Assembly: GCF_016031625.1 (NCBI RefSeq)
Contig: NZ_JACCHP010000005.1
Span: forward strand, 1-64,000
Length of the DNA: 64,000 nt
Direction: 5' to 3'
DNA from: Bradyrhizobium agreste
GTDB lineage: Bacteria > Pseudomonadota > Alphaproteobacteria > Rhizobiales > Xanthobacteraceae
Shown here piece after piece: positions 1 through 64,000 of the stretch; within the stretch, counting starts at the first letter, position 1; each line of letters begins with the position of its first letter. The notes beneath the pieces are model-generated. The model was not told where the DNA came from. It worked only from the letters and a program-made list of their open reading frames with translations, and made no database searches. The translations under genes were made by a program, and so were the position numbers.

Positions 1-1024
1 GCGGCCCGAGACATAGGTGACATTTCGTACCGGACACATGGGTTACACTTTCCGCTTTTGTTCTGCGGGAGGTGTAGATGCCGTGGAAAGCGAGTTCGGT
101 GATGGATGAGCGCCTGCGGTTTGTCGCCCGGCTGTTGGACGGCGAGGCAATGACGGACGTATGCCGGGAGTTCGGCATATCGCGGAAGACCGGCTACAAG
201 ATCTTTGGCCGGTACAAGGAACACGGGCTCGAGGCCCTGACGGACCGGTCGCGACGGCCGGTGCGCTACGCCAACCAGCTGCCGCAGCAGCTCGAAAGCG
301 AGATCGTCCGCCTGAAGGCGGAGAAGCCACATTGGGGAGCCCGCAAGATCCGCGAGCTCCTGGTCCGGCGGCTGGATGGTGACGTCAGGGTGCCGGCCAA
401 GAGCACCATCCATGCCGTGCTCGATCGCCACGGCCTGGTCAAGCGCGCCCGTGAACGGAACAACCGCGCGCAGGGCACGCGGTTGTCGGCCGCGGTTGCG
501 CCCAATGACCTCTGGTGCGCCGACTTCAAGGGCGAGTTCAAGCTCGGCAACGGACGCTACTGCTACCCACTCACCGTGACCGATCAGGCTTCGCGGTTCT
601 TGCTGATGTGCGAAGCCATGGAATCGACGCGAGAAGAACTGGCCGTGACGGCGTTCGAGCGGCTGTTTGCCGAACGCGGGCTGCCGCTGTCGATCCGCTC
701 CGACAATGGCGTGCCGTTCGCCAGCCCCAATGCGCTGTTCAACCTGTCAAAACTCGCGGTCTGGTGGCTTCGCCTCGGCATCGCGATCGAGCGCATCAAG
801 CCTGGCCATCCGCAGCAGAATGGCCGTCACGAGCGCATGCACCTGACGCTGAAGCAGGAGGCGACCCGGCCGCCAGGGGCGAACATCCTGCAGCAACAAG
901 GCCGCTTCGATGCCTTCGTTCACGAGTTCAACACGGAAAGACCGCACGAGGCGCTCGGCATGAAGTGTCCGGCGGAATTGACCCATTCGGCCCGAAGCCC
1001 GTTACCGATGTCTCCGGTCCGACA
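1..1024 (+). mobile_element. IS481-family insertion sequence, internally deleted copy (left end just outside the window)
   Basis: The left terminal repeat (1-21) and an inverted copy at 1001-1024 match closely once reversed; both carry a GAGACAT core followed by a GGT(G/A)AC block. The right repeat begins with TGTC when read inward, the TGT tip typical of IS481 elements. By alignment the left repeat lacks three bases, so the element probably begins three bases before the window. It encloses a transposase whose 3' part is missing, so I read this as a deleted, non-autonomous copy. Basis: sequence alignment of the two ends by eye; family from the transposase. Confidence 0.75.
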
Positions 1025-1088
1025 TCGTCGCTCTGACGCCACTCTTGCTCATTCTCGGCATGGCAGCTCCCTTGCTTGGCCGCGCTGA
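78..1088 (+). pseudogene. IS481-family DDE transposase, C-terminal part lost
   Basis: The N-terminal half has a helix-turn-helix of the IS481/IS3 kind (residues about 18-45, motif EFGISRKTGYKIFGRY) followed by an rve integrase core with DLWCADFKGEF, IRSDNGVPF and the HPQQNGRHERMH stretch carrying the DDE glutamate region. A GGGAGG ribosome site sits just before the ATG. Family proteins continue well beyond the CPAEL motif with a further beta-rich region; here CPAEL is followed directly by short unrelated sequence that runs through the right terminal repeat and ends outside the element. The residue string PFGPK..TDVSG, normally the extreme C-terminus, is present but in another frame. A deletion therefore removed the C-terminal domain and shifted the frame, and activity is doubtful. 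Confidence 0.75.
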
Positions 1089-1187
1089 GCGGTCAACCCC
1101 CGAAGCCCGCAGGGGCGCGCCCCTTGGCGCGCGGGGTTGACGGCGATAGCGCGGGCCGAGCAAGAATAGGCCGTGCCATGAAGGCGT

Positions 1188-1279
1188 GGAGTGACCTGCA
1201 ACCTTCGACAACCCGTTCGGCACGAGGTTGTCACCCATGTCTCAGGTACGATTCGTTACCTATGTGTCCGGGCTGGACA
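1188..1279 (+). mobile_element. 3' end fragment of a second IS481-family element
   Basis: Read in one frame from about 1207 this stretch encodes DNPFGTRLSPMSQVRFVTYV, which looks like the C-terminus of IS481 transposases of the same group, and it ends with a terminal repeat (about 1238-1279) that is an inverted match to the left repeat at 1-47, including the second internal GACACAT/GAGACAT block. Nothing else of this second element is present. The end lies about 10 bases from the tRNA-Ser 3' terminus. The intervening 1025-1187 is GC-rich sequence that I do not recognise. Confidence 0.6.
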
Positions 1280-1288
1280 GCTGCGGGA

Positions 1289-1381
1289 TGGCGGAGAGGG
1301 AGGGATTCGAACCCTCGATACAGCTTGAGACCGTATGACGCTTTAGCAAAGCGTTGCCTTCAGCCACTCGGCCACCTCTCC
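1289..1381 (-). tRNA. tRNA-Ser (anticodon GCU)
   Basis: Read on the minus strand it folds into a class II tRNA: acceptor stem GGAGAGG (1375-1381) pairs with CCTCTCC (1293-1299), a TGGCCGAGTGG D-arm, anticodon loop TTTGCTAAA, a long variable arm and GGTTCGAATCC T-arm. The discriminator is G and a CCA follows in the DNA (1289-1291). The anticodon GCU reads AGC/AGU serine codons. The 3' end faces the IS481 remnants, which fits use of this gene as an island boundary. Confidence 0.95.
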
Positions 1382-2125
1382 GGTGCGAGCCTTATGCATC
1401 TATTTGCTCGGGCTGGTCAATTTGGAAGCGCGTGTTTTCGCTCGAATATTCCCAGTGATTTGCGAAACGAAACGGGTTTGCGCTCGGACGAGGGCATGGC
1501 GCTGAATTTGCGAGGAAATTCAGAGGTGCGAGGAAGGCCTAGCACCTCTGCGTCCCGGCTCGCCGAGCTGTCCGGCCGATCATCCCCGCGGCCGTGACCT
1601 CCTTATAGAGAGTGAGAGAGAGCGTGACCCGGTGTCCGAGGCATTGCAGCCTAGCGTCAGATTGCGGCGGGGACGCGGTCGATGCCTGCCCATGAGTCTC
1701 CTTCTGATTCCACGATTCGAGCGCCTCAAAGCTGGTTCAAGGCGAGGTCTCGCGCCCCGCGCCTCATGTGGGGAACTTTGATGGCGGTTGGAACCGTCCA
1801 GAAAACATCAACGTAAACAACGTGTTACGAGAGCGGTTTGATCACATCTGCGTGTTATTTGTGCAACACCCATCGGAAAACACGCTTCACCGGCCCGTTT
1901 CGGAGCGTTCTCTTGTTGTGTGTGCAAGGACGTTCGGTAATTGTGACTGAGCGACGGAGGGGGGCATCCCGAGGTCGTCCCGTTTAGGTCGTTCGCTTAA
2001 GTCCCTCGCGTTCATGCGGGTGTGTCCGAAGGCGCGAAGGGGCCAAAGGCGGTGATTTAGAGGGGGTTTGGGGAATTGGCCGTCCGGTCAGTGACCTTCC
2101 CTGAAGAGCAACTTGGAGGTTTAAC
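1382..2125. other. Long non-coding stretch upstream of the porin
   Basis: There are 744 bases between tRNA-Ser and the porin with no convincing gene; the only open frame of note (1768-1950) has no ribosome site and no recognisable protein. The last part (about 1760-1930) is AT-richer than its surroundings, so the porin promoter is probably there, giving a leader of perhaps 150 bases or more. A 7-bp inverted repeat GAGGTGC/GCACCTC lies at about 1525-1550. A GGAGG ribosome site ends seven bases before the porin ATG. I see no known riboswitch. Confidence 0.5.
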
Positions 2126-3616
2126 ATGAAGTTGGTTAAGAGCCTTTTGCTCGGCTCAGCGGCGGGTCTGATCGCCGTGGGCGGAGCTCAGGCAGCCGAT
2201 CTCCCCGTGAAGGCCAAGGCGGTCGAGTACGTGAAGATCTGCTCCCTGTACGGTGCTGGATTCTATTACATCCCGGGCACCGACACCTGCATCAAGCTCG
2301 GTGGCTACGTGCGCGCTGACTTGCTGCTCAACACGAACAGCGACTACGGCATTGGCCAGGGCGCTCCCGCCGGTGGCAACAACCGTCTGGACAACTACTA
2401 CCAGACCCGCGCTCGTTTGGACTTCAACATCGATACGCGCACGGCGACCGAATATGGCGTGGTCCGCACTTACGCCGATACGGTCTTCACCTGGGATACG
2501 CAAAGCGTCACCGGCAGCAACCCGTCGACGCTTTCGGGCACGCCCAACACTTCGGCCACGCTCGGTCTGTACCATGCGTTCATCCAGTTCGCCGGCTTCA
2601 CCTTCGGCCGCACGGTCTCGATCTTCGACGCACCGTGGCAGAGCTATCCGGCTGGCGGTCCCGACTTCCTTCCGGGCGGCAGCAACAACGTCACCGGTGT
2701 GAACCAGGTCGCCTACACGGCGGACTTCGGCCAGGGCGTCACCGCTTCGGTTGCATTGCAGGATCTGACGACCGCCGCTGGCGGCCAGTCGAACCTCTGG
2801 AACGTGTCGTCGGGCACGGCCGCTCAGTTCATCACTGGCGTCTATGGTGCCAACGATTGGGGTGGCACGCGTTCGCCCGACATCGTCGGTGCGGTTCGCG
2901 TCGACCAGGCTTGGGGTCTGGCCCAAGTGTCGGTCGCGGCGCACAACTTGCACACCGCCTACTATGGTACGACCGAGCTGACCGGACATCCCGACGACAA
3001 GTGGGGCTGGGCCGTGCAGGGCGCCTTGTCGATCAAGAACATCCCGACCGGCGCGGGTGACTCGATCAACTTGCAGGCCGTCTACACTGACGGTGCTTCG
3101 CGGTACAACTTCCAGAGCCTGTTCCCGCAGTCGATCTTCATCTACGGCGGCAGCGGCATCGCCTATCAGAGCATCGGCTTCGCCGGTATCGCTGATGGCG
3201 TGTTCGGTACCGCCACCGGCATCGACACGGTCAAGACCTGGGGCGTCCGTGGTGGTTACACCCACAACTGGTCCCCGAACTGGTCGTCGGGCATCTACGG
3301 TGCTTATGCTCAGCTGAAGTACGGCACCACGGGCAAGGCTCTGATCTGCGCCAACTTCGCTGCTGCTCTGGCGCCTTCGGCTGGTTCGACCTGTAACCCC
3401 GACTTCAACCTCGCGGTTATCGGCGGCAACGTGGTCTGGACTCCGGTCAAGGGTCTCGCCTTCACGGCTGACGTGAGCTACGTCTGGCTCGACCAGAAGT
3501 ACTCGGGCACGATCGCGGCTCCGGCGAACCTCACTGTTGCCAAGCCCGCAGCGACCTACGAGCTGAAGGATCAGGGCAACCTCCAGATGCTCCTGCGCGC
3601 TCAGCGCAACTTCTAA
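2126..3616 (+). CDS. Outer-membrane porin, Omp2/porin_2 family
   Basis: The 496-residue product starts with a classic Sec signal peptide (about residues 1-23, ending GGAQAA before DLPVKAKA) and continues as a beta-barrel-like sequence of alternating aromatic and polar residues. The N-terminal motif VEYVKICSLYGAGFYYIPGTD and the KLGGYVRADL strand are hallmarks of the rhizobial/Brucella Omp2-type trimeric porin that allows passive diffusion of small hydrophilic solutes. The protein ends in QRNF, the terminal aromatic residue recognised by the BAM machinery. Codon use suggests high expression (strong bias to C-ending codons). It has its own GGAGG ribosome site and a strong terminator, so it is a single-gene unit. 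Confidence 0.93.
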   Translation: MKLVKSLLLGSAAGLIAVGGAQAADLPVKAKAVEYVKICSLYGAGFYYIPGTDTCIKLGGYVRADLLLNTNSDYGIGQGAPAGGNNRLDNYYQTRARLDFNIDTRTATEYGVVRTYADTVFTWDTQSVTGSNPSTLSGTPNTSATLGLYHAFIQFAGFTFGRTVSIFDAPWQSYPAGGPDFLPGGSNNVTGVNQVAYTADFGQGVTASVALQDLTTAAGGQSNLWNVSSGTAAQFITGVYGANDWGGTRSPDIVGAVRVDQAWGLAQVSVAAHNLHTAYYGTTELTGHPDDKWGWAVQGALSIKNIPTGAGDSINLQAVYTDGASRYNFQSLFPQSIFIYGGSGIAYQSIGFAGIADGVFGTATGIDTVKTWGVRGGYTHNWSPNWSSGIYGAYAQLKYGTTGKALICANFAAALAPSAGSTCNPDFNLAVIGGNVVWTPVKGLAFTADVSYVWLDQKYSGTIAAPANLTVAKPAATYELKDQGNLQMLLRAQRNF

Positions 3617-3640
3617 GTTCAATCCTGAACTGACGCCAAG

Positions 3641-3676
3641 GACCCCCAGCGATTTCGCTGGGGGTCTATTTTTTTG
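3641..3676 (+). terminator. Rho-independent terminator of the porin gene
   Basis: A perfect 11-bp stem GACCCCCAGCG/CGCTGGGGGTC closes on a short loop and is followed by a run of eight T. It lies 25 bases after the porin stop. Confidence 0.9.
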
Positions 3677-3874
3677 CGTATTACATTGCCATCCTCGCCG
3701 CGCGAAGGATCGAAAGCCAAGCGAGGTGGCATCGCGCGCGAACTGGCAGACGCAGGTCATTTCGTGCCTTGCAGCGAGACGGCGCAGCCGTTGTTCTCTC
3801 CAGCAAAGGCGCCTAGAGTTTTTTCACCAGTTCACGAAAAGACCGGCCCTCGTCGGGGTGCAGAACCCAATCAG

Positions 3875-5884
3875 ATGTCGCAGCAAAGCCGCAACAAGGG
3901 AGCCTCGGCTCCCTCTTCACCCCATCTGTCGGTTATTCTGGACCAGGCGATTGCGGCGCACCGTTCGGGCAATCTGGCGGAAGCAGAACGGGCCTACACA
4001 ACCATCCTGAAGGGAAGCAAAACGCAACCTGTCGCGCTGCATATGCTGGGGCTATTGCACGTGCAGCGGGGTGATTTCGCGCACGCCGAGCCATTGCTCA
4101 AGAAGGCTGCCCGCATCAATCCCGGCGATCCCCACATTCTCTTCAACTATGCCAACGTGCTGCGCGCTTTGAACAAGACGGACGATGCGCTCGCTTGGTT
4201 TGCGAAGGCGATTGCCCTGTCGCCGAACATGGCCGATGCGCATCTCAATCGCGGAGCCATCCTGCTCGCACGGCGCGAGCTTCGGGAAGCTATCGCGGAA
4301 TTCGACCGCGCCATTGCGATCGCGCCGTCGAGCGCAGCGTTCGCAAACCGAGGCAGCGCGTTTCGCGAGCTCAGTCAGCTCGATGAAGCGCTTGCCAGCT
4401 ACCAACGTGCCGTCGAGCTTGCGCCGTCGAATCCACAGATGCATTTCGTCTTGTCTGAGGTCCTCACCCAAATGGGCCGACACGACGAAGCGATCGGAGC
4501 GCTCGAAAGAACTGTCGCGCTGAACAAGGCTTTCCCCTTCGCGTTGAGCAAGCTCGTTGATTCCAGGCGGCAGCGCGCCGACTGGCGCAGTTTCGAACGT
4601 GAACAGGCCGGCCTGGACGAGGCCGTCGAATCCGGCGTGGCGGTCGATCCCTTCACATTCCTTCATGCTTCGTCGTCTCCCGCACTCGAATTGGCCTGTG
4701 CGAAGGTATTTGTCGCCACCGTCGCTCCGGAGCGAGATCCCGCGAGACCCAGAACGCCGTCACCGGCTGCCCGGCTGCGCATCGCATACCTGTCTGCCGA
4801 TTTTCGCAATCACGCCACCGCGAATTTGATGGCCGGAGTTTTCGAGGAGCACGACCGCGCGCGCTTCGACATCACCGCCATCTCCTACGGACCGGATGAC
4901 GGCAGCAAGATGCGCGACCGCCTGAAGGCCGCATTCGAACGCTTCGAAGACGGCAGCCATCTGACCGACGAGGACGTGGTGAAGCTGATACGCCAGCTCG
5001 ACATTGAGGTTCTCGTCGATCTCGGAGGCTTCACTGCAGGCGCGAGGCCGAAAATTCTTGCGCGTCGGGCGGCTCCCATCCAGGTCAACTATCTCGGCTT
5101 TCCCGGCACGATGGGCGCTTCCTATATCGACTACATCATGGCGGACCGGATCGTCATTCCCGAAGGCGAGCAGAAGCACTACGCCGAGAAGGTGATTTAT
5201 CTCCCCCATACCTATCAGGCGACCGACGCGCGGCGGCCGCTCCCGGCAAATGGACCGCCCCGAAGTGAGGTCGGACTGCCGGACGATGCATTCGTCTACT
5301 GCGGGTTCAACAGAACTTCCAAGATCACGCCCCCACTGTTCGACGTCTGGATGAGGCTGCTTGCCAAAACCGCCGGCAGCGTTCTCTGGCTGCTCGACGG
5401 GGGCCCGATCGCCAGGGAGAACCTGAGGCGTGAAGCCGTTGCGCGCGGCATCGCCGCCGAGAGAATCGTGTTCGCCCCACAGGTCCCAGCCGACCAACAC
5501 TTGGCGCGCCACCGGCTCGCGGATCTATTCCTGGACACATTGCCATACAATGCTCATACCGCGACCAGCGACGCCCTTTGGGCTGGCTTGCCAGTCCTGA
5601 CTTGCCTCGGCACCGCCTTTCCGGGACGTGTTGCAGCCAGTCTCCTGAACGCGGTCGGCCTTCCCGAGCTGGTGACGCGATCGCTGGATGAATATGAGGG
5701 CTTGGCGCTTCGGATCGCGCATGATTCCGAACTTCGAACCGCACTCACGAGCAAGCTGGCGACGCATCGGTCCACTTGGCCTCTGTTCGATACCGTCGGC
5801 ATGACGCGACACTTGGAAAAGGCCTTCGTTGAGATGTGGCGCCGGCATTGCGCCGGCGAAGCGCCGGCCTCGTTTGCCGTTTAG
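3875..5884 (+). CDS. TPR-containing GT41 (O-GlcNAc transferase / SPINDLY-like) glycosyltransferase
   Basis: Residues about 25-240 form consecutive tetratricopeptide repeats (for example the repeats around GDPHILFNYANVLRAL and MADAHLNRGAILLA), and about 300-660 form the GT41 catalytic region. The likely catalytic histidine is H313 in SADFRNHAT, equivalent to human OGT H498, and K483 in GFNRTSKITP matches the UDP-binding lysine of that family. DTLPYNAHTATSDALWAGLPVLT is the nucleotide-sugar binding block. Family members transfer a sugar from a nucleotide donor to Ser/Thr of proteins, or act in surface glycan synthesis; the acceptor here is unknown. No signal peptide, so cytoplasmic. An upstream extension to 3674 is open, but MSQQSRNKG gives the compact start; no good ribosome site marks either. 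Next to an FkbM methyltransferase. Confidence 0.88.
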   Translation: MSQQSRNKGASAPSSPHLSVILDQAIAAHRSGNLAEAERAYTTILKGSKTQPVALHMLGLLHVQRGDFAHAEPLLKKAARINPGDPHILFNYANVLRALNKTDDALAWFAKAIALSPNMADAHLNRGAILLARRELREAIAEFDRAIAIAPSSAAFANRGSAFRELSQLDEALASYQRAVELAPSNPQMHFVLSEVLTQMGRHDEAIGALERTVALNKAFPFALSKLVDSRRQRADWRSFEREQAGLDEAVESGVAVDPFTFLHASSSPALELACAKVFVATVAPERDPARPRTPSPAARLRIAYLSADFRNHATANLMAGVFEEHDRARFDITAISYGPDDGSKMRDRLKAAFERFEDGSHLTDEDVVKLIRQLDIEVLVDLGGFTAGARPKILARRAAPIQVNYLGFPGTMGASYIDYIMADRIVIPEGEQKHYAEKVIYLPHTYQATDARRPLPANGPPRSEVGLPDDAFVYCGFNRTSKITPPLFDVWMRLLAKTAGSVLWLLDGGPIARENLRREAVARGIAAERIVFAPQVPADQHLARHRLADLFLDTLPYNAHTATSDALWAGLPVLTCLGTAFPGRVAASLLNAVGLPELVTRSLDEYEGLALRIAHDSELRTALTSKLATHRSTWPLFDTVGMTRHLEKAFVEMWRRHCAGEAPASFAV

Positions 5885-5949
5885 ACATATCGTTATGAGG
5901 CCGCCTTGGCGCGACACCTCATGTCATTCCATCATGGTCTTCACTGCGC

Positions 5950-6813
5950 ATGACTGACAACGAACCCGACCTTCTGAACAATCTCCTCCGGCCGGCACGG
6001 CTGACCTCGGTGATCGATGTCGGCGCCAATCCGATCGATGGCGAGCCGCCTTACAAGGCGATGCTGCAACGAAGACTTTGCACGGTCGTCGGCTTTGAAC
6101 CGCAGGAGGAGGCGCTCGTAGAGCTCAACGCCCGCAAGAGCGACCTCGAGAGCTACTATCACTATGTCATCGGAAATGGGCACAAGGCAAAGCTGCGTCT
6201 CTGCCGGCTGCCAGGGATGACAAGCTTGCTGCTCCCGGATCAGAATGCGCTGTCGCATTTCGCGAAATTTTCCGAATGGGGCAGTGTGGTCAGCGAACAT
6301 CCGGTCCAGACCCGCCGGCTTGACGATATTGCCGAAATCCGGCACCTGGATTTTCTGAAAATCGACGTTCAGGGCTCGGAACTCGCTGTGTTCGGGGGCG
6401 CGCGGCAAAAGCTGAAGCAGGCGGTCGTCGTCGAAACGGAGGTTTCGTTTCTTTGCCTCTACAAGGACCAGCCGACGTTCGGAGACATCGATGCCGAATT
6501 GCGCAAGCAGGGTTTCGTTCCCCACGCCTTTACGGCAGTCAAACAGCGCATGATCGCTCCATTGAGCGACCCGTCCAATCCTCATGCGGCTATGAACCAG
6601 CTACTCGAGGCCGATATCGTCTATGTACGAAACTTCATGCGGCCGGCTGACATGACGGTCGAGCAGCTCAAGCATCTGGCAATGATCTCTCATCATTGCT
6701 ATCGCTCATTCGACCTTGCTGCGAACTGTATTCACCACCTGATTGCGCGCAAGTCGATCCCTGATCAGTCGATCCACGACTACATGGCGTCCATCCCGCT
6801 TCCGCGACGCTGA
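5950..6813 (+). CDS. FkbM-family SAM-dependent methyltransferase
   Basis: The 287-residue protein shows an N-terminal VIDVGANPIDG motif that corresponds to the glycine-rich SAM-binding loop, and the diagnostic FkbM signature FLKIDVQGSELAVFGGA at about residues 133-149, followed by an acidic VVVETEVSF strand. FkbM-like enzymes O-methylate sugars or polyketide hydroxyls; in bacterial surface-glycan clusters they usually modify a sugar. It starts 65 bases after the GT41 gene on the same strand, so the two may be co-transcribed and act on the same glycan. The region is lower in GC than the adjacent core genes. Confidence 0.85.
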   Translation: MTDNEPDLLNNLLRPARLTSVIDVGANPIDGEPPYKAMLQRRLCTVVGFEPQEEALVELNARKSDLESYYHYVIGNGHKAKLRLCRLPGMTSLLLPDQNALSHFAKFSEWGSVVSEHPVQTRRLDDIAEIRHLDFLKIDVQGSELAVFGGARQKLKQAVVVETEVSFLCLYKDQPTFGDIDAELRKQGFVPHAFTAVKQRMIAPLSDPSNPHAAMNQLLEADIVYVRNFMRPADMTVEQLKHLAMISHHCYRSFDLAANCIHHLIARKSIPDQSIHDYMASIPLPRR

Positions 6814-6917
6814 CCTGAGCTGGTCGTGCCGGGGGTCAGAGGCATTCGGACCGGATCGCTGCTCCGGCCGTCGCTGCCGCTGCCAAGGCGGCTGCGGTGC
6901 ATGGGCCAGAGGGGGCT

Positions 6918-9416
6918 CTATTCCACGCTGCCGGCGCCGCGGCGCAGATCGGCTTCGATCTGCAAGCGGGTGCCGCCGCCGAAACGGGCGCGGTAGACCT
7001 GAAGGTTCTCCATGATCCGCTGCACGTAGTTGCGTGTCTCGGAGAACGGGATCAGCTCGACCCAGTCGACGGCGTCGACCTTGGGGTCGCGCGGATCGCC
7101 GTAACGCTCGACCCACTTCTTCACGCTGCCGCGGCCGGCATTGTAGGCGGCGAAGGTCATGATGTAGGAGCCGCGGTAATCCTCGAGCAATCCGCCGAGC
7201 TCGGCCGAGCCGAGCGTGGCGTTGTAGACCGAATCGTTCTTCAGCCGCCCCAGGTCGTAGGTCGCGCCGTGGCGCTTGCAGACGTAGCGGGCGGCATCCG
7301 GCGTGACCTGCATCAGCCCGTAGGCCTGCGCCGGCGAGACCACCGAGGGGTTGAACGCGCTTTCCTGCCGCGCGATGGCGTAGATGATGCTGCGCTCGAC
7401 CTCGGGACCGATCGGCGTGAAGTGCGGAATGCCGTTGACGGGGTAGGCGTAGAAGTCGAACGGCAGGCCGCGGTTGAGCGCGGCCTTGCCGAGCAGCAGC
7501 ATGCCGCGCGCATCGCTGTAGCGCTGCGTCAGCTCGCCGAGGCCCGCAAGCGCTTCGGGATCGCCGTTCTCGCCCATGTCGGCGAGCATGGGCACCGCGA
7601 GCTCGCGCTCGTCGAGTTCGTAGAGCAGTTGCGCGGCGCGCACGATCTCGAGCCGCTCGGCGCCGCGCCCGCGCGGCTGGCTGTTGAGCTCGATCTGCGG
7701 CAGGCCGAGCTTTGCCCGCGCGAGCTGGCCGTAATAGCTGGTCGATTGCTCGGCCGCCCGCGCATAGGCGTTGCGTGCCTCCTGCTGCCGGCCCATCGCC
7801 TCCGCAGCGCGGCCCTGCCAATAGCCGGCACGCGCCAGCGTGGTCGGATTGACGCTGCCGACGCCGATGCGGGCGAAGTGCTGGGCGGCGGTCGCGGGAT
7901 CGTTGAGGAAGCGCAGCGCGATCCACCCGGCGGTGAACTCCTGCTCGGTCTTGTAGATGTCGCGCGAGGGCAGGGCGGCGTCGCGCGCGATCAGATAGGC
8001 GCTGCGGAACTCCTCGGTGTCGATCATCTTGCGCGCCAGGAGGCGCCGCTCGATCCACCATTCGTCGAGATTGTGCAGGCGTCCCGGATCCTTCGGCGCG
8101 GACAGCATCAGCTGGGCGGCTTCAGCGAACTTCTCTTCGCGACGCAGCAGCTGGATCTTGCTGAAGATGAAGCCGGGATCGCTGTGCAGCTCGCGCGGCA
8201 CCGCATCGAGCAGCGCCCGCGCGTTCGGCGCCTTCTTGACCGCGGCGATACGGGCCTTGGCGAGCGCGACATAGCCGGCGCCGAGACGCTTGGCGGCGCG
8301 CAATGCCGCCTCGTTCTCGCTGCCGTAGAGCAGGTTGTCCATCCGCGCTTTCTGGTCGCCCGGCGTGAGCAGGGCGCCGAACTGGTCGAGCGCGTTGTTC
8401 TCGGTGTCCTCCGACATCGGATCGCCGCGCCAGGCCTCGCGCACCAGCCGTTCGGCATTGGCGCGGTCGCCGCGCGCCAGCATCGCCCTGGCGAGCGTGA
8501 AGCGGCCCTTGGCGGAGATCGGAGACTCGTTCTCGAACCACGACCACGCGACCGACTCGTCGCGCCTGTCGTCCCACATCGCGGCCTCGAGGCGCCGGCG
8601 CAGGAAGGTCTGCGACGGCCAGCTCGGATTGGCGGAGAGGAAGGCGCGATAGCGCTCCACGGTCGCGCCGTTGTCCTCGCTGCGCAGGATGATCCATTCG
8701 GCGAGCTTGCGGGCGACCGGATCGGAGATGCCGGCCGCGGCATTGGTGGCGTCGCCGGCCTTGCGCTTGCGCACCAGCTCGATGACGCTCTCCAGCGTGT
8801 CCTTGTCGGCCTGCGAGGTCGAGGACGTCGCAGCGACGGCGGCCGGGATGACCGGCTTGCGCGGCGTTGCATGCTGCCGCGTTGCAGGCGCCAGCATGGG
8901 AGCTGCGGCCGGTCTGGCTGGGGCTGGCGCGGTCGGTTTGATGGTGGCGGTCGCGGCCGGGGCGGGGGCTGCCCTGGATGGCGCGCCGCTTGCAGTCGGC
9001 GCTGCCTTGGGTGCAACTGCAGGAGCTGCGGCCGCAGGCTTGGGCTTGTCTTTGGGCTTGTCCTTCGCCGGTTCCTTGCTGGCGTTCTTACCGGCGTCGG
9101 GCTTCTTCGCGGCGTCCTTGGCGGGGGTGCCGGGCGCACCCTTGCTCGCAGCCTTCGCAGCGTCCTTGCCGGTTCCCTTGGCTGTGTCCTTCGCTGGTTG
9201 CTTGGTCGCGCCCTTCGCCGTGTCCTTTACGGCCGGCTTGGCGTTATCCTTGGTCTCCGCGGCCGTCTCGTTGGACTTCTCGTTGGACTTGGCGAGGGCG
9301 GCGCAGCCCATCGACAGCCCTGCCATCAGGCACACGGCCATGCCGAGGGATCGCCACGCGGCAGGAGCAAAGGAGGTCACGGCGTTTCGTCGCCCCGAAT
9401 CAGTGAAGTGGCTCAA
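6918..9416 (-). CDS. Soluble lytic murein transglycosylase (Slt70-like) with a long lysine/alanine/proline-rich N-terminal linker
   Basis: The C-terminal part carries the SLT fold: the catalytic glutamate is E685 in ARQESAFNP, followed by AYGLMQVTPDAA and TFAAYNAGRGSVKKW. These enzymes cleave the MurNAc-GlcNAc bond of peptidoglycan, leaving 1,6-anhydro ends. The middle (about 220-640) is a helical superhelix as in Slt70. Between a hydrophobic signal-like segment (about residues 24-42) and the superhelix lies roughly 165 residues of Lys/Ala/Pro/Asp-rich low-complexity sequence with recurring KDTAKG units. The start used is TTG; an in-frame GTG twelve codons in (MTSFAPAAWRS) is equally plausible and gives a better signal peptide. 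It stands alone, convergent with the FkbM gene and divergent from dapA. Confidence 0.9.
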   Translation of the reverse strand: MSHFTDSGRRNAVTSFAPAAWRSLGMAVCLMAGLSMGCAALAKSNEKSNETAAETKDNAKPAVKDTAKGATKQPAKDTAKGTGKDAAKAASKGAPGTPAKDAAKKPDAGKNASKEPAKDKPKDKPKPAAAAPAVAPKAAPTASGAPSRAAPAPAATATIKPTAPAPARPAAAPMLAPATRQHATPRKPVIPAAVAATSSTSQADKDTLESVIELVRKRKAGDATNAAAGISDPVARKLAEWIILRSEDNGATVERYRAFLSANPSWPSQTFLRRRLEAAMWDDRRDESVAWSWFENESPISAKGRFTLARAMLARGDRANAERLVREAWRGDPMSEDTENNALDQFGALLTPGDQKARMDNLLYGSENEAALRAAKRLGAGYVALAKARIAAVKKAPNARALLDAVPRELHSDPGFIFSKIQLLRREEKFAEAAQLMLSAPKDPGRLHNLDEWWIERRLLARKMIDTEEFRSAYLIARDAALPSRDIYKTEQEFTAGWIALRFLNDPATAAQHFARIGVGSVNPTTLARAGYWQGRAAEAMGRQQEARNAYARAAEQSTSYYGQLARAKLGLPQIELNSQPRGRGAERLEIVRAAQLLYELDERELAVPMLADMGENGDPEALAGLGELTQRYSDARGMLLLGKAALNRGLPFDFYAYPVNGIPHFTPIGPEVERSIIYAIARQESAFNPSVVSPAQAYGLMQVTPDAARYVCKRHGATYDLGRLKNDSVYNATLGSAELGGLLEDYRGSYIMTFAAYNAGRGSVKKWVERYGDPRDPKVDAVDWVELIPFSETRNYVQRIMENLQVYRARFGGGTRLQIEADLRRGAGSVE

Positions 9417-9607
9417 GACCTAGCTGAATTTGCTTGAATATGCGGAGAAAATACCAACAGCCGCTTACCTCGGGCCGATTTGCACCAGCACCGCGGCAAA
9501 ATCGCGGCCTAAACCCAGCCTCGCGCCGAGGCCGGGCCTTTTACCGGCGGGATAGACCCGATATGAAGGGGGCTTGCTCAAGAGATCGCCGCGTACGGAG
9601 GAAGTCC

Positions 9608-10498
9608 ATGGCAGCCAAGACGAAATTCCGAGGGTCGTTCACCGCCTTGGTCACGCCGTTCAAGAACGGCGCGCTGGACGAGGCGGCGTTCCGCTCCCTG
9701 GTCAACTGGCAGATTTCCGAGGGCACCAACGGCCTCGTTCCGGTCGGCACCACCGGCGAGAGCCCGACGCTCAGCCATGACGAGCACAAGAAGGTCGTGG
9801 AATGGTGCATCGCGGAAGCCAAGGGCCGCGTGCCCGTCATCGCCGGCGCCGGCTCCAACTCGACCAAGGAAGCGATCGAGCTTTCCCAGCACGCCGAAAA
9901 GGCGGGCGCTGATGCCGTGCTGATCGTGACGCCCTATTACAACAAGCCGACGCAAGAAGGCATGTACCAGCACTTCAAGGCGATCAACGATGCGATCGGG
10001 ATTCCGATCATCATCTACAACATCCCGCCGCGCTCGGTGATCGACATGTCGGTCGACACCATGAAGCGGCTGTGGGAGCTGAAGAACATCGCCGGGGTCA
10101 AGGACGCCACCGCCAGCATGGTCCGCGTGTCGCAGCAGCGCGCGGCGATGGGCGAGGATTTCAACCAGCTTTCGGGCGAGGACGCCACCATCATCGGCTA
10201 CATGGCCCATGGCGGCCATGGCTGCATCTCGGTGACCTCGAACGTCGCGCCGCGCCTGTGCTCGGAGTTCCACGCCGCCTGGCAGAAGGGCGACACCAAG
10301 ACGGCGCTCGCGATCCACGACAAGCTGATGCCGCTGCACAACAACCTCTTCATCGAGAGCAATCCGGCGCCGATCAAGTACGCGATGTCGCTGCTCGGCA
10401 AGCTGGACGAGACGCTGCGGCTGCCTATGGTTCCGATATCCGAGCCGACGCGGGTTGCCGTGCGCAGCGCGATGGTTCACGCCGGTCTGATCAACTGA
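9608..10498 (+). CDS. dapA: 4-hydroxy-tetrahydrodipicolinate synthase
   Basis: This 296-residue aldolase condenses pyruvate with aspartate semialdehyde, the first committed step to diaminopimelate and lysine. The Schiff-base lysine is K165 in [11 protein letters not shown], the catalytic tyrosine Y137 in IIYNIPPRS, and [10 protein letters not shown] is the substrate-binding loop. The start ATG is preceded by ACGGAGGAAG at a good distance; an open extension upstream lacks homology. mscL follows 24 bases later in the same direction, so co-transcription is likely. Confidence 0.97.
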
Positions 10499-10522
10499 CG
10501 CATCAGCCGTTGGGGGAGCCTT

Positions 10523-10963
10523 ATGAGCGTGGAGGAAAAGGGCGCGCGGATGCTCAAGGAGTTCCGCGAGTTCGCCATGAAGGGCAACGTCGTCGATCTC
10601 GCGGTCGGCGTCATCATCGGCGCGGCCTTCGGCGGCATCGTCACGTCGCTGGTCGGTGACATCATCATGCCGATCATCGGCGCCGTCACCGGTGGCCTCG
10701 ACTTCTCGAACTACTTCATCCCCTTGTCGAAGGCGGTCAGCGCCACCAACTTAGCGGACGCCAAAAAGCAAGGCGCCGTACTTGCTTACGGCAGCTTCCT
10801 GACGCTGACGATCAACTTCATCATCGTCGCATTCGTGTTGTTCCTGGTGATCCGCGCCATGAACACGCTAAAGCGCAAGGAGGAGGCGGCGCCCGCCGCT
10901 CCGCCAAAGCCGTCGGCCGAGGTCGAGCTGCTGACCGAGATCCGCGATCTCCTCAAGAAGTGA
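10523..10963 (+). CDS. mscL: Large-conductance mechanosensitive channel MscL
   Basis: A 146-residue inner-membrane channel that opens under membrane tension to release solutes during hypo-osmotic shock. It shows the MscL N-terminus [20 protein letters not shown] and the first transmembrane helix through [17 protein letters not shown], a periplasmic loop, a second helix ([15 protein letters not shown]) and a charged C-terminal helix ending [18 protein letters not shown] ribosome site precedes the ATG. Length is normal. Confidence 0.96.
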
Positions 10964-11022
10964 CGCGCCCACTTCATCCGAACTGTTAGAATCCGAGCGC
11001 ATCTCGATCAGGTTTGCCCGTC

Positions 11023-11496
11023 ATGGCCGATAAGAACGAACGTCCGATCAAGGTGATGGCGGAAAATCGCAAGGCGCGTTTCAACTACGCCATCGAGGAC
11101 ACGATCGAGGCGGGCATTGCGCTGACCGGCACCGAGGTCAAGTCGATCCGCAACGGCAAGAGCACGATCGCGGAATCCTATGCCGATTCCAAGGACGGCG
11201 AGATCTGGCTGATCAACGCCACCATTCCCGAATATCTGCAGGGCAACCGCTTCAACCATGAGCCCAAGCGGCCGCGAAAGCTGCTGCTCCACCGCCGACA
11301 GATCAACAAGCTGATCGGCGCGGTCGACCGCGAGGGCATGACGCTGATCCCGCTCAAGCTTTACTTCAACGAGCGCGGCCGGGCCAAGCTGCAGCTGGCG
11401 GTTGCGAAGGGCAAGAAGCTGCACGACAAGCGCGAGTCCGAGAAGAAGCGCGACTGGAGTCGAGAGAAGGGCCGGCTGCTGCGCGCGAGGGGATGA
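11023..11496 (+). CDS. smpB: SsrA-binding protein SmpB
   Basis: The 157-residue protein binds tmRNA and delivers it to stalled ribosomes for trans-translation. Family marks are [51 protein letters not shown] and the basic C-terminal tail ([18 protein letters not shown]). The ATG at 11023 is preferred over a TTG three codons upstream. The downstream peroxiredoxin ATG lies four bases after the stop. No tmRNA gene is seen nearby. Confidence 0.96.
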
Positions 11497-11500
11497 CGAG

Positions 11501-12082
11501 ATGAATCAACGGAACCTGCTCGAGGTCGACTGGAGCCAGATTCCCGCGCCTTCCGACGACGGCGCCGCTGCGCATCTTGAGGGCATGACGTTGCCGCCGA
11601 TCGGCCTGCGCGCGACCGACGACACATCGGTCACGCTGTCGGCGCTGCGCGGCCGCACCGTGGTGTTTGCCTATCCCCGCACCGGCGAACCCGGCAAGAT
11701 CGCGCTGGTCGACGATTGGGACATGATCCCGGGGGCGCGCGGCTGCACGCCCCAGACCTGCGCATTCCGCGATCTCTACGCCGAGCTGAAGGCCGCCGGC
11801 GCCGCGCACGTGTTCGGCCTCTCGACCCAGAGCAACGACTACCAGATCGAGATGGCTTCGCGCCTGCATCTGCCGTTCCCGGTGCTCTCGGACGAGAAGC
11901 TGGCGCTGACGCGCGCCCTAGATTTGCCGACCATGGAGGTCGCGGGCCTGACGCTGATCAAGCGCATCGCGCTGATCATCGATCACGCCAGGATCACGCA
12001 CGTGTTCTATCCGGTGTTTCCGCCTGACCGGAACGCCGGCGACGTGCTGGCCTGGCTCAAGGCGAATCCCGTCAATAGCTAA
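11501..12082 (+). CDS. Peroxiredoxin, PrxQ/BCP-like (AhpC/TSA family)
   Basis: This 193-residue thiol peroxidase has the BCP-type arrangement GARGCTPQTCAFRD with the peroxidatic C82 and a second cysteine C87 five residues later, in a thioredoxin fold (VVFAYPRTGEPG before, VFGLSTQSNDYQ after). It should reduce hydroperoxides with electrons from thioredoxin. The usual P-x-x-x-T/S-x-x-C context is altered: PGARGC, with the Thr after the Cys. It is packed four bases downstream of smpB and overlaps by four bases the convergent uracil-DNA glycosylase. Confidence 0.85.
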   Translation: MNQRNLLEVDWSQIPAPSDDGAAAHLEGMTLPPIGLRATDDTSVTLSALRGRTVVFAYPRTGEPGKIALVDDWDMIPGARGCTPQTCAFRDLYAELKAAGAAHVFGLSTQSNDYQIEMASRLHLPFPVLSDEKLALTRALDLPTMEVAGLTLIKRIALIIDHARITHVFYPVFPPDRNAGDVLAWLKANPVNS

Positions 12083-12753
12083 TCGAGATCCGCCTTCACC
12101 TTCGCGAACACGGATCTGAACATGTCCGGCGTCAGCACCCCAGTGTTCGTGTTGTAGCGGGAGCAGTGATAGCTGTCGTAGAGCCGGAACGCGCCGGCCT
12201 GATGCACTGCGCCGTGGCCGAAGGGGGCTTGCGAAGCCTTCAGGTTCAGCGGCTTGAGCACGCTATCGTGCGCAATCCGCCCGAGTGCGACGATCGCGCG
12301 TAGGTTCGGCATCGTCGCGAGATTGGCCACGAGGAACTGACGGCAGGTGCTGATCTCGATCGGCAGCGGCTTGTTCTGCGGCGGCACGCAATGCACGGCA
12401 TTGGCGATCCGGCAATCGACAAGTTTCAGGCCGTCGTCGGGGCGGGCCTGATACGTGCCTCTGGCAAAGCCGTATTCGATCAGCGTGGCGTAGAGCAGGT
12501 CGCCGGCATAGTCGCCCGTGAACGGACGCCCCGTGCGGTTGGCGCCCTGCATTCCCGGGGCGAGGCCCACGATCAGGAGGCGGGCCTTGATATCGCCGAA
12601 GGGCGGAACCGGCGCATTGTGCCACGATGGCTCGCGCGCGCGGTTCGCCTCGCGGAAGGCGGCCAGGCGCGGACAGAGCGGGCAGTCACGGTCGGGAACG
12701 ATTGTGGGAGGCTGGCGGCTTGACCGGGCCGCCTCACTCCTCGAAGTCGTCAT
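12079..12753 (-). CDS. Uracil-DNA glycosylase, family 5 (UDGb-like)
   Basis: The 224-residue protein contains four cysteines suited to an Fe-S cluster (DCPLCPRL near residue 24-27 plus C115 and C137 regions), the active-site block LIVGLAPGMQGANRTGRPFTGDYAG and the late motif SYHCSRYNTNTG. These match the family 5 enzymes, which remove uracil and other deaminated bases from DNA. It lies downstream of the NYN-domain gene with a 20-base overlap, so the two are translationally linked. Distinction between family 4 and 5 rests on the GLAPG..GANRTGRPF motif and could be refined by alignment. Confidence 0.88.
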   Translation of the reverse strand: MTTSRSEAARSSRQPPTIVPDRDCPLCPRLAAFREANRAREPSWHNAPVPPFGDIKARLLIVGLAPGMQGANRTGRPFTGDYAGDLLYATLIEYGFARGTYQARPDDGLKLVDCRIANAVHCVPPQNKPLPIEISTCRQFLVANLATMPNLRAIVALGRIAHDSVLKPLNLKASQAPFGHGAVHQAGAFRLYDSYHCSRYNTNTGVLTPDMFRSVFAKVKADLD

Positions 12754-13378
12754 CGCCCCTCGGCGCCATCGTGGTCGCGCGCTGGAGGAATTGCGGGGCG
12801 TGGTGACGTTCGCCGCGCTCGCCGCGGTCGCGCGGGGCGGGGCGCTCGGACGGATCGCGGCCGAGCTTGGACTGCAGCTCGACGAGGTCGGTGAAGACGT
12901 CGGCCTGGCGGCGCAGCTCGTCGGCGATCATCGGCGGCTGGCTGGCGATGGTGGAGACCACCGTGACCCGCACACCGCGGCGCTGGACGGCCTCGACCAG
13001 GGAGCGGAAGTCGCCGTCACCCGAGAACAGCACCATCTGGTCGATGTGCTCGGCGAGCTCCATGGCGTCGACGGCGAGCTCGATGTCCATGTTGCCCTTC
13101 ACCTTGCGGCGGCCGGAGGCGTCGATGAATTCCTTGGTTGCCTTGGTGACGACGGTGTAGCCGTTGTAGTCCAGCCAGTCGATCAGCGGGCGGATCGAGG
13201 AGTATTCCTGGTCTTCGATGATGGCGGTGTAATAGAACGCCCGCAACAACGTGCCGCGGCTCTGAAACTCCTTCAGCAGGCGCTTGTAGTCGATGTCGAA
13301 GCCGAGGGTTTTCGCCGTCGCGTAGAGGTTGGCCCCGTCGATGAAGAGCGCGATCTTGTTGGTAGGAGAAGGTGACAT
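12734..13378 (-). CDS. NYN-domain (LabA-like, PIN-fold) putative nuclease
   Basis: This 214-residue protein has the LabA/DUF88 NYN fold: FIDGANLYATAK with the first acidic residue, KGNMDIELAVDAM in the middle and LFSGDGDFRSLVEAVQRRGVRVTVV near residue 125. The conserved aspartates make a metal-binding nuclease site as in PIN domains, suggesting RNA cleavage, though substrates of this group are poorly known. A charged, disordered tail (about 170-214) follows. It is the first gene of a two-gene unit with the uracil-DNA glycosylase and is divergent from rpoZ. Confidence 0.85.
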   Translation of the reverse strand: MSPSPTNKIALFIDGANLYATAKTLGFDIDYKRLLKEFQSRGTLLRAFYYTAIIEDQEYSSIRPLIDWLDYNGYTVVTKATKEFIDASGRRKVKGNMDIELAVDAMELAEHIDQMVLFSGDGDFRSLVEAVQRRGVRVTVVSTIASQPPMIADELRRQADVFTDLVELQSKLGRDPSERPAPRDRGERGERHHAPQFLQRATTMAPRGDDDFEE

Positions 13379-13707
13379 TCAGTTTGCTCGCGTAGTGTTC
13401 GTGATTGATCGTTTTTTGTTGGCGCGGCGACAATAGGCCGCGCAGTTCTAGAGTGCCGCAGAGACCCGTCGAAACCGCAAATCCGGAAAAGTCGGGGCAA
13501 TCAAGGTATAGTTATGGCGGACTTGCATACACCCGAGGCCGCCCCCAACGGCAGCCCGGAAAACCACCCGTCCCAGCCCCAATGTGGGGGTAGCAGAGCC
13601 GTTTGGCGAGGCCAAATCACAAAATGGTCTTGCGAAACCGTCCCGGCCCCTATAACTAGCCCCAATCATCCACATAGTTCGTCCCACCCACAACGGAGCG
13701 ACAGTCC
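13379..13707. other. Divergent intergenic region between the NYN gene and rpoZ
   Basis: 329 bases without a supportable gene. It must contain the divergent promoters. Two small hairpins are visible, CCCC-AATGT-GGGG near 13580 and TTTGGC-GAG-GCCAAA near 13600; neither is followed by a T-run. A small RNA cannot be excluded but nothing identifies one. Confidence 0.4.
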
Positions 13708-14100
13708 ATGGCTCGCGTCACCGTAGAAGATTGTATCGACAAGGTCGACAACCGGTTTGACTTGGTCCTGCTGGCTGCCCACCGTGCCCGCATGATCTCG
13801 TCCGGTTCACAACTAACGGTTGACCGCGATAACGACAAGAACCCTGTTGTGTCTTTGCGCGAAATTGCGGAGACGACGATCTCGCCGGAGGACCTCCGCG
13901 AGGAGCTGGTCCACTCGCTCCAGAAGTTCGTCGAGGTGGACGAGCCCGAGCCGGATACCGTGCCGCTGATCGGTTCCGCGGGCGCAAGCGTCGATGCCGA
14001 CGACACCGAGGTCGCGGTGGAACGCATGACCGAAGAGGAGCTGCTGAAGGGCCTGGAAGGCCTCGCCCCTCCCGAGGAGCAGCCCGAGGAAGACGAGTAA
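13708..14100 (+). CDS. rpoZ: RNA polymerase omega subunit
   Basis: The 130-residue protein begins [19 protein letters not shown] with RARMISSG following, the highly conserved omega core that wraps the C-terminal tail of beta-prime and aids RNAP assembly. The acidic extension (about 70-130, ending EEQPEEDE) is usual in rhizobia. rpoZ sits immediately upstream of rel, as in many proteobacteria; omega is also part of the ppGpp site 1 in RNAP. Its own terminator follows, so rel has a separate promoter. Confidence 0.97.
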
Positions 14101-14138
14101 TTCCTCCATCGCGATCATCTTCTTCTTGTGATCATATC

Positions 14139-14174
14139 AAAGGCCCGAACCGCTGTTCGGGCCTTTGCTTTTGT
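14139..14174 (+). terminator. Rho-independent terminator after rpoZ
   Basis: Perfect 11-bp stem AAAGGCCCGAA/TTCGGGCCTTT around a six-base loop, followed by GCTTTTGTT. It would also work weakly in reverse because of the A-rich left flank. Confidence 0.85.
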
Positions 14175-14280
14175 TGACCTTTTCGTGGTTACCATAGCGC
14201 TCCCGGTTGGCGCTACGAGCGCGACCGGAGTTAGGATGTATGCAACGGGCCGCCTCGAGCCCGTTTGAAGGCAGGACGGC

Positions 14281-16569
14281 ATGGTATATCGGCGCCGCAG
14301 ATCCACGCAGATGCAGGCCGCAACCGAATCGGTTGCCGTGGCCCCGACTGCGCCGGTCGCGCGCCCCGCCAGGCCCCGTGCCCGCATGATGCGTCAATAT
14401 GACCTCGTCGAGCGCGTCAGGTCCTACAATCCCAACACCAACGAGGACCTGCTGAACCGGGCCTACGTCTACGCCATGAAGGCGCACGGCTCGCAGACCC
14501 GCGCCTCGGGCGATCCGTATTTCTCGCACCCGCTCGAAGTGGCGGCGATTCTCACCGACCTTAAGCTCGACGACGCCACCATCGTGGCCGCGCTGCTGCA
14601 CGACACGATCGAGGATACCGAGGCGACGCGGGCCGAGATCGACCAGATCTTCGGACCCGAAATCGGCGCGCTGGTCGAGGGGCTGACCAAGCTGAAGCGG
14701 CTCGAGCTGGTCTCGCGCGAGGCCAAGCAGGCCGAGAACCTGCGCAAATTGTTGCTGGCCATTGCCGACGATGTCCGCGTGCTTCTGGTCAAGCTCGCCG
14801 ACCGCCTGCACAACATGCGCACGCTGGATTTCGTGCCGACGGAATCGCGCCGGCGCATCGCCGAGGAGACGCTCGACATCTACGCGCCGCTGGCCGGGCG
14901 CATGGGCATGCAGGAAATGCGCGAGGAGCTGGAGGATCTGTCCTTCCGCACCCTCGATCCCGAAGCCTATTCGGTGGTGATGCAGCGTCTCGACGCGCTC
15001 GCCGAACGCAACCGCAACCTGATCGGCGAGATCGAGGACCAGCTCTCCAACAATCTGCGCCACCGGGGCTTGGGGGCGCGGGTCTATGGCCGGCGCAAGA
15101 AGCCGTTCTCGATCTGGACCAAGATGGAGCGCAAGTCGGTCGGCTTCGAGCAATTGTCCGACATCTTCGGCTTCCGCCTCGTCGTCAGCGATATCGAGGC
15201 CTGCTATCGCGCGCTCGGGATCGTCCACACCACCTGGCCGGTCGTGCCGGGACGCTTCAAGGACTACATCTCGACGCCGAAGCAGAACGACTACCGCTCG
15301 ATCCACACCACCGTGATCGGCCCCGGTAACCAGCGCGTCGAGCTCCAGATCCGCACCGAGGCGATGGACCAGATCGCCGAGCGCGGCATCGCCGCGCACG
15401 TCTTCTACAAGGAGGGCGTGGGTTCGCCGACCGAATTCCTCAAGCGCGAGTCCAACGCGTTCGCCTGGCTGCGCCACACCATCGGCATCCTCTCGGAAAG
15501 CGCGAACCCGGAGGAATTCCTCGAGCACACCAAGCTCGAGCTGTTCCACGACCAGGTGTTCTGCTTCACCCCGAAAGGCAAACTGATCGCGCTGCCGCGC
15601 CATGCCAACGTGATCGACTTCGCCTATGCGGTGCACACCGACGTCGGCAACAGCGCGGTGGGCTGCAAAATCAACGGCAAGTTCGCGCCGCTGTCCTCGG
15701 AGCTTCAGAACGGCGACGAGGTCGAGGTGCTGACCTCGGAGGCGCAGTCGGCGCCGCCCTCGGCCTGGGAAACGCTGGCCGTCACCGGCAAGGCGCGCGC
15801 CGCGATCCGCCGCGCCACGCGCACCGCGGTGCGCGATCAATATGTCGGCCTCGGCCGGCGCATCGTCGAGCGCCTGTTCGAGCGCGCCAAGATCGAATAC
15901 GCCGACGACAAGCTCAAGGGCGCGTTGCCGCGGCTCGCGCGCACCTCGATCGAGGACGTCATGGCGGCGGTGGGGCGCGGCGAGATCAAGGCCTCCCACG
16001 TCGCGCGCGCGATGTACCCGGACTACAAGGAAGAGCGCATCGCGCGCTACGGCGTCAAGAAGGGGCTTGCGGCCAAGCTCAAGGAGAAGGGGGTCTCCGA
16101 GCCGGCGCGCAGCCCGGTCGCGATCCCGATCCGCGGCATCAATTCCGACCTTCCGGTGAAGTTCGCGCCGAACGGCGGCGCCGTCCCCGGCGATCGCATC
16201 GTCGGCATCGTCACGCCGGGCGAAGGCATCACAATCTATCCGATCCAGGCGCCGGCCCTGAAGGATTTCGAGGAGGAGCCGGAGCGTTGGCTCGACGTCC
16301 GCTGGGACATCGAAGACTCCGCGCCGCAGCGCTTCCCCGCCCGCATCAAGGTCGAGAACGTCAACGAGCCCGGCGCGCTGGCGCAGATCGCGACCGTGAT
16401 CGCCGAGCACGACGGCAATATCGACAACATCAGCATGCAGCGGCGCTCGCCTGATTTCACGGAGACGACGATCGATCTCGAAGTCTACGACTTGAAGCAC
16501 CTGAGCGCGATCCTGGCCCAGCTGCGCGCGAAGGCGGTCGTCGCCAAAGTCGAACGTGTTAATGGATGA
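14281..16569 (+). CDS. rel: Bifunctional (p)ppGpp synthetase/hydrolase (RSH)
   Basis: A 762-residue long RSH protein with all domains: HD hydrolase (about 60-210; HPLEVAAIL, LLHDTIEDT, LADRLHNMRTLD), synthetase (about 255-370; DIFGFRLVV, DYRSIHTTVIG, VELQIRT), TGS (about 415-475; VFCFTPKGKLIALPRHANVIDFAYAVH), a conserved helical part and a C-terminal ACT domain (about 690-762). Both active sites look intact (HD residues, and ExD-type synthetase residues), so it should make and degrade the alarmone, as the single RSH of rhizobia does. The start chosen is the first ATG; M11 and M36 are possible alternatives because the ribosome site is weak. Confidence 0.95.
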   Translation: MVYRRRRSTQMQAATESVAVAPTAPVARPARPRARMMRQYDLVERVRSYNPNTNEDLLNRAYVYAMKAHGSQTRASGDPYFSHPLEVAAILTDLKLDDATIVAALLHDTIEDTEATRAEIDQIFGPEIGALVEGLTKLKRLELVSREAKQAENLRKLLLAIADDVRVLLVKLADRLHNMRTLDFVPTESRRRIAEETLDIYAPLAGRMGMQEMREELEDLSFRTLDPEAYSVVMQRLDALAERNRNLIGEIEDQLSNNLRHRGLGARVYGRRKKPFSIWTKMERKSVGFEQLSDIFGFRLVVSDIEACYRALGIVHTTWPVVPGRFKDYISTPKQNDYRSIHTTVIGPGNQRVELQIRTEAMDQIAERGIAAHVFYKEGVGSPTEFLKRESNAFAWLRHTIGILSESANPEEFLEHTKLELFHDQVFCFTPKGKLIALPRHANVIDFAYAVHTDVGNSAVGCKINGKFAPLSSELQNGDEVEVLTSEAQSAPPSAWETLAVTGKARAAIRRATRTAVRDQYVGLGRRIVERLFERAKIEYADDKLKGALPRLARTSIEDVMAAVGRGEIKASHVARAMYPDYKEERIARYGVKKGLAAKLKEKGVSEPARSPVAIPIRGINSDLPVKFAPNGGAVPGDRIVGIVTPGEGITIYPIQAPALKDFEEEPERWLDVRWDIEDSAPQRFPARIKVENVNEPGALAQIATVIAEHDGNIDNISMQRRSPDFTETTIDLEVYDLKHLSAILAQLRAKAVVAKVERVNG

Positions 16570-16574
16570 TGCTT

Positions 16575-16650
16575 GTCGTTGCCGGCTTGACCCGGCAACC
16601 CCATCTCTTCAAAGAAGATGGATGCGCGGGTCGAGCCCGCGCATGACGAG
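16575..16650. repeat. Composite palindromic intergenic repeat (family A)
   Basis: Three nested hairpins follow each other: TTGCCGG/CCGGCAA, CATCTTCT-type centre, and ATGCGCGGG/CCCGCGCAT, bounded by GTCGT and ATGAC. The same modules occur in reverse order at 48451-48532, so this is a dispersed mobile-like repeat. It lies between rel and pdxJ. Confidence 0.8.
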
Positions 16651-16679
16651 TTAGGAAATGTCACTTCGCGAGTCTTGAA

Positions 16680-17432
16680 ATGCCTGCACCTCCGCTCCGC
16701 CTCGGCGTCAATATCGATCACGTCGCAACCGTGCGTAACGCGCGCGGCGGCCGCCATCCCGATCCGGTGCGCGCCGCGCTGCTCGCGATCGAGGCCGGCG
16801 CCGACGGCATCACCGCACATTTGCGCGAGGACCGCCGGCACATTCGCGACGAGGATATGGCGCGCCTGAAGGCGGAGATCTCCAAGCCGCTCAATTTCGA
16901 GATGGCCGCAACGGACGACATGATGCGGATCTCGCTCGCCACCATGCCGCACGCGGTGTGCCTCGTGCCGGAGCGGCGCCAGGAGGTGACGACCGAAGGC
17001 GGGTTGGACGTGGTCGGCCAGCACAACGCGCTCGCGCCCTATATCGCGCGGCTGAGCGAGGCCGGCATCCGCGTCTCGCTGTTCATTGCGGCCGATCCCG
17101 CCCAGATCGAGATGGCGGCACGGCTGCGCGCGCCCGTGATCGAGATCCACACCGGCGCCTGGTGCGATGCCGTCGTCGACGGCCACGGCGACAAGGCCGA
17201 GGCGGAATGGCAGCGGATCGTGGCGGGGGCGAAGCTGGCGAAGGACGCGGGGCTCGAGGTTCACGCCGGTCACGGGCTGGACTATGCGACGGCGGAGAAG
17301 ATCGCGGGCTTGCCGGAAGTCATGGAGCTGAACATCGGCTATTACATGATCGGCGAGGCGCTGTTCGTGGGGCTGGCGGAGACCGTGCGCAGCATGCGCG
17401 CGGCGATGGACCGCGGCCGGAGCCGGGCATGA
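16680..17432 (+). CDS. pdxJ: Pyridoxine 5'-phosphate synthase
   Basis: The 250-residue TIM-barrel enzyme closes the pyridine ring of vitamin B6 from 3-amino-2-oxopropyl phosphate and deoxyxylulose 5-phosphate. Diagnostic stretches are [17 protein letters not shown] at the N-terminus, [21 protein letters not shown] and VHAGHGLDY, with [17 protein letters not shown] at the phosphate-binding end. Its stop overlaps the acpS ATG by ATGA, the gene order known from E. coli (pdxJ-acpS). Confidence 0.97.
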
Positions 17433-17848
17433 TCATCGGCGTCGGCTCCGACCTGATCGACATCACCCGCGTGGCCAAGGTGATCGAGCGCCATGGCGAG
17501 CGGTTCCTGGACCGCATCTTCACCGCGGCCGAGCGGGCCAAGGCGGAGCGGCGGGCCAAGAACGAGAAGATGGTGGTGGCGACCTACGCCAAGCGCTTCG
17601 CCGCCAAGGAGGCCTGCTCCAAGGCGCTCGGCACCGGCATCAGACGCGGCGTCTGGTGGCGCGATATGGGGGTGGTCAACCTGCCGGGCGGGCGGCCGAC
17701 CATGCAGCTGACCGGCGGCGCCCTGGCCCGGCTCCAGGCCCTGACACCGGAGGGGTTCGAGGCGCGGATCGACGTTTCGATCACCGACGACTGGCCGCTG
17801 GCGCAGGCCTTTGTCATCATTTCAGCCGTGCCGCTGGCGAGGCTTTGA
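17429..17848 (+). CDS. acpS: Holo-[acyl-carrier-protein] synthase
   Basis: The 139-residue enzyme attaches 4'-phosphopantetheine from CoA to acyl carrier protein. It begins [15 protein letters not shown], with the metal-binding D8, and has [14 protein letters not shown], which contributes the second acidic residue and the CoA site. It starts inside the pdxJ stop codon (ATGA), so the pair is translationally coupled. Confidence 0.96.
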
Positions 17849-18097
17849 CGCGATCCGGTCGATTTCATGATTCGCCTTTGAAATCAATGTCTTATTCAGT
17901 TTTGATGCGATCCTTGATTGCGTGGCCTCCGACAACCGTCTAAAAGTCCGCCGACGCAAATCAGCTTGGGCGAATTCGGCTTTACGCCGGAATTGGCCCT
18001 CACTATCAGAATCAGGACAATCTCCATGGGCCGCGAAGCAATGGGCTGTTCGCGCCAGGAGGGCGCTCTGTGACCGCCGGCCGGAATTGAGAGAGCA

Positions 18098-18862
18098 ATG
18101 AGCGTGACTTCAGGAACCAAAACCGAGAGCGGCGTCGGCGAAACGATCCGGGTCGTCATTCATGCTCTCCTGATCGCGCTCGTGATCCGCACCTTCCTGT
18201 TCCAGCCCTTCAACATCCCGTCCGGCTCGATGAAGGCGACGCTGCTGGTCGGCGATTATCTGTTCGTCTCGAAATATTCCTACGGCTATAGCCACTATTC
18301 GATTCCGTTCTCGCCGCCGCTGTTCTCCGGGCGGATCTGGGGCTCGGACCCCGCTCGCGGCGACATCGTCGTGTTTCGCCTGCCGAAGGACGATTCCACC
18401 GATTACATCAAGCGGGTGATCGGCCTTCCCGGCGACCGTATCCAGATGCGGGACGGGCTGCTCTACATCAACGACACGCCGGTCGAGCGGCAGCGCATGA
18501 GCGAGTATGTCGGCGAGGAGCCCTGCGGCTCGGAAGGTGGCGGCATCTCCCGGGTGAAGCGCTGGAAGGAAACGCTGCCGAACGGCGTATCCTATGAGAC
18601 GCTCGATTGCGCCGACAACGGCTACGTGGACAACACCAACGTCTACACCGTGCCGGCGGGCCACTTCTTCATGATGGGTGACAATCGCGACAACTCCACC
18701 GATAGCCGCTTTCTCGGCCAGGTCGGCTATGTCCCGCAGGAGAACTTGATCGGCCGCGCCCAGATGATCTTCTTCTCCATCGCTGAAGGCGAGCATGCCT
18801 GGATGTTCTGGCGCTGGCCATGGTCGGTGCGCTGGAATCGCTTTTTCAAAATCGTCCGATGA
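18098..18862 (+). CDS. lepB: Signal peptidase I
   Basis: The 254-residue membrane protease removes Sec signal peptides on the periplasmic side. One N-terminal membrane helix (about 17-36) leads to the box B motif PSGSMKATLLVGD with catalytic S44, then YIKRVIGLPGD with the general-base K105, and GDNRDNSTDSRFLG near the end. Its stop overlaps the rnc ATG (ATGA), giving the common lepB-rnc-era operon. Confidence 0.97.
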   Translation: MSVTSGTKTESGVGETIRVVIHALLIALVIRTFLFQPFNIPSGSMKATLLVGDYLFVSKYSYGYSHYSIPFSPPLFSGRIWGSDPARGDIVVFRLPKDDSTDYIKRVIGLPGDRIQMRDGLLYINDTPVERQRMSEYVGEEPCGSEGGGISRVKRWKETLPNGVSYETLDCADNGYVDNTNVYTVPAGHFFMMGDNRDNSTDSRFLGQVGYVPQENLIGRAQMIFFSIAEGEHAWMFWRWPWSVRWNRFFKIVR

Positions 18863-19680
18863 AAGACGAAGCCAAGGACATCGCGACCCAATCGATCGAG
18901 GCGCAGGCGGGCCCCGAACGGGGAGCCGCGACCAAGCCGCCTGCCAAGAAGAAGCGGGCGCGGAGCAGCAAGGCCAAGGGCACGGACGCGAACGCGGCGG
19001 TCGAGGCGCGCATCGGCCACAGCTTTGCCGACCCGAACCTGTTGATGCAGGCGATCACGCATGTCTCGGCCCTGAAGTCCGGGCGCAAGCGCGGCGACAG
19101 CTATCAGCGGCTGGAATTCCTCGGCGACCACGTGCTCGGGCTCGTCGTCTCCGACATGCTCTATCGCGCCTTCCCGAACGCCGACGAAGGCGAGCTGTCC
19201 AAGCGGCTTGCAGAGCTCGTGCGCAAGGAGAGCTGCGCGGACGTCGCCAAGTCGCTCGGTCTCGTCGACGACATCAAGCTGGGCTCGGTCGGCCCCAGCG
19301 CGGATGCCCGCCTGCGCAAGTCGGTGTTGGGCGACATCTGCGAGGCCGTGATCGGCGCCATCTACCTCGACGGCGGCCATGCGGCGGCAGCCGAATTCGT
19401 CAAGCGCAACTGGACCGAGCGCATGCACAAGCCGCGGCGTCCCTTGCGCGATCCGAAGACCGTGCTGCAGGAATGGGCGCAAGGCAAGGGACTGCCGACG
19501 CCTGTCTATCGCGAGGTCGAGCGCACAGGTCCGCATCACGATCCGCAGTTTCGTGTCGCGGTCGATCTGCCGGGGCTGGCGCCGGCCGAGGGCGTGGGCG
19601 GCAGCAAGCGCGCGGCAGAGAAGGTGGCTGCGTCAGTGATGATCGAACGCGAAGGCGTCGGCGGCGGCAATGACGGCTGA
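18859..19680 (+). CDS. rnc: Ribonuclease III
   Basis: The 273-residue endonuclease cuts double-stranded RNA in rRNA precursors and regulated mRNAs. The signature RLEFLGDHVLGLVVSDML carries E86 and D90, and GDICEAVIGAIYLDGG supplies the other metal ligands. A C-terminal dsRNA-binding domain spans about 200-268. An unusual basic Ala/Lys-rich extension (about 1-45) precedes the catalytic domain. The start at 18859 overlaps lepB; an upstream in-frame start at 18820 would need a longer overlap. Confidence 0.96.
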   Translation: MKDEAKDIATQSIEAQAGPERGAATKPPAKKKRARSSKAKGTDANAAVEARIGHSFADPNLLMQAITHVSALKSGRKRGDSYQRLEFLGDHVLGLVVSDMLYRAFPNADEGELSKRLAELVRKESCADVAKSLGLVDDIKLGSVGPSADARLRKSVLGDICEAVIGAIYLDGGHAAAAEFVKRNWTERMHKPRRPLRDPKTVLQEWAQGKGLPTPVYREVERTGPHHDPQFRVAVDLPGLAPAEGVGGSKRAAEKVAASVMIEREGVGGGNDG

Positions 19681-20596
19681 AGCAAGCGGCGAGGCACCGA
19701 GCGCGACGCGCTGCGGCTTCGTCGCGCTGATCGGCGCGCCGAATGTCGGCAAGTCGACGCTGGTCAACGCGCTGGTCGGCGCCAAGGTCACGATCGTCTC
19801 GCGCAAGGTGCAGACCACGCGCGCGCTGATCCGCGGCATCGTCATCGAGAACAACGCGCAAATCATCCTGATCGACACGCCCGGCATCTTCTCGCCCAAG
19901 CGCCGGCTCGACCGCGCCATGGTCTCGACCGCCTGGAGCGGGGCGCATGATGCCGATCTCGTCTGCGTGCTGCTCGATGCCAAGACCGGGATCGACGAGG
20001 AGGCGGAGGCGATCCTCGCCAAGGCGGCCAGCGTCAATCACGACAAGATCCTCGTCATCAACAAGGTCGACCTGGTCCAGCGCGAGAAGCTTTTGGCGCT
20101 GGCGCAGGCTGCCAACGCGCGCATGACGTTCGCAAGGACGTTCATGATCTCGGCTATCTCGGGCGACGGCGTCGACGACATCCGCAAGACGCTTGCGGAC
20201 ATGGTGCCGCCTGGCCCGTTCCTCTACCCCGAGGACCAGATGTCGGACGCGCCGATGCGGCAGCTGGCGGCCGAGATCACCCGCGAGAAGATCTATCAGA
20301 AGCTGCACCAGGAATTGCCCTACCAGTCCACGGTCGAGACCGACAAGTGGGAGGAGCGCAAGGATCATTCGGTGCGGATCGAGCAGACGATCTATGTCGA
20401 GCGCGAAAGCCAGCGCAAGATCGTGCTCGGCAAGGGCGGCGCCACGATCAAGTCGATCGGCGCCGACTCGCGGAAAGAACTGATGCAGATCCTGGACGTG
20501 CCCGTACACCTGTTCCTGTTCGTCAAGGTGCGCGAGAACTGGGGCGACGATCCCGATCGCTACCGCGAGATGGGCCTGGATTTCCCAAAAGAATAA
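19670..20596 (+). CDS. era: GTPase Era
   Basis: The 308-residue GTPase binds 16S rRNA and helps 30S maturation. The P-loop is GAPNVGKS (22-29), G3 is DTPGIF, G4 is NKVD, and the C-terminal KH domain carries KIVLGKGGATIKSIG. It overlaps rnc by 11 bases and completes lepB-rnc-era. Confidence 0.97.
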   Translation: MTAEASGEAPSATRCGFVALIGAPNVGKSTLVNALVGAKVTIVSRKVQTTRALIRGIVIENNAQIILIDTPGIFSPKRRLDRAMVSTAWSGAHDADLVCVLLDAKTGIDEEAEAILAKAASVNHDKILVINKVDLVQREKLLALAQAANARMTFARTFMISAISGDGVDDIRKTLADMVPPGPFLYPEDQMSDAPMRQLAAEITREKIYQKLHQELPYQSTVETDKWEERKDHSVRIEQTIYVERESQRKIVLGKGGATIKSIGADSRKELMQILDVPVHLFLFVKVRENWGDDPDRYREMGLDFPKE

Positions 20597-20617
20597 CCAA
20601 GAATAGAGCGGCATTCG

Positions 20618-20998
20618 ATGAGCCTACCCGCCAATGTCCAGCGCTTCGAAGCGCTGCTCTATGCATCGTTGATGCTGGATGCCGTCTCGGTCGCCGTGCA
20701 GGACCGCACGCCCAATGCCGCGGTGACCGAGCAGATGATCATGACCGGGACGTTGCTCGCCGGAGGCATGATCCTCCTGCTGCTCTATTTCGTCCGGCTG
20801 GCCGCGCATCATCGCAAGAACTGGCCGCGCTGGGTGCTTGGGGCGGCCCTGGTGTTGTCGGTGATCTCGCTCGGCCAGATCATCGGGGAGAAGGGGCTGG
20901 AGCTCGACAGTGCCATCGAGATCGTCTCCTGCGCGCTGACGACCATGGGCCTGTACTTCTCCTTCAGCGGCGACGCGCAGGGCTGGTTCAACGCGTGA
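20618..20998 (+). CDS. Small integral membrane protein of unknown function
   Basis: The 126-residue product has about three to four hydrophobic segments (around 43-61 [19 protein letters not shown], 72-88 [17 protein letters not shown], and 98-118 [11 protein letters not shown]) and a short N-terminal soluble part. I do not recognise the family. It follows era by 21 bases and precedes recO, so it probably belongs to the lepB operon. No catalytic motif is visible. Confidence 0.75.
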
Positions 20999-21007
20999 TG
21001 GCCTCGT

Positions 21008-21126
21008 GTCCCGGACAAGGTGCAGTGCGTCAGCGCTGCGCCGCAGAGCCGGGACCCAGGAGCGCGCGGAGAGATGGGCCCCGGCTCGGCAACGCGTCGC
21101 TTGCGCGCCGCGTTTTGTCCGGGGCA
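21008..21126. repeat. Dispersed intergenic repeat (family B)
   Basis: Two near-palindromic halves begin GTCCCGGAC and end TCCGGGGCAC, with an inner GCAGAGCCGGGACCCA block facing a TGGGCCCCGGCTC block. Related copies are at 24641-24766 and 42870-43007, with a partial copy near 41128-41158. It fills the gap between the small membrane protein and recO. Confidence 0.8.
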
Positions 21127-21170
21127 CGAGTGCGTGCGAGCGGCACCGGAATCCTGTAGACTCACGCCCC

Positions 21171-21923
21171 ATGGAATGGACCGACGAAGGCATCGTGCTG
21201 GGCGTACGGCGGCATGGCGAGTCTAGCGCCATCGTCGAGCTGTTGACGCGCGCGCATGGCCGGCATCTCGGCCTCGTCCGCGGCGGGGCCGGCTCGCGGA
21301 TGCGGCCGCTGCTGCAGCCGGGGAACAGCGTCAGTGCGGTGTGGCGGGCGCGGCTCGACGAGCATCTCGGTACCTATGCGATCGAGGGATTGAAGCTGCG
21401 CGCGGCGGCGCTGCTGGCATCGTCCCACGGCGTCTACGGCGTCACCCATCTGGCCTCGATCGCGCGGCTGTTGCCGGAGCGCGATCCGCACGAAGAGATC
21501 TTTGCGCTGCTCGAGCATTCGCTCGACGATTTCGACGACATCGGCAGCGCCGCCGTGCACCTGATCCATTTCGAGCTGGCGATGCTCGCCGAGCTGGGTT
21601 TTGGCCTGGCGCTGGACAATTGTGCAGTGACTGGCGAGACCACGGACCTGATCTACGTCTCGCCGAAATCCGGCGGCGCGGTATCGCGCGGCGCCGGCGA
21701 GCCGTGGCGCGACCGGCTGTTGCGCCTGCCGCCGTTCCTGCGCCAGGGCGAGACCGCGAGCGATCTCACCGAGCAGGATCTCCAGGACGGCTTTCGGCTC
21801 ACCGGCCTGTTCCTGCTCCGCCACGTGCTGGAGCCGCGCGGCCAGGGCCATTCCGATGCGCGGGCCGGCTTCATCAACGCCTTGGTGCGGCAGCAGGCGA
21901 GGGCGGCAATTCCTGCGCCATGA
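21171..21923 (+). CDS. recO: DNA repair protein RecO
   Basis: The 250-residue RecF-pathway protein anneals ssDNA and loads RecA with RecR. The N-terminal OB fold starts [17 protein letters not shown], and the middle has [15 protein letters not shown]. Of the zinc-ribbon cysteines found in many RecO proteins only one remains ([25 protein letters not shown]), as is common in alphaproteobacteria. The ATG at 21171 is chosen because upstream sequence is the family B repeat. Confidence 0.93.
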
Positions 21924-22023
21924 CGTAAGGGCCGCCCAGCCTTGCGCCCCGGTATGCGGTTCCCGGGAACAAAATCGGCCCGAGCGGATTTGGCGTTGAG
22001 TTCCACATCGGGGGACAGCCAAA

Positions 22024-22308
22024 ATGTTGATCAGGGGATTCGCCTTGTCCGCGACGCTGCTTGCGTTCGCGCCCGACGCGATGGCCGGCGAGCCGCAGCC
22101 CAGGGTATTTCGCCGGGCCTCGTGCACGGTGGTGCGATACTATGTGGCGAAATATTCCGCTGCCGCCGCAGAGACATGGGCGCGGTCCCATGGCGCGACC
22201 GAGGCCGAGATCGAGGCCGCCCGCCGTTGCCTGACCAATGTGCCGGCGCCTGCGCAAACGCCTGGTCCAGCCCAAAACCAGACCGTCACAGCCGGCTGGG
22301 CAGGCTAG
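22024..22308 (+). CDS. Small exported protein of unknown function
   Basis: 94 residues with a signal peptide (about 1-21, FALSATLLAFAPDAMA before GEPQ) and a short mature part containing two cysteines (RASCTVVRYYVAKYSAAAAE, ARRCLTN) that could form a disulfide. The Ala/Glu-rich helix with WARSHGATEAEIEAARRC resembles small periplasmic proteins that are common in Bradyrhizobium, but I assign no function. It lies 64 bases before parC on the same strand. Confidence 0.7.
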   Translation: MLIRGFALSATLLAFAPDAMAGEPQPRVFRRASCTVVRYYVAKYSAAAAETWARSHGATEAEIEAARRCLTNVPAPAQTPGPAQNQTVTAGWAG

Positions 22309-22372
22309 CAGGCCGCCCACAGGGAACCATTCGATCCTTGCCCGATTCGCTTCCACGGTTTAACCGGGCGGC

Positions 22373-24631
22373 ATGGGAAAACGAATCGTTCCGCCGGAAG
22401 AACCGGCTGAAATCCACGAGGTGCCGCTGCGGGAGGCGCTGGAAGAGCGCTATCTCGCTTATGCCCTCTCCACCATCATGCACCGTGCGCTGCCGGACGC
22501 GCGCGACGGCCTGAAGCCGGTGCACCGGCGCATCCTCTACGGCATGCGCCTGCTCAGGCTCGACCCCGGCACCGCCTTCAAGAAATCGGCCAAGATCGTC
22601 GGCGACGTGATGGGCTCGTTCCATCCGCACGGCGACCAGGCGATCTACGACGCCATGGTCCGCCTCGCGCAGGATTTCTCCTCGCGCTATCCGCTGGTCG
22701 ACGGCCAGGGCAATTTCGGCAATATCGACGGCGATAACCCCGCCGCCTACCGCTACACCGAAGCGCGCATGACCGACGTCGCGCGGCTTCTGCTCGAGGG
22801 CATCGACGAGGACGGCGTCGAATTCCGCGCCAATTACGACGGCCAGTCGAAAGAGCCCGTCGTGCTGCCCGGCGGCTTCCCGAACCTGCTCGCCAATGGT
22901 GCTCAGGGCATCGCAGTGGGCATGGCGACCTCGATCCCGCCGCACAACGCCGCCGAGCTGTGCGATGCCGCGCTGCATCTGATCGAGAAGCCCGATGCGA
23001 AATCCAAGGCGCTCTTGAAGTGGGTGAAGGGTCCGGATTTCCCGACCGGCGGCATCATCGTCGATTCCAAGCAGGCCATCGCCGAGGCCTACACCACCGG
23101 CCGCGGCTCGTTCCGCGTCCGTGCGCGGTGGACGCAGGAGGAGGGCGCGCGCGGGACGTGGGTCGTCGTCGTCACCGAGATTCCGTTCCTGGTGCAGAAG
23201 TCGCGCCTGATCGAGAAGGTCGCCGAGCTGCTGGACCAGAAGAAGCTGCCGCTGGTCGGCGACATCAGGGACGAGTCGGCCGAAGACGTCCGCATCGTGA
23301 TCGAGCCGAAGTCGAAGAACGTCGATCCGGCCCTGATGATGGAATCGCTGTTCCGGCTCACCGAGCTCGAAAACAAGATTCCGCTGAACCTCAACGTGCT
23401 GATCAAGGGTCGCATCCCCAAGGTCGTGGGGCTCGCGGAAGCTTTGCGCGAATGGCTCGACCATCTGCGCGACGTCCTGATCCGCCGCACCAATTACCGC
23501 AAGGGCGAGATCGAGCACCGGCTCGAAATCCTCGGCGGTCTGCTGATCGCCTATCTCAACATCGACGAGGTGATCCGGATCATCCGCAACGAGGACGAGC
23601 CGAAGCCGGCCTTGATCAAGGCTTTCAAGCTCACCGAGTTGCAGGCCGACTCCATCCTCAACATGCGGCTGCGCAACCTGCGCAAGCTCGAGGAGATGGA
23701 GATCCGCACCGAGGACAAGGATCTGCGGAAGGAGCTGAAGGGTATCTTGGGCCTGTTGGCCTCCGAGCCTGAGCAGTGGAAGAAGGTCGGCGAGCAGGTC
23801 GGCAAGGTCCGCGACATGTTCGGACCGAAGACGCCGCTCGGCAAGCGCCGCACCACCTTTGCGGATGCGCCCGAGCACGACCTTGCCGCGATCGAGGAGG
23901 CGTTCGTCGAGCGCGAGCCGGTGACGGTGGTCGTCTCCGACAAGGGCTGGATCCGCACCATGAAAGGGCATGTCGAGGATCTCTCGGGCCTTTCCTTCAA
24001 GCAGGACGACAAGCTCGGCTTTGCCTTCTTCGCCGAGACGACCTCGAAGCTGCTGCTGTTCGCCACCAACGGCAAGTTCTACTCGCTCGACGTCGCGAAG
24101 CTGCCGGGCGGCCGTGGCCACGGCGAGCCGATCCGCCTGTTCATCGACCTCGAGCAGGAGGCCGCGCCGGTCGCGCTGTTCGTCAACAAGGGCGGCCGCA
24201 AATTCCTGGTCGCCAGCCACGAGGGCCAGGGCTTCGTCGTCAACGAGGACGATTGCGTCGGCACCACCAAGAAGGGCAAGCAGGTGCTCAACGTCGAGAT
24301 GCCGAACGAGGCGCGCGCGATCGCCGAGGTGACGGGCGACACCGTCGCGGTGATCGGCGAGAACCGCAAGATGCTGGTCTTCCCGTTCGACCAGGTGCCG
24401 GAAATGGTGCGCGGCCGCGGCGTGCGCCTGCAGAAGTACAAGGACGGCGGCCTGTCCGACGTTGCGGTCTTCGACGCCAAGGCCGGCCTGACCTGGAAGG
24501 ATTCCGCAGGACGCGAATTCTCCGCGACCATGAAGGAGCTCAGCGAGTGGCAGGGCACCCGCGCCGACGCCGGGCGCCTGCCGCCGAAGGGTTTCCCGAA
24601 GTCGAACAAGTTCGGCCGGGTGATCGGGTAG
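22373..24631 (+). CDS. parC: DNA topoisomerase IV subunit A
   Basis: The 752-residue type IIA subunit decatenates daughter chromosomes with ParE. The active tyrosine is Y128 in [10 protein letters not shown], and the C-terminal domain (about 490-750) has the beta-pinwheel repeats that wrap DNA. ParC rather than GyrA is inferred from length and from the weak GyrA box in the C-terminal half. In the quinolone region, [12 protein letters not shown] has Q89 where ParC/GyrA usually have Ser, and D93 at the acidic position. A single-gene unit ending before repeats. Confidence 0.93.
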
Positions 24632-24640
24632 GGCTCTTTT

Positions 24641-24766
24641 GTCCCGGACGCGCTGCAGCGTGCAACGCTGCTGCGCAGAGCCGGGACCCATGCTGCACGG
24701 ACCGCAAGATATGGGCCCCGGCTCAGCAGCGCACCGTCGAAGTGACGCTGCGCTGCGTCCGGGGCA
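24641..24766. repeat. Dispersed intergenic repeat (family B)
   Basis: Begins GTCCCGGACGCGCTGCAG, contains GCAGAGCCGGGACCCAT and then TGGGCCCCGGCTC, and closes with CTGCGTCCGGGGCA. It matches the copies at 21008 and 42870 in order and orientation of modules. It immediately follows the parC stop and could act as a transcription-attenuating fold. Confidence 0.8.
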
Positions 24767-24801
24767 TGAGAACGTGTGTGGGGCACATCTGCTTCTCCAT
24801 C

Positions 24802-24879
24802 GTCATTGCGAGCGCAGCGAAGCAATCCAGAATCCCGCCGCGGAAAGACCCTGGATTGCTTCGCTGCGCTCGCAATGAC
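24802..24879. repeat. Perfect 29-bp inverted repeat (family C)
   Basis: Arms at 24802-24830 and 24851-24879 are exact reverse complements, starting GTCATTGCGAGCGCAGCG and separated by 20 bases. The long perfect stem would form a strong hairpin in RNA. The GTCATTGCGAG...GCAATCCAG motif is one I recall as dispersed in many bacterial genomes. Together with the family B copy it fills most of the 392-base gap between parC and the next gene. Confidence 0.9.
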
Positions 24880-25023
24880 GAGCTGCGATAGCCTCGCTCT
24901 CCAACTCAAACGGTGTGCATCCCGCAAACGCGCGGCAGCTAGCCATGAGCGCATACGTGCGGGCACGAACATTGCTTTTTCCTGGCGACTGCAAACGGCT
25001 GGTCAAAAGGCGAAAACACTCCA

Positions 25024-26574
25024 ATGTTCAAACTGAAGGCTTTTATTCCCGCGCTGTTCGGCCTTGCGCTGGTGGCGGCGCCCGCGCATGCGGCGGGCAA
25101 TCTCGTCGCGGTGCTCGAGGCGGAGATCGTCACGCTCGATCCGCACTTCTCCACGGCCTATATTTCGCGCACGTTCGGCTACATGGTGTTCGACACGCTG
25201 TTTGCGAAGGATGCCAACGGCGACATCAAGCCGCAAATGGTGCAGGACTGGAAGGTCTCGCCTGACGGGCTGACCTATACGTTCACGCTGCGCGATGGCC
25301 TCAAATGGCATGACGGCCAGCCGGTCACATCAGCCGATTGCGTGGCGTCGCTGCGCCGCTGGGGCACCCGCAGCGCGCTCGGCCGCCGCATTTTCGCGAT
25401 CACGGCTTCGCTCGAGCCGGCCGATGCGAAAACCTTCGTGCTGACGCTGAAGGAGCCGTCCGGCCTCGTCATCGACGCACTCGGCAATCCCGTCAGCCCG
25501 GTCGCTTTCATGATGCCCGAGCGCATCGCGAAGACGCCGGGCGACCAGCGCATCACCGAGATCGTCGGCTCCGGACCGTTCGTCTACAGCAAGGCCGACC
25601 ACCGCACCGGCGACCGCATGATCCTGAAGAAGTTCGGCGACTATGTGCCGCGCCCCGAGCCCGCGGACTTCCTGGCCGGCGGCAAGCGCGTCAATGTCGA
25701 CACGCTCGAGATCCGCGTCATTCCCGATGGCGCAACCGCCGCCTCTGCGCTGCAGGCCGGCGAGGTCGACTTCATGCAGTACGCGCCGTTCGATCTGTTG
25801 CCGCAGCTGGAGAAGAATACGCGCGTCAAGCTCGTCAACTTCACCGGCGGCAACATGTTCGCTGGCGCCTATCGTCTCAATGCGGCATCGAAGCCGTTCG
25901 ATGATCCAGAAATCCGCCGCGTGCTGTGGAAGCTGGTCGACCAGCGCGAAGTGCTGGATGCGCTCGGGCTCGACGCCAAGTACGCCACTCCTTGCGCGAC
26001 CTACTTCACCTGCGGCACCACATACGAGAGCAAGGCCGGCACGGAAGCGGCGGCCAAGCCCTCGATCGATGCGGCGAAGGCTGCGCTGAAGGCGACCAAA
26101 TATGCCGGCGAGCCCGTCATCGTGATGCAGGCTAACGACCTCGAAGCCCCGCGCGTTTCGGCGCAGGTGCTCGCCGAGCGGCTGAAGGCTGCCGGCTTCA
26201 ATGTCGATCTGCAGGTGATGGACTGGGCGAGCGTGCTGGCGCGCCGCGCCAAGAAGGAGGGCTGGAGCGTCTATGGCGTTCACGCCGGCGGCTTTGACCT
26301 GGGCTCGCCGCTGACCAATGTCATGGTCGCCTTCAACTGCGCCGACTTCACCGGCTGGCAATGCGATGCGCGCATTACCCCTCTGATGGAAGCCTTCGCC
26401 AAGGCGCCGGCCGAGGCGGACCGGAAGAAGATCGCGGGCGAGATTCAGAGCGTGATGTACGATCAGGCGCCCGCAATTCCGTGGGGCCAATTCGCGCAGC
26501 CTGCGGCCTATCGCGCCACTTTGCGCGGTCTGATACCGTCCGCCATCCCGGTGTTCTGGAACATTGAGAAGTAG
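25024..26574 (+). CDS. ABC transporter substrate-binding protein, family 5 (peptide/nickel type)
   Basis: The 516-residue lipoprotein-like binding protein has a Sec signal peptide (about 1-24, FGLALVAAPAHAA) and the SBP_bac_5 layout: TLDPHFSTAYISRTFGYMVFDTL, LRDGLKWHDGQPVTSADCVAS, SGPFVYSKADHRTGDRM, and a C-terminal PAIPWGQFAQPAAYR. Family members bind di/oligopeptides or related solutes for an ABC importer. No permease or ATPase genes are adjacent, so the partner transporter is elsewhere. The next gene, a GMC oxidoreductase, begins four bases after its stop, which suggests a shared role in taking up and oxidising one compound; that link is an inference. Confidence 0.88.
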   Translation: MFKLKAFIPALFGLALVAAPAHAAGNLVAVLEAEIVTLDPHFSTAYISRTFGYMVFDTLFAKDANGDIKPQMVQDWKVSPDGLTYTFTLRDGLKWHDGQPVTSADCVASLRRWGTRSALGRRIFAITASLEPADAKTFVLTLKEPSGLVIDALGNPVSPVAFMMPERIAKTPGDQRITEIVGSGPFVYSKADHRTGDRMILKKFGDYVPRPEPADFLAGGKRVNVDTLEIRVIPDGATAASALQAGEVDFMQYAPFDLLPQLEKNTRVKLVNFTGGNMFAGAYRLNAASKPFDDPEIRRVLWKLVDQREVLDALGLDAKYATPCATYFTCGTTYESKAGTEAAAKPSIDAAKAALKATKYAGEPVIVMQANDLEAPRVSAQVLAERLKAAGFNVDLQVMDWASVLARRAKKEGWSVYGVHAGGFDLGSPLTNVMVAFNCADFTGWQCDARITPLMEAFAKAPAEADRKKIAGEIQSVMYDQAPAIPWGQFAQPAAYRATLRGLIPSAIPVFWNIEK

Positions 26575-26578
26575 CGCG

Positions 26579-28123
26579 ATGTACGATGTCATTGTTGTCG
26601 GCGGCGGCTCCGCCGGCGCCGCCGTGGCCGCAGGGCTCTCCGAAGATCCCGCACGGCGCGTGCTGCTGTTAGAGGCGGGCCGCGACTGGCGCGCTGACGA
26701 GGCGCCCTGGGAGGTGAGGACGCCGAATCCGATCCCGATCATCCACAAGCGCGAGTATCAGGAGAAATGGCAATGGCCCGATCTTCTGACGCGCCGCGTC
26801 GCGGGGCAGGAGCCGCGCTTCTACTGGCGGGGCAAGGGGCTCGGCGGCTCGTCGATGATGAACGGCCAGATCGCGATCCGCGGCGTTGCCGATGCCTTCG
26901 ACGAATGGGCGGCCAATGGCTGCACCGGCTGGTCGGCGAAAGAGGTGATGCCGCTGTTCTCGGTGATCGAGGACGATCTGGAATTCGGCGATGTCGACGG
27001 TCACGGGCGCGGCGGGCCGCTGCCGGTCTACCGCGCGCCTCTGGAAACGTGGGGCCCCATCGATCGGGGCTTGCGCGATGCGGCGTTGGCGAGCGGCTAT
27101 CCCTGGTGCGCCGACGTCAATGGTCCGGACGGCGAGGGCGTTGCGTGCTACCCCATCAACAGCCGCAACTTGCGCCGCATCACCACCAACGAGGGCTATC
27201 TCGAGCCCGCGCGCGGGCGCGCCAACCTGGAGATCCGCGGGCATGCGCTGGTCGATCGCGTGCTGATCAGCGACGGACGGGCGACCGGCGTCCGCGTCCA
27301 TATCCAGGGGCAGGGCACCCAAGAGATCAGCGCGCGCCAGATCGTGCTGTGCGCCGGCGCCATCCACAGTCCGGCGATCCTGCTGCGCTCGGGCATTGGG
27401 CCGGCCGAGGAGCTGAAGGCGATGGGGATCGCGGTCGAGCGCGATCTGCCGGTCGGCCGCCATTTCTTCGACCACCCGCTGTTTCGCGCCACGATCCAGC
27501 TCCGGGACGAGCTTCGTCCCACCGATCCCGATACGCGCCACACCAATTGCTGCGTGACCTATTCCTCGGGCCTCGCCAATGGCGGCAAGCGCGACATGAT
27601 CCTGATCGCGTTCAATCACCGCGGCATCGGTAACCCCGGAGCGATTGGCGCGGGGTTGTTCAACGCCTATTCGCGCGGAACGCTCAAGCTCGCCTCGACC
27701 GATCCTGCCATCGATCCCGTCGTCGAGGAGAACATGCTGGCCGATCCGCGCGACATGCTGCGCATGATGGACGCGGTGAAGCGCCTCGCGGTCATCACGT
27801 CGCAGCCGGCGCTGTCAGGCATCGCCGACTGGATCCGGCTCGCCGACACGGATTTGACTCTGCCGCAGGCCGCCAGCCTGCCAGATCACGAGCTCGACGC
27901 GGTGCTGCGCCGCGAGACCGGCGACATCCAGCACGCCGCCGGCAGCTGCCGTATGAGCGGCGTGAACGACCCCGATGGCGTGGTCAACCCCGACGGCAGC
28001 GTGAAAGGGATCAGCGGCCTGCGCGTCGCCGACGCCTCGATCATGCCGTCCGATTGCCGCGCCAACACGCACTTCACCACGGTGGTGATCGGGGAAGCGA
28101 TCGCGCGGATGATGATGCGGTAG
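26579..28123 (+). CDS. GMC-family FAD-dependent oxidoreductase (choline dehydrogenase-like)
   Basis: The 514-residue flavoenzyme starts with the dinucleotide motif VGGGSAGAAVAAGL and an E-rich ribose-binding end (LLLEAGRDW), has the GMC signature RGKGLGGSSMMNGQIAIRG and the second signature GAIHSPAILLRSGIG. The C-terminal active-site region is QHAAGSCRMS...and NTHFTTVVIGE, supplying the catalytic His and Asn/His pair. Such enzymes oxidise alcohols or sugars; the substrate cannot be read from sequence. MYDVIVV is taken as the start. Four bases separate it from the binding-protein gene. Confidence 0.9.
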   Translation: MYDVIVVGGGSAGAAVAAGLSEDPARRVLLLEAGRDWRADEAPWEVRTPNPIPIIHKREYQEKWQWPDLLTRRVAGQEPRFYWRGKGLGGSSMMNGQIAIRGVADAFDEWAANGCTGWSAKEVMPLFSVIEDDLEFGDVDGHGRGGPLPVYRAPLETWGPIDRGLRDAALASGYPWCADVNGPDGEGVACYPINSRNLRRITTNEGYLEPARGRANLEIRGHALVDRVLISDGRATGVRVHIQGQGTQEISARQIVLCAGAIHSPAILLRSGIGPAEELKAMGIAVERDLPVGRHFFDHPLFRATIQLRDELRPTDPDTRHTNCCVTYSSGLANGGKRDMILIAFNHRGIGNPGAIGAGLFNAYSRGTLKLASTDPAIDPVVEENMLADPRDMLRMMDAVKRLAVITSQPALSGIADWIRLADTDLTLPQAASLPDHELDAVLRRETGDIQHAAGSCRMSGVNDPDGVVNPDGSVKGISGLRVADASIMPSDCRANTHFTTVVIGEAIARMMMR

Positions 28124-28260
28124 AAGGGAGCCAACAACTGGAATCAATTCAACGTTGCGCGACATCGTTCCTGCGAATGTCGAAAGCCTCCGACGAATAT
28201 CATCAGGAACGTTTGCGTGCGGCTTCGATTGGCATGTCATCGTCAATCGGAGTTTCAACA

Positions 28261-28587
28261 ATGCGAAAGACAATCTTCTCAGTAGCCATGTGTGCGTTGC
28301 TTGCTGGCGCGTCGATCGGGTTCGCCCATGCGCAGGGAGCAGGAGGCGGTGGAGGCGCAGGTGGAGCGGGCGGCGCAGGTGCGGGCACCAGCGCCGGAGC
28401 TGGTGGAACCAGCAGCGGCTCGGATGGCGGAACGACCGGCGCGGCGGGTGGAACAGGGGCCGGTACTGCCGGCGCTGGTTCGGGATCGAGCGCGGGTAGC
28501 AGCAGTGGAAGTGGCGCGGGCACCGGCCAAGGCGGCGGCCCTCAGACCATCCGTCCTGGTGGGTCCAACGATCCAACCCGACGGTAA
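28261..28587 (+). CDS. Glycine/serine/alanine-rich exported protein
   Basis: 108 residues with a signal peptide (about 1-24, MCALLAGASIGFAHA) and a mature part made almost wholly of Gly, Ala, Ser and Thr (GGAGGAGGAGAGTSAGAGG and similar), ending in a short polar tail. The low-complexity repeat makes the frame assignment less certain, but the signal peptide supports it. Function unknown; such sequences can be cell-surface or extracellular linkers. No clear ribosome site is seen. Confidence 0.6.
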   Translation: MRKTIFSVAMCALLAGASIGFAHAQGAGGGGGAGGAGGAGAGTSAGAGGTSSGSDGGTTGAAGGTGAGTAGAGSGSSAGSSSGSGAGTGQGGGPQTIRPGGSNDPTRR

Positions 28588-28615
28588 CGACATCCCCGCC
28601 ATGTAACTTCAAGAA

Positions 28616-28649
28616 GGGAAAGCTGCGGGTTCAACTCAGCAGCTTTCCC
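28616..28649. terminator. Stem-loop between two convergent genes
   Basis: A perfect 11-bp stem GGGAAAGCTGC/GCAGCTTTCCC around a 12-base loop lies between the glycine-rich gene and the convergent 28694-28960 gene. There is no T-run on the plus side; on the minus side TTCTT follows. It may be a bidirectional terminator, with moderate doubt. Confidence 0.45.
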
Positions 28650-28693
28650 ACGCATCGGCCGCGTCAATGGCCAGCCCTAGGTGGCAACAACTC

Positions 28694-28960
28694 TTATGGA
28701 CTGAACAAGCTGCGGAGAAACCGCTCCTTTTCGCCGGGCGCGTAACCTTGAGAGGCGCCAAAATACGGCTCGGTGGCTCCGGAGTAACCCTCGGCCCCGT
28801 GCTGCGGAGGCGCGTAGGCGAAACCCGAAATGGGACCTGACGGGATCATGCCTGGATTGGAATGAACAATCGCGGGCCGCCGGTGCGTATGACGCACCTG
28901 TGCCGCCTCGGCAACGCCGCCCAAGGTGATCAGAAAACTCAAGGCCAGAATGAAACGCAT
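28694..28960 (-). CDS. Small exported protein of unknown function
   Basis: 88 residues from the internal ATG at 28960 with a clean signal peptide (MRFILALSFLITLGGVAEA before AQ) and a short mature part rich in Pro, Gly, His and Tyr (VRHTHRRPAIVHSNPG, FAYAPPQHGAEGY). It resembles small periplasmic or surface proteins common in Bradyrhizobium; no family recognised. A longer in-frame start at 29041 would place non-signal residues before the signal peptide and is disfavoured. Confidence 0.65.
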   Translation of the reverse strand: MRFILALSFLITLGGVAEAAQVRHTHRRPAIVHSNPGMIPSGPISGFAYAPPQHGAEGYSGATEPYFGASQGYAPGEKERFLRSLFSP

Positions 28961-29051
28961 CGCTGTTTCTCCAAACGCCCGCCTCCCTAGTTGGCGTTCA
29001 GCCGCAGCGTTCCAACACATCCTGGCCTCACGATTGGTCACATCCCTGGCA

Positions 29052-30437
29052 TCAGATCACGCCCGCCAGCCGCAGCGCCACGCCCGCCGCGCAGCTGCCC
29101 GCCAGCACCATCAGCATGCCGAGCTTTAACCGGAAGATCGCGGTTGCCGCCGCGATCGCCAGCACCAGCGCCGGCACGTCGACGCTTCTCAGCACCGGCG
29201 TGTCGAAGTTCAGCGGGAACGCCTGCACCGGCACGGTCTCGCGGAACAGGGTGTGCAGCGCGAACCAGATCGAGAGGTTGAGGATCACGCCGACCACGGC
29301 GGCGGTGATCGCACTGAGCGCGCCGGCGAGGCCCGTGTTGCCGCGCAGGCGCTCGATATAGGGCGCGCCGACGAAGATCCAGAGGAAGCAGGGCGTGAAA
29401 GTGACCCAGGTCGCGAGCAGGCCGCCGAGCGTGGCCGCGAGCATCGGCGACAGGCCGCTCGGGTCGCGGTAGGCCGCCATGAAGCCCACGAATTGCAGCA
29501 CCATGATCAGCGGGCCCGGCGTGGTCTCGGCCATGCCGAGGCCGTCGAGCATCTCCTGCGGCTTCAGCCAATGATAATGCTCGACCGCCTGCTGGGCGAC
29601 GTAGGCCAGCACCGCGTAGGCGCCGCCGAAGGTAACCAGCGCCATCTTCGAGAAGAACAGCGCGATCTGGCTGAACACGTTGGCCTGACCGAAGGCCGCG
29701 AGCAGCGCGATCACCGGCACGAGCCAGAGCGCAAGCCACACCGCGCCGACGCGGATCGCGCGCCCGGTGTCTGGACGCACATGCTCGGGCACGGCTTCGC
29801 CGAGCATGCTGTCGATCGCGGCATTGCCGCCGCCGCGGCCGTGACCGGCCGGCGCGAATTCCGGACGGCCACTTCTGGCGCCGGCATAGCCGATCACGCC
29901 GGCGGCGATGATGATGATCGGGAAGGGCACCGCGAAGAAGAAGATCGCAACGAAGGCCGCGGCCGCGAGCGCGATCATGATGCGGTTCTTCAGCGCCCGC
30001 TTGCCGACCTTCACCACGGCCTCGACGACGATCGCGAGCACGGCGGCTTTCAGCCCGAAGAACAACGCCTCAATGAGGCTGACATTGCCGAAAGCCGCGT
30101 AGACATAGCTGAGGCCCATGATGGCGATGATGCCGGGCAGGATGAACAGCCCGCCCGCCATCAGCCCGCCGGCGGTGCGATGCATCAGCCAGCCGACATA
30201 GGTGGCGAGCTGCTGCGCCTCCGGTCCCGGCAGCAGCATGCAGTAGTTCAGCGCATGCAGGAAACGACCTTCGGAGATCCACTTCTTCTCCTCGACCAGG
30301 ATGCGGTGCATCACCGCGATCTGGCCGGCGGGCCCGCCGAAGCTCAAGGACGCGACGCGGAGCCAGACGCGAAAGGCTTCCCCGAAGCTGACGCCGTGAC
30401 CGGCGTCAGCTCCTGCTTGAACGTTACGGGTGTCCAT
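29052..30437 (-). CDS. chrA: Chromate transporter ChrA (two-domain CHR family)
   Basis: The 461-residue membrane protein has two homologous halves, each with the CHR pattern: FRVWLRVASLSFGGPAGQIAVMHR and LPGPEAQQLATYVGW in the first, FFSKMALVTFGGAYAVLAYVAQQAV and TTPGPLIMVLQFVGFMAAY in the second. ChrA proteins export chromate from the cytoplasm, driven by the proton gradient. Its ATG overlaps the stop of the rhodanese/ChrB gene by one base (TAATG), so the two are translated together. A start 19 codons upstream is possible but would lie deep in chrB. Confidence 0.92.
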   Translation of the reverse strand: MDTRNVQAGADAGHGVSFGEAFRVWLRVASLSFGGPAGQIAVMHRILVEEKKWISEGRFLHALNYCMLLPGPEAQQLATYVGWLMHRTAGGLMAGGLFILPGIIAIMGLSYVYAAFGNVSLIEALFFGLKAAVLAIVVEAVVKVGKRALKNRIMIALAAAAFVAIFFFAVPFPIIIIAAGVIGYAGARSGRPEFAPAGHGRGGGNAAIDSMLGEAVPEHVRPDTGRAIRVGAVWLALWLVPVIALLAAFGQANVFSQIALFFSKMALVTFGGAYAVLAYVAQQAVEHYHWLKPQEMLDGLGMAETTPGPLIMVLQFVGFMAAYRDPSGLSPMLAATLGGLLATWVTFTPCFLWIFVGAPYIERLRGNTGLAGALSAITAAVVGVILNLSIWFALHTLFRETVPVQAFPLNFDTPVLRSVDVPALVLAIAAATAIFRLKLGMLMVLAGSCAAGVALRLAGVI

Positions 30438-31255
30438 TACGCCTTCACCTTGTTGGTCGGCCAGTTGTGGGTCTCGGTGGTGGCGTCGCGGCACCAGCGG
30501 TAGAAGGCATCATAGAGCAGCATGCCGGCCTCGAGCTGTTCGAGGTCGTCGTCATACATCCGCGACAGCCCGAGCGAGGCCGCGAGCAGGCCGGGCGCCT
30601 CTGGCGCCAGCTCAGGTCGCGCGGTGTCGGCGCCGCGCACCAGCGTCGCAAGCCGCAGCAGGGGCGCCGTCGCGATGCCGAACTCCTCGATCATCACGTC
30701 GAAGGTGCAGAGCTCGCCGCGGTGGCTCCAGAACACGTTTTCGATGTCGAAGGGGGCTGCGCCGAACCGCTCGCCGACGGCGACCACCTCGGACGGCGCG
30801 ACATAGAGGAACACTGCCCCCGGATCGACGAAGCGGCGGATCAGCCACGGGCAGGCGATGCGGTCGACCTTCGGCCTCGCCCGCGTCACCCAGACGGTGC
30901 GCCCCTTGGCATCGCGCGGCGGCAGCTTGCGGGCGTCGACCAGCGGCAGCTTCGCCGCCTTCCAACCCTCGAAGCCGCCCTCCAGCGTTTCGGCCTGCAC
31001 GCCGAGGTGGCGCAACCAGGCCGCGGTGCCTTGCGCGAGCTTCTCGCCGCGGAGGCAGGAGACGACGGCGCGGCGGCCCGCGAAGGCGCCGCCCCAGTCC
31101 GTCACATTGTCGTGGCTGAGCTTGATGGAGCCGGGAATCAGCCGCCGGTCGGCGGCGAAATCCTGCTCGGTGCGCACGTCGATCAGAACAGGCGCGTTCG
31201 CCGTGCCGATCAGCCGTGCCATTTTGTCGGATGAGATGGTCGTGAATGTAGACAT
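30437..31255 (-). CDS. Rhodanese fused to ChrB-type chromate resistance domain
   Basis: The 272-residue protein has an N-terminal rhodanese domain (about 1-115) with LIDVRTEQDFAADRRLIPGS and active-site loop SCLRGEK (C67), then a ChrB C-terminal domain (about 130-272) with VWVTRARPKVDRIACPWLIRRFVDPGAVFLYV. In known chromate systems ChrB senses or processes chromate and regulates chrA. The fusion lacks the N-terminal DNA-binding part of classical ChrB, so regulation is uncertain. It is the first gene of the chr operon; tight coupling to chrA suggests a joint role in chromate tolerance. Confidence 0.88.
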   Translation of the reverse strand: MSTFTTISSDKMARLIGTANAPVLIDVRTEQDFAADRRLIPGSIKLSHDNVTDWGGAFAGRRAVVSCLRGEKLAQGTAAWLRHLGVQAETLEGGFEGWKAAKLPLVDARKLPPRDAKGRTVWVTRARPKVDRIACPWLIRRFVDPGAVFLYVAPSEVVAVGERFGAAPFDIENVFWSHRGELCTFDVMIEEFGIATAPLLRLATLVRGADTARPELAPEAPGLLAASLGLSRMYDDDLEQLEAGMLLYDAFYRWCRDATTETHNWPTNKVKA

Positions 31256-31451
31256 GATGCGTCCTCGCAAGAACTCAACGGGACGCGATGCTTGGGCCTG
31301 TCGCCTCGTGGGGAGATCGCTCAAATCCCCATGGCGCAGATTACAGCGAAACTAAGAAGCACTGTCAATCCGCAGGCCGATTGGACCTTAGAAAATTGGT
31401 TCCCGCCGTCTATATTGCGCGCCGACAGACCTGAATCTTCGGGAGAATTCG

Positions 31452-32411
31452 ATGCATTCCCATTCCATTGAACAATGGACCCATGACCACGCCTTCCTGG
31501 GCGAGAAGCACGACGAGAACGAGCGGCGCACGTGGTTCGTGGTCGTGCTGACGCTGGTCATGATGGTCGGCGAGATCGTGGCCGGCTCGCTGTTCGGTTC
31601 GATGGCGCTGCTCGCCGACGGCTGGCACATGGGCACCCATGCTGCGGCGCTTGGCATTGCCGCCTTCGCCTATCGCTTCGCGCGGCGGCATCTGGGGAAT
31701 GCGCATTTCACCTTCGGCACCGGCAAGTTCGGCGATCTTGCCGCCTTCGCCAGCGCGATCATCCTCGGCCTGATCGCGGTCGAGATCGCCTATGAGAGCG
31801 TGTTGCGGCTGATCAATCCGGTGCCGATCGTCTATGGCGAGGCGATCGCGGTGGCCGCGCTCGGGCTGTGCGTCAACCTTGCCAGCGTGTGGCTGCTGCG
31901 CGACAGCCACGATCATCACCACGGTCACGGCCATGCGCATGATGACCACGACGAGCATGACCATGAGCACGATCATCACCACCATCACCACGACAACAAC
32001 CTCCGCGCGGCCTATGTCCATGTCATGACCGATGCGGCAACCTCGGTGCTGGCGATCGCCGCGCTCGCCGTCGCGATGTATTCGGGCTGGGTCTGGGCCG
32101 ATCCGGCGGTGGGCCTGATCGGCAGCGCCGTGATCGCGAGCTGGGCATTCGGCCTGATCAAGTCATCGGGTGCGGTGCTGCTCGACGTGCGCGCCGACGA
32201 GAAGCTGGAGCGAGTGATCCGCGCCCGCATGGAGGTCGGCGAGGATCGCGTGACCGACCTGCATCTCTGGCAGGTCGGCCCCGGCCATTGTGCCGTGCTG
32301 CTCTCGGTGGTGTCGGACAAGCCGAAGCAGCCGGCCGTCTACAAGCGGCGGCTCGCGGGGCTGAAGGGCCTCAGCCACGTCACGGTCGAGGTCGAGACCT
32401 GCCCGCATTGA
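31452..32411 (+). CDS. dmeF: Cation diffusion facilitator, DmeF-like Co/Ni exporter
   Basis: The 319-residue transporter has six helices, the metal-site motifs DGWHMGTH (D56, H59, H63) and HVMTDA (H190, D194), and a very His-rich cytoplasmic loop between helices IV and V (about 153-180). These match DmeF proteins, which export cobalt and nickel in rhizobia. The usual dmeR regulator gene is not adjacent; the upstream gap to the chr operon (196 bases) shows no RcnR-like gene. Metal choice is an inference from family; Zn or Cd cannot be excluded. Confidence 0.88.
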   Translation: MHSHSIEQWTHDHAFLGEKHDENERRTWFVVVLTLVMMVGEIVAGSLFGSMALLADGWHMGTHAAALGIAAFAYRFARRHLGNAHFTFGTGKFGDLAAFASAIILGLIAVEIAYESVLRLINPVPIVYGEAIAVAALGLCVNLASVWLLRDSHDHHHGHGHAHDDHDEHDHEHDHHHHHHDNNLRAAYVHVMTDAATSVLAIAALAVAMYSGWVWADPAVGLIGSAVIASWAFGLIKSSGAVLLDVRADEKLERVIRARMEVGEDRVTDLHLWQVGPGHCAVLLSVVSDKPKQPAVYKRRLAGLKGLSHVTVEVETCPH

Positions 32412-32420
32412 CGTGAGGGA

Positions 32421-32612
32421 TCAGCCCTTCGGCGCGGTTGCCGTCGGTGGGCTCGGGTCCGGCGTCTTCTTCGGCTTCAGCGTGCCGGCGTAGAACGAGA
32501 GCAGCCAGACCAAGAGGACGGCGAGCAGATAAACGCCCCAGGCCTGTGGCGGCGTGGTCGCCCAGCGCAAAAGGCCCTTGAAGCTACGTGGCGGGCTGTT
32601 GTCGTCGCTCAT
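32421..32612 (-). CDS. Small single-span membrane protein
   Basis: 63 residues: a polar N-terminus, one clear membrane helix (about 25-43, WGVYLLAVLLVWLLSFYAG) and a Pro/Lys-rich tail (LKPKKTPDPSPPTATAPKG). No family recognised. It faces dmeF convergently, ten bases from its stop. The hydrophobic helix and codon use support a real gene; no partner is evident. Confidence 0.55.
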   Translation of the reverse strand: MSDDNSPPRSFKGLLRWATTPPQAWGVYLLAVLLVWLLSFYAGTLKPKKTPDPSPPTATAPKG

Positions 32613-32643
32613 GGCCCGCTTGTGCGCGAAAGCGTCGTTGCGG

Positions 32644-33798
32644 TCAATCCGGCCGCCCGGCGCGGATCAGGAACAGTGCTGCCAGCGCCGAGAGGCTGAG
32701 CGCGGATGAGACGATCAGCACCTTGGCACCCATGAGGTCGATGAGCAGGCCGAAGGCGAGCGGCGCCACCGCCTGCGCCATCCGTGCCGGTGCGCCGATG
32801 ATGCCGAGGCGATAGCCGAAATCCTTCGGGCCGAAGATCGACAGCGGCAGGGTGCCCCGGGCGATGGTCAGAATGCCGTTGCCGGAGCCGTGGAACAACG
32901 CGAACGCGCTCGCCGCAGCGCCGCCGAAGATCGCAACGATCACGGCGCCGACCGGGTGGGTGAGGCTGGCGAGCCGCGTCGACCACAGCGGATGGAAGCG
33001 GCTGAGGAAGCCGGCCTCCAGCATGCGTGCACCGACTTGCGCCGGGCCGATCAAGGCGCCGGCCGCGATCGCCTCGGCGGGCGTAGCCCCCGTCGTCTCC
33101 AGGATGCGCGGGAAATGCGCGGCCATCGCGCCGGTGACGGTCCAGACCGCCGCGAAGATGAAGGCGAGCAAGAGCATGGTGCGGTCGAGCGGCACATGCG
33201 GCTTCGCGGCCGTTGCCGCCGCCTGCTTCGCGCCCTTGATCGCCGGCAGCATGAAGACATTGAGCGGCAGGCCGATCAGGATATTGGCAGCGGCCCAGGC
33301 AAAACAGGTTTCGCGCCAGCCGATATGGGCGAGGCCCCAGGCGGTGAGCGGCCAGCCGACGGTGGAGGCGAAGCCCGCCATCAGCGTGATGCCGGTGATC
33401 GGTCTGCGCGCCTCGGTGCCGTAGATGCGCCCCAAAGCGGCGAAGGCGGCATCGTAGAGCCCCATCGCCATGCCGATGCCGAGCACCAGCCAGGCGATCG
33501 ACATCACCGTCACCGACTGCGAAAGGCCAAGCAGCACGAGCCCGGCGGCAATGGTCAGGTTGGAGGCCGACAGCACCTGACGGCCGCCGACGAGATCGAT
33601 CTGCCGTCCGATGCGCGGGCCCAGCATTGCGGAGATCACCAGCGCGGCCGAAAACGCACCGAAGATCCAGTTGGAGGAGACACCGAGGTCGCGCCCCATG
33701 GGATCGGCGAGCAGCGCCGGCAGATAATAGCTGGAGGCCCAGGCGAGGGTCTGCGTGGTGCCGAGTGCCAGGATGATCGGAAGCTGGCGCTGGCTCAT
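32644..33798 (-). CDS. Major facilitator superfamily transporter
   Basis: The 384-residue protein has about twelve hydrophobic helices, starting LPIILALGTTQTLAWASSYYLPALLADPMGRDLG, with a conserved loop between helices 2 and 3 (GPRIGRQIDLVGGRQVLS). It belongs to the MFS but the substrate is not evident. MSQRQLP at 33798 is taken as the start; upstream in-frame sequence has no membrane features. It is divergent from the cyclase gene. Confidence 0.85.
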   Translation of the reverse strand: MSQRQLPIILALGTTQTLAWASSYYLPALLADPMGRDLGVSSNWIFGAFSAALVISAMLGPRIGRQIDLVGGRQVLSASNLTIAAGLVLLGLSQSVTVMSIAWLVLGIGMAMGLYDAAFAALGRIYGTEARRPITGITLMAGFASTVGWPLTAWGLAHIGWRETCFAWAAANILIGLPLNVFMLPAIKGAKQAAATAAKPHVPLDRTMLLLAFIFAAVWTVTGAMAAHFPRILETTGATPAEAIAAGALIGPAQVGARMLEAGFLSRFHPLWSTRLASLTHPVGAVIVAIFGGAAASAFALFHGSGNGILTIARGTLPLSIFGPKDFGYRLGIIGAPARMAQAVAPLAFGLLIDLMGAKVLIVSSALSLSALAALFLIRAGRPD

Positions 33799-33977
33799 CC
33801 GCGCATGCTTCCGATTCTGGCCGACAACGTCATCATCGCGAAGCATTTGCCGCCCGCGCGGCGAGCGCGTCAACCGCGGCTGCGGCATATTCGACCTGCA
33901 CGGGACGGGGAACCTTGCGCTCGGTCTACGCGTGGCTTGCGCCTTTCGCTCGTCACGAATGCACGCCATAATGGCGT

Positions 33978-35237
33978 ATGCAAGTCACCTCGCGCCTCTC
34001 CCTGATGAACTGGATCGCCAGCCAGGGGCTTACGGGCCTGCCTGAACCCGAACTGCTCCGCGGCTTCTGCGAGCGCTGCTGCGCCGAAGGGCTCGGCCTG
34101 TCGCGCGGCCTGGTCTTCATCGACACGTTGCACCCGATCTATGAGGGCCGCGGCTTTCGCTGGACTGACCGGTCGAGCAACGAGACCGACATGTTCGAAT
34201 ACGGCTCGACCGCTGAGGGGGATCCGAACAAGAACTGGCGTCGGTCGGTGTTCTATCATCTGCTCGAGCACGGCGAGGACGAGATGGTGATCGATCTCGC
34301 CGAGGCCGCCACGCTCGATTTTTCGCAGATCGGCGACCTCGCGGAGAAGGGCCATCGGCATTTCCTCGCTTTCGTCCACCGCTTCGGCGAAAGCGGCGCG
34401 CTGGGACAGATGGACTGTCTCTACTCCTACTGGACGACACGGCGCGAGGACGGCTTCACGCAATCCGAGCTGGCTGCGCTGCGCGATCTCGTGCCCGTCC
34501 TCGGTCTTGCGATCAAGTCGGCACAGCAGGTCGACATCGCGCGCACGCTCGGCCGCGTCTATCTCGGCCGCGACGCCTCCGAGCAGGTGCTGCGCGGGCG
34601 CATCTCGCGCGGCGTCACCGAGCGCATCAACGCCGTGCTGTGGTATTCGGACCTGCGCGGCTCGACCGGGATCAGCGAGAGCATCGGTCCCGACGAGATC
34701 ATCCCGTTCCTCAACGACTATGCGCAGGCCGTGATCGATCCGATCCACGAAGCCGGCGGCGACGTGCTGAAGCTGATCGGCGACGGCGTGCTCGCGATGT
34801 TCTGGGGCGAGGACATGGCGGATGCGCGGCGTGCCGCGCTCCGCGCCGAGCACCTGTTCCGCAAGAACGTCGCCGCGCTGAACGAGCGGCGGGCGGCGGA
34901 GGGCCGTCCGACCACGTCGGCCTATATCGGCCTGCATGTCGGCGAGGTCTTCTACGGCAATATCGGCAGCGAGGACCGGCTCGATTTCACCGTGGTCGGC
35001 CCGACCGTGAACGAGGTCAGCCGCATCGCCGCGATGAGCCGCTCGGTCGATCGCGAGCTCCTGGCCTCGTCCGAGTTCTACAAGGGCTTAGATGCCGCCG
35101 GCCGCCGCTACCTCGTCTCCACCGGCCGCTACGCCCTGCGCGGCATCGGCCGCGCGCAGGATCTCTATACGCTCGATCCGGAGGTCGACGCGAGCGAGCC
35201 GGTGATGGGGAGCTATGAGCGGTACCTGGCGGGTTAG
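33978..35237 (+). CDS. Class III adenylate/guanylate cyclase
   Basis: The 419-residue protein has an N-terminal sensory region of no recognised fold (about 1-200) and a C-terminal class III cyclase domain (about 215-405). The metal-binding aspartates lie in LWYSDLRGSTGIS and in GGDVLKLIGDGVLAMF; the AYIGLHVGEVFYGNIGSEDRLDFTVVG stretch contains the substrate-binding and transition-state block. It should make cAMP, or cGMP; the specificity residue cannot be set by eye. No membrane helices, so cytoplasmic. Bradyrhizobium genomes carry many such cyclases. Confidence 0.9.
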   Translation: MQVTSRLSLMNWIASQGLTGLPEPELLRGFCERCCAEGLGLSRGLVFIDTLHPIYEGRGFRWTDRSSNETDMFEYGSTAEGDPNKNWRRSVFYHLLEHGEDEMVIDLAEAATLDFSQIGDLAEKGHRHFLAFVHRFGESGALGQMDCLYSYWTTRREDGFTQSELAALRDLVPVLGLAIKSAQQVDIARTLGRVYLGRDASEQVLRGRISRGVTERINAVLWYSDLRGSTGISESIGPDEIIPFLNDYAQAVIDPIHEAGGDVLKLIGDGVLAMFWGEDMADARRAALRAEHLFRKNVAALNERRAAEGRPTTSAYIGLHVGEVFYGNIGSEDRLDFTVVGPTVNEVSRIAAMSRSVDRELLASSEFYKGLDAAGRRYLVSTGRYALRGIGRAQDLYTLDPEVDASEPVMGSYERYLAG

Positions 35238-35253
35238 GCCGGCGACGATGTGG

Positions 35254-36498
35254 TTAACACCGCGCCGCCGCTTCATCTCCCACCATGTCCGGCTGCCGGT
35301 CCAGGCCCACCGCCGGGGACAGAAGGATCACCAGCGCCTGCACGCCGAACAGGGCGGCGGCAAGATAGAGGCACGCTTCCGCGCTCCAGAAGCCCCCGAC
35401 GATCGCGCCCAGCACTGAACCGAGCGGACGGGCGCCGTAGCTCATGATGTTGATGGCGGAGACGCGGCCGAGCAGGCGCGGCGGCGTCACGGACTGGCGC
35501 AGCGTCGTGGTCGAGATCACCCACAGGATCGGGCCGACGCCGAGCAGGAAGAAGCTCAAGCCCGCGAGCCAGGGCGAGGGGACCAGCACCGTCGATGCCA
35601 TCACCAGGGCGGCGACGAAGCCCGTGACGGGACCGAGGCCGACGACCATGCCGAAGGCGATCCGCTGCATCACGCGCGTAGCGAGCAGCGCGCCGATCAC
35701 CATGCCGACGCCGTACATCGTCAGCACCGTGCCGACACCGGCGGCGCTCAGGCCGAGATGGCGCACGGCGTAGGGCACGAACACCGCGATCTGCAGGAAC
35801 CAGCCGGTGTTGAAGATGAACTGGGTGATGAAGACCGGCCGCAGCAGCGGATGGTGAAACACGAAGGCTGCGCCTTCGCGGATCTCCTGGAGCGGATGCC
35901 GCCGCGGCGCCGGCGCGCGCGCGGGCTCGTAGATGCCGGACAGCAGCACGACGGCGATGGCCGAGAGCGCCGCGGCAAAGCCGAACGCCGGGCTCGCGCC
36001 CCACCATCCCACCAGCGCACCGCCGAGTGCAGGGCCGCTGGCGAAGGCGATGGTGCGCGCGAGCTCGATGCGCGCATTCGCCGCCGGCAACAGGTCGGAG
36101 CTCACCAGCGAGGGCACCAGCGCCGGCGCCGCCACGCTATAGACCACGGTGCCGCACACCGCGGCGAAGCCGAGCAGGGCCAGCAGCGGCAGATTGAGGG
36201 CTCCCAGCGCCAGCAGCAGCACGACGGCCGCGAGCGCCGCCGCCCGCAGCGCCTCGGCGCCCGCCATCAGCCTGCGCCGCGAGATGCGGTCGGCAAGCAC
36301 GCCGGCGGGAATGGCGAACAGGACGAAGGGCAGGGTGAGCGCGGTCTGCAGCAGGCCGGTCTGCCCTTCGGCCACCCCCAGCGTCAGAACGGCGACGATG
36401 GGCGCTGCCGCGAGCGCAATCTGCTCGGCCGACTGCGCCGCGAGATTCGACCAGGCGAGGCGGTTGAAGGTTTCAGGAAGGCGAGGGGGCGTTGACAT
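35254..36498 (-). CDS. MFS transporter of the EntS / MFS_3 type
   Basis: The 414-residue carrier has twelve helices and the MFS_3 pattern seen in EntS-like exporters: FNRLAWSNLAAQSAEQIALAAAPI at the start, AGVLADRISRRRLMAGAEALRA for the helix 2-3 loop, and NIMSYGARPLGSVLGAIVGG near the end. Substrates in this group are often small hydrophobic molecules or siderophores; not determinable here. The ATG at 36498 is favoured. It is divergent from mntH; an imperfect GGCGCA/TGCGCC repeat lies just upstream (about 36500-36531). Confidence 0.85.
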   Translation of the reverse strand: MSTPPRLPETFNRLAWSNLAAQSAEQIALAAAPIVAVLTLGVAEGQTGLLQTALTLPFVLFAIPAGVLADRISRRRLMAGAEALRAAALAAVVLLLALGALNLPLLALLGFAAVCGTVVYSVAAPALVPSLVSSDLLPAANARIELARTIAFASGPALGGALVGWWGASPAFGFAAALSAIAVVLLSGIYEPARAPAPRRHPLQEIREGAAFVFHHPLLRPVFITQFIFNTGWFLQIAVFVPYAVRHLGLSAAGVGTVLTMYGVGMVIGALLATRVMQRIAFGMVVGLGPVTGFVAALVMASTVLVPSPWLAGLSFFLLGVGPILWVISTTTLRQSVTPPRLLGRVSAINIMSYGARPLGSVLGAIVGGFWSAEACLYLAAALFGVQALVILLSPAVGLDRQPDMVGDEAAARC

Positions 36499-36625
36499 GG
36501 CGCATATCCTGCAAAAGGCGAATGTGCGCCAATGTTCGTCCCCGGCGACCACCAAACCCACCCGCTTCCCGACAAGAGGCGATCTCCCGACGGTCCGCGG
36601 CAGGAATGCTTGCCGCTAGATGCAG

Positions 36626-36643
36626 TTGCAAATGAGTTGCAAT
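36626..36643 (+). promoter_or_regulatory. Probable Mur/Fur-type operator upstream of mntH
   Basis: Two copies of the palindromic hexamer TTGCAA (36626-36631 and 36637-36642) are separated by five bases in an AT-richer stretch 30 bases before the mntH ATG chosen here, and a further TGCAG precedes them. In Bradyrhizobium, mntH is known to be repressed by manganese through a Fur-family protein, which fits this site. It also argues that an upstream in-frame ATG at 36620 is not the translation start. Confidence 0.6.
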
Positions 36644-36670
36644 AAGAACGAAGTTGGGTATTCTGCCGAT

Positions 36671-38023
36671 ATGGATGCCCGATCACCCCACATGACTTCC
36701 GATATCGCCGGCTGGCGCCCTGATGCGCCCGCCACCAGGAGCCTCGCTGAGGTCAATTCCACAGTCGCCATTCCGGCCGCGGGCCACTGGTCGCGGCGGT
36801 TGCTGGCCTTCGTCGGGCCGGGCTACCTCGTCTCGGTCGGCTACATGGACCCCGGCAATTGGGCGACCGATCTCGCCGGCGGGTCGAAGTTCGGCTACAC
36901 GCTGCTCTCCGTCATCCTGCTCTCGAACTTGATGGCGATCCTGCTGCAGTCGCTGGCGGCGCGGCTCGGCATCGTCACCGACCGCGATCTCGCCCAGGCC
37001 TGCCGCGCCACCTATTCGCCGGCGGTGAACTTCCTGCTCTGGCTCGCCTGCGAGGCGGCCATCATCGCCTGCGATCTCGCCGAGGTGATCGGCACGGCGA
37101 TCGCGCTGAAACTGCTGTTCGGAATTCCGCTGATCGGCGGCGCATTGCTCGCCGCGCTCGACGCCTTCCTGTTGCTGCTGCTGATGAACAGGGGCTTCCG
37201 CTTCCTGGAGGCTTTCGTCATCGCGCTGCTGGCGGTGATCGCGGTCTGCTTCGTGGTGCAGATCGCGGCGGCGGCGCCGCCAGTGGCGGAGGTCTTGCGC
37301 GGCTTCGTGCCCAAGAGCGAGATCTTCACCAATTCCGACATGCTCTACATCGCGATCGGCATCATCGGCGCGACCGTGATGCCGCACAATCTCTACCTGC
37401 ATTCCTCGATCGTGCAGACGCGCGCCTATGAGCGCAACGACACCGGCCGGCGCGAAGCAATCAAATGGGCGACGACGGACTCGACGATCGCGCTGATGCT
37501 GGCGCTGTTCATCAACGCCGCGATCCTGGTCGTGGCCGCCGCGACCTTCCACAAGACCGGTCATGCGGATGTCGCGGAGATCGGCCAGGCTTTCGAGCTG
37601 CTGTCACCGCTGCTCGGTCTCGGTATCGCCTCGACGCTGTTCGCGGTGGCGCTGCTCGCCTCGGGCCTGAACTCGACGGTCACGGCGACGCTCGCCGGCC
37701 AAATCGTGATGGAGGGCTTTCTCGACCTGCGCCTGCCGAGCTGGGCGCGCCGCCTGCTGACGCGCGGCATTGCCATCATTCCCGTGATCATCGTCACGGC
37801 TGTTTACGGCGAGCGCGGCACGGCTGATCTGCTTGTGTTCAGCCAGGTCGTGCTGTCGATGCAGCTGCCTTTCGCGGTGATCCCGCTGGTCCGCTTCGTC
37901 TCCGACCGCCGCAAGATGGGCCAATTCGCGATCCCGACATCGGTCGCCGCGGTCGCCTGGATTGTCGCCGGCGTCATCGTGATTCTGAATCTGAAGCTGC
38001 TGGCCGATACATTTTTTGGGTGA
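36671..38023 (+). CDS. mntH: Nramp manganese/iron transporter MntH
   Basis: The 450-residue importer has eleven predicted helices. The metal-site DPGN motif is in [17 protein letters not shown], and the helix-6 [13 protein letters not shown] motif supplies the second part of the site. It should take up Mn2+ with protons at the inner membrane and is the main manganese importer of Bradyrhizobium by precedent. The ATG at 36671 is chosen because the region before it carries a probable operator; M25 is an alternative. The TTGCAA pair upstream predicts repression when manganese is plentiful. Confidence 0.92.
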
Positions 38024-38064
38024 CGGAGATCGCTCCTGCGAACAGTTCGGCCGCGGAGCGCATT

Positions 38065-38463
38065 TCACATGAAGGGATTGGTGATTCGAAGGCCTTCCTT
38101 CAGAACCATTCCATGCTGGAAGTCTTCGGACAGCAATGTCTCGCATCCAGCGTGGAGTGCAGAGGCAGCGATGATCGCGTCGTAGGTCTGCATCCCGTAG
38201 CGCTCAGCAAGCCCAAGGCCGGTGTCATGGATATCCAGCGTGACAGGATAGATCGTAAGAAGCCCCCGCAACGAGTCCAGGAAGTTGTGCGTTTGCTGCC
38301 AGAACAATTGCGTCTTGCGACGGACTACATTGGCAAGCTCATTGAGCACCTGTACGCTGATCACGCCGCCGTCCGACAGTGCTTGCTCAGCTCGGTCAGC
38401 CTTCGCCGCATCGCTCGACACGAGATAGAAGAGGACGTTGGTGTCGAAGAAGTTAGCGGGCAT
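38065..38463 (-). CDS. PIN-domain toxin, VapC-like
   Basis: 132 residues with the PIN nuclease pattern: FFDTNVLFYL (D7), the middle acidic VLNELANVV, and the late YDAIIAASALHAGCETLLSEDFQ with further aspartates. Such toxins cut specific RNAs when their antitoxin is lost. It overlaps the antitoxin gene by 11 bases and follows it, the usual order. The pair is lower in GC than its neighbours, which fits acquisition. Confidence 0.88.
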   Translation of the reverse strand: MPANFFDTNVLFYLVSSDAAKADRAEQALSDGGVISVQVLNELANVVRRKTQLFWQQTHNFLDSLRGLLTIYPVTLDIHDTGLGLAERYGMQTYDAIIAASALHAGCETLLSEDFQHGMVLKEGLRITNPFM

Positions 38464-38683
38464 TCGCTTCCTCTCTGTCGAACTTGAAGTCGACAGGAAG
38501 GCTGCCGCGAAGGGCACGAATACGCTTCAGCAACTCGGCGCGGTCCGGTTTGCGGGCGACGCCGAATTCCCGGTCTCCAGCAACGTGGATTTCGATCTCA
38601 TCGCCTTCCTTCAGCTGAAGTGCTTCGACGACGGTAGCGGGAAGGCGGACTGCAAGGCTATTTCCCCACTTCGCGACCTGCAT
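38453..38683 (-). CDS. AbrB/MazE-type antitoxin, VapB-like
   Basis: 76 residues with an N-terminal swapped-hairpin DNA-binding domain (MQVAKWGNSLAVRLPATVVEAL, then LKEGDEIEIHV) and a charged C-terminal tail that should wrap the toxin. It lies upstream of and overlaps the PIN toxin, and a palindrome at 38697-38724 in front of it is suited to autorepression. Confidence 0.88.
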   Translation of the reverse strand: MQVAKWGNSLAVRLPATVVEALQLKEGDEIEIHVAGDREFGVARKPDRAELLKRIRALRGSLPVDFKFDREEANAR

Positions 38684-38696
38684 GTGGGCCTCCGAT

Positions 38697-38724
38697 AGAT
38701 ATACATGGCTAAGCGTGTATATCT
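38697..38724 (-). promoter_or_regulatory. Palindromic operator of the toxin-antitoxin pair
   Basis: Arms AGATATAC and GTATATCT enclose 12 bases, 14 bases ahead of the antitoxin ATG. The AT-rich palindrome is of the kind bound by AbrB-type antitoxins and overlaps a likely -10 region. Confidence 0.6.
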
Positions 38725-38873
38725 AACGCAGAGGATTCAAGCTCAATATCGGCAACCGTCCGGCATTGTTTGTTGCGGGGTGGCCGCCAGCAGCCCGCTC
38801 ATATCGAGCAGGGGCAAAGCAGCATGGACGGCAAGCGTCTTCGTCCAGCGCACGACCCGCACAAGAGTGTACC

Positions 38874-39650
38874 CTAATCCTGCGGCTCGGACGCCACGTC
38901 CCCCTGCGCATCCACGCGCAGCCAGCCTGAGGGGGCGAGGCGCTGCTGCGGCAGGAAGCGGGCCTTGTAGTCCATCTTTTTGGAGCCTTCGATCCAGTAG
39001 CCGAGATAGACGTAAGGCAGCCCTTGCCGGCGGGCGCGTGCGATGTGGTCGAGGATCATGAAGGTGCCCATCGAGCGGCTGACCTGGCCAGGATCGAAGA
39101 ACGAATACACCATCGACAGGCCATCGCTGAGGACGTCGGTGAGCGCCACCGCGATCAGCTCTTCGCCGCGCCCCGTGATGCCGCTGTCGGGGCCGCGCTT
39201 GCGGTATTCGATGATGCGGGTCTCGACATGGCTGTCCTCGACCATCATGGCGTAGTCGAGCACCGTCATGTCGGCCATGCCACCGTGGCGGTGGCGGGCG
39301 TCGAGATAGGCGCGGAACACCGAATATTGCTCGGAGGTCGGTACCGCGCTGCGCTGCTCGCCGATGATGTCGGCGTTGCGGGCCATGACTTTCCGGAAGC
39401 TGCGGGAGGGCCGGAACTCGTTGGCGATGACCCGGACCGAGACGCAGGCACGGCACTGGTCGCAGGCCGGCCGGTAGGCGATCGACTGGCTGCGGCGGAA
39501 GCCGCCATGGGTCAGGAGGTCGTTGAGGTCGCCGGCGCGGTCCCCGACCAGATGCGTGAACACCTTGCGCTCATGCCGGCCCGGCAAATAGGGGCACGGG
39601 GAGGGCGCCGTGAGGTAAAACTGTGGTGTATCGCGCGAGTGCTGGGTCAA
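38874..39650 (-). CDS. bpt: Aspartate/glutamate leucyl- or arginyltransferase (Bpt/Ate family)
   Basis: The 258-residue enzyme transfers an amino acid from aminoacyl-tRNA to N-terminal Asp/Glu of proteins, marking them for ClpAP by the N-end rule. The N-terminal part holds the conserved cysteines CPYLPGR and [11 protein letters not shown] that bind metal or substrate, and the C-terminal GNAT-like part has [24 protein letters not shown] and [20 protein letters not shown]. Bacterial members usually transfer leucine. The start is TTG ([13 protein letters not shown]); a GGAGG lies somewhat far upstream, so the start is moderately sure. Confidence 0.92.
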
Positions 39651-39718
39651 GGGACGTCGTGGGCCTCCAAAACAGGCATCAGCATCGCGCTCCAGACGTC
39701 CCCGGTCAATCGATTAGC

Positions 39719-40258
39719 TCACCACGTCCGCGCCCCCTGGGCGGGTACGCGAACCGTATTGTTGATCACGACCGTTCCCAGCACGAAATCGTGCAGGAGG
39801 CGCCGGCGGGCGTTGAACAGGCCCACCAGCACCACGAACGGCGACAGGAACGAGACGGTCACCCAGAACAGCACGGCATGGGTGGCGCCGAGCACGAAAT
39901 AGCCGGGCGCGCCGTACCAGGTGCGCAGCTCCAGGTCCATCAGGCGCATGCCGACGGTAGCGGAGGATGGGCCGCCGATGCTGGCGCCGTAATAGACGAT
40001 GGCCCAGATCACGGAGGCCGGCCAGGCAATCCAGAACAGCGCCCAGCCGATGCCGAGGGTGACCACGCCGAACAAGGCGATGAAGACGTAGCCGAGGATC
40101 ACCGGGACCGAGATCACGACCATGTCGATCAGGAAGGCGAACGCCCGCCGCGTCGCGACGCCCCGGAACAGCTCCGGATGAAGGTCGGGGTCGTAGGCGT
40201 GCGGTTGTACGGCGCCATCATTGCGCCAGGTGCCTGAATTGCCCGAATCGTACGACAT
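39719..40258 (-). CDS. RDD-family membrane protein
   Basis: The 179-residue protein has the RDD pattern: RRAFAFLIDMVVISVPVILGYV, where the Arg-Asp-type motif starts the first helix, WIAWPASVIWAIVYYGAS, and a C-terminal helix with VGMRLMDLELRTW. Function is unclear; members may be ion antiporters or assembly proteins. The ATG at 40258 is used because 60 residues of further upstream frame look unlike RDD proteins. It follows bpt in the opposite direction of transcription order only in genome position; both are on the minus strand. Confidence 0.85.
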   Translation of the reverse strand: MSYDSGNSGTWRNDGAVQPHAYDPDLHPELFRGVATRRAFAFLIDMVVISVPVILGYVFIALFGVVTLGIGWALFWIAWPASVIWAIVYYGASIGGPSSATVGMRLMDLELRTWYGAPGYFVLGATHAVLFWVTVSFLSPFVVLVGLFNARRRLLHDFVLGTVVINNTVRVPAQGARTW

Positions 40259-40437
40259 AGTCCCGTTCTCCAGCGAAACCCACCGCAGCACATGGGAACA
40301 GCCGGGCCACACGCCAAGGCTGTCAGCCCACCACCACCGCAAAATATTCCGGCGATTCGGCGGCCGTGGCCGCTTGCGCGGTCCGCGATTTGCACCATTC
40401 TGGGGGGCGCGCGGATCCCTCACAGGAACAATTTTCA

Positions 40438-41073
40438 ATGGATCGTCAGGTCGAATTGCGTTGCCGCTGTGGCGGGGTCCGCGCCGTCGTCACGAGCGTG
40501 TCGCGGCAGACTGTCAATCGAGTGGTCTGCTACTGCGACGACTGCCAGGCCTTTGCCCACCAGCTCGGGCGCGCCGATCTGCTGAATGCCAAAGGCGGCA
40601 GCGACATTGTCCAGGTCGCGCCATCGACGCTTACATTCGTGCAGGGGCAAGACTGGATCGCGGGGGTGCGGCTGACCGCGAAAGGCCTTTATCGGTGGTA
40701 TGCAAGCTGCTGCAACACACCGGTCGGCAACACGCTTTCGCCGAGCGTTCCCTTCGTCGGCATCATCGCGCAGGCGTTCGAGGGCGGCACGCCGGCGCTC
40801 GACGAGGTCGCGGGAGCGCCGATCGGCGCCATTCTCGGCAAGTATGCGGTCGGCGAGCCACCGGCGGGCTCGACGGGACTTGATCTTGCTCTCATCCTGC
40901 GCGCGATCGGCAAGGTGCTGGCGTGGAAGCTGCGGGGGAAGACATGGCCGCATCCGTTCTTCAAGCGGGGGACGCGCGAGCCGATCTATCCAATCACTGT
41001 GCTGTCGCGCGAGCAACGCGAGGCGCTGCGTCCGTTATGCGGACCTCAGCCGAATGCGCAAGCCGCGGGTTGA
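40438..41073 (+). CDS. GFA-like zinc-binding protein (DUF6151-type)
   Basis: 211 residues with the Cys pattern of glutathione-dependent formaldehyde-activating enzymes: C9 and C11 in LRCRCGGVRA, C31, C33 and C36 in VCYCDDCQAF, and a pair in YASCCNTPVGNT. These make one or two zinc sites. A catalytic role is not proven for this subgroup. It is divergent from the RDD gene; the 180-base gap has no evident operator. Confidence 0.8.
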   Translation: MDRQVELRCRCGGVRAVVTSVSRQTVNRVVCYCDDCQAFAHQLGRADLLNAKGGSDIVQVAPSTLTFVQGQDWIAGVRLTAKGLYRWYASCCNTPVGNTLSPSVPFVGIIAQAFEGGTPALDEVAGAPIGAILGKYAVGEPPAGSTGLDLALILRAIGKVLAWKLRGKTWPHPFFKRGTREPIYPITVLSREQREALRPLCGPQPNAQAAG

Positions 41074-41127
41074 GTGTTGCAGCGCAGCGGCAGGGGTGGG
41101 CGGGCAACTCCGCCCGCGCGCTTCGGA

Positions 41128-41158
41128 CGAGCGCCGCGCAGAGCCGGGACCCGGACGC
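41128..41158. repeat. Partial copy of intergenic repeat family B
   Basis: It contains the GCGCAGAGCCGGGACCC block shared with the copies at 21008 and 24641, but lacks the second half. It lies between the GFA-like gene and the hemB stop, next to a GGGCGG/CCGCCC hairpin (about 41100-41120) that may serve as a terminator. Confidence 0.6.
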
Positions 41159-41168
41159 CCAAGTGGGA

Positions 41169-42856
<1,688 letters not shown>

Positions 42857-42869
42857 CGATCGCAATCTC

Positions 42870-43007
42870 GTGCCCCGGACGCAATGCAGCACGCCGCACT
42901 CGCGGCGTGATGCGTTGCAGAGCCGGGGCCTACATCTTCCGAAATCTCGCTTTGAAACATCTGGGTCCCGGCTCTGCGCGCCGCTTCGCGGCGCTTGTCC
43001 GGGACAC
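42870..43007. repeat. Dispersed intergenic repeat (family B)
   Basis: Runs from GTGCCCCGGACGCAATGCAG through GCAGAGCCGGGGCC and a facing GGGTCCCGGCTCTGC block to TTGTCCGGGACAC. It is the third full copy in the window; halves are near reverse complements, so the transcript would fold into a long hairpin. Confidence 0.8.
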
Positions 43008-43358
43008 GGTTGTGCGCGCTTGGTTGACCGCTGGTTGCCTAAAATTCGCGGTAAGTTTTCATTGACCAGCCGGTTCCGCCACAGCCGTTACACGTGCGTT
43101 TCGAAACAGGGCGGGGCTGTTCTGGAATGCGACAACAGGTGCGGACGGAGGGTGAACAGGACCTTGCCAAGGTCAACAGAGGCTTTCGAAAAGTGCTTGT
43201 GGCACAGGCTTAATGCGCAATTCACTGTCTTAAATTCATGATCTCTTTATTCTCTTATTTAAGCCGATGTTCAAACGCGCCCCTTAAGTTGCACCTATCA
43301 GGCGGGACACAAGTTTCGTCGAATAAGTGTCGATAAAAACGACAACAGGGGAAGTGTC
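43008..43358. other. AT-rich promoter region of ldtR
   Basis: About 350 bases with no gene. The part from 43190 on is strikingly AT-richer than the surroundings (CTCTTTATTCTCTTATTTAA), which fits a strong promoter. Short GTCG/CGAC half-sites (43318-43352) just before the ldtR ATG may be an autoregulatory operator; this is a guess. Confidence 0.4.
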
Positions 43359-43877
43359 ATGATGAAAGCCGTCGCAACTGCGGCAGATACCGCAGAGCGA
43401 GTCTCCGGCCAGCAGGGTTCGGTGCAGTCGCTCTATCTGGAAGCTTTGACTCTGGTGGAGCGGCTGCATCGCCGGCTCCTCGACGTGATCAAGGACGAAT
43501 TCGATCGCCGCGGCCGTGCGGACATCAACTCGGTCCAGGCGCTCTTGCTCTACAACATCGGCGACAAGGAGTTGACCGCGGGCGAATTGCGCACGCGCGG
43601 TTACTATCTCGGCTCCAACGTCTCCTACAATCTGAAGAAGCTCGTCGAGCTCGGCTTCCTCGATCACCAGCGCTCGCGCGTCGATCGCCGCTCGGTGCGC
43701 ATCCGCCTGACCCCGCAGGGCCAGGAAGTCCGCCGCATCGTCGATGCGCTCTACCAGAAGCATGTCAAGACGGTGGAGCAGGTCGGCGGTATCTCCGGCG
43801 ACGAGTTCGCGACCCTCAACAAGTCGCTGCACCGTCTCGAGCGGTTCTGGACCGACCAGATCCTCTATCGGCTCTGA
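43359..43877 (+). CDS. ldtR: MarR-family regulator LdtR
   Basis: 172 residues with a winged-helix core: LTAGELRTRGYYLGSNVSYNLKKLVELGFLDHQRSRVDRRSVRIRLT carries the recognition helix and wing. This matches LdtR of Rhizobiales (known from Liberibacter and Sinorhizobium), which controls an L,D-transpeptidase and stress and motility genes. It sits downstream of DUF6163 and upstream of small genes and glyA. The AT-rich leader suggests it is well expressed and possibly autoregulated. Confidence 0.88.
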   Translation: MMKAVATAADTAERVSGQQGSVQSLYLEALTLVERLHRRLLDVIKDEFDRRGRADINSVQALLLYNIGDKELTAGELRTRGYYLGSNVSYNLKKLVELGFLDHQRSRVDRRSVRIRLTPQGQEVRRIVDALYQKHVKTVEQVGGISGDEFATLNKSLHRLERFWTDQILYRL

Positions 43878-44077
43878 GTTTTTCAAGGGATCAGGGCCAA
43901 GCCGGCCCAAAACAAGACCGGCAACCCTCCCGAACGTGCCTGACTTCCCCAAACGCGCCGGCCCGGAGCTGCCCCCGGACCGGCGCGTTGATGTCTTTTG
44001 CACCTGCGAAAAATCCCCGGCTGGCAGGAACCAGTTCCGGGCTCGGTGCTTATCTCCTTCGGATCGGAGAAACGTCG

Positions 44078-44314
44078 ATGCTGGTGGAGCGCGGGCTTCA
44101 GGTGGTGAACGTGGAACTCGTCAGCCAGGCCTATGCCATCGCCGCGAACTACCTTCGCCGCTCCGGCGCGATCCCCGACACTCTCGTTACCGACGAACGC
44201 CTGCTTCACCTGATCGTCAAGCTGCTCCAGCACGGCGAATTCAACAAGATCAGGCTGGCCAACAGGGCCATCGCCCGGTTCCAGGCGCAGACCGAGGCCA
44301 AAGCGGTTGCCTGA
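44078..44314 (+). CDS. Small conserved-looking protein of unknown function
   Basis: 78 residues, all helical: MLVERGLQVVNVELVSQAYAIAANYLRRSGAIPDT. No signal peptide, no membrane helix and no known motif. A GGAG lies ten bases ahead of the ATG. The next small gene starts 37 bases after its stop, and both lie between ldtR and glyA, so they may be a small operon. Longer starts upstream are possible. Confidence 0.6.
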   Translation: MLVERGLQVVNVELVSQAYAIAANYLRRSGAIPDTLVTDERLLHLIVKLLQHGEFNKIRLANRAIARFQAQTEAKAVA

Positions 44315-44351
44315 TCAAAACCCCCAAAATCGCAACGAACCAGAGGATGCC

Positions 44352-44573
44352 ATGGAAGCTGCCATCGACCGCATCATGCAGACCTATGACCTGCTCGCCA
44401 ACCGCACCGCGGCGGCCAGCGCCGAGGCGCGTGAAAAGGTCACGAACTACCTCAACATCCTGATGGAAGCCGGCGAGACGGACAGCCACAGGTTGACCGT
44501 CTGCGGCCTGACCTACCTGCGCCAGCTCGACGGCAGCGTCGACCCGGTGAAGGCGGGGTATACGGGGCTGTAG
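44352..44573 (+). CDS. Small protein of unknown function
   Basis: 73 residues (MEAAIDRIMQTYDLLANRTAAASAEAREKVTNY), an amphipathic helical bundle-like sequence with one Cys. AGAGGA precedes the ATG at a proper distance. A TTG start at 44307 is possible. No family recognised; partner of the preceding small gene by context. Confidence 0.6.
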   Translation: MEAAIDRIMQTYDLLANRTAAASAEAREKVTNYLNILMEAGETDSHRLTVCGLTYLRQLDGSVDPVKAGYTGL

Positions 44574-44814
44574 CACGACCGCAAAGAATGAGGCCCAAAG
44601 CGGCCCCAGCCCGGATATTGACAGGGAGCGGTCTTGCAAAACCGCTCCCGGGCTGAAAACCTCCAATCCCACCATATCTTGCATAAATATCAGGCCCGAC
44701 CCGCAAATGCTTGGCCTGTTGCGGGCGATGTGGTAGATCGCGCGTGCTCCCGACCGCCACACCAGACCCGCCCGTAGCCCGCCAAAAGGCTGCGGCGGTG
44801 GAGATATTCGCAAG

Positions 44815-46113
44815 ATGACCGCACCCAAGACAGCCTCCGCGCCCGATTCGTTTTTCACCGCTTCGCTCGAGCAGGCCGATCCGGAAATCGCCGCCGCCAT
44901 CAAGGGCGAGCTCGGCCGGCAGCGCCACGAGATCGAGTTGATCGCCTCCGAGAACATCGTCAGCCGGGCCGTGCTGGAAGCGCAGGGTTCGGTCATGACC
45001 AACAAATACGCGGAAGGTTATCCGGGCGCGCGCTATTACGGCGGTTGTGAGTGGGTCGACGTCGCCGAGAACCTTGCGATCGATCGCGCCAAGAAGCTGT
45101 TCGGGGCCAATTTCGCCAACGTGCAGCCGAACTCAGGCAGCCAGATGAACCAGGCGGTGTTCCTGGCGCTGCTGCAGCCCGGCGACACCTTCATGGGTCT
45201 CGATCTCGCCGCCGGCGGCCATCTCACCCATGGCTCGCCCGTCAACATGAGCGGCAAGTGGTTCAAGGCCGCGCACTACACCGTGCGCCGCGAGGACCAG
45301 ATCATCGACATGGATGCGGTGGCCAAGCAGGCCGAAGAGGTCAAGCCGAAGCTGATCATCGCCGGCGGCTCGGCCTATTCGCGCGCCTGGGACTTCAAGC
45401 ATTTCCGCGAGATCGCGGACAGCGTCGGCGCCTACCTCCTGGTCGACATGGCGCATTTCGCCGGGCTCGTCGCCGGCGGCGTGCATGCCTCCCCGGTGCC
45501 CTACGCGCACGTCACCACCACCACGACGCACAAGTCGCTGCGCGGTCCGCGCGGCGGCCTCATGCTGTGGAATGACGAGACGCTGACCAAGAAGCTGAAC
45601 TCGGCGATCTTCCCGGGCCTGCAGGGCGGTCCCCTGATGCATGTGATTGCCGCGAAGGCGGTCGCCTTTGGCGAGGCGCTGCGTCCGGACTTCAAGGTCT
45701 ATGCCAAGAACATCGTCGAGAACGCCAAGGCCTTGGCCGAGACCCTGAAGGGCCATGGCCTCGATATCGTCTCCGGCGGCACCGACAATCATCTGATGCT
45801 GGTCGATCTCCGGCCCAAGGGCCTCAAGGGCAACGTCTCGGAGAAGGCGCTGGTCCGCGCCGCCATCACCTGCAACAAGAACGGCATTCCGTTCGACCCG
45901 GAATCGCCCTTCGTCACCTCGGGCATTCGCCTCGGCACGCCGGCCGCGACCAGCCGCGGCTTCGGCGTGGCCGAATTCCAGCAGGTCGGCGGCATGATCG
46001 CCGAGGTCCTCAACGCGATCGCGCAATCCTCCGACGGCAAGGCGCCGCTGGTGGAAGCTGCGATCAAGGAACGGGTCAAGGCGCTCACCGACCGGTTCCC
46101 GATCTACCAGTAA
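44815..46113 (+). CDS. glyA: Serine hydroxymethyltransferase
   Basis: The 432-residue PLP enzyme interconverts serine and glycine, loading one-carbon units on tetrahydrofolate. The PLP lysine is K240 in [14 protein letters not shown]; other marks are [28 protein letters not shown] and [16 protein letters not shown]. It is followed by a 45-base palindromic repeat and nrdR, and the long upstream gap shows no glycine riboswitch. Confidence 0.97.
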
Positions 46114-46119
46114 GGCGCC

Positions 46120-46164
46120 GCATGATCCGGAAAAGTGGGTACCGGTTTTCCGAAAAGATCATGC
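46120..46164. repeat. 45-base palindromic repeat (family D)
   Basis: It begins GCATGATCCGGAAAAGTGG and ends AAAAGATCATGC, with a GGTACC centre; the two halves are largely reverse complements. I recall this GCATGATC...GATCATGC element as very common between genes in Rhizobiales. It lies between glyA and nrdR. Confidence 0.85.
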
Positions 46165-46184
46165 GAAAATAAAGGTCTCGTTGG

Positions 46185-46667
46185 ATGCGCTGCCCGAACT
46201 GCAACAGTCTCGATACGCAGGTAAAGGACTCGCGTCCGACCGAGGAGTCGTCCGTGATCCGCAGGCGGCGCGTGTGCGTCGCCTGCAATTTCCGCTTCAC
46301 CACCTTCGAGCGCGTGCAGCTGCGCGAGCTCACGGTGATCAAGCGCAACGGCCGCCGCGTGCCGTTCGATCGCGACAAGCTGATGCGCTCGGTGCAGATC
46401 TCACTGCGCAAGCGGCAGGTCGAGCCGGAGCGCGTGGAGAAGATGGTCTCCACCATCGTGCGCGAGCTCGAGACCGGGGGCGAGGCCGAGATCTCCTCGG
46501 AGGTGATCGGCGAGACCGTGATGGAGCATCTGCGCACGCTCGACGACGTCGCCTATGTGCGCTTTGCCTCGGTGTACCGCAATTTCCGCGAGGCCAAGGA
46601 TTTCGCCGACGTGCTCGGCGAGCTCTCCGGCGAGGAGGAAGCGCGGCTCGCCGCGATCCGCAAATGA
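46185..46667 (+). CDS. nrdR: Transcriptional repressor NrdR
   Basis: 160 residues with an N-terminal zinc ribbon (CPNC near residues 3-6, [13 protein letters not shown] near 31-43) and an ATP-cone domain ([21 protein letters not shown] onward). NrdR senses dATP/ATP and represses ribonucleotide reductase genes. Its stop overlaps the ribD ATG (ATGA), heading nrdR-ribD-ribE-ribH-nusB. Confidence 0.97.
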
Positions 46668-47812
46668 TCTTCCGCATCCTGGAAGACCAATTCGCGCAGA
46701 AGGCCCGCGAGGCCAAGGATGCCGATCGCCGTTTCATGGAGCTGGCGCTCGCGCTCGGTCGGCGCGGGCAGGGCCGGACCTGGCCCAACCCGGCCGTGGG
46801 CGCCGTCATCGTCAAGGACGGCGTCATCGTCGGCCGCGGCTGGACGCAACCGGGCGGACGGCCGCATGGCGAGCCCGAGGCCTTGCGCCGGGCGGGCGAA
46901 GCGGCGCGGGGCGCCACGCTCTATGTCACGCTGGAGCCGTGCTCGCATTTCGGCAAGTCGCCGCCTTGCGCCGATGCGGTGATCGCCGCCGGCATCAAGC
47001 GCGTGGTGGCGGCGATCGAGGACCCCAATCCGGAAGTTGCGGGCCAGGGCCATGCGCGCTTGCGCGCCGCCGGCATCGCCGTGGATGTCGGTCTCTGCGC
47101 GGCGGAGGCCGCGTTCGATCATGCCGGGCATTTCCGTCGCATCCGGGACCAGCGTCCGCATGTGATCCTGAAGCTCGCGGTCTCGCCCGACGGCAAGATC
47201 GGCGCGGCCGGCGGCAAGCCGCTTGCGATCACGGGGGAGGCCGTGCGCGATCGCGTGCATCTCTTGCGCGCGCAGAGCGATGCCATCCTGGTCGGGATCG
47301 GCACCGTGCTGGCGGACGATCCGCTTCTCACCTGCCGCCTGCCGGGCATGGCGGCGCGGTCGCCGGTACGCGTGGTGCTCGACCAGAGCCTGCGCATTCC
47401 CGCATCGAGCCAGCTCGTGCGCTCTGCGCGCGAGACGCCGCTCTGGGTGGTGGGTTCGGAGCTTGCTGAAGCCGCGGCTGCAACGCGGCTTGGGGCGGCC
47501 GGTGCGCAAGTGCTGCGCGTGTCGCCGGGTATTGTATCAGGCCTCGATCTGCCGGCCGTGCTGCATGCGTTGGCGGAGCAGGGCATCACGCGGCTGATGG
47601 TCGAGGGCGGCAGCCGTGTTGCCGCGTCCTTTGTCGCGGCCGATCTCGTCGACGAGATCTGGCTGTTCCGCGGCGCGGAAGCGGTCGGCGAAGGCGGCGT
47701 CGATGCGCTCGATGCATTGCCCCTGGCGAAAATCACGCAGTCGCCGGCCTACAAGGTTCATGCTAGCGAGACCTTCGGCAACGATACTCTCACCATCTAC
47801 GAGCGCGCGTAA
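46664..47812 (+). CDS. ribD: Bifunctional deaminase/reductase of riboflavin synthesis
   Basis: 382 residues: an N-terminal zinc deaminase (about 20-165) with PHGEPEAL (H68, E70) and [18 protein letters not shown] (C93, C102), and a C-terminal NADPH-dependent reductase (about 170-382) with [18 protein letters not shown] and LVEGGSR-like [11 protein letters not shown]. It converts the pyrimidine product of GTP cyclohydrolase II to the ribitylamino-uracil. It overlaps nrdR by four bases and ribE by one. Confidence 0.96.
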
Positions 47813-48435
47813 TGTTCACCGGCATTGTCACCGATATCGGCGAGATCGTCAGCTTCACGCCAACGGCGCAGGGCCAGCTGCACCGGCTGCGCATCGCCTG
47901 TCGCTACGATCAGAGCACGATTGCGGACGGCGCCTCGATCGCCTGCAACGGCGTCTGCCTGACCGTGGTCGCCTCGGGCGTGGCGGACGACAGGGACTCT
48001 AAGCAAAGGACCTGGTTCGACGTCGATACCGCGGCCGAGACGCTGGCGCTGACGACGGCCAAGCACTGGAGGGTCGGCACCAGGCTCAATCTCGAGCGCG
48101 CGCTGAAGATCGGCGACGAGCTCGGCGGCCATATCGTCGCCGGCCACGCCGATGGCATTGCAACCATCGTCAGCCGCGAGGACTTGCCGGATATGGCGCG
48201 GTTCGTGCTCTCGACGACGCGGGAGCTGGCACGGTTCATCGCCACCAAGGGCTCGATCACGCTCGACGGCGTCTCGCTGACGATCAATACGGTTGCAGAC
48301 GTGACCTTTTCGGTGCTGATCATTCCGCACACGTTGACGGTCACGACGATCGGCGGTTGGAAGGCGGGGGATGAGGTCAATATCGAAGTTGACCTGATGG
48401 CCCGCTACGCGGCGCGGCTGACGGAAATGACGTAA
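47812..48435 (+). CDS. ribE: Riboflavin synthase alpha chain
   Basis: 207 residues with two lumazine-binding repeats: [15 protein letters not shown]...SIACNGVCLTVV and GHIVAGHADGIATI...SITLDGVSLTINTV. It dismutates two 6,7-dimethyl-8-ribityllumazine molecules to riboflavin. Its ATG overlaps the ribD stop by one base (TAATG). A family A repeat separates it from ribH. Confidence 0.96.
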   Translation: MFTGIVTDIGEIVSFTPTAQGQLHRLRIACRYDQSTIADGASIACNGVCLTVVASGVADDRDSKQRTWFDVDTAAETLALTTAKHWRVGTRLNLERALKIGDELGGHIVAGHADGIATIVSREDLPDMARFVLSTTRELARFIATKGSITLDGVSLTINTVADVTFSVLIIPHTLTVTTIGGWKAGDEVNIEVDLMARYAARLTEMT

Positions 48436-48450
48436 CGGCGATTGAAGATC

Positions 48451-48532
48451 GTCATGCGCGGGCTTGACCCGCGCATCCATCCTCTTAAGAGGGGCTTGCC
48501 CGATGGATTGCCGGGTCAAGCCCGGCAATGAC
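48451..48532. repeat. Composite palindromic intergenic repeat (family A)
   Basis: Modules GTCATGCGCGGG/CCCGCGCAT, an inner hairpin and TTGCCGGG/CCCGGCAATGAC appear in the opposite order to 16575-16650, so this copy is inverted. It interrupts the rib operon between ribE and ribH and could form a strong mRNA fold there. Confidence 0.8.
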
Positions 48533-48547
48533 AGAATAGGTTAAACG

Positions 48548-49039
48548 ATGGCAGACGCGCGGCGCGCACCCCTGAAGGACCAGACCGACATTTCCGGCGC
48601 GCGCGCGCTTGTAGTCGAGGCAAGGTTCTATGACGATCTCCAGGATGCGCTGCTGGACGGCGCGGTCGCCGAACTGAAGGCGGCCGGCCTGACCCATGAC
48701 GTCATCACGGTTCCCGGAGCGCTGGAGATCCCCGCGGCAGTGGCCATCGCGGTCGATGCCGCGGCGGCGAACGGCAAGCCCTATGACGCGGTGATCGCAC
48801 TTGGCTGCGTGATCCGCGGCGACACCATTCATTTCGAGATCGTCTCGCAGGAATCCTCGCGCGCGCTGATGGACCTCGCCGTGGCGCGAAAGCTGCCGCT
48901 CGGCAACGGCATCCTCACCGTCAACACCGAGGACCAGGCCTGGGCGCGGGCGCGCGCCAGCGAGCTCAACAAGGGCGGCGATGCCGCGCGCGCCGCGCTT
49001 GCGATGCTGCGCATCAAACGCCGCCTGGCGCAGGCCTGA
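48548..49039 (+). CDS. ribH: 6,7-dimethyl-8-ribityllumazine synthase
   Basis: 163 residues; marks are [48 protein letters not shown] and [15 protein letters not shown]. It condenses the ribitylamino-uracil with dihydroxybutanone phosphate. The usual active-site His in the GDT-x-H(F/Y) motif is present (GDTIHFE). nusB follows after three bases. Confidence 0.97.
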
Positions 49040-49042
49040 GCC

Positions 49043-49534
49043 ATGGCTGATATCAAGAAACCGGCGGCTGCGGAGAAGAAGGCGAACCGGCGCGGTGCGG
49101 CGCGGCTCGCGGCCGTGCAGGCGCTGTACCAGATGGACATCGCGGGTGCCGGCATCAACGACATCTTTGCCGAGTTCGAAAGTCATTGGCTCGGCAACGA
49201 GGTCGAGGGCGACACATATTTGCCGGCGGAAGCCGCCTTTTTCCGCGACGTCGTCTCCGGCGTCGTGCGCGACCAGAAGAAGCTCGACCCCCTGATCGAC
49301 GAGGCGCTGTCGAAGGGCTGGCCGCTCAAGCGGATCGAAGCGATCCTGCGGGCGGTGCTGCGGGCAGGGGCCTATGAGCTCCAGCATCGCAAGGACGTGC
49401 CGGGCCGGGTGGTGGTCTCCGAATATGTCGACGTCGCCAATGCCTTCGTCGACCGCGAGGAGACCGGCATGGTGAACGCGGTGCTCGACCAGATCGGCCG
49501 GCAGTTTCGCGGCGACGAGTTCGGGCGGGGGTAG
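49043..49534 (+). CDS. nusB: Transcription antitermination factor NusB
   Basis: 163 residues with the NusB helical fold: RRGAARLAAVQALYQMDIAG at the start, LSKGWPLKRIEAILRAVLRAGAYEL and VVVSEYVDVANAFVDREETGMVNAVLDQI at the end. It pairs with S10 (NusE) on boxA RNA in rRNA antitermination. It ends the nrdR-rib-nusB cluster, an order common in bacteria. Confidence 0.96.
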   Translation: MADIKKPAAAEKKANRRGAARLAAVQALYQMDIAGAGINDIFAEFESHWLGNEVEGDTYLPAEAAFFRDVVSGVVRDQKKLDPLIDEALSKGWPLKRIEAILRAVLRAGAYELQHRKDVPGRVVVSEYVDVANAFVDREETGMVNAVLDQIGRQFRGDEFGRG

Positions 49535-49561
49535 GATCGGTCGATGGCCCTTGCAGTAGCC

Positions 49562-49677
49562 GTCATCCTGAGGTGCCGTAGCGAAGCGAAGGCCTCGAAG
49601 GACGACGGCGTGGCACTGAAGGTGCAGCTCGGCCGTGCATCCTTCGAGGCTCGCAAGGGCTCGCACCTCAGGATGAC
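49562..49677. repeat. Long inverted intergenic repeat (family E)
   Basis: Perfect 15-base arms, GTCATCCTGAGGTGC (49562-49576) and GCACCTCAGGATGAC (49663-49677), enclose further imperfectly paired sequence (CTTCGAGG-type blocks). The GTCATCCTGAGG motif is one I recall as widespread in Bradyrhizobium and relatives. It fills the gap between nusB and thiL. Confidence 0.85.
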
Positions 49678-49689
49678 GGGTCAGGCACC

Positions 49690-50691
49690 GTGACGCAGGA
49701 TAAAAACGAAGTCTCCGGCGAAGACTCCCTCATCGCGCGCTATTTCAAGCCGCTGGCGACCGATCCCGGCGCGTTCGGGCTGGTCGATGACGCTGCGGTG
49801 CTGTCCTCGTCCGGCGAGGACATCGTCATCACCACTGACGCCGTGGTCGAGGGCGTGCACTATCTTGCCGGCGATCCGCCCGACACCATCGCGCGCAAGG
49901 TGCTGCGGGTGAACCTGTCCGATCTCGCTGCCAAGGGCGCGGTGCCCGCCGGCTTCGTGCTGACGCTCGCGCTGCGCAGCAAGGAGGACGCCTGGCTCCG
50001 TCCGTTTGCGGACGCGCTGGGCGAGGACGCCAAGACCTTCGCTTGTCCTCTGCTCGGTGGCGACACGGTGTCGACGCCGGGCCCGCAGATGATCTCGATC
50101 ACCGCCTTCGGCCGTGTGCCTCGGGGGCGGATGATCGGCCGCACCGGCGCAAGGCCGGGCGATCGTATCCTGGTGACGGGGACGATCGGAGATGCCGCGC
50201 TCGGCCTCGACGTGCTCAAAGGCGGCGCTGCCGCCAGCGCGCTGACATCCGATCCGGCGGCACGGGATTTTCTGGTCTCGCGCTATCGGGTGCCGCAGCC
50301 GCGCAACGTGCTGGCGCCGGCCGTGCGCGATCATGCCACTGCGGCGATGGACGTCTCCGACGGCCTCGCCGGCGATCTGACCAAGCTCTGTGCCGCCTCC
50401 GGGGTCTCGGCTTCGATCGACGTGACGAGCGTGCCGCTCTCGGCCGCGGCGGCCGGCCTGCGCGCCCGCAACGTCGCTTCTGTCGAGACGCTGCTTGCGG
50501 GCGGCGACGACTACGAGGTGCTCTGCACCGTTCCTCCCGCGCGATGCGAGGCGCTGATTGCCGCTGGACGGGCCATGGGCATTGCGGTGACCGCGATCGG
50601 TACGATCGGGGAGGGGCAGAAGCCGCCGCGCTTCCTGGACGGGCAGGGCCAGGACCTGCATTTGACGCGGCTGTCCTACAGCCACTTCTAG
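49690..50691 (+). CDS. thiL: Thiamine-monophosphate kinase
   Basis: The 333-residue ATP enzyme makes thiamine diphosphate from the monophosphate. Its N-terminal LVDDAAVLSSSGEDIVITTDAVVEGVHY, VNLSDLAAKGAVPAGFVLTLAL and CPLLGGDTVSTPG are typical, with metal-binding aspartates. The start is GTG (MTQDKNEVSGEDSLIARYF), just after the family E repeat. Confidence 0.95.
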   Translation: MTQDKNEVSGEDSLIARYFKPLATDPGAFGLVDDAAVLSSSGEDIVITTDAVVEGVHYLAGDPPDTIARKVLRVNLSDLAAKGAVPAGFVLTLALRSKEDAWLRPFADALGEDAKTFACPLLGGDTVSTPGPQMISITAFGRVPRGRMIGRTGARPGDRILVTGTIGDAALGLDVLKGGAAASALTSDPAARDFLVSRYRVPQPRNVLAPAVRDHATAAMDVSDGLAGDLTKLCAASGVSASIDVTSVPLSAAAAGLRARNVASVETLLAGGDDYEVLCTVPPARCEALIAAGRAMGIAVTAIGTIGEGQKPPRFLDGQGQDLHLTRLSYSHF

Positions 50692-50802
50692 GAATTGCTG
50701 CAAACCGGCATCCTGGTTCTCAGCACTTGGTCCTAAATACCTGCCGAGATCGGCCTTTTCGCGCTTTCCGTCGCCTACGCGATTTGGGCGACGTCTTCGG
50801 TC

Positions 50803-52842
50803 TTGGGCGCGGATGCGGGGTCGCTGCGCATGCAGGAGATCGCAGGGGCGGTGCGCGAAGGCGCACAGGCGTATCTGCGGCGCCAGTACACCACGATCGG
50901 TATCGTGGGCATCGTCATCTTCTTGCTGCTTGCCTATTTCCTCGGGCTCTATGTCGCGATCGGTTTCGCCATCGGCGCGATCCTGTCCGGCGCTGCGGGC
51001 TTCATCGGCATGAACGTTTCGGTTCGCGCCAATGTGCGCACCGCCCAGGCCGCGACGACGTCGCTGGCCGGCGGCCTCGAGCTCGCCTTCAAGGCGGGCG
51101 CCATCACCGGGCTTCTGGTCGCCGGTCTCGCGCTGCTGGGCGTGACGCTCTATTTCGGCTTCCTGGTCCACTCGCTGAAGCTCGCACCCGACAGCCGCAC
51201 CGTCGTCGACGCCCTGGTGGCGCTCGGCTTCGGCGCCTCGCTGATCTCGATCTTCGCCCGTCTCGGCGGCGGCATCTTCACCAAGGGTGCGGACGTCGGC
51301 GGCGATCTCGTCGGCAAGGTCGAGGCCGGCATCCCCGAGGACGATCCGCGCAATCCCGCGACCATCGCCGACAATGTCGGCGACAACGTCGGCGACTGCG
51401 CCGGCATGGCCGCCGACCTGTTCGAGACCTATGCGGTGACCGCGGTCGCCACCATGGTCCTGGCGGCGATCTTCTTCGCCAAGACGCCGATCCTCGCCAA
51501 CATGATGACGCTGCCGCTCGCGATCGGCGGCATCTGCATCATCACCTCGATCATCGGCACCTTCTTCGTCAAGCTCGGGCCGAGCCAGTCGATCATGGGC
51601 GCGCTCTACAAGGGCCTGATCGCGACCGGCATCCTGTCGCTGATCGGCATCGCCCTGGTGATCTACTACCTGATCGGCTTCGGCAAGCTCGACGGCGTCA
51701 ACTACACCGGCATGGCGCTGTTCGAATGCGGCGTGGTCGGTCTCGTCGTCACCGCGCTGATCATCTGGATCACCGAATACTACACCGGCACCGACTACCG
51801 TCCGGTGAAGTCGATCGCCCAGGCCTCGGTCACCGGTCACGGCACCAACGTGATCCAGGGCCTTGCCGTCTCGATGGAAGCGACCGCGCTGCCCGCGATC
51901 GTGATCATTGCCGGCATCCTGGTCACCTACAGCCTCGCCGGGCTGTTCGGCATCGCGATCGCGACCGCCACCATGCTGGCGCTGGCCGGCATGATCGTCG
52001 CCCTCGACGCCTTCGGCCCCGTGACCGACAATGCCGGCGGCATTGCCGAAATGGCGGGACTGCCGAAGGAGGTGCGCAAGTCGACCGACGCGCTCGATGC
52101 GGTCGGCAACACCACCAAGGCGGTCACGAAAGGCTACGCGATCGGCTCGGCCGGTCTCGGCGCCCTCGTGCTGTTCGCGGCCTACAATGAAGATCTCAAG
52201 TTCTTCATCGCAGGCAAGAATGCTTACTTCCAGGGCGTCAATCCGGACTTCTCGCTGAACAACCCTTACGTTGTTGTGGGTCTGCTGTTCGGTGGTCTGT
52301 TGCCGTACCTGTTCGGCGCGCTGGGCATGACGGCGGTCGGCCGCGCGGCCGGCGCGATCGTCGAGGAGGTCCGCCGCCAGTTCCGCGAGAAGCCGGGCAT
52401 CATGCAGGGCACCGACAAGCCGGACTACGGCAAGGCGGTCGACCTGCTGACCCGTGCCGCGATCAAGGAGATGATCATCCCTTCGCTGCTGCCGGTGCTG
52501 TCGCCGATCGTCGTCTACTTCCTGATGTATGCGATCGCGGGCGGTGGCGCGGCCGGCAAGTCGGCGGCATTCTCGGCCGTCGGCGCCATGCTGCTCGGCG
52601 TGATCGTGACGGGCCTGTTCGTCGCGATCTCGATGACCTCGGGCGGCGGCGCCTGGGACAATGCCAAGAAGTACATCGAGGACGGTCATTTCGGCGGCAA
52701 GGGCTCCGATGCCCACAAGTCGGCGGTGACCGGCGATACCGTCGGCGATCCCTACAAGGACACGGCGGGCCCCGCGGTGAACCCGATGATCAAGATCACC
52801 AACATCGTGGCGTTGCTGCTGCTGGCAATCCTGGCGCACTGA
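50803..52842 (+). CDS. hppA: Membrane-bound proton-pumping pyrophosphatase, 5' end anomalous
   Basis: The multi-helix pump couples PPi hydrolysis to proton export. [24 protein letters not shown] carries the metal-PPi site, and [16 protein letters not shown] has Lys where K+-dependent pumps have Ala, so a K+-independent type is likely. The annotated start is the only conventional one, TTG at 50803, but the frame is open upstream to 50737 and encodes [17 protein letters not shown], which is the first helix of this family. No ATG, GTG or TTG precedes it after the TAA at 50734-50736; only ATA, ATC and ATT are available. Either an unusual start codon, a mutation, or a sequence error is present. 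Confidence 0.9.
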
Positions 52843-52862
52843 GCGGCGCAGCCGCGAAAGAC

Positions 52863-52893
52863 AAAACCCCGCGGTGCAAACCGCGGGGTTTTT
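52863..52893 (+). terminator. Rho-independent terminator of hppA
   Basis: A 12-bp stem AAAACCCCGCGG/CCGCGGGGTTTT with a six-base loop, continuing into T-rich sequence, 20 bases after the hppA stop. Confidence 0.9.
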
Positions 52894-52990
52894 GTTTTGG
52901 TGCTATGCCGGTCTATGCCGGTCCTCGACAAGGCAGAATGAGATTGTTAGGTTCTCAACCTTTGAGATGAAGTTCTTTCGGGGACAACCT

Positions 52991-53770
52991 ATGAATTTAC
53001 CGGCAGTGGTACTTGTTGCTCTATTCTGCCTGTTGCTGACGGAAAGCGCGGCGCAGGCTGCAAACACCTCCGAGCTTATCGTCCTGGCCCGGATCAGCGA
53101 ACGGCTGATCGTCGCAGCTTCGGGCGCTTTTTCGCTTTGGCTCGGCTACAGGCTCTTCGAAGCAATAACCGAGAAGCAAAGACAGGCTATTGAGAGTGTG
53201 GCCGCTTTGCCGACGAGCCCGGATGCCGTCGCAGCCGGCCGTGACGAGAGAAGGTCGGCGTTAGAAGCAAAATTGGGCGACGTGCTGAACATCAGAGTGT
53301 CCGATGTTGGACCGGGCGTTTTCTTTGCTCTCTTCGGATCGGTTCTGCTCGGCTATGTGATGTACTCATCCGTAGACCTAAAGTCTCCGGAGGTGATGTC
53401 TGCAAAGCCTTTCGAGGCTCCGAAGCAAGATGCAAAGGCCGTCGGTCCAAACATTCGATTTGAGAACCCAGATCTTCGGATCAGGATCGGTGACAGGGAT
53501 AAGCTGCTTGAGTCCGTGAAGGCCGTTCGGACGCTCGAAACGTACCAGGTGACGGCCGATACGACGGAGGCCGGGAAGCAAAAAATCGCTGAAGCCCTTC
53601 GCTCGCTTTCTTCCGCGAAGGCAGCCCTGGTTGATCTCGGGTTCGGAGAGGGTAGTTTTGCGAAGTATCAATTGCTGAAGGTGAAGTCGCCGGATGAATT
53701 GGCCAAACAAACAAAGGAGGAACTGGACCGGTTCTACAGCATCGATGGGCTGATGAATGGAGGATTGTGA
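52991..53770 (+). CDS. Membrane-anchored exported protein of unknown function
   Basis: 259 residues: a signal-like first segment (MNLPAVVLVALFCLLLTESAAQA), a second hydrophobic helix (about 37-55, LIVAASGAFSLWLGYRLF), a coiled charged stretch, a third helix (about 108-129, VGPGVFFALFGSVLLGYVMYSSV) and a C-terminal polar domain of about 125 residues. That domain probably faces the periplasm. I recognise no family. The next gene starts at its stop (TGATG), so they form a pair. Base composition is clearly lower in GC than hppA and tctC, suggesting acquisition. M at 52967 is an alternative start; the ATG used has CGGGGA ahead. Confidence 0.65.
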   Translation: MNLPAVVLVALFCLLLTESAAQAANTSELIVLARISERLIVAASGAFSLWLGYRLFEAITEKQRQAIESVAALPTSPDAVAAGRDERRSALEAKLGDVLNIRVSDVGPGVFFALFGSVLLGYVMYSSVDLKSPEVMSAKPFEAPKQDAKAVGPNIRFENPDLRIRIGDRDKLLESVKAVRTLETYQVTADTTEAGKQKIAEALRSLSSAKAALVDLGFGEGSFAKYQLLKVKSPDELAKQTKEELDRFYSIDGLMNGGL

Positions 53771-54678
53771 TGCTCGGGCGGTTCTCACTCGGATTACTTT
53801 TTTGCTTTCTGATCTGTGCGCAGGCACCCGCCCAAGACGCCGCCTATCAGGACCACCTCGCGTCCAATACCCGTAAGTTGGTCACCAACCTTCGGCCGCT
53901 CCTGCGGCCGACGCTCCAAGCGTTCGAAGCCTCCATTCTCGACGACATTGATTTTCGCATCGTACCGGATCTCATCTATCAAGGGCTTGCCAGGCGCATC
54001 GGTGGCAAACGCGTTGTTATTATTTACTCCGGAATTCCTTTCATGATGGAGGTGCTCTCAAACTCGATGTTTGTCGGATTGCAAGGCAAGAGAGAGTGCT
54101 ATGAGCGGCACCTTAAGAGTAGCTTGGAAACGTTTGTTTACAATTCAGACCCCAATCATCAGGCGAACAAGCGCCCAGTGTTTCATCCTGCGGCCTATGC
54201 CAATTTCGAGCTATCGTGTGCGGGAGCAGAGCAGATATTTGCAAACATGGATGCAAGACAGCGGCAGGTGGTTGCCGATTTCATCCAGACTTCTATTGCT
54301 GCCGTCATCCTGCACGAGATTGCCCACCATGTGCTTGGACACGTTGACAATCCTCCCGGCCCGGGAATGAGTCCTGCTGCGCTGGAGCGCTCTCGACAAG
54401 ACGAAGATGCCGCCGATCGCTGGGCCATCCGCAAGCTTCTTGAAATGAAGATGTCGTTGCTTCCGACGATTCCGTACCTTCTTATGACGGCGGCGCTGAC
54501 GGACTATACCTTGGAAGCGGAACGAGCATCTACTCATCCGTTAGGCGCGCGGCGAGCGCTGGGGCTGCTCGACAACATTGCAGTAGAGGTCAACAAGATC
54601 GACCCCGATTCGCCGGTTGTCGGACAGGTCAAAGATTTTCGAAAGGTCTTGAACAATATCACCAGTCCTCAGAACTGA
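53770..54678 (+). CDS. Exported metallopeptidase-like protein with HExxH (M48-like)
   Basis: 302 residues with a signal peptide (about 1-22, LGLLFCFLICAQAPAQ). The zinc site is HEIAHH (H182, E183, H186), and E212 and D216 in DEDAADRWA fit the E-x-x-x-D third-ligand motif of M48 peptidases. Otherwise no close family is evident; two cysteines (RECYER, FELSCAG) may form a disulfide. GGAGG precedes the ATG, and the gene starts at the stop of the membrane-protein gene. Periplasmic location places it next to that protein's C-terminal domain, so a membrane-tethered protease is plausible, but this is inference. Confidence 0.7.
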   Translation: MLGRFSLGLLFCFLICAQAPAQDAAYQDHLASNTRKLVTNLRPLLRPTLQAFEASILDDIDFRIVPDLIYQGLARRIGGKRVVIIYSGIPFMMEVLSNSMFVGLQGKRECYERHLKSSLETFVYNSDPNHQANKRPVFHPAAYANFELSCAGAEQIFANMDARQRQVVADFIQTSIAAVILHEIAHHVLGHVDNPPGPGMSPAALERSRQDEDAADRWAIRKLLEMKMSLLPTIPYLLMTAALTDYTLEAERASTHPLGARRALGLLDNIAVEVNKIDPDSPVVGQVKDFRKVLNNITSPQN

Positions 54679-54759
54679 GGCGCCCCTCAAGGCTGGGCCT
54701 TGCTGAGGAGGCCGTAGCGGGGCAGCGTTACACGCTGCGCCGCGTCGAGGACACGAAAC

Positions 54760-55785
54760 CTACTGCACGTCCATCTGCAGGCCTTCCTTCTGGATGATGC
54801 CGGCGAATTTCTTCGTCTCGGCGTCCACGAAGGCGGCGAACTGCTCCGGCGTGCCGTAGTCGGCGCGGGCGCCCATCGCGGCGATCTGCTTCTTGACGTC
54901 CTCGCGCTCCAGCATCGCCTTGACCTGGAGATTGAGCGCATTGAGCACTTCGGGCGAGGCGCCCTTCGGCAGGAAGACGGCGAACCAGGAGGAGACGTCG
55001 AAGTTCGCCAGCTCCGGCGCGCTCTCGCGCATGGTCGGCAGGTCTTTCGCGAGGTCGCTGCGCTCGGGCGTGGTGACGCACAGACCGTTGAGCGTGCCGT
55101 TCTGCACCTGCGGCAGGCTCGGATAGAGGTTGTCGAACAGGATCTGGATGTCGCCGGCAAGGGCCGCCTGCAGCGCCGGGCCCGCGCCGCGGAACGGAAT
55201 GTGCGTCATCTTCAGGCCGGTGAGCTGGAGGAACCAGGCGCCGGTGAGGTGAGGGCTCTGGCCGACGCCGGAGGAGGCGTAGCTGAGCTTGTCCGGATTG
55301 GCTTTCAGATACGCGATCAGCTCGGGAATCGTCTTGATGCCGGTCTTCGGATGCGCCGAGACGATGTTCGGGATCCTGATCATGTTCGAGACCGGCTGAA
55401 GCTGGTCCGGCTTGTAGCTGAGGTTCTTGAAGATGCTGTAGGCGATCGCGTTCGGGCCGGGGTTGCCGATCAGGATGGTGTGACCATCCGGCTTGGCGCG
55501 CACAGCCTCGGCGGTGCCGATCGTGCCGCCGCCGCCGGAGCGGTTCTCCACCACGGCCGACTGGCCCCAGGCGGTTTGCAGATGCGCGGCCAGGAGCCGG
55601 CCCATCACGTCGGTCGAGCCGCCGGCCGCGGCGGGCACGATGAGACGAACGTTTTCGGTGGGCTTCCAGCCGGCAAGGCTCGATCGCGGCAGGATCGCTG
55701 CGGCGGAAAGGCCGGCAGCACCGGCGAGCACACGACGGCGGGACAACAAAGTGTTCTGAAATGTGTTCTGAATTTTCTTGGGCAC
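54760..55785 (-). CDS. Tripartite tricarboxylate transporter binding protein (Bug/TctC family)
   Basis: 341 residues from a GTG start with AAGGAG eight bases ahead. The N-terminus has a twin-arginine-like signal (SRRRVLAGAAGLSAAAIL). Bug-family marks are VRLIVPAAAGGSTDVMGRLLA, VVENRSGGGGTIGTAEAVRAKPDG and HIPFRGAGPALQAALAGDIQ. Such proteins bind carboxylates for a TctAB importer, though many stand alone, as here. The ligand is unknown. Confidence 0.9.
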   Translation of the reverse strand: MPKKIQNTFQNTLLSRRRVLAGAAGLSAAAILPRSSLAGWKPTENVRLIVPAAAGGSTDVMGRLLAAHLQTAWGQSAVVENRSGGGGTIGTAEAVRAKPDGHTILIGNPGPNAIAYSIFKNLSYKPDQLQPVSNMIRIPNIVSAHPKTGIKTIPELIAYLKANPDKLSYASSGVGQSPHLTGAWFLQLTGLKMTHIPFRGAGPALQAALAGDIQILFDNLYPSLPQVQNGTLNGLCVTTPERSDLAKDLPTMRESAPELANFDVSSWFAVFLPKGASPEVLNALNLQVKAMLEREDVKKQIAAMGARADYGTPEQFAAFVDAETKKFAGIIQKEGLQMDVQ

Positions 55786-56001
55786 GAATCCACTCCTTGC
55801 TTCTTGCTTTGCGGGAAGCGTAGGGAACAGCACGTGCGACCGCAAGTCGCGCGCGATGACAAGTGCCGCGCAGCGGGCGGCACGACGACGCAGGCGCAAA
55901 CTCATTTACCTTGCGATGGAATTAAGCGGCTCTGGAGGCTCGCTCGATGCGCGTACTCGACGCGCAGCGACAGGCCGCTTCGATCGAATCCTTCGACGGC
56001 C

Positions 56002-56487
56002 TCAGTTGAAGCTGAGCAGCTTGAACAGCGGTGTAAGGTAGCTCATCTCCTGACCCGACGTCGGCGTGGTGCGGCTGATGAAGTCGAAGATCTTGCCATC
56101 CTGAAGGCCGTAATTCGCCAGCCGGCGCACGCGCCGGCTCTTGTCGAAATAGACCGCAATGACGCGCTGATCGACCACCCTCTGGTTCATGAAGGCGACC
56201 GGGCGCTCCGAGCGCTGCGAGATGTAGTAGAACACTTCACCGTCGAGGGTCGCGACCGTCGACGGCGTGCCCATCACGATCAGCACCTGATCCTGGCTCG
56301 CCCCGATCGGAATCTGCTCGAGCGCGCCGGGCGGCAGGATGTAGCCCTTCTGGAACTGCTCGCCGGTGCAGGCCGCAAGTGCCACGCCGACCACGGCGGT
56401 GGCCGCGAGCATGCGTAGGCCGCGCCAGCAGGCGTGAAGGCCGCGCCGCATGTCCGCGCGCGGGCTGATCTCGTTCGTTGTCGTCAT
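56002..56487 (-). CDS. bamE: Outer-membrane assembly lipoprotein BamE
   Basis: 161 residues with a lipobox VALAACTGEQ, after which the mature BamE/SmpA domain follows (GYILPPGALEQIPIGASQDQVLIVMGTPSTV, then VFYYISQRSERPVAF). BamE supports BamA-BamD in inserting beta-barrels such as the porin at 2126. The ATG at 56487 is chosen; M at 56451 is possible. It is divergent from the cbp3 gene. Confidence 0.93.
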   Translation of the reverse strand: MTTTNEISPRADMRRGLHACWRGLRMLAATAVVGVALAACTGEQFQKGYILPPGALEQIPIGASQDQVLIVMGTPSTVATLDGEVFYYISQRSERPVAFMNQRVVDQRVIAVYFDKSRRVRRLANYGLQDGKIFDFISRTTPTSGQEMSYLTPLFKLLSFN

Positions 56488-56585
56488 AGCGGAACTGATT
56501 CCGTCCCCTTGCGTCGCGCGAGGCGCTGAAGTACCGGGCTGGGCGTCTGAATGCAACTCGCGCGCGCCCGCTTGCGGAAACCACA

Positions 56586-57137
56586 ATGCTTTGGCCGTTC
56601 AATCACTTCAGGAAACCCCGGCGAACCCCGCCAGGCACCATTGAGGTCATCTATGGCATGATCGTGACGCAGGCGCGAGAACCCATATTTTACCGGGACT
56701 TGGGCGTGCCCGATACGGTTAACGGGCGCTTCGACCTGTTGCTGCTGCATCTGTGGCTGCTGCTGCGCCGCCTGCGCGCGGTTCAGGGCGCCACGGAGCT
56801 GTCCCAGGCGCTGTTCGACCGCTTCTGCGAGGACATGGACGACAATCTGCGCGAGATGGGGGTGGGCGACCAGACCGTGCCGAAGCGAATGCGGGCCTTC
56901 GGCGAGGCCTTCTACGGCCGCGTCCAGGCCTATGACCAGGCGATGGAAGCCGGCGGCGAGGCGCTGGCAGCGGCGATCTGCAAGAATATCTTGAATGGTA
57001 CCGGCATGGACCAGGCGCGGCGGCTCGCGGCCTATGCGAGGGCCAGCGAGGCCGATCTTGGCCGGACCGACGAGGCCGCGCTGCTGCGCGCGTCCTTCAA
57101 GTTTCCCCCGGCGCTGCCAGAGGATGTCACGCCATGA
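56586..57137 (+). CDS. Ubiquinol-cytochrome c chaperone (CBP3/UQCC1 family)
   Basis: 183 residues with the CBP3 core: YGMIVTQAREPIFYRDLGVPDTVNGRFDLLLLHLWLLLRRLR and LFDRFCEDMDDNLREMGVGDQTVPKRMRAFGEAFYGR. The family assists cytochrome b / bc1 assembly in mitochondria; bacterial homologues are presumed to act similarly. It overlaps yceD by four bases. Confidence 0.92.
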   Translation: MLWPFNHFRKPRRTPPGTIEVIYGMIVTQAREPIFYRDLGVPDTVNGRFDLLLLHLWLLLRRLRAVQGATELSQALFDRFCEDMDDNLREMGVGDQTVPKRMRAFGEAFYGRVQAYDQAMEAGGEALAAAICKNILNGTGMDQARRLAAYARASEADLGRTDEAALLRASFKFPPALPEDVTP

Positions 57138-57697
57138 GCCGACCAGATACCGAGCGCGATCCCTGGCGGGCGCCTGTCATCGTTGCGCAGATCCCGGATG
57201 CCGGGCTGCATCGCGATCTCGAGGCTTCGGTGGCCGAGAGGCAGGCGATGGCCGAGCTCGCGGGCCTGCGCGAGATCCTGTCCGCCCATGCCAGCTTCGA
57301 TGTCGTGCCGAAAAGCGGCGGCCGGGTCCAGGTCATGGGCCTCGTCCGTGGCCGGATCGGCCAGACCTGTGTCGTCACGCTGGATCCGATCGAGAGCGAA
57401 ATCGAGGAGGAGGTGGACCTGATGTTCGCCCCCGAAGCCGAGGCGCGCCGGCTGGCCGATCTGATCGAGGAGGCGCAGGACGACGAGGCGCTGCCCGAGG
57501 TTGCCGACCCGCCCGAGCCGATCACGGGCGGCATCATCGATCTCGGTCGCCTCGCCACCGACGTCCTGTTCCTGGCGATCGATCCCTATGCGCGCAAGCA
57601 GGGGGCCGTGTTCGAGGCGGAGGTCACCGCTCCCGACCCTGAAGACCATCCCTTCGCGGTGCTGAAGGCATTGCAGGACAAGAAGAAGGGCCGGTAG
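57134..57697 (+). CDS. YceD-family protein (DUF177, 23S rRNA accumulation)
   Basis: 187 residues with the DUF177 core [34 protein letters not shown] and [24 protein letters not shown]. In E. coli YceD affects 23S rRNA levels; in plants it is needed for plastid rRNA processing. In many bacteria yceD-rpmF-plsX-fabH form a cluster; here rpmF is absent between yceD and plsX. Overlaps cbp3. Confidence 0.9.
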
Positions 57698-57995
57698 GGG
57701 CATTTTTCGCTCGCGACCGCCTTCCCAGGGCGCGAGCCATTTGCCTCGGTGGTTTGAGACAGCTGTTTATCTGTCTGATTTCAATGTATTCCTCGCGAAA
57801 TCCGCGGCCGGTGGCCGGATCGCCCCGAATGCAAAAGGCTGGGGGCAAGAGGTTGTTTCGGGGGTACAAAACGCTATTGTCGCGCCCCGGTCCGGGTGCG
57901 GCGTGGCGCTTGGCCGGTCGTCATCCCGGTGGCGAACCCATTTTGCGGCCCCGCTGATTCCCAAGACCGCACCAGACCAGGTTTCCAGGACTTTC

Positions 57996-59057
57996 ATGCC
58001 AAGCAAGGTTCGCATCGCGCTGGACGCCATGGGGGGCGATGTCGGCCCCGCGGTGGTCATTCCGGGTGCCGCGATCTCGCTTGGCCGGCATCGCGACACC
58101 GAGTTCCTGCTGGTCGGCGACCGGGCCAGGATCGAGCCCGAGCTCGACAAGCACCCGAATCTGAAAGCCGCCGCCAAAATCGTCCATACCGACGTCGCCG
58201 TCAGCATGGAGGACAAGCCGAGCCAGGCGCTGCGGCGCGGCCGCAAGACCTCCTCGATGTGGCTTGCCATCGATGCGGTCAAGAAGGGCGAGGCGGATGT
58301 CGCGATCTCCGCCGGCAATACCGGCGCGCTGATGGCGATGGCGCGCTTCCACCTGCGCACCCTGCCGGGGATCGACCGCCCGGCGATCTCCGCGATCTGG
58401 CCGACCCTGCGCGGGGAGTCCGTCGTGCTCGACCTCGGCGCCACCCTCGGCGGCGATGCCCACCATTTGGTCTCGATGGCAGTGATGGGCGCCGCCAAGG
58501 CGAGCGTGCTGTTCAACAAGACCCGGCCCACGGTCGGGCTGCTCAATATCGGCGCCGAGGAGATCAAGGGCCACGAGGAGATCCGCGAGGCCAGCGAGAT
58601 CCTGCGGGCCCGGAACCTGCCGGAGCTGGATTATATCGGCTTCGTCGAGGGCGACGGCATCGGCAAGGGGCTCGCCGATGTGATCGTCACCGAAGGCTTC
58701 AGCGGCAACATCGCGCTGAAGGCGGCCGAGGGAACCGCACGGCAGATGGCGGAATTGCTCCGTCACGAGATGCAGCGGAGCTGGATGTCCAAGCTCGGCT
58801 ACCTCTTCGCCCGCAGCGCCTTCCAGGCCCTGCGCGACAAGATGGACCCCAACAAGTCCAATGGCGGCGTGCTGCTGGGACTGAACGGGGTGGTGGTCAA
58901 GAGCCACGGCGGAACCAACGCCGAAGGCTTTGCCTATGCGATCGATGTTGGCTATGAGATGGCTCACTACGATCTCCTGAACAAGATCAATCAGATGCTC
59001 AACCGCGAGGGTGGTGCACTCAAATCCGTGCAGCCCGCGCCGGAGGATGTTTCGTGA
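57996..59057 (+). CDS. plsX: Phosphate acyltransferase PlsX
   Basis: 353 residues converting acyl-ACP to acyl-phosphate, the acyl donor for membrane phospholipid synthesis. Marks are [49 protein letters not shown] and [16 protein letters not shown]. The ATG at 57996 has CCAGGA ahead; earlier in-frame starts run into non-coding sequence. It overlaps fabH by four bases. Confidence 0.95.
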
Positions 59058-60034
59058 CTCAAATTCGTTCGGTCGTGCTCGGCTGCGGCTCGTATCTGCC
59101 GGAGCAGGTGGTGACCAACGCCCAATTGGCGGCGCGCATCGATACCTCCGACGAGTGGATCGTGCAGCGCACCGGCATTCGCGAGCGGCACATCGCGGCC
59201 GAGGGCGAGTTCACCTCGCATCTGGCGCTCAGGGCGGCGCAGGCCGCGCTCAACGACGCCGGCGTGGACGCGCAGTCGATCGAGCTGATCGTGCTGGCGA
59301 CCTCGACGCCCGACAACACCTTCCCCGCGACCGCCGTCGCCGTGCAGCACGGGCTCGGCATCAATCATGGCGCGGCCTTCGATCTCCAGGCGGTGTGCTC
59401 GGGCTTCGTGTTCGCGCTTGCCACCGCCGACAATTTCCTGCGCACCGGCGCCTACAAGCGCGCGCTGGTGATCGGCGCGGAGACCTTCTCGCGCATCCTC
59501 GACTGGAACGATCGCGGCACCTGCGTGCTGTTCGGCGACGGCGCCGGCGCCGTGGTGCTGGAGGCGCAGGAGCAGCCCGGCCATGCCGCGACCGACCGCG
59601 GCATCGTGACCACTCACTTACGCTCCGACGGCCGCCACAAGGCCAAGCTGTTCGTCGACGGCGGGCCGTCCTCGACCCAGACCGTCGGCCATTTGCGCAT
59701 GGAGGGCCGCGAGGTCTTCAAGCACGCGGTCGGCATGATAACCGACGTGATCGTCGACGCCTTCAAGGCGACCGGGCTCGATGCCGAAGGCATCGACTGG
59801 TTCGTTCCCCATCAGGCCAACAAGCGAATCATCGACGCCTCCGCGCACAAGCTGCACATCGCGCCGGAGAAGGTGGTGCTGACGGTGGACCGTCACGGCA
59901 ACACCTCGGCGGCCTCGATCCCGCTGGCGCTCTCGGTGGCGCGCAAGGACGGTCGCATCAAGAAGGGCGACATGATCCTTCTGGAGGCCATGGGCGGCGG
60001 CTTCACCTGGGGTTCCGCGCTGGTGCGCTGGTAA
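59054..60034 (+). CDS. fabH: 3-oxoacyl-[ACP] synthase III
   Basis: 326 residues; starts fatty-acid synthesis by condensing acetyl-CoA with malonyl-ACP. The catalytic triad is C115 in [15 protein letters not shown], His in [12 protein letters not shown] and Asn in [11 protein letters not shown]. The start is GTG, inside the plsX stop. A 7-bp hairpin GTGCGGT/ACCGCAC (60092-60109) without a T-run lies downstream. Confidence 0.97.
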
Positions 60035-60165
60035 GCCACATCGATAAAATTTTGCCGGAATCGCTGCCGATTATCGCTACCTCGCATTGATGTGCGGTGT
60101 TGACCGCACTATCGTAAGCTCATAATTTCAGACGAGAATTGTTCGCCGTGAGGTGGGGCAGGGCG

Positions 60166-60507
60166 ATGAGCGAGACCAGCAAAACCGTAACGCGTGTCGA
60201 CCTGTGCGAGGCCGTCTACCAGAAGGTGGGCCTGTCGCGCACGGAATCGTCCGCCTTCGTGGAACTCGTGCTGAAGGAGATCACCGACTGCCTGGAGAAG
60301 GGCGAGACGGTGAAATTGTCCTCGTTCGGGTCCTTCATGGTGCGCAAGAAGGGCCAGCGCATCGGCCGCAACCCCAAGACCGGCACCGAGGTGCCGATCT
60401 CGCCGCGCCGCGTCATGGTGTTCAAGCCGTCGGCGATCCTGAAGCAGCGGATCAACGCCCAGCACCGCACCAACGGCGACGCCACCAAGGCTCAAGAAGA
60501 GGCGTAA
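60166..60507 (+). CDS. ihfA: Integration host factor alpha subunit
   Basis: 113 residues; DNA-bending HU/IHF protein. [31 protein letters not shown] is the helical base, and [35 protein letters not shown] the beta-arm with the IHF proline. It pairs with IHF-beta. The merR-like gene follows after 24 bases, an order kept in many proteobacteria. Confidence 0.95.
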
Positions 60508-60531
60508 CCGCCTTTCGGAAAGGACTGGCCT

Positions 60532-61104
60532 TTGGACAAGGCGCCGGATGCGTTCCGAACCATCAGCGAAGTAGCGCAGGAACTCGACATTCCGCAGCAC
60601 GTGCTGCGGTTCTGGGAGACCCGCTTCTCCCAGATCAAGCCGATGAAGCGCAGCGGCGGCCGCCGCTATTACCGCCCCGACGACGTCGACCTGCTCAAGG
60701 GCATCCGCCGGCTGCTCTATGGCGAGGGCTACACCATCCGCGGGGTGCAGCGGATCCTGAAGGAGCACGGCGTCAAATCGGTGCAGGGCCTCGCCGACAG
60801 CGCGGCCGCGGTCTCGTTCGGCGCCATCGAGGACGCCATCGGCGCGAGCCTGATGGAGCCCGAGGACGAGGTCCCCATCAAGGGCGTCACCGACACCGAC
60901 GATGACGACTACCAGGGCGATGAGGAGGAAGGCATCGACTTCCGCTTCACCGAGATCGACGACGAGGAGATCCTCACCACCTTCCGCAAGGGCGGCGCCG
61001 CACCCGCCGGCCCCAGCGCGCTCGACCGGGAGCGCCTGGGGCGGGCACTTGCCGACCTCGTCGCCTGCAGGGAAATGCTGGACCAGGCCCTGAAGGACGG
61101 CTAG
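60532..61104 (+). CDS. MerR-family transcriptional regulator
   Basis: 190 residues starting at TTG. The winged helix is [45 protein letters not shown], with a long acidic middle ([15 protein letters not shown]) and a C-terminal helix. This is the ihfA-linked MerR protein of alphaproteobacteria; no metal or drug-binding cysteine is present, so its signal is unknown. It ends 112 bases before tRNA-Pro. Confidence 0.9.
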
Positions 61105-61216
61105 GGGCGGGCCCGCGGGCTTTCCGGGCAGTTCCGGGGGCTTTGGGCGCGGACACACCAAAATGGTGTGACCTCGCCTTGCGCAAAGCGGCGATCCTAG
61201 CTAATGGAACGGCATT

Positions 61217-61294
61217 CGGAGCGTGGCGCAGCCCGGTTAGCGCACTAGTCTGGGAGACTAGGGGTCGGAGGTTCAAATCCTCTCGCTCCGACCA
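61217..61294 (+). tRNA. tRNA-Pro (anticodon GGG)
   Basis: A class I fold: acceptor CGGAGCG pairs with CGCTCCG, D-arm GGCGCAGCCCGGTTAGCGC, anticodon stem CTAGT/ACTAG with loop CTGGGAG (GGG), T-arm GGAGGTTCAAATCC, discriminator A and an encoded CCA (61292-61294). It marks the left edge of island DNA; an integrase remnant follows on the outer side. No second copy of its 3' end lies within the window, so the other attachment site should be beyond it. Confidence 0.95.
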
Positions 61295-61409
61295 AATTTC
61301 CTCAATAAAATCAAAGTTGTTCTAGGGCGGTTGGTTTGCAGCCTACCGCCCGTTTGCAGATAGTTTGCAAATTCCGTTCACTCCCTGTTTCTCTTGGGCG
61401 ACCCCTCAG

Positions 61410-61997
61410 TTAGTGAACGGGCAACTTGGAAGCATCTTCCACAATTGCAGTGAGACGAGTCAGCACTTCATGAGCGGCTGAGCTCGGAGAAATAGGCTGC
61501 CCGTCCGACGAAGTCGGCGGATCATATTTATCGCCGCGATCCCACACCGGCACGAGTCGAACACTCGCCGCTTTCAGTTCGACAAATTTGCTTTTCTGTG
61601 GGTCTTGGCCGCCCAGTGCCGTGACTTGAAGGGTCCCGCCCGGACCGAGGGTCCCATCAAAGCGCCAAGCCCCTGGTCCCACCCCTAATGCCACAGAGGC
61701 GGGCTCCCTATCAGTGATAGGCTCTAGGCCGTGCAAATCTGCGTTCCGGGCGTGATGGGTGTATCGCAAGATCGGCTTGGTTCGGCGAGCATGACGCATT
61801 TCGCTCCACCACCGATAACTTTCGGGCTCACCCTTGGCCCCTTGTTCTAGCTTTGAATAAACGCGTTGTGCGGCTGTGAGAAGATCCGACCATGCTAGTT
61901 CGATTTCGGTCAACTTCGTCGCCGTATCCATGGCATGAACGGCCGACTTTGCTTGTCCCAGTGCAACCTCAGCCTGCTGAAGCGCGATCGCTTTCAT
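61410..61997 (-). CDS. Protein of unknown function on the island
   Basis: 195 residues from the ATG at 61997, preceded by GAGGTGGG. The sequence is soluble, with an N-terminal helix (KAIALQQAEVALGQAKSAVHAM) and a Trp/Arg-rich middle (SYRWWSEMRHARRTKPILRYTHHARNADLHG) that resembles DNA/RNA-contact or cell-filament proteins only in composition. I recognise no family. It is downstream of the integrase remnant, 25 bases apart on the same strand, and belongs to the tRNA-Pro island. Confidence 0.6.
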   Translation of the reverse strand: MKAIALQQAEVALGQAKSAVHAMDTATKLTEIELAWSDLLTAAQRVYSKLEQGAKGEPESYRWWSEMRHARRTKPILRYTHHARNADLHGLEPITDREPASVALGVGPGAWRFDGTLGPGGTLQVTALGGQDPQKSKFVELKAASVRLVPVWDRGDKYDPPTSSDGQPISPSSAAHEVLTRLTAIVEDASKLPVH

Positions 61998-62022
61998 CCC
62001 ACCTCTGATCTCAATGACCCAT

Positions 62023-62829
62023 TCAAGACTGCCCAGCTCTGTCGCGGTAGTCCTCAAGTTTTTGGATAGCATTCGCCGCCAGCACGCCGCGCCTGGCAAG
62101 ATAGGTATCAATGATCTTTTGTGCCTTATCCACAGTCCAGGTCATCGCCTCGGCGAGCTCCGGCGCCGTCGCCCCAGCCTCAGCTAGCAACGTCGCCGCG
62201 GTGCCTCGGTTGTCGTGGAAGTTTAGGTCACCGGCGCCAACGGCGTCCGAGTCCTCGCGCCAATGATCATTGAAGTATCGCTTGGTGTAGGCCTTGCCGG
62301 TGGGTGTCAACATCACTAGGGCGCCAACGCGGGGCAGGGTATCGAGATGCGCCTTCAGCTCCCGGGTAGCCGGAATCCAAAGCATCTTGCCGGTCTTGCT
62401 AGATCGGATTTGCACGCGTTGCCCATCGTATCGCGTCCAGGCGAACTTGCGAACGTCGCTGGCGCGCATAGCGGTGTTTCGGACCAGGATCATGGCGGTC
62501 ACCATCGCAGGCCGCGCGGTCTTGATGAACTGCTGCTGTAGCTCCTCCGACCACGTCTTATCGGCCCGGTCGCTCTTGTAGAGCCGGTGGAAGGTCGGAA
62601 TTGGGTGATGCTTGATCCGGCGCTGCTCTTTCGCGAACGACAGCACGCGGCATAGAGCCGACATGAGATTGTCTGCCGATCGGCGCGAGGTCTTGCCTAG
62701 CTCCTGGTGCCATGCGAGGGCGTCCGCTGCGAATGCGTCGGCGTCGTCCGCATTGTTGAACGTGTCCTCTGGGACCGTGCCCCACTTCTGCTCAATGCGC
62801 TTGAGCTTCCAGGGATACTGCTTGCGAAA
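62023..62829 (-). pseudogene. Tyrosine integrase, N-terminus lost
   Basis: The frame carries the core-binding part (YPWKLKRIEQKWGTVPEDTF onward) and the catalytic domain with all expected residues: Arg in TAMRASDV, Lys in SSKTGKML, His and Arg in LNFHDNRGTAATLL, and Tyr in IIDTYLARRG. Phage-type integrases of this group have about 50-70 more residues before this; here a TAA at 62830-62832 ends the homology and the first ATG (62664) is well inside the core-binding domain. The breakpoint coincides with an inverted repeat. Probably inactive as it stands, although all catalytic residues are kept. It likely mediated integration at tRNA-Pro. Confidence 0.8.
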
Positions 62830-62920
62830 TTACGGTGACAGTGCACTCAACTGACCTAACGCGCGGCGCTGTATCGTGTCGCAGGGCTTTGCGTCGACCC
62901 AAATGAGTGCACACGGTAAT
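62829..62920. repeat. Imperfect inverted repeat at the integrase breakpoint
   Basis: Left arm ATTACGGTGACAGTGCACTC starts at 62829, exactly where integrase homology stops; right arm TGAGTGCACACGGTAAT ends at 62920 and is its near reverse complement with a small gap. The layout suits the end of a small mobile element or a deletion junction. Confidence 0.5.
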
Positions 62921-63315
62921 CGTAGTGGCACGATCTTGGGTTCGTCGCAGGTGCGGGAACGATCGCAGTCGGCGGTGCTGCGTCGAACTAGCCTCACGTT
63001 GAAATAGGCCAGGACTGTTACTAAGCGACCGAAACACTGCGTCAGTCGCCCCGCTGAGAAGAACTCTTTGGGACAGAAACAAATCGCCCAAAAATTCCAT
63101 CGTGAAATCATCAGGATAGGGCCATCAGTCAGGTTCATAAGGTCATCCGCACTTTTTTGCGTAAAGTGCAAGTGTGAGCGGTCACTCAGTAAGCCATTGT
63201 TTTACCACTCGAAACTGATTCTGTTTTGAAGCCCATTGCGAAAATTTGACAAGGCCGTCAAATCAAACGGTGACGGTCCGGCGAAGGTCCAAGAAATTGA
63301 TTGGAGGACCATGCC
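62921..63315. other. Island DNA with no supportable gene
   Basis: About 395 bases, AT-richer than the core. A minus-strand open frame (62830-63171) continues in frame with the integrase but shows no integrase similarity and starts with TTG, so I do not accept it. A GGAGG at 63302-63306 begins the signals for the next gene. Confidence 0.4.
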
Positions 63316-63489
63316 GTGCGTCGAATGCCTAAATTGAAAGTGAAAGTACCAGGAGCTTCTGTTAGCGCCGACGGCACAATCGGAATTATTGGGGCCATCA
63401 CCCGTCTTAGTGGTCTTATGCCTTGTCTGTCACTTTGCAGCCGTTCGTATGGCTCCGTTTCTTTTCAATTGAGTGTGGGGGATCAATAG
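63316..63489 (+). CDS. Small protein of unknown function upstream of an integrase
   Basis: 57 residues from a GTG with GGAGG nine bases ahead (an ATG three codons in is an alternative). The N-terminus is basic (RRMPKLKVKVPG) and the rest small and hydrophobic. Its stop codon is directly followed by the ATG of the next gene, which suggests coupling. No family recognised. Confidence 0.45.
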   Translation: MRRMPKLKVKVPGASVSADGTIGIIGAITRLSGLMPCLSLCSRSYGSVSFQLSVGDQ

Positions 63490-64000
63490 ATGCTCACTGT
63501 CTCTGCACTGATCGATGAATACATGACGGATCAAACTTCCAAATATCATGCACTCAGCTATCGCGTTCGCCTGAATAACGCTCGGTATCTCTCAAGGATT
63601 AGAGCAGATCGTGGCAATCAGGTTGTGAGTGGAATAACCCGTCGCATGTTGGGCTACTGGTATAAACGTTGGTCCGAGAAGGGCGAGACTTCTGGACGGA
63701 TTTTTATTTCTCAACTTCGCGCCATAGCGTTTCACGGTGTTTTGCAGCGAGACGATTCTGATTGTTACCGCCTCGTACGAATACTGGATACCTTTGAACT
63801 TCCTTCCAGACCCGCGCGCGACGTTCGTCTTACGTTTGCTCACGCTGAAGCAATAATCGAAAGAGCTCATTTTTGCGGATGGTGTTCGATGGCGATTGGT
63901 CAAGCCTTCCAGTACGAACTGCTCATGAAGCAAAAGGATGTCATTGGGGAGTGGGTCCCTGCCGAAGCATTCAAAGGAGCTAGCGATGTTTGTCACGATG
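63490..64000 (+). CDS. Site-specific tyrosine integrase, partial at the window edge
   Basis: An unbroken frame of 170 codons runs off the window. The first 90 residues resemble the SAM-like core-binding domain (LIDEYMTDQTSKYHALSYRV, RRMLGYWYKRWSEKG, GRIFISQLRAIAFHG), and residues about 112-160 the start of the catalytic domain (DVRLTFAHAEAIIERAHFCG, then FQYELLMKQKDVIGEW). The box I position that in relatives I remember as LRQKDVIGEW has Lys here (MKQKD). This is a second integrase, unrelated in sequence to the truncated one and in opposite orientation. Catalytic His and Tyr lie beyond the window. Confidence 0.7.
   Translation, partial: MLTVSALIDEYMTDQTSKYHALSYRVRLNNARYLSRIRADRGNQVVSGITRRMLGYWYKRWSEKGETSGRIFISQLRAIAFHGVLQRDDSDCYRLVRILDTFELPSRPARDVRLTFAHAEAIIERAHFCGWCSMAIGQAFQYELLMKQKDVIGEWVPAEAFKGASDVCHD

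Follow-up and report, generated by a model that had tools for sequence, protein, structure and literature searches.

A recurrent gene pair for a membrane protein and an exported, M48-like peptidase candidate in Bradyrhizobium agreste and on phage-plasmids

The window analysed here, i.e., a stretch of 64,000 nucleotides at the start of a contig of Bradyrhizobium agreste, contains two overlapping genes of low GC content that encode a membrane protein and a peptidase-like protein. These genes, which we refer to as A and B, raise the questions of whether they belong together and, if so, what they might do as a unit. The initial annotation had taken them for an acquired, self-contained module for membrane-tethered proteolysis, possibly serving envelope stress or defence, and had named them as its main candidate for an undescribed system.

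Genes A and B and their insertion site

Gene A runs on the forward strand from an ATG at 52991 to the end of its stop codon at 53770 and encodes 259 amino acids, while gene B, on the same strand, runs from an ATG at 53770 to a stop at 54678 and encodes 302 amino acids. Both were defined by their open reading frames and their homologues, together with hydrophobic segments in the case of A and a match to Pfam Peptidase_M48 in the case of B. These coordinates confirm the TGATG-coupled arrangement initially proposed, in which the stop of A and the start of B have one base in common. With a GGAGG motif 6 bases upstream of the ATG of B, the overlap (GGAGG plus TGATG, 53759..53772, forward strand) is likely to provide translational coupling of the two genes.

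Hydropathy analysis of A yielded three hydrophobic segments (residues 3-21, 29-47 and 106-124), as expected from its earlier description as a three-helix protein. However, the first segment resembles by eye a cleavable signal peptide (AQA/ANTSE), so that a signal peptide followed by two membrane spans, i.e., segments 2 and 3, which bear GYRLF and PGVFFALFG, fits better. The last span is followed by a helical C-terminal tail of about 130 residues, corresponding to the domain of 125 residues that had been noted as periplasmic-looking. This domain is probably periplasmic: if segment 1 is cleaved, the mature N terminus and the tail would both lie in the periplasm, and the loop in the cytoplasm.

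By the same analysis, B carries a strong, export-type hydrophobic segment at its N terminus (residues 1-19) and two weaker segments (82-100 and 167-185). Its zinc-site motifs comprise HEIAHH at 182-187 (H182-E183-x-x-H186), H191 and EDAAD at 212-216 (E212-x-x-x-D216), in agreement with its first description as an exported protein with HEIAHH and E-x-x-x-D, and a further motif, THP-x4-R, lies at 255-262 (H256-x5-R262). The features of A and B are not accidents of this one locus, because homologous pairs elsewhere keep them and because the leave-one-out models described below recover all members.

The GC contents of A (55.1%) and B (54.0%) are below the 65-69% of six neighbouring genes, as had been observed previously, and GC3 is 0.63 and 0.61 against 0.83-0.90 in the same neighbours. 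The pair sits between hppA and a TctC-like gene. When the window was compared by blastn with the locus of a relative (G007, L080), homology ended at 52898, just past the hppA terminator, and restarted at 54716, 44 bp short of where the TctC gene ends. The insertion relative to that genome is thus 52899..54715, i.e., an interval of 1817 bp in the window versus 86 bp in the relative. Its left edge is marked by a terminator-like hairpin of hppA (52863..52892, forward strand), which was kept in all three aligned relatives. The 3' end of hppA was present in 30 of 31 sampled genomes of the genus, the window genome included (confirmed by tblastn). In 27 of the other 29, the next gene is the TctC-like one, which lies on the reverse strand; in one of the remaining two, BamE stood directly after hppA, and in the other no such neighbour was found within 8.5 kb. 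Neither A nor B lay within about 1.5 kb of hppA in any of these 29 genomes, or within 4-9 kb in ten genomes of the genus that were fetched further. The low GC and GC3, together with insertion between syntenic neighbours, support the view that the pair was acquired, and the insert of about 1.8 kb, which holds these two genes only, is indeed self-contained. The insert showed no conspicuous direct repeats at its flanks, and a search for a sigma-70-like promoter gave none.

Several relatives in the genus have other genes in the hppA-TctC interval (L071-L079), which by eye are AhpD-like, haem-peroxidase-like, AraC-like and recombinase genes, and the site therefore tolerates insertions. The idea that it is a defence hotspot was dropped, because the genes of the relatives look metabolic or are recombinases and none is recognisably a defence gene (by eye). 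At the far end of the window, 61410-64000 contains an integrase-like C-terminal frame (62023-62664, reverse strand, by eye) and a frame that is still open at the window end, and GC falls to 0.485 in 63001-64000; this region, about 7 kb from the pair, is probably the edge of a mobile island.

Recurrence and relationships of the two proteins

A and B were found adjacent and in the same order in eight loci, i.e., in the window genome (G000), in five other genomes (G053, G242, G331, G621 and G717), on Klebsiella plasmids and on a Buttiauxella plasmid. By origin, five of these loci are from the window's class, one is from elsewhere in the phylum, and two represent SSU5-like phage-plasmid lineages. 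Identity between lineages was 14-39% for A and B, the exception being the two plasmid lineages, at 54-56%. With B starts chosen by us, the distance from the stop of A to the start of B was -31 to +8 nt in seven of the eight loci. In the eighth, G331, it was 448 nt, and a small exported-looking ORF without a Pfam match (L033 1596-1919) lay between the genes; the tail of A is short there and may have been split off as a protein of its own.

In a set of 149 genomes, A and B were each found in two, the window's own and G053, and in the latter they are adjacent with the same TGATG overlap (the same stretch also occurs in an IMG/VR contig, L015). In a sample of 385 genomes of the class, an A model matched the own genome, G242 and G331, with B downstream of A in both of the latter, and a two-row B model matched the own genome, G460 and G160, the last of which was rejected as a PDZ-M48 protein by eye. 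In a sample of 398 genomes of the phylum, the A model matched the own genome, G621, G643, G676 and G717. B lay beside A in G621 and G717, and no B was found in the 16 and 17 kb around A in G643 and G676, which belong to one genus. Among 46 genomes of the family of G621, the matches of A were G621 itself and, weakly, a fragment at a contig edge in G727, where the 3.5 kb contig lacks B, and in the family of G242 it matched G242 only, of two genomes searched. The plasmid records matched by window A were four from Klebsiella and one from Buttiauxella, and Klebsiella B adjoined A by coordinates in all five; one record from each genus was examined in sequence.

With A as query, B was thus adjacent in seven of ten places other than the window itself, the exceptions being G643, G676 and the fragment in G727. 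Most places keep the two genes together, as the notion of a conserved pair demands. With B as query, the places found by models that did not contain them were G053 and G460, and A lay beside B in one of these two. This second count includes independent places only; the case for pairing is carried by the A queries and the eight loci. That A and B constitute a real, recurrent module is, in our view, well supported.

Membership was checked by leave-one-out searches in which, for each of nine A and nine B proteins, a profile made from the other eight was run against the omitted member, 272 window ORFs and 500 shuffles, with E-values calculated for a database size set to 10,000. All 18 members were recovered (E of 1.6e-6 to 8.8e-43 for A and 3e-8 to 2.1e-49 for B), and the best decoy among the ORFs and shuffles had an E-value of 0.24. 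The strongest values came from the two plasmid lineages and the weakest from the G717 proteins. Residues H182, H186, H191, E212, A215, D216, A219 and R262 were invariant in all nine B rows, and E183 was kept in eight. Hydropathy placed an export-type hydrophobic segment at the N terminus of nine out of nine B proteins, and two membrane spans were present in nine out of nine A proteins. The most conserved part of A was the two-span hairpin rather than the tail, the length of which varies (in alignment A5, the G242 row ends 49 residues before its stop). A mirror-tree comparison of A and B distances gave a correlation of 0.71 (reached by 315 of 40320 permutations), which became 0.18 (1028 of 5040) without Buttiauxella; since the correlation depends on just two related plasmids, it is uninformative about A and B.

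Some further members or relatives depart from the common architecture. A full-length B relative in G460 (L037 398-1378), situated after the apparent end of rpsD (by eye), reads HATAH in place of HExxH, and A was not found in that genome, which is 86% complete. Judging from these residues it is likely to be an inactive descendant, and B can therefore lose a catalytic residue. In G643 (L035 7724-8488), an A-type two-span domain bears TPR repeats as its tail (Pfam), and a related domain occurs in G676 (L120), so that the two-span domain is modular and probably more widely distributed than the A-B pair. Finally, the B protein of G242 (L025 1207-2547) is extended at its C terminus by some 100 residues or more, which are absent from other members.

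Window A belonged to no Pfam family, and its best E-values were 0.019 in PADLOC, 0.1 in NCBIfam and 0.24 in PHROGs. In contrast, window B scored 23.1 bits against Pfam Peptidase_M48 (PF01435), above the cut-off of 20.3, and five of the nine B members matched M48 at E<=1. Of the elements of the M48 zinc site, HExxH was present in eight of the nine rows and E212 and D216 in all of them. Against Lit (NCBIfam PRK09672), window B reached 28.5 bits, where the cut-off is 274; the PADLOC Lit model weakly matched seven of the nine members (E<=1), and a 'peptidase_U41' model weakly matched six. We read B as a divergent exported gluzincin from the M48/Lit/M78 neighbourhood, and as nearer to M48 within it. 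AlphaFold models, for which the input was the window and one viral-contig relative only, were too poor to inform the interpretation (mean pLDDT 49.8 for B and 44.5 for A), and a fold search with this B model (VIA-align) gave a best Z of 5.8, with no M48 chain among the best 50 listed.

When the phylum sample of 398 genomes was searched with a nine-row B model, 121 genomes gave matches at E<=0.001. Full-length matches were limited to the own genome, G621 and G717, all of them rows of the model that match by construction, so that the sample yielded no further full-length B. The next best match scored 46 bits. A was beside none of these weak zinc-site matches in 27 loci fetched, and those examined included, by eye, PDZ-M48 proteins, an ImmA-like protein and a Lit-like protein. 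A contig scan gave matches at three Lachnospiraceae loci (L001, L002 and L003), and the two examined (L001 and L003) were rejected as ImmA/HigA-like by eye, only the zinc site being common.

Genomic context on plasmids and elsewhere

The five plasmids with the pair are 108-112 kb in size and non-mobilizable, and the two examined (one Klebsiella, one Buttiauxella) are IncFIB. In comparisons with phages, the flank of the Klebsiella plasmid gave matches of about 98% to Klebsiella phage records and of 83% to Salmonella phage SSU5. The Buttiauxella flank has the gene order of the Klebsiella one, for which the SSU5-like phage match was tested. In Klebsiella, the pair has a small gene on either side, one adjoining 'regulator' and the other preceding dnaE, and both of these lie on the strand opposite to that of the pair. 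The 3.2 kb around the Klebsiella pair matched 531 plasmid records, of which four contain at least 80% of this stretch; the Buttiauxella record has a diverged pair. Seven other SSU5-like plasmids have, at the same site, either a lipoprotein-type small gene with a second gene, or a single gene of 196 residues, or cspG. More generally, the small genes at the site before dnaE in SSU5-like phage-plasmids (L013 4300-7100, L038, L039, L040, L112-L115) vary by plasmid, as at a position for cargo. The plasmid copies of the pair look like cargo.

Outside plasmids, the pair in G621 has a phage integrase as its neighbour and a G2P-type Rep gene close by, and in G053 there are an integrase (Pfam) and transposases (by eye) near it. 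The mobile carriage expected of superinfection-exclusion genes was thus found for the SSU5-like phage-plasmids, by their flank match, and for G621, by its integrase neighbour. No mobile gene was seen near the pair in G242, G331 (where the contig is only 5.6 kb) or G717, and the genes there are ordinary-looking chromosomal ones by eye. Neither window B nor Klebsiella B matched any phage record, Klebsiella pair DNA did not match E. coli genomes, window B and both G621 proteins were without a match in plasmids, and Klebsiella A, Klebsiella B and G621 B were without one in viral contigs. A search with a six-row B alignment returned nothing beyond the contig already found. When 10 neighbouring or alternative-cargo proteins were compared with PADLOC, nine had no match and one had a marginal match (E = 0.0097).

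Possible functions of the pair

The reading that we favour, tentatively and at somewhat under an even chance, is that A anchors B at the inner membrane, that together they cleave a protein of the envelope, and that they most likely do so as cargo for exclusion or defence. A would sit in the inner membrane by its two spans, with a short cytoplasmic loop and the helical C-terminal tail in the periplasm. B would be exported by its signal peptide, would bind zinc through HExxH...E and would be held at the membrane by the tail of A, which would localise or gate it. From this position B could cleave an envelope protein. The likeliest target would be a protein needed for the entry of a competing phage or plasmid, given the patchy distribution of the pair and its carriage by phage-plasmids and integrative elements; candidates are an ejection or tape-measure protein crossing the periplasm, or a host membrane protein used for entry. 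Patchy spread, optional carriage by phage-plasmids and strong divergence fit such exclusion or defence cargo better than housekeeping, although they do not amount to proof.

The phage exclusion protein Lit (peptidase U49) resembles B weakly around the zinc site. However, Lit cleaves EF-Tu, which is cytoplasmic, whereas all nine B proteins look exported by hydropathy, and the score of B is far below the Lit cut-off. Precedents for exclusion or defence at the membrane are SieA of P22, which is reported to act at the inner membrane on ejection proteins and is carried by a temperate phage (PMC10883804), and SNIPE, which is reported to be located at the membrane and to associate with the tape-measure protein (PMC13190303). 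The pair is like both in membrane location, and like SieA also in its link to temperate phage, but SieA is a single protein that blocks injection and SNIPE a nuclease, whereas the pair has an exported peptidase-like partner. These precedents, the conserved pairing in eight loci, the conserved motifs, export-type N termini and spans, the phage-plasmid and integrase contexts and the rarity (2 of 149 genomes) count in favour of the reading as a whole; the contexts in G242, G331 and G717, the lack of recognisable defence genes at the hppA-TctC site of relatives (by eye), the PADLOC-negative neighbours, the absence of window B and Klebsiella B from phage records, the HATAH of G460 and a distance correlation that depends on two related plasmids count against it. 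With the SSU5-like plasmid p2, Kp1604 is reported to show phage plating reduced by 1-2 orders of magnitude (PMC8969562). However, the five plasmid records in which A or B occurs do not include p2, which has other genes at its corresponding site, so that its phage protection is not evidence for the pair.

A specific form of the favoured reading, which we regard as possible but doubtful, is periplasmic proteolytic immunity, in which a mobile pair with a membrane-held zinc peptidase would destroy incoming phage or plasmid proteins, or the host entry port, before DNA reaches the cytoplasm. In the profile libraries and open-licence literature searched, we saw no defence system in which a protease acts at this stage of entry.

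The M48 relationship also makes it conceivable, at roughly one chance in a few, that the pair serves envelope quality control or stress, with A recruiting B to the inner membrane and B degrading misfolded or mislocalised proteins as BepA does. BepA has a TPR domain after its peptidase domain. B shares with M48 proteins such as this one HExxH, ExxxD, HP-x4-R, an export-type N terminus and a Pfam score above the cut-off, with five of nine members matching M48 at E<=1. Some pairs lie in ordinary-looking chromosomal neighbourhoods, and a related two-span domain bears TPR repeats in G643, both of which would suit such a role. Unlike BepA, however, B matches M48 in the zinc-site half only, has no TPR match (none among the 17 families listed for the nine B members), comes with a partner gene and is mobile and rare. 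Such a rare and patchy distribution is unusual for housekeeping, and the phage-plasmid and integrase contexts also speak against this role. BepA itself, a periplasmic M48 protease, is reported to act on LptD, an outer-membrane protein (PMC8423444).

The conservation of the two-span hairpin of A, rather than its tail, would be expected if A were a protease-triggered effector, i.e., if B cleaved or released A and the spans then formed a pore or perturbed the membrane, killing the infected cell. The short tail of A and the separate small exported-looking ORF between A and B in G331 point the same way. Bacterial gasdermin genes stand beside protease genes, and both proteins of such systems act in the cytoplasm. 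The likeness of the pair to gasdermin operons, the subject of PMC9079055, is that of a membrane-active protein encoded beside a protease gene. In contrast to those systems, B looks exported, and A gave no match to an effector family, nor one to a gasdermin in Pfam or PADLOC. We consider an effector role unlikely. Less likely still, at a little under one chance in ten, is a service to the carrying element, e.g., processing of an envelope protein while the element itself enters, is released or is transferred. The presence of the pair on phage-plasmids, and in a region that also has integrase and Rep genes, would agree with this, but the window pair is alone, with no mobile gene in its insert, and most elements of this kind manage without the pair, only four of 531 plasmid records holding at least 80% of the site and Buttiauxella a diverged pair. 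That A and B are chance neighbours, or that B is an M48 gene of a generic type that happens to adjoin the gene of an unrelated membrane protein, is very improbable: the zinc-site region does match generic proteins weakly in 121 of 398 genomes (E<=0.001), and B occurs without A in G460, but these weak matches reach at most 46 bits and lack A in 27 of 27 loci, the genes adjoin in eight loci, the seven non-own places with B alongside were found by A alone, and leave-one-out controls recover all 18 members.

Neither the profile libraries nor the open-licence papers yielded a described system, or a characterised pair, matching both A and B, and to that extent the pair can still be called undescribed. 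What was known is the peptidase family to which B belongs; the partner A, the pairing and the mobility are new to us. Through the pair, a two-span membrane family that has no name acquires a partner and a role that can be tested. If this role is exclusion of phages or plasmids, proteolysis in the periplasm would be added to the means by which DNA is known to be kept out, and enterobacteria would have, in the phage-plasmid copies, a trait open to selection. Should the role be quality control of the envelope, the pair would be an instance of a horizontally moving M48 relative with its own membrane partner.
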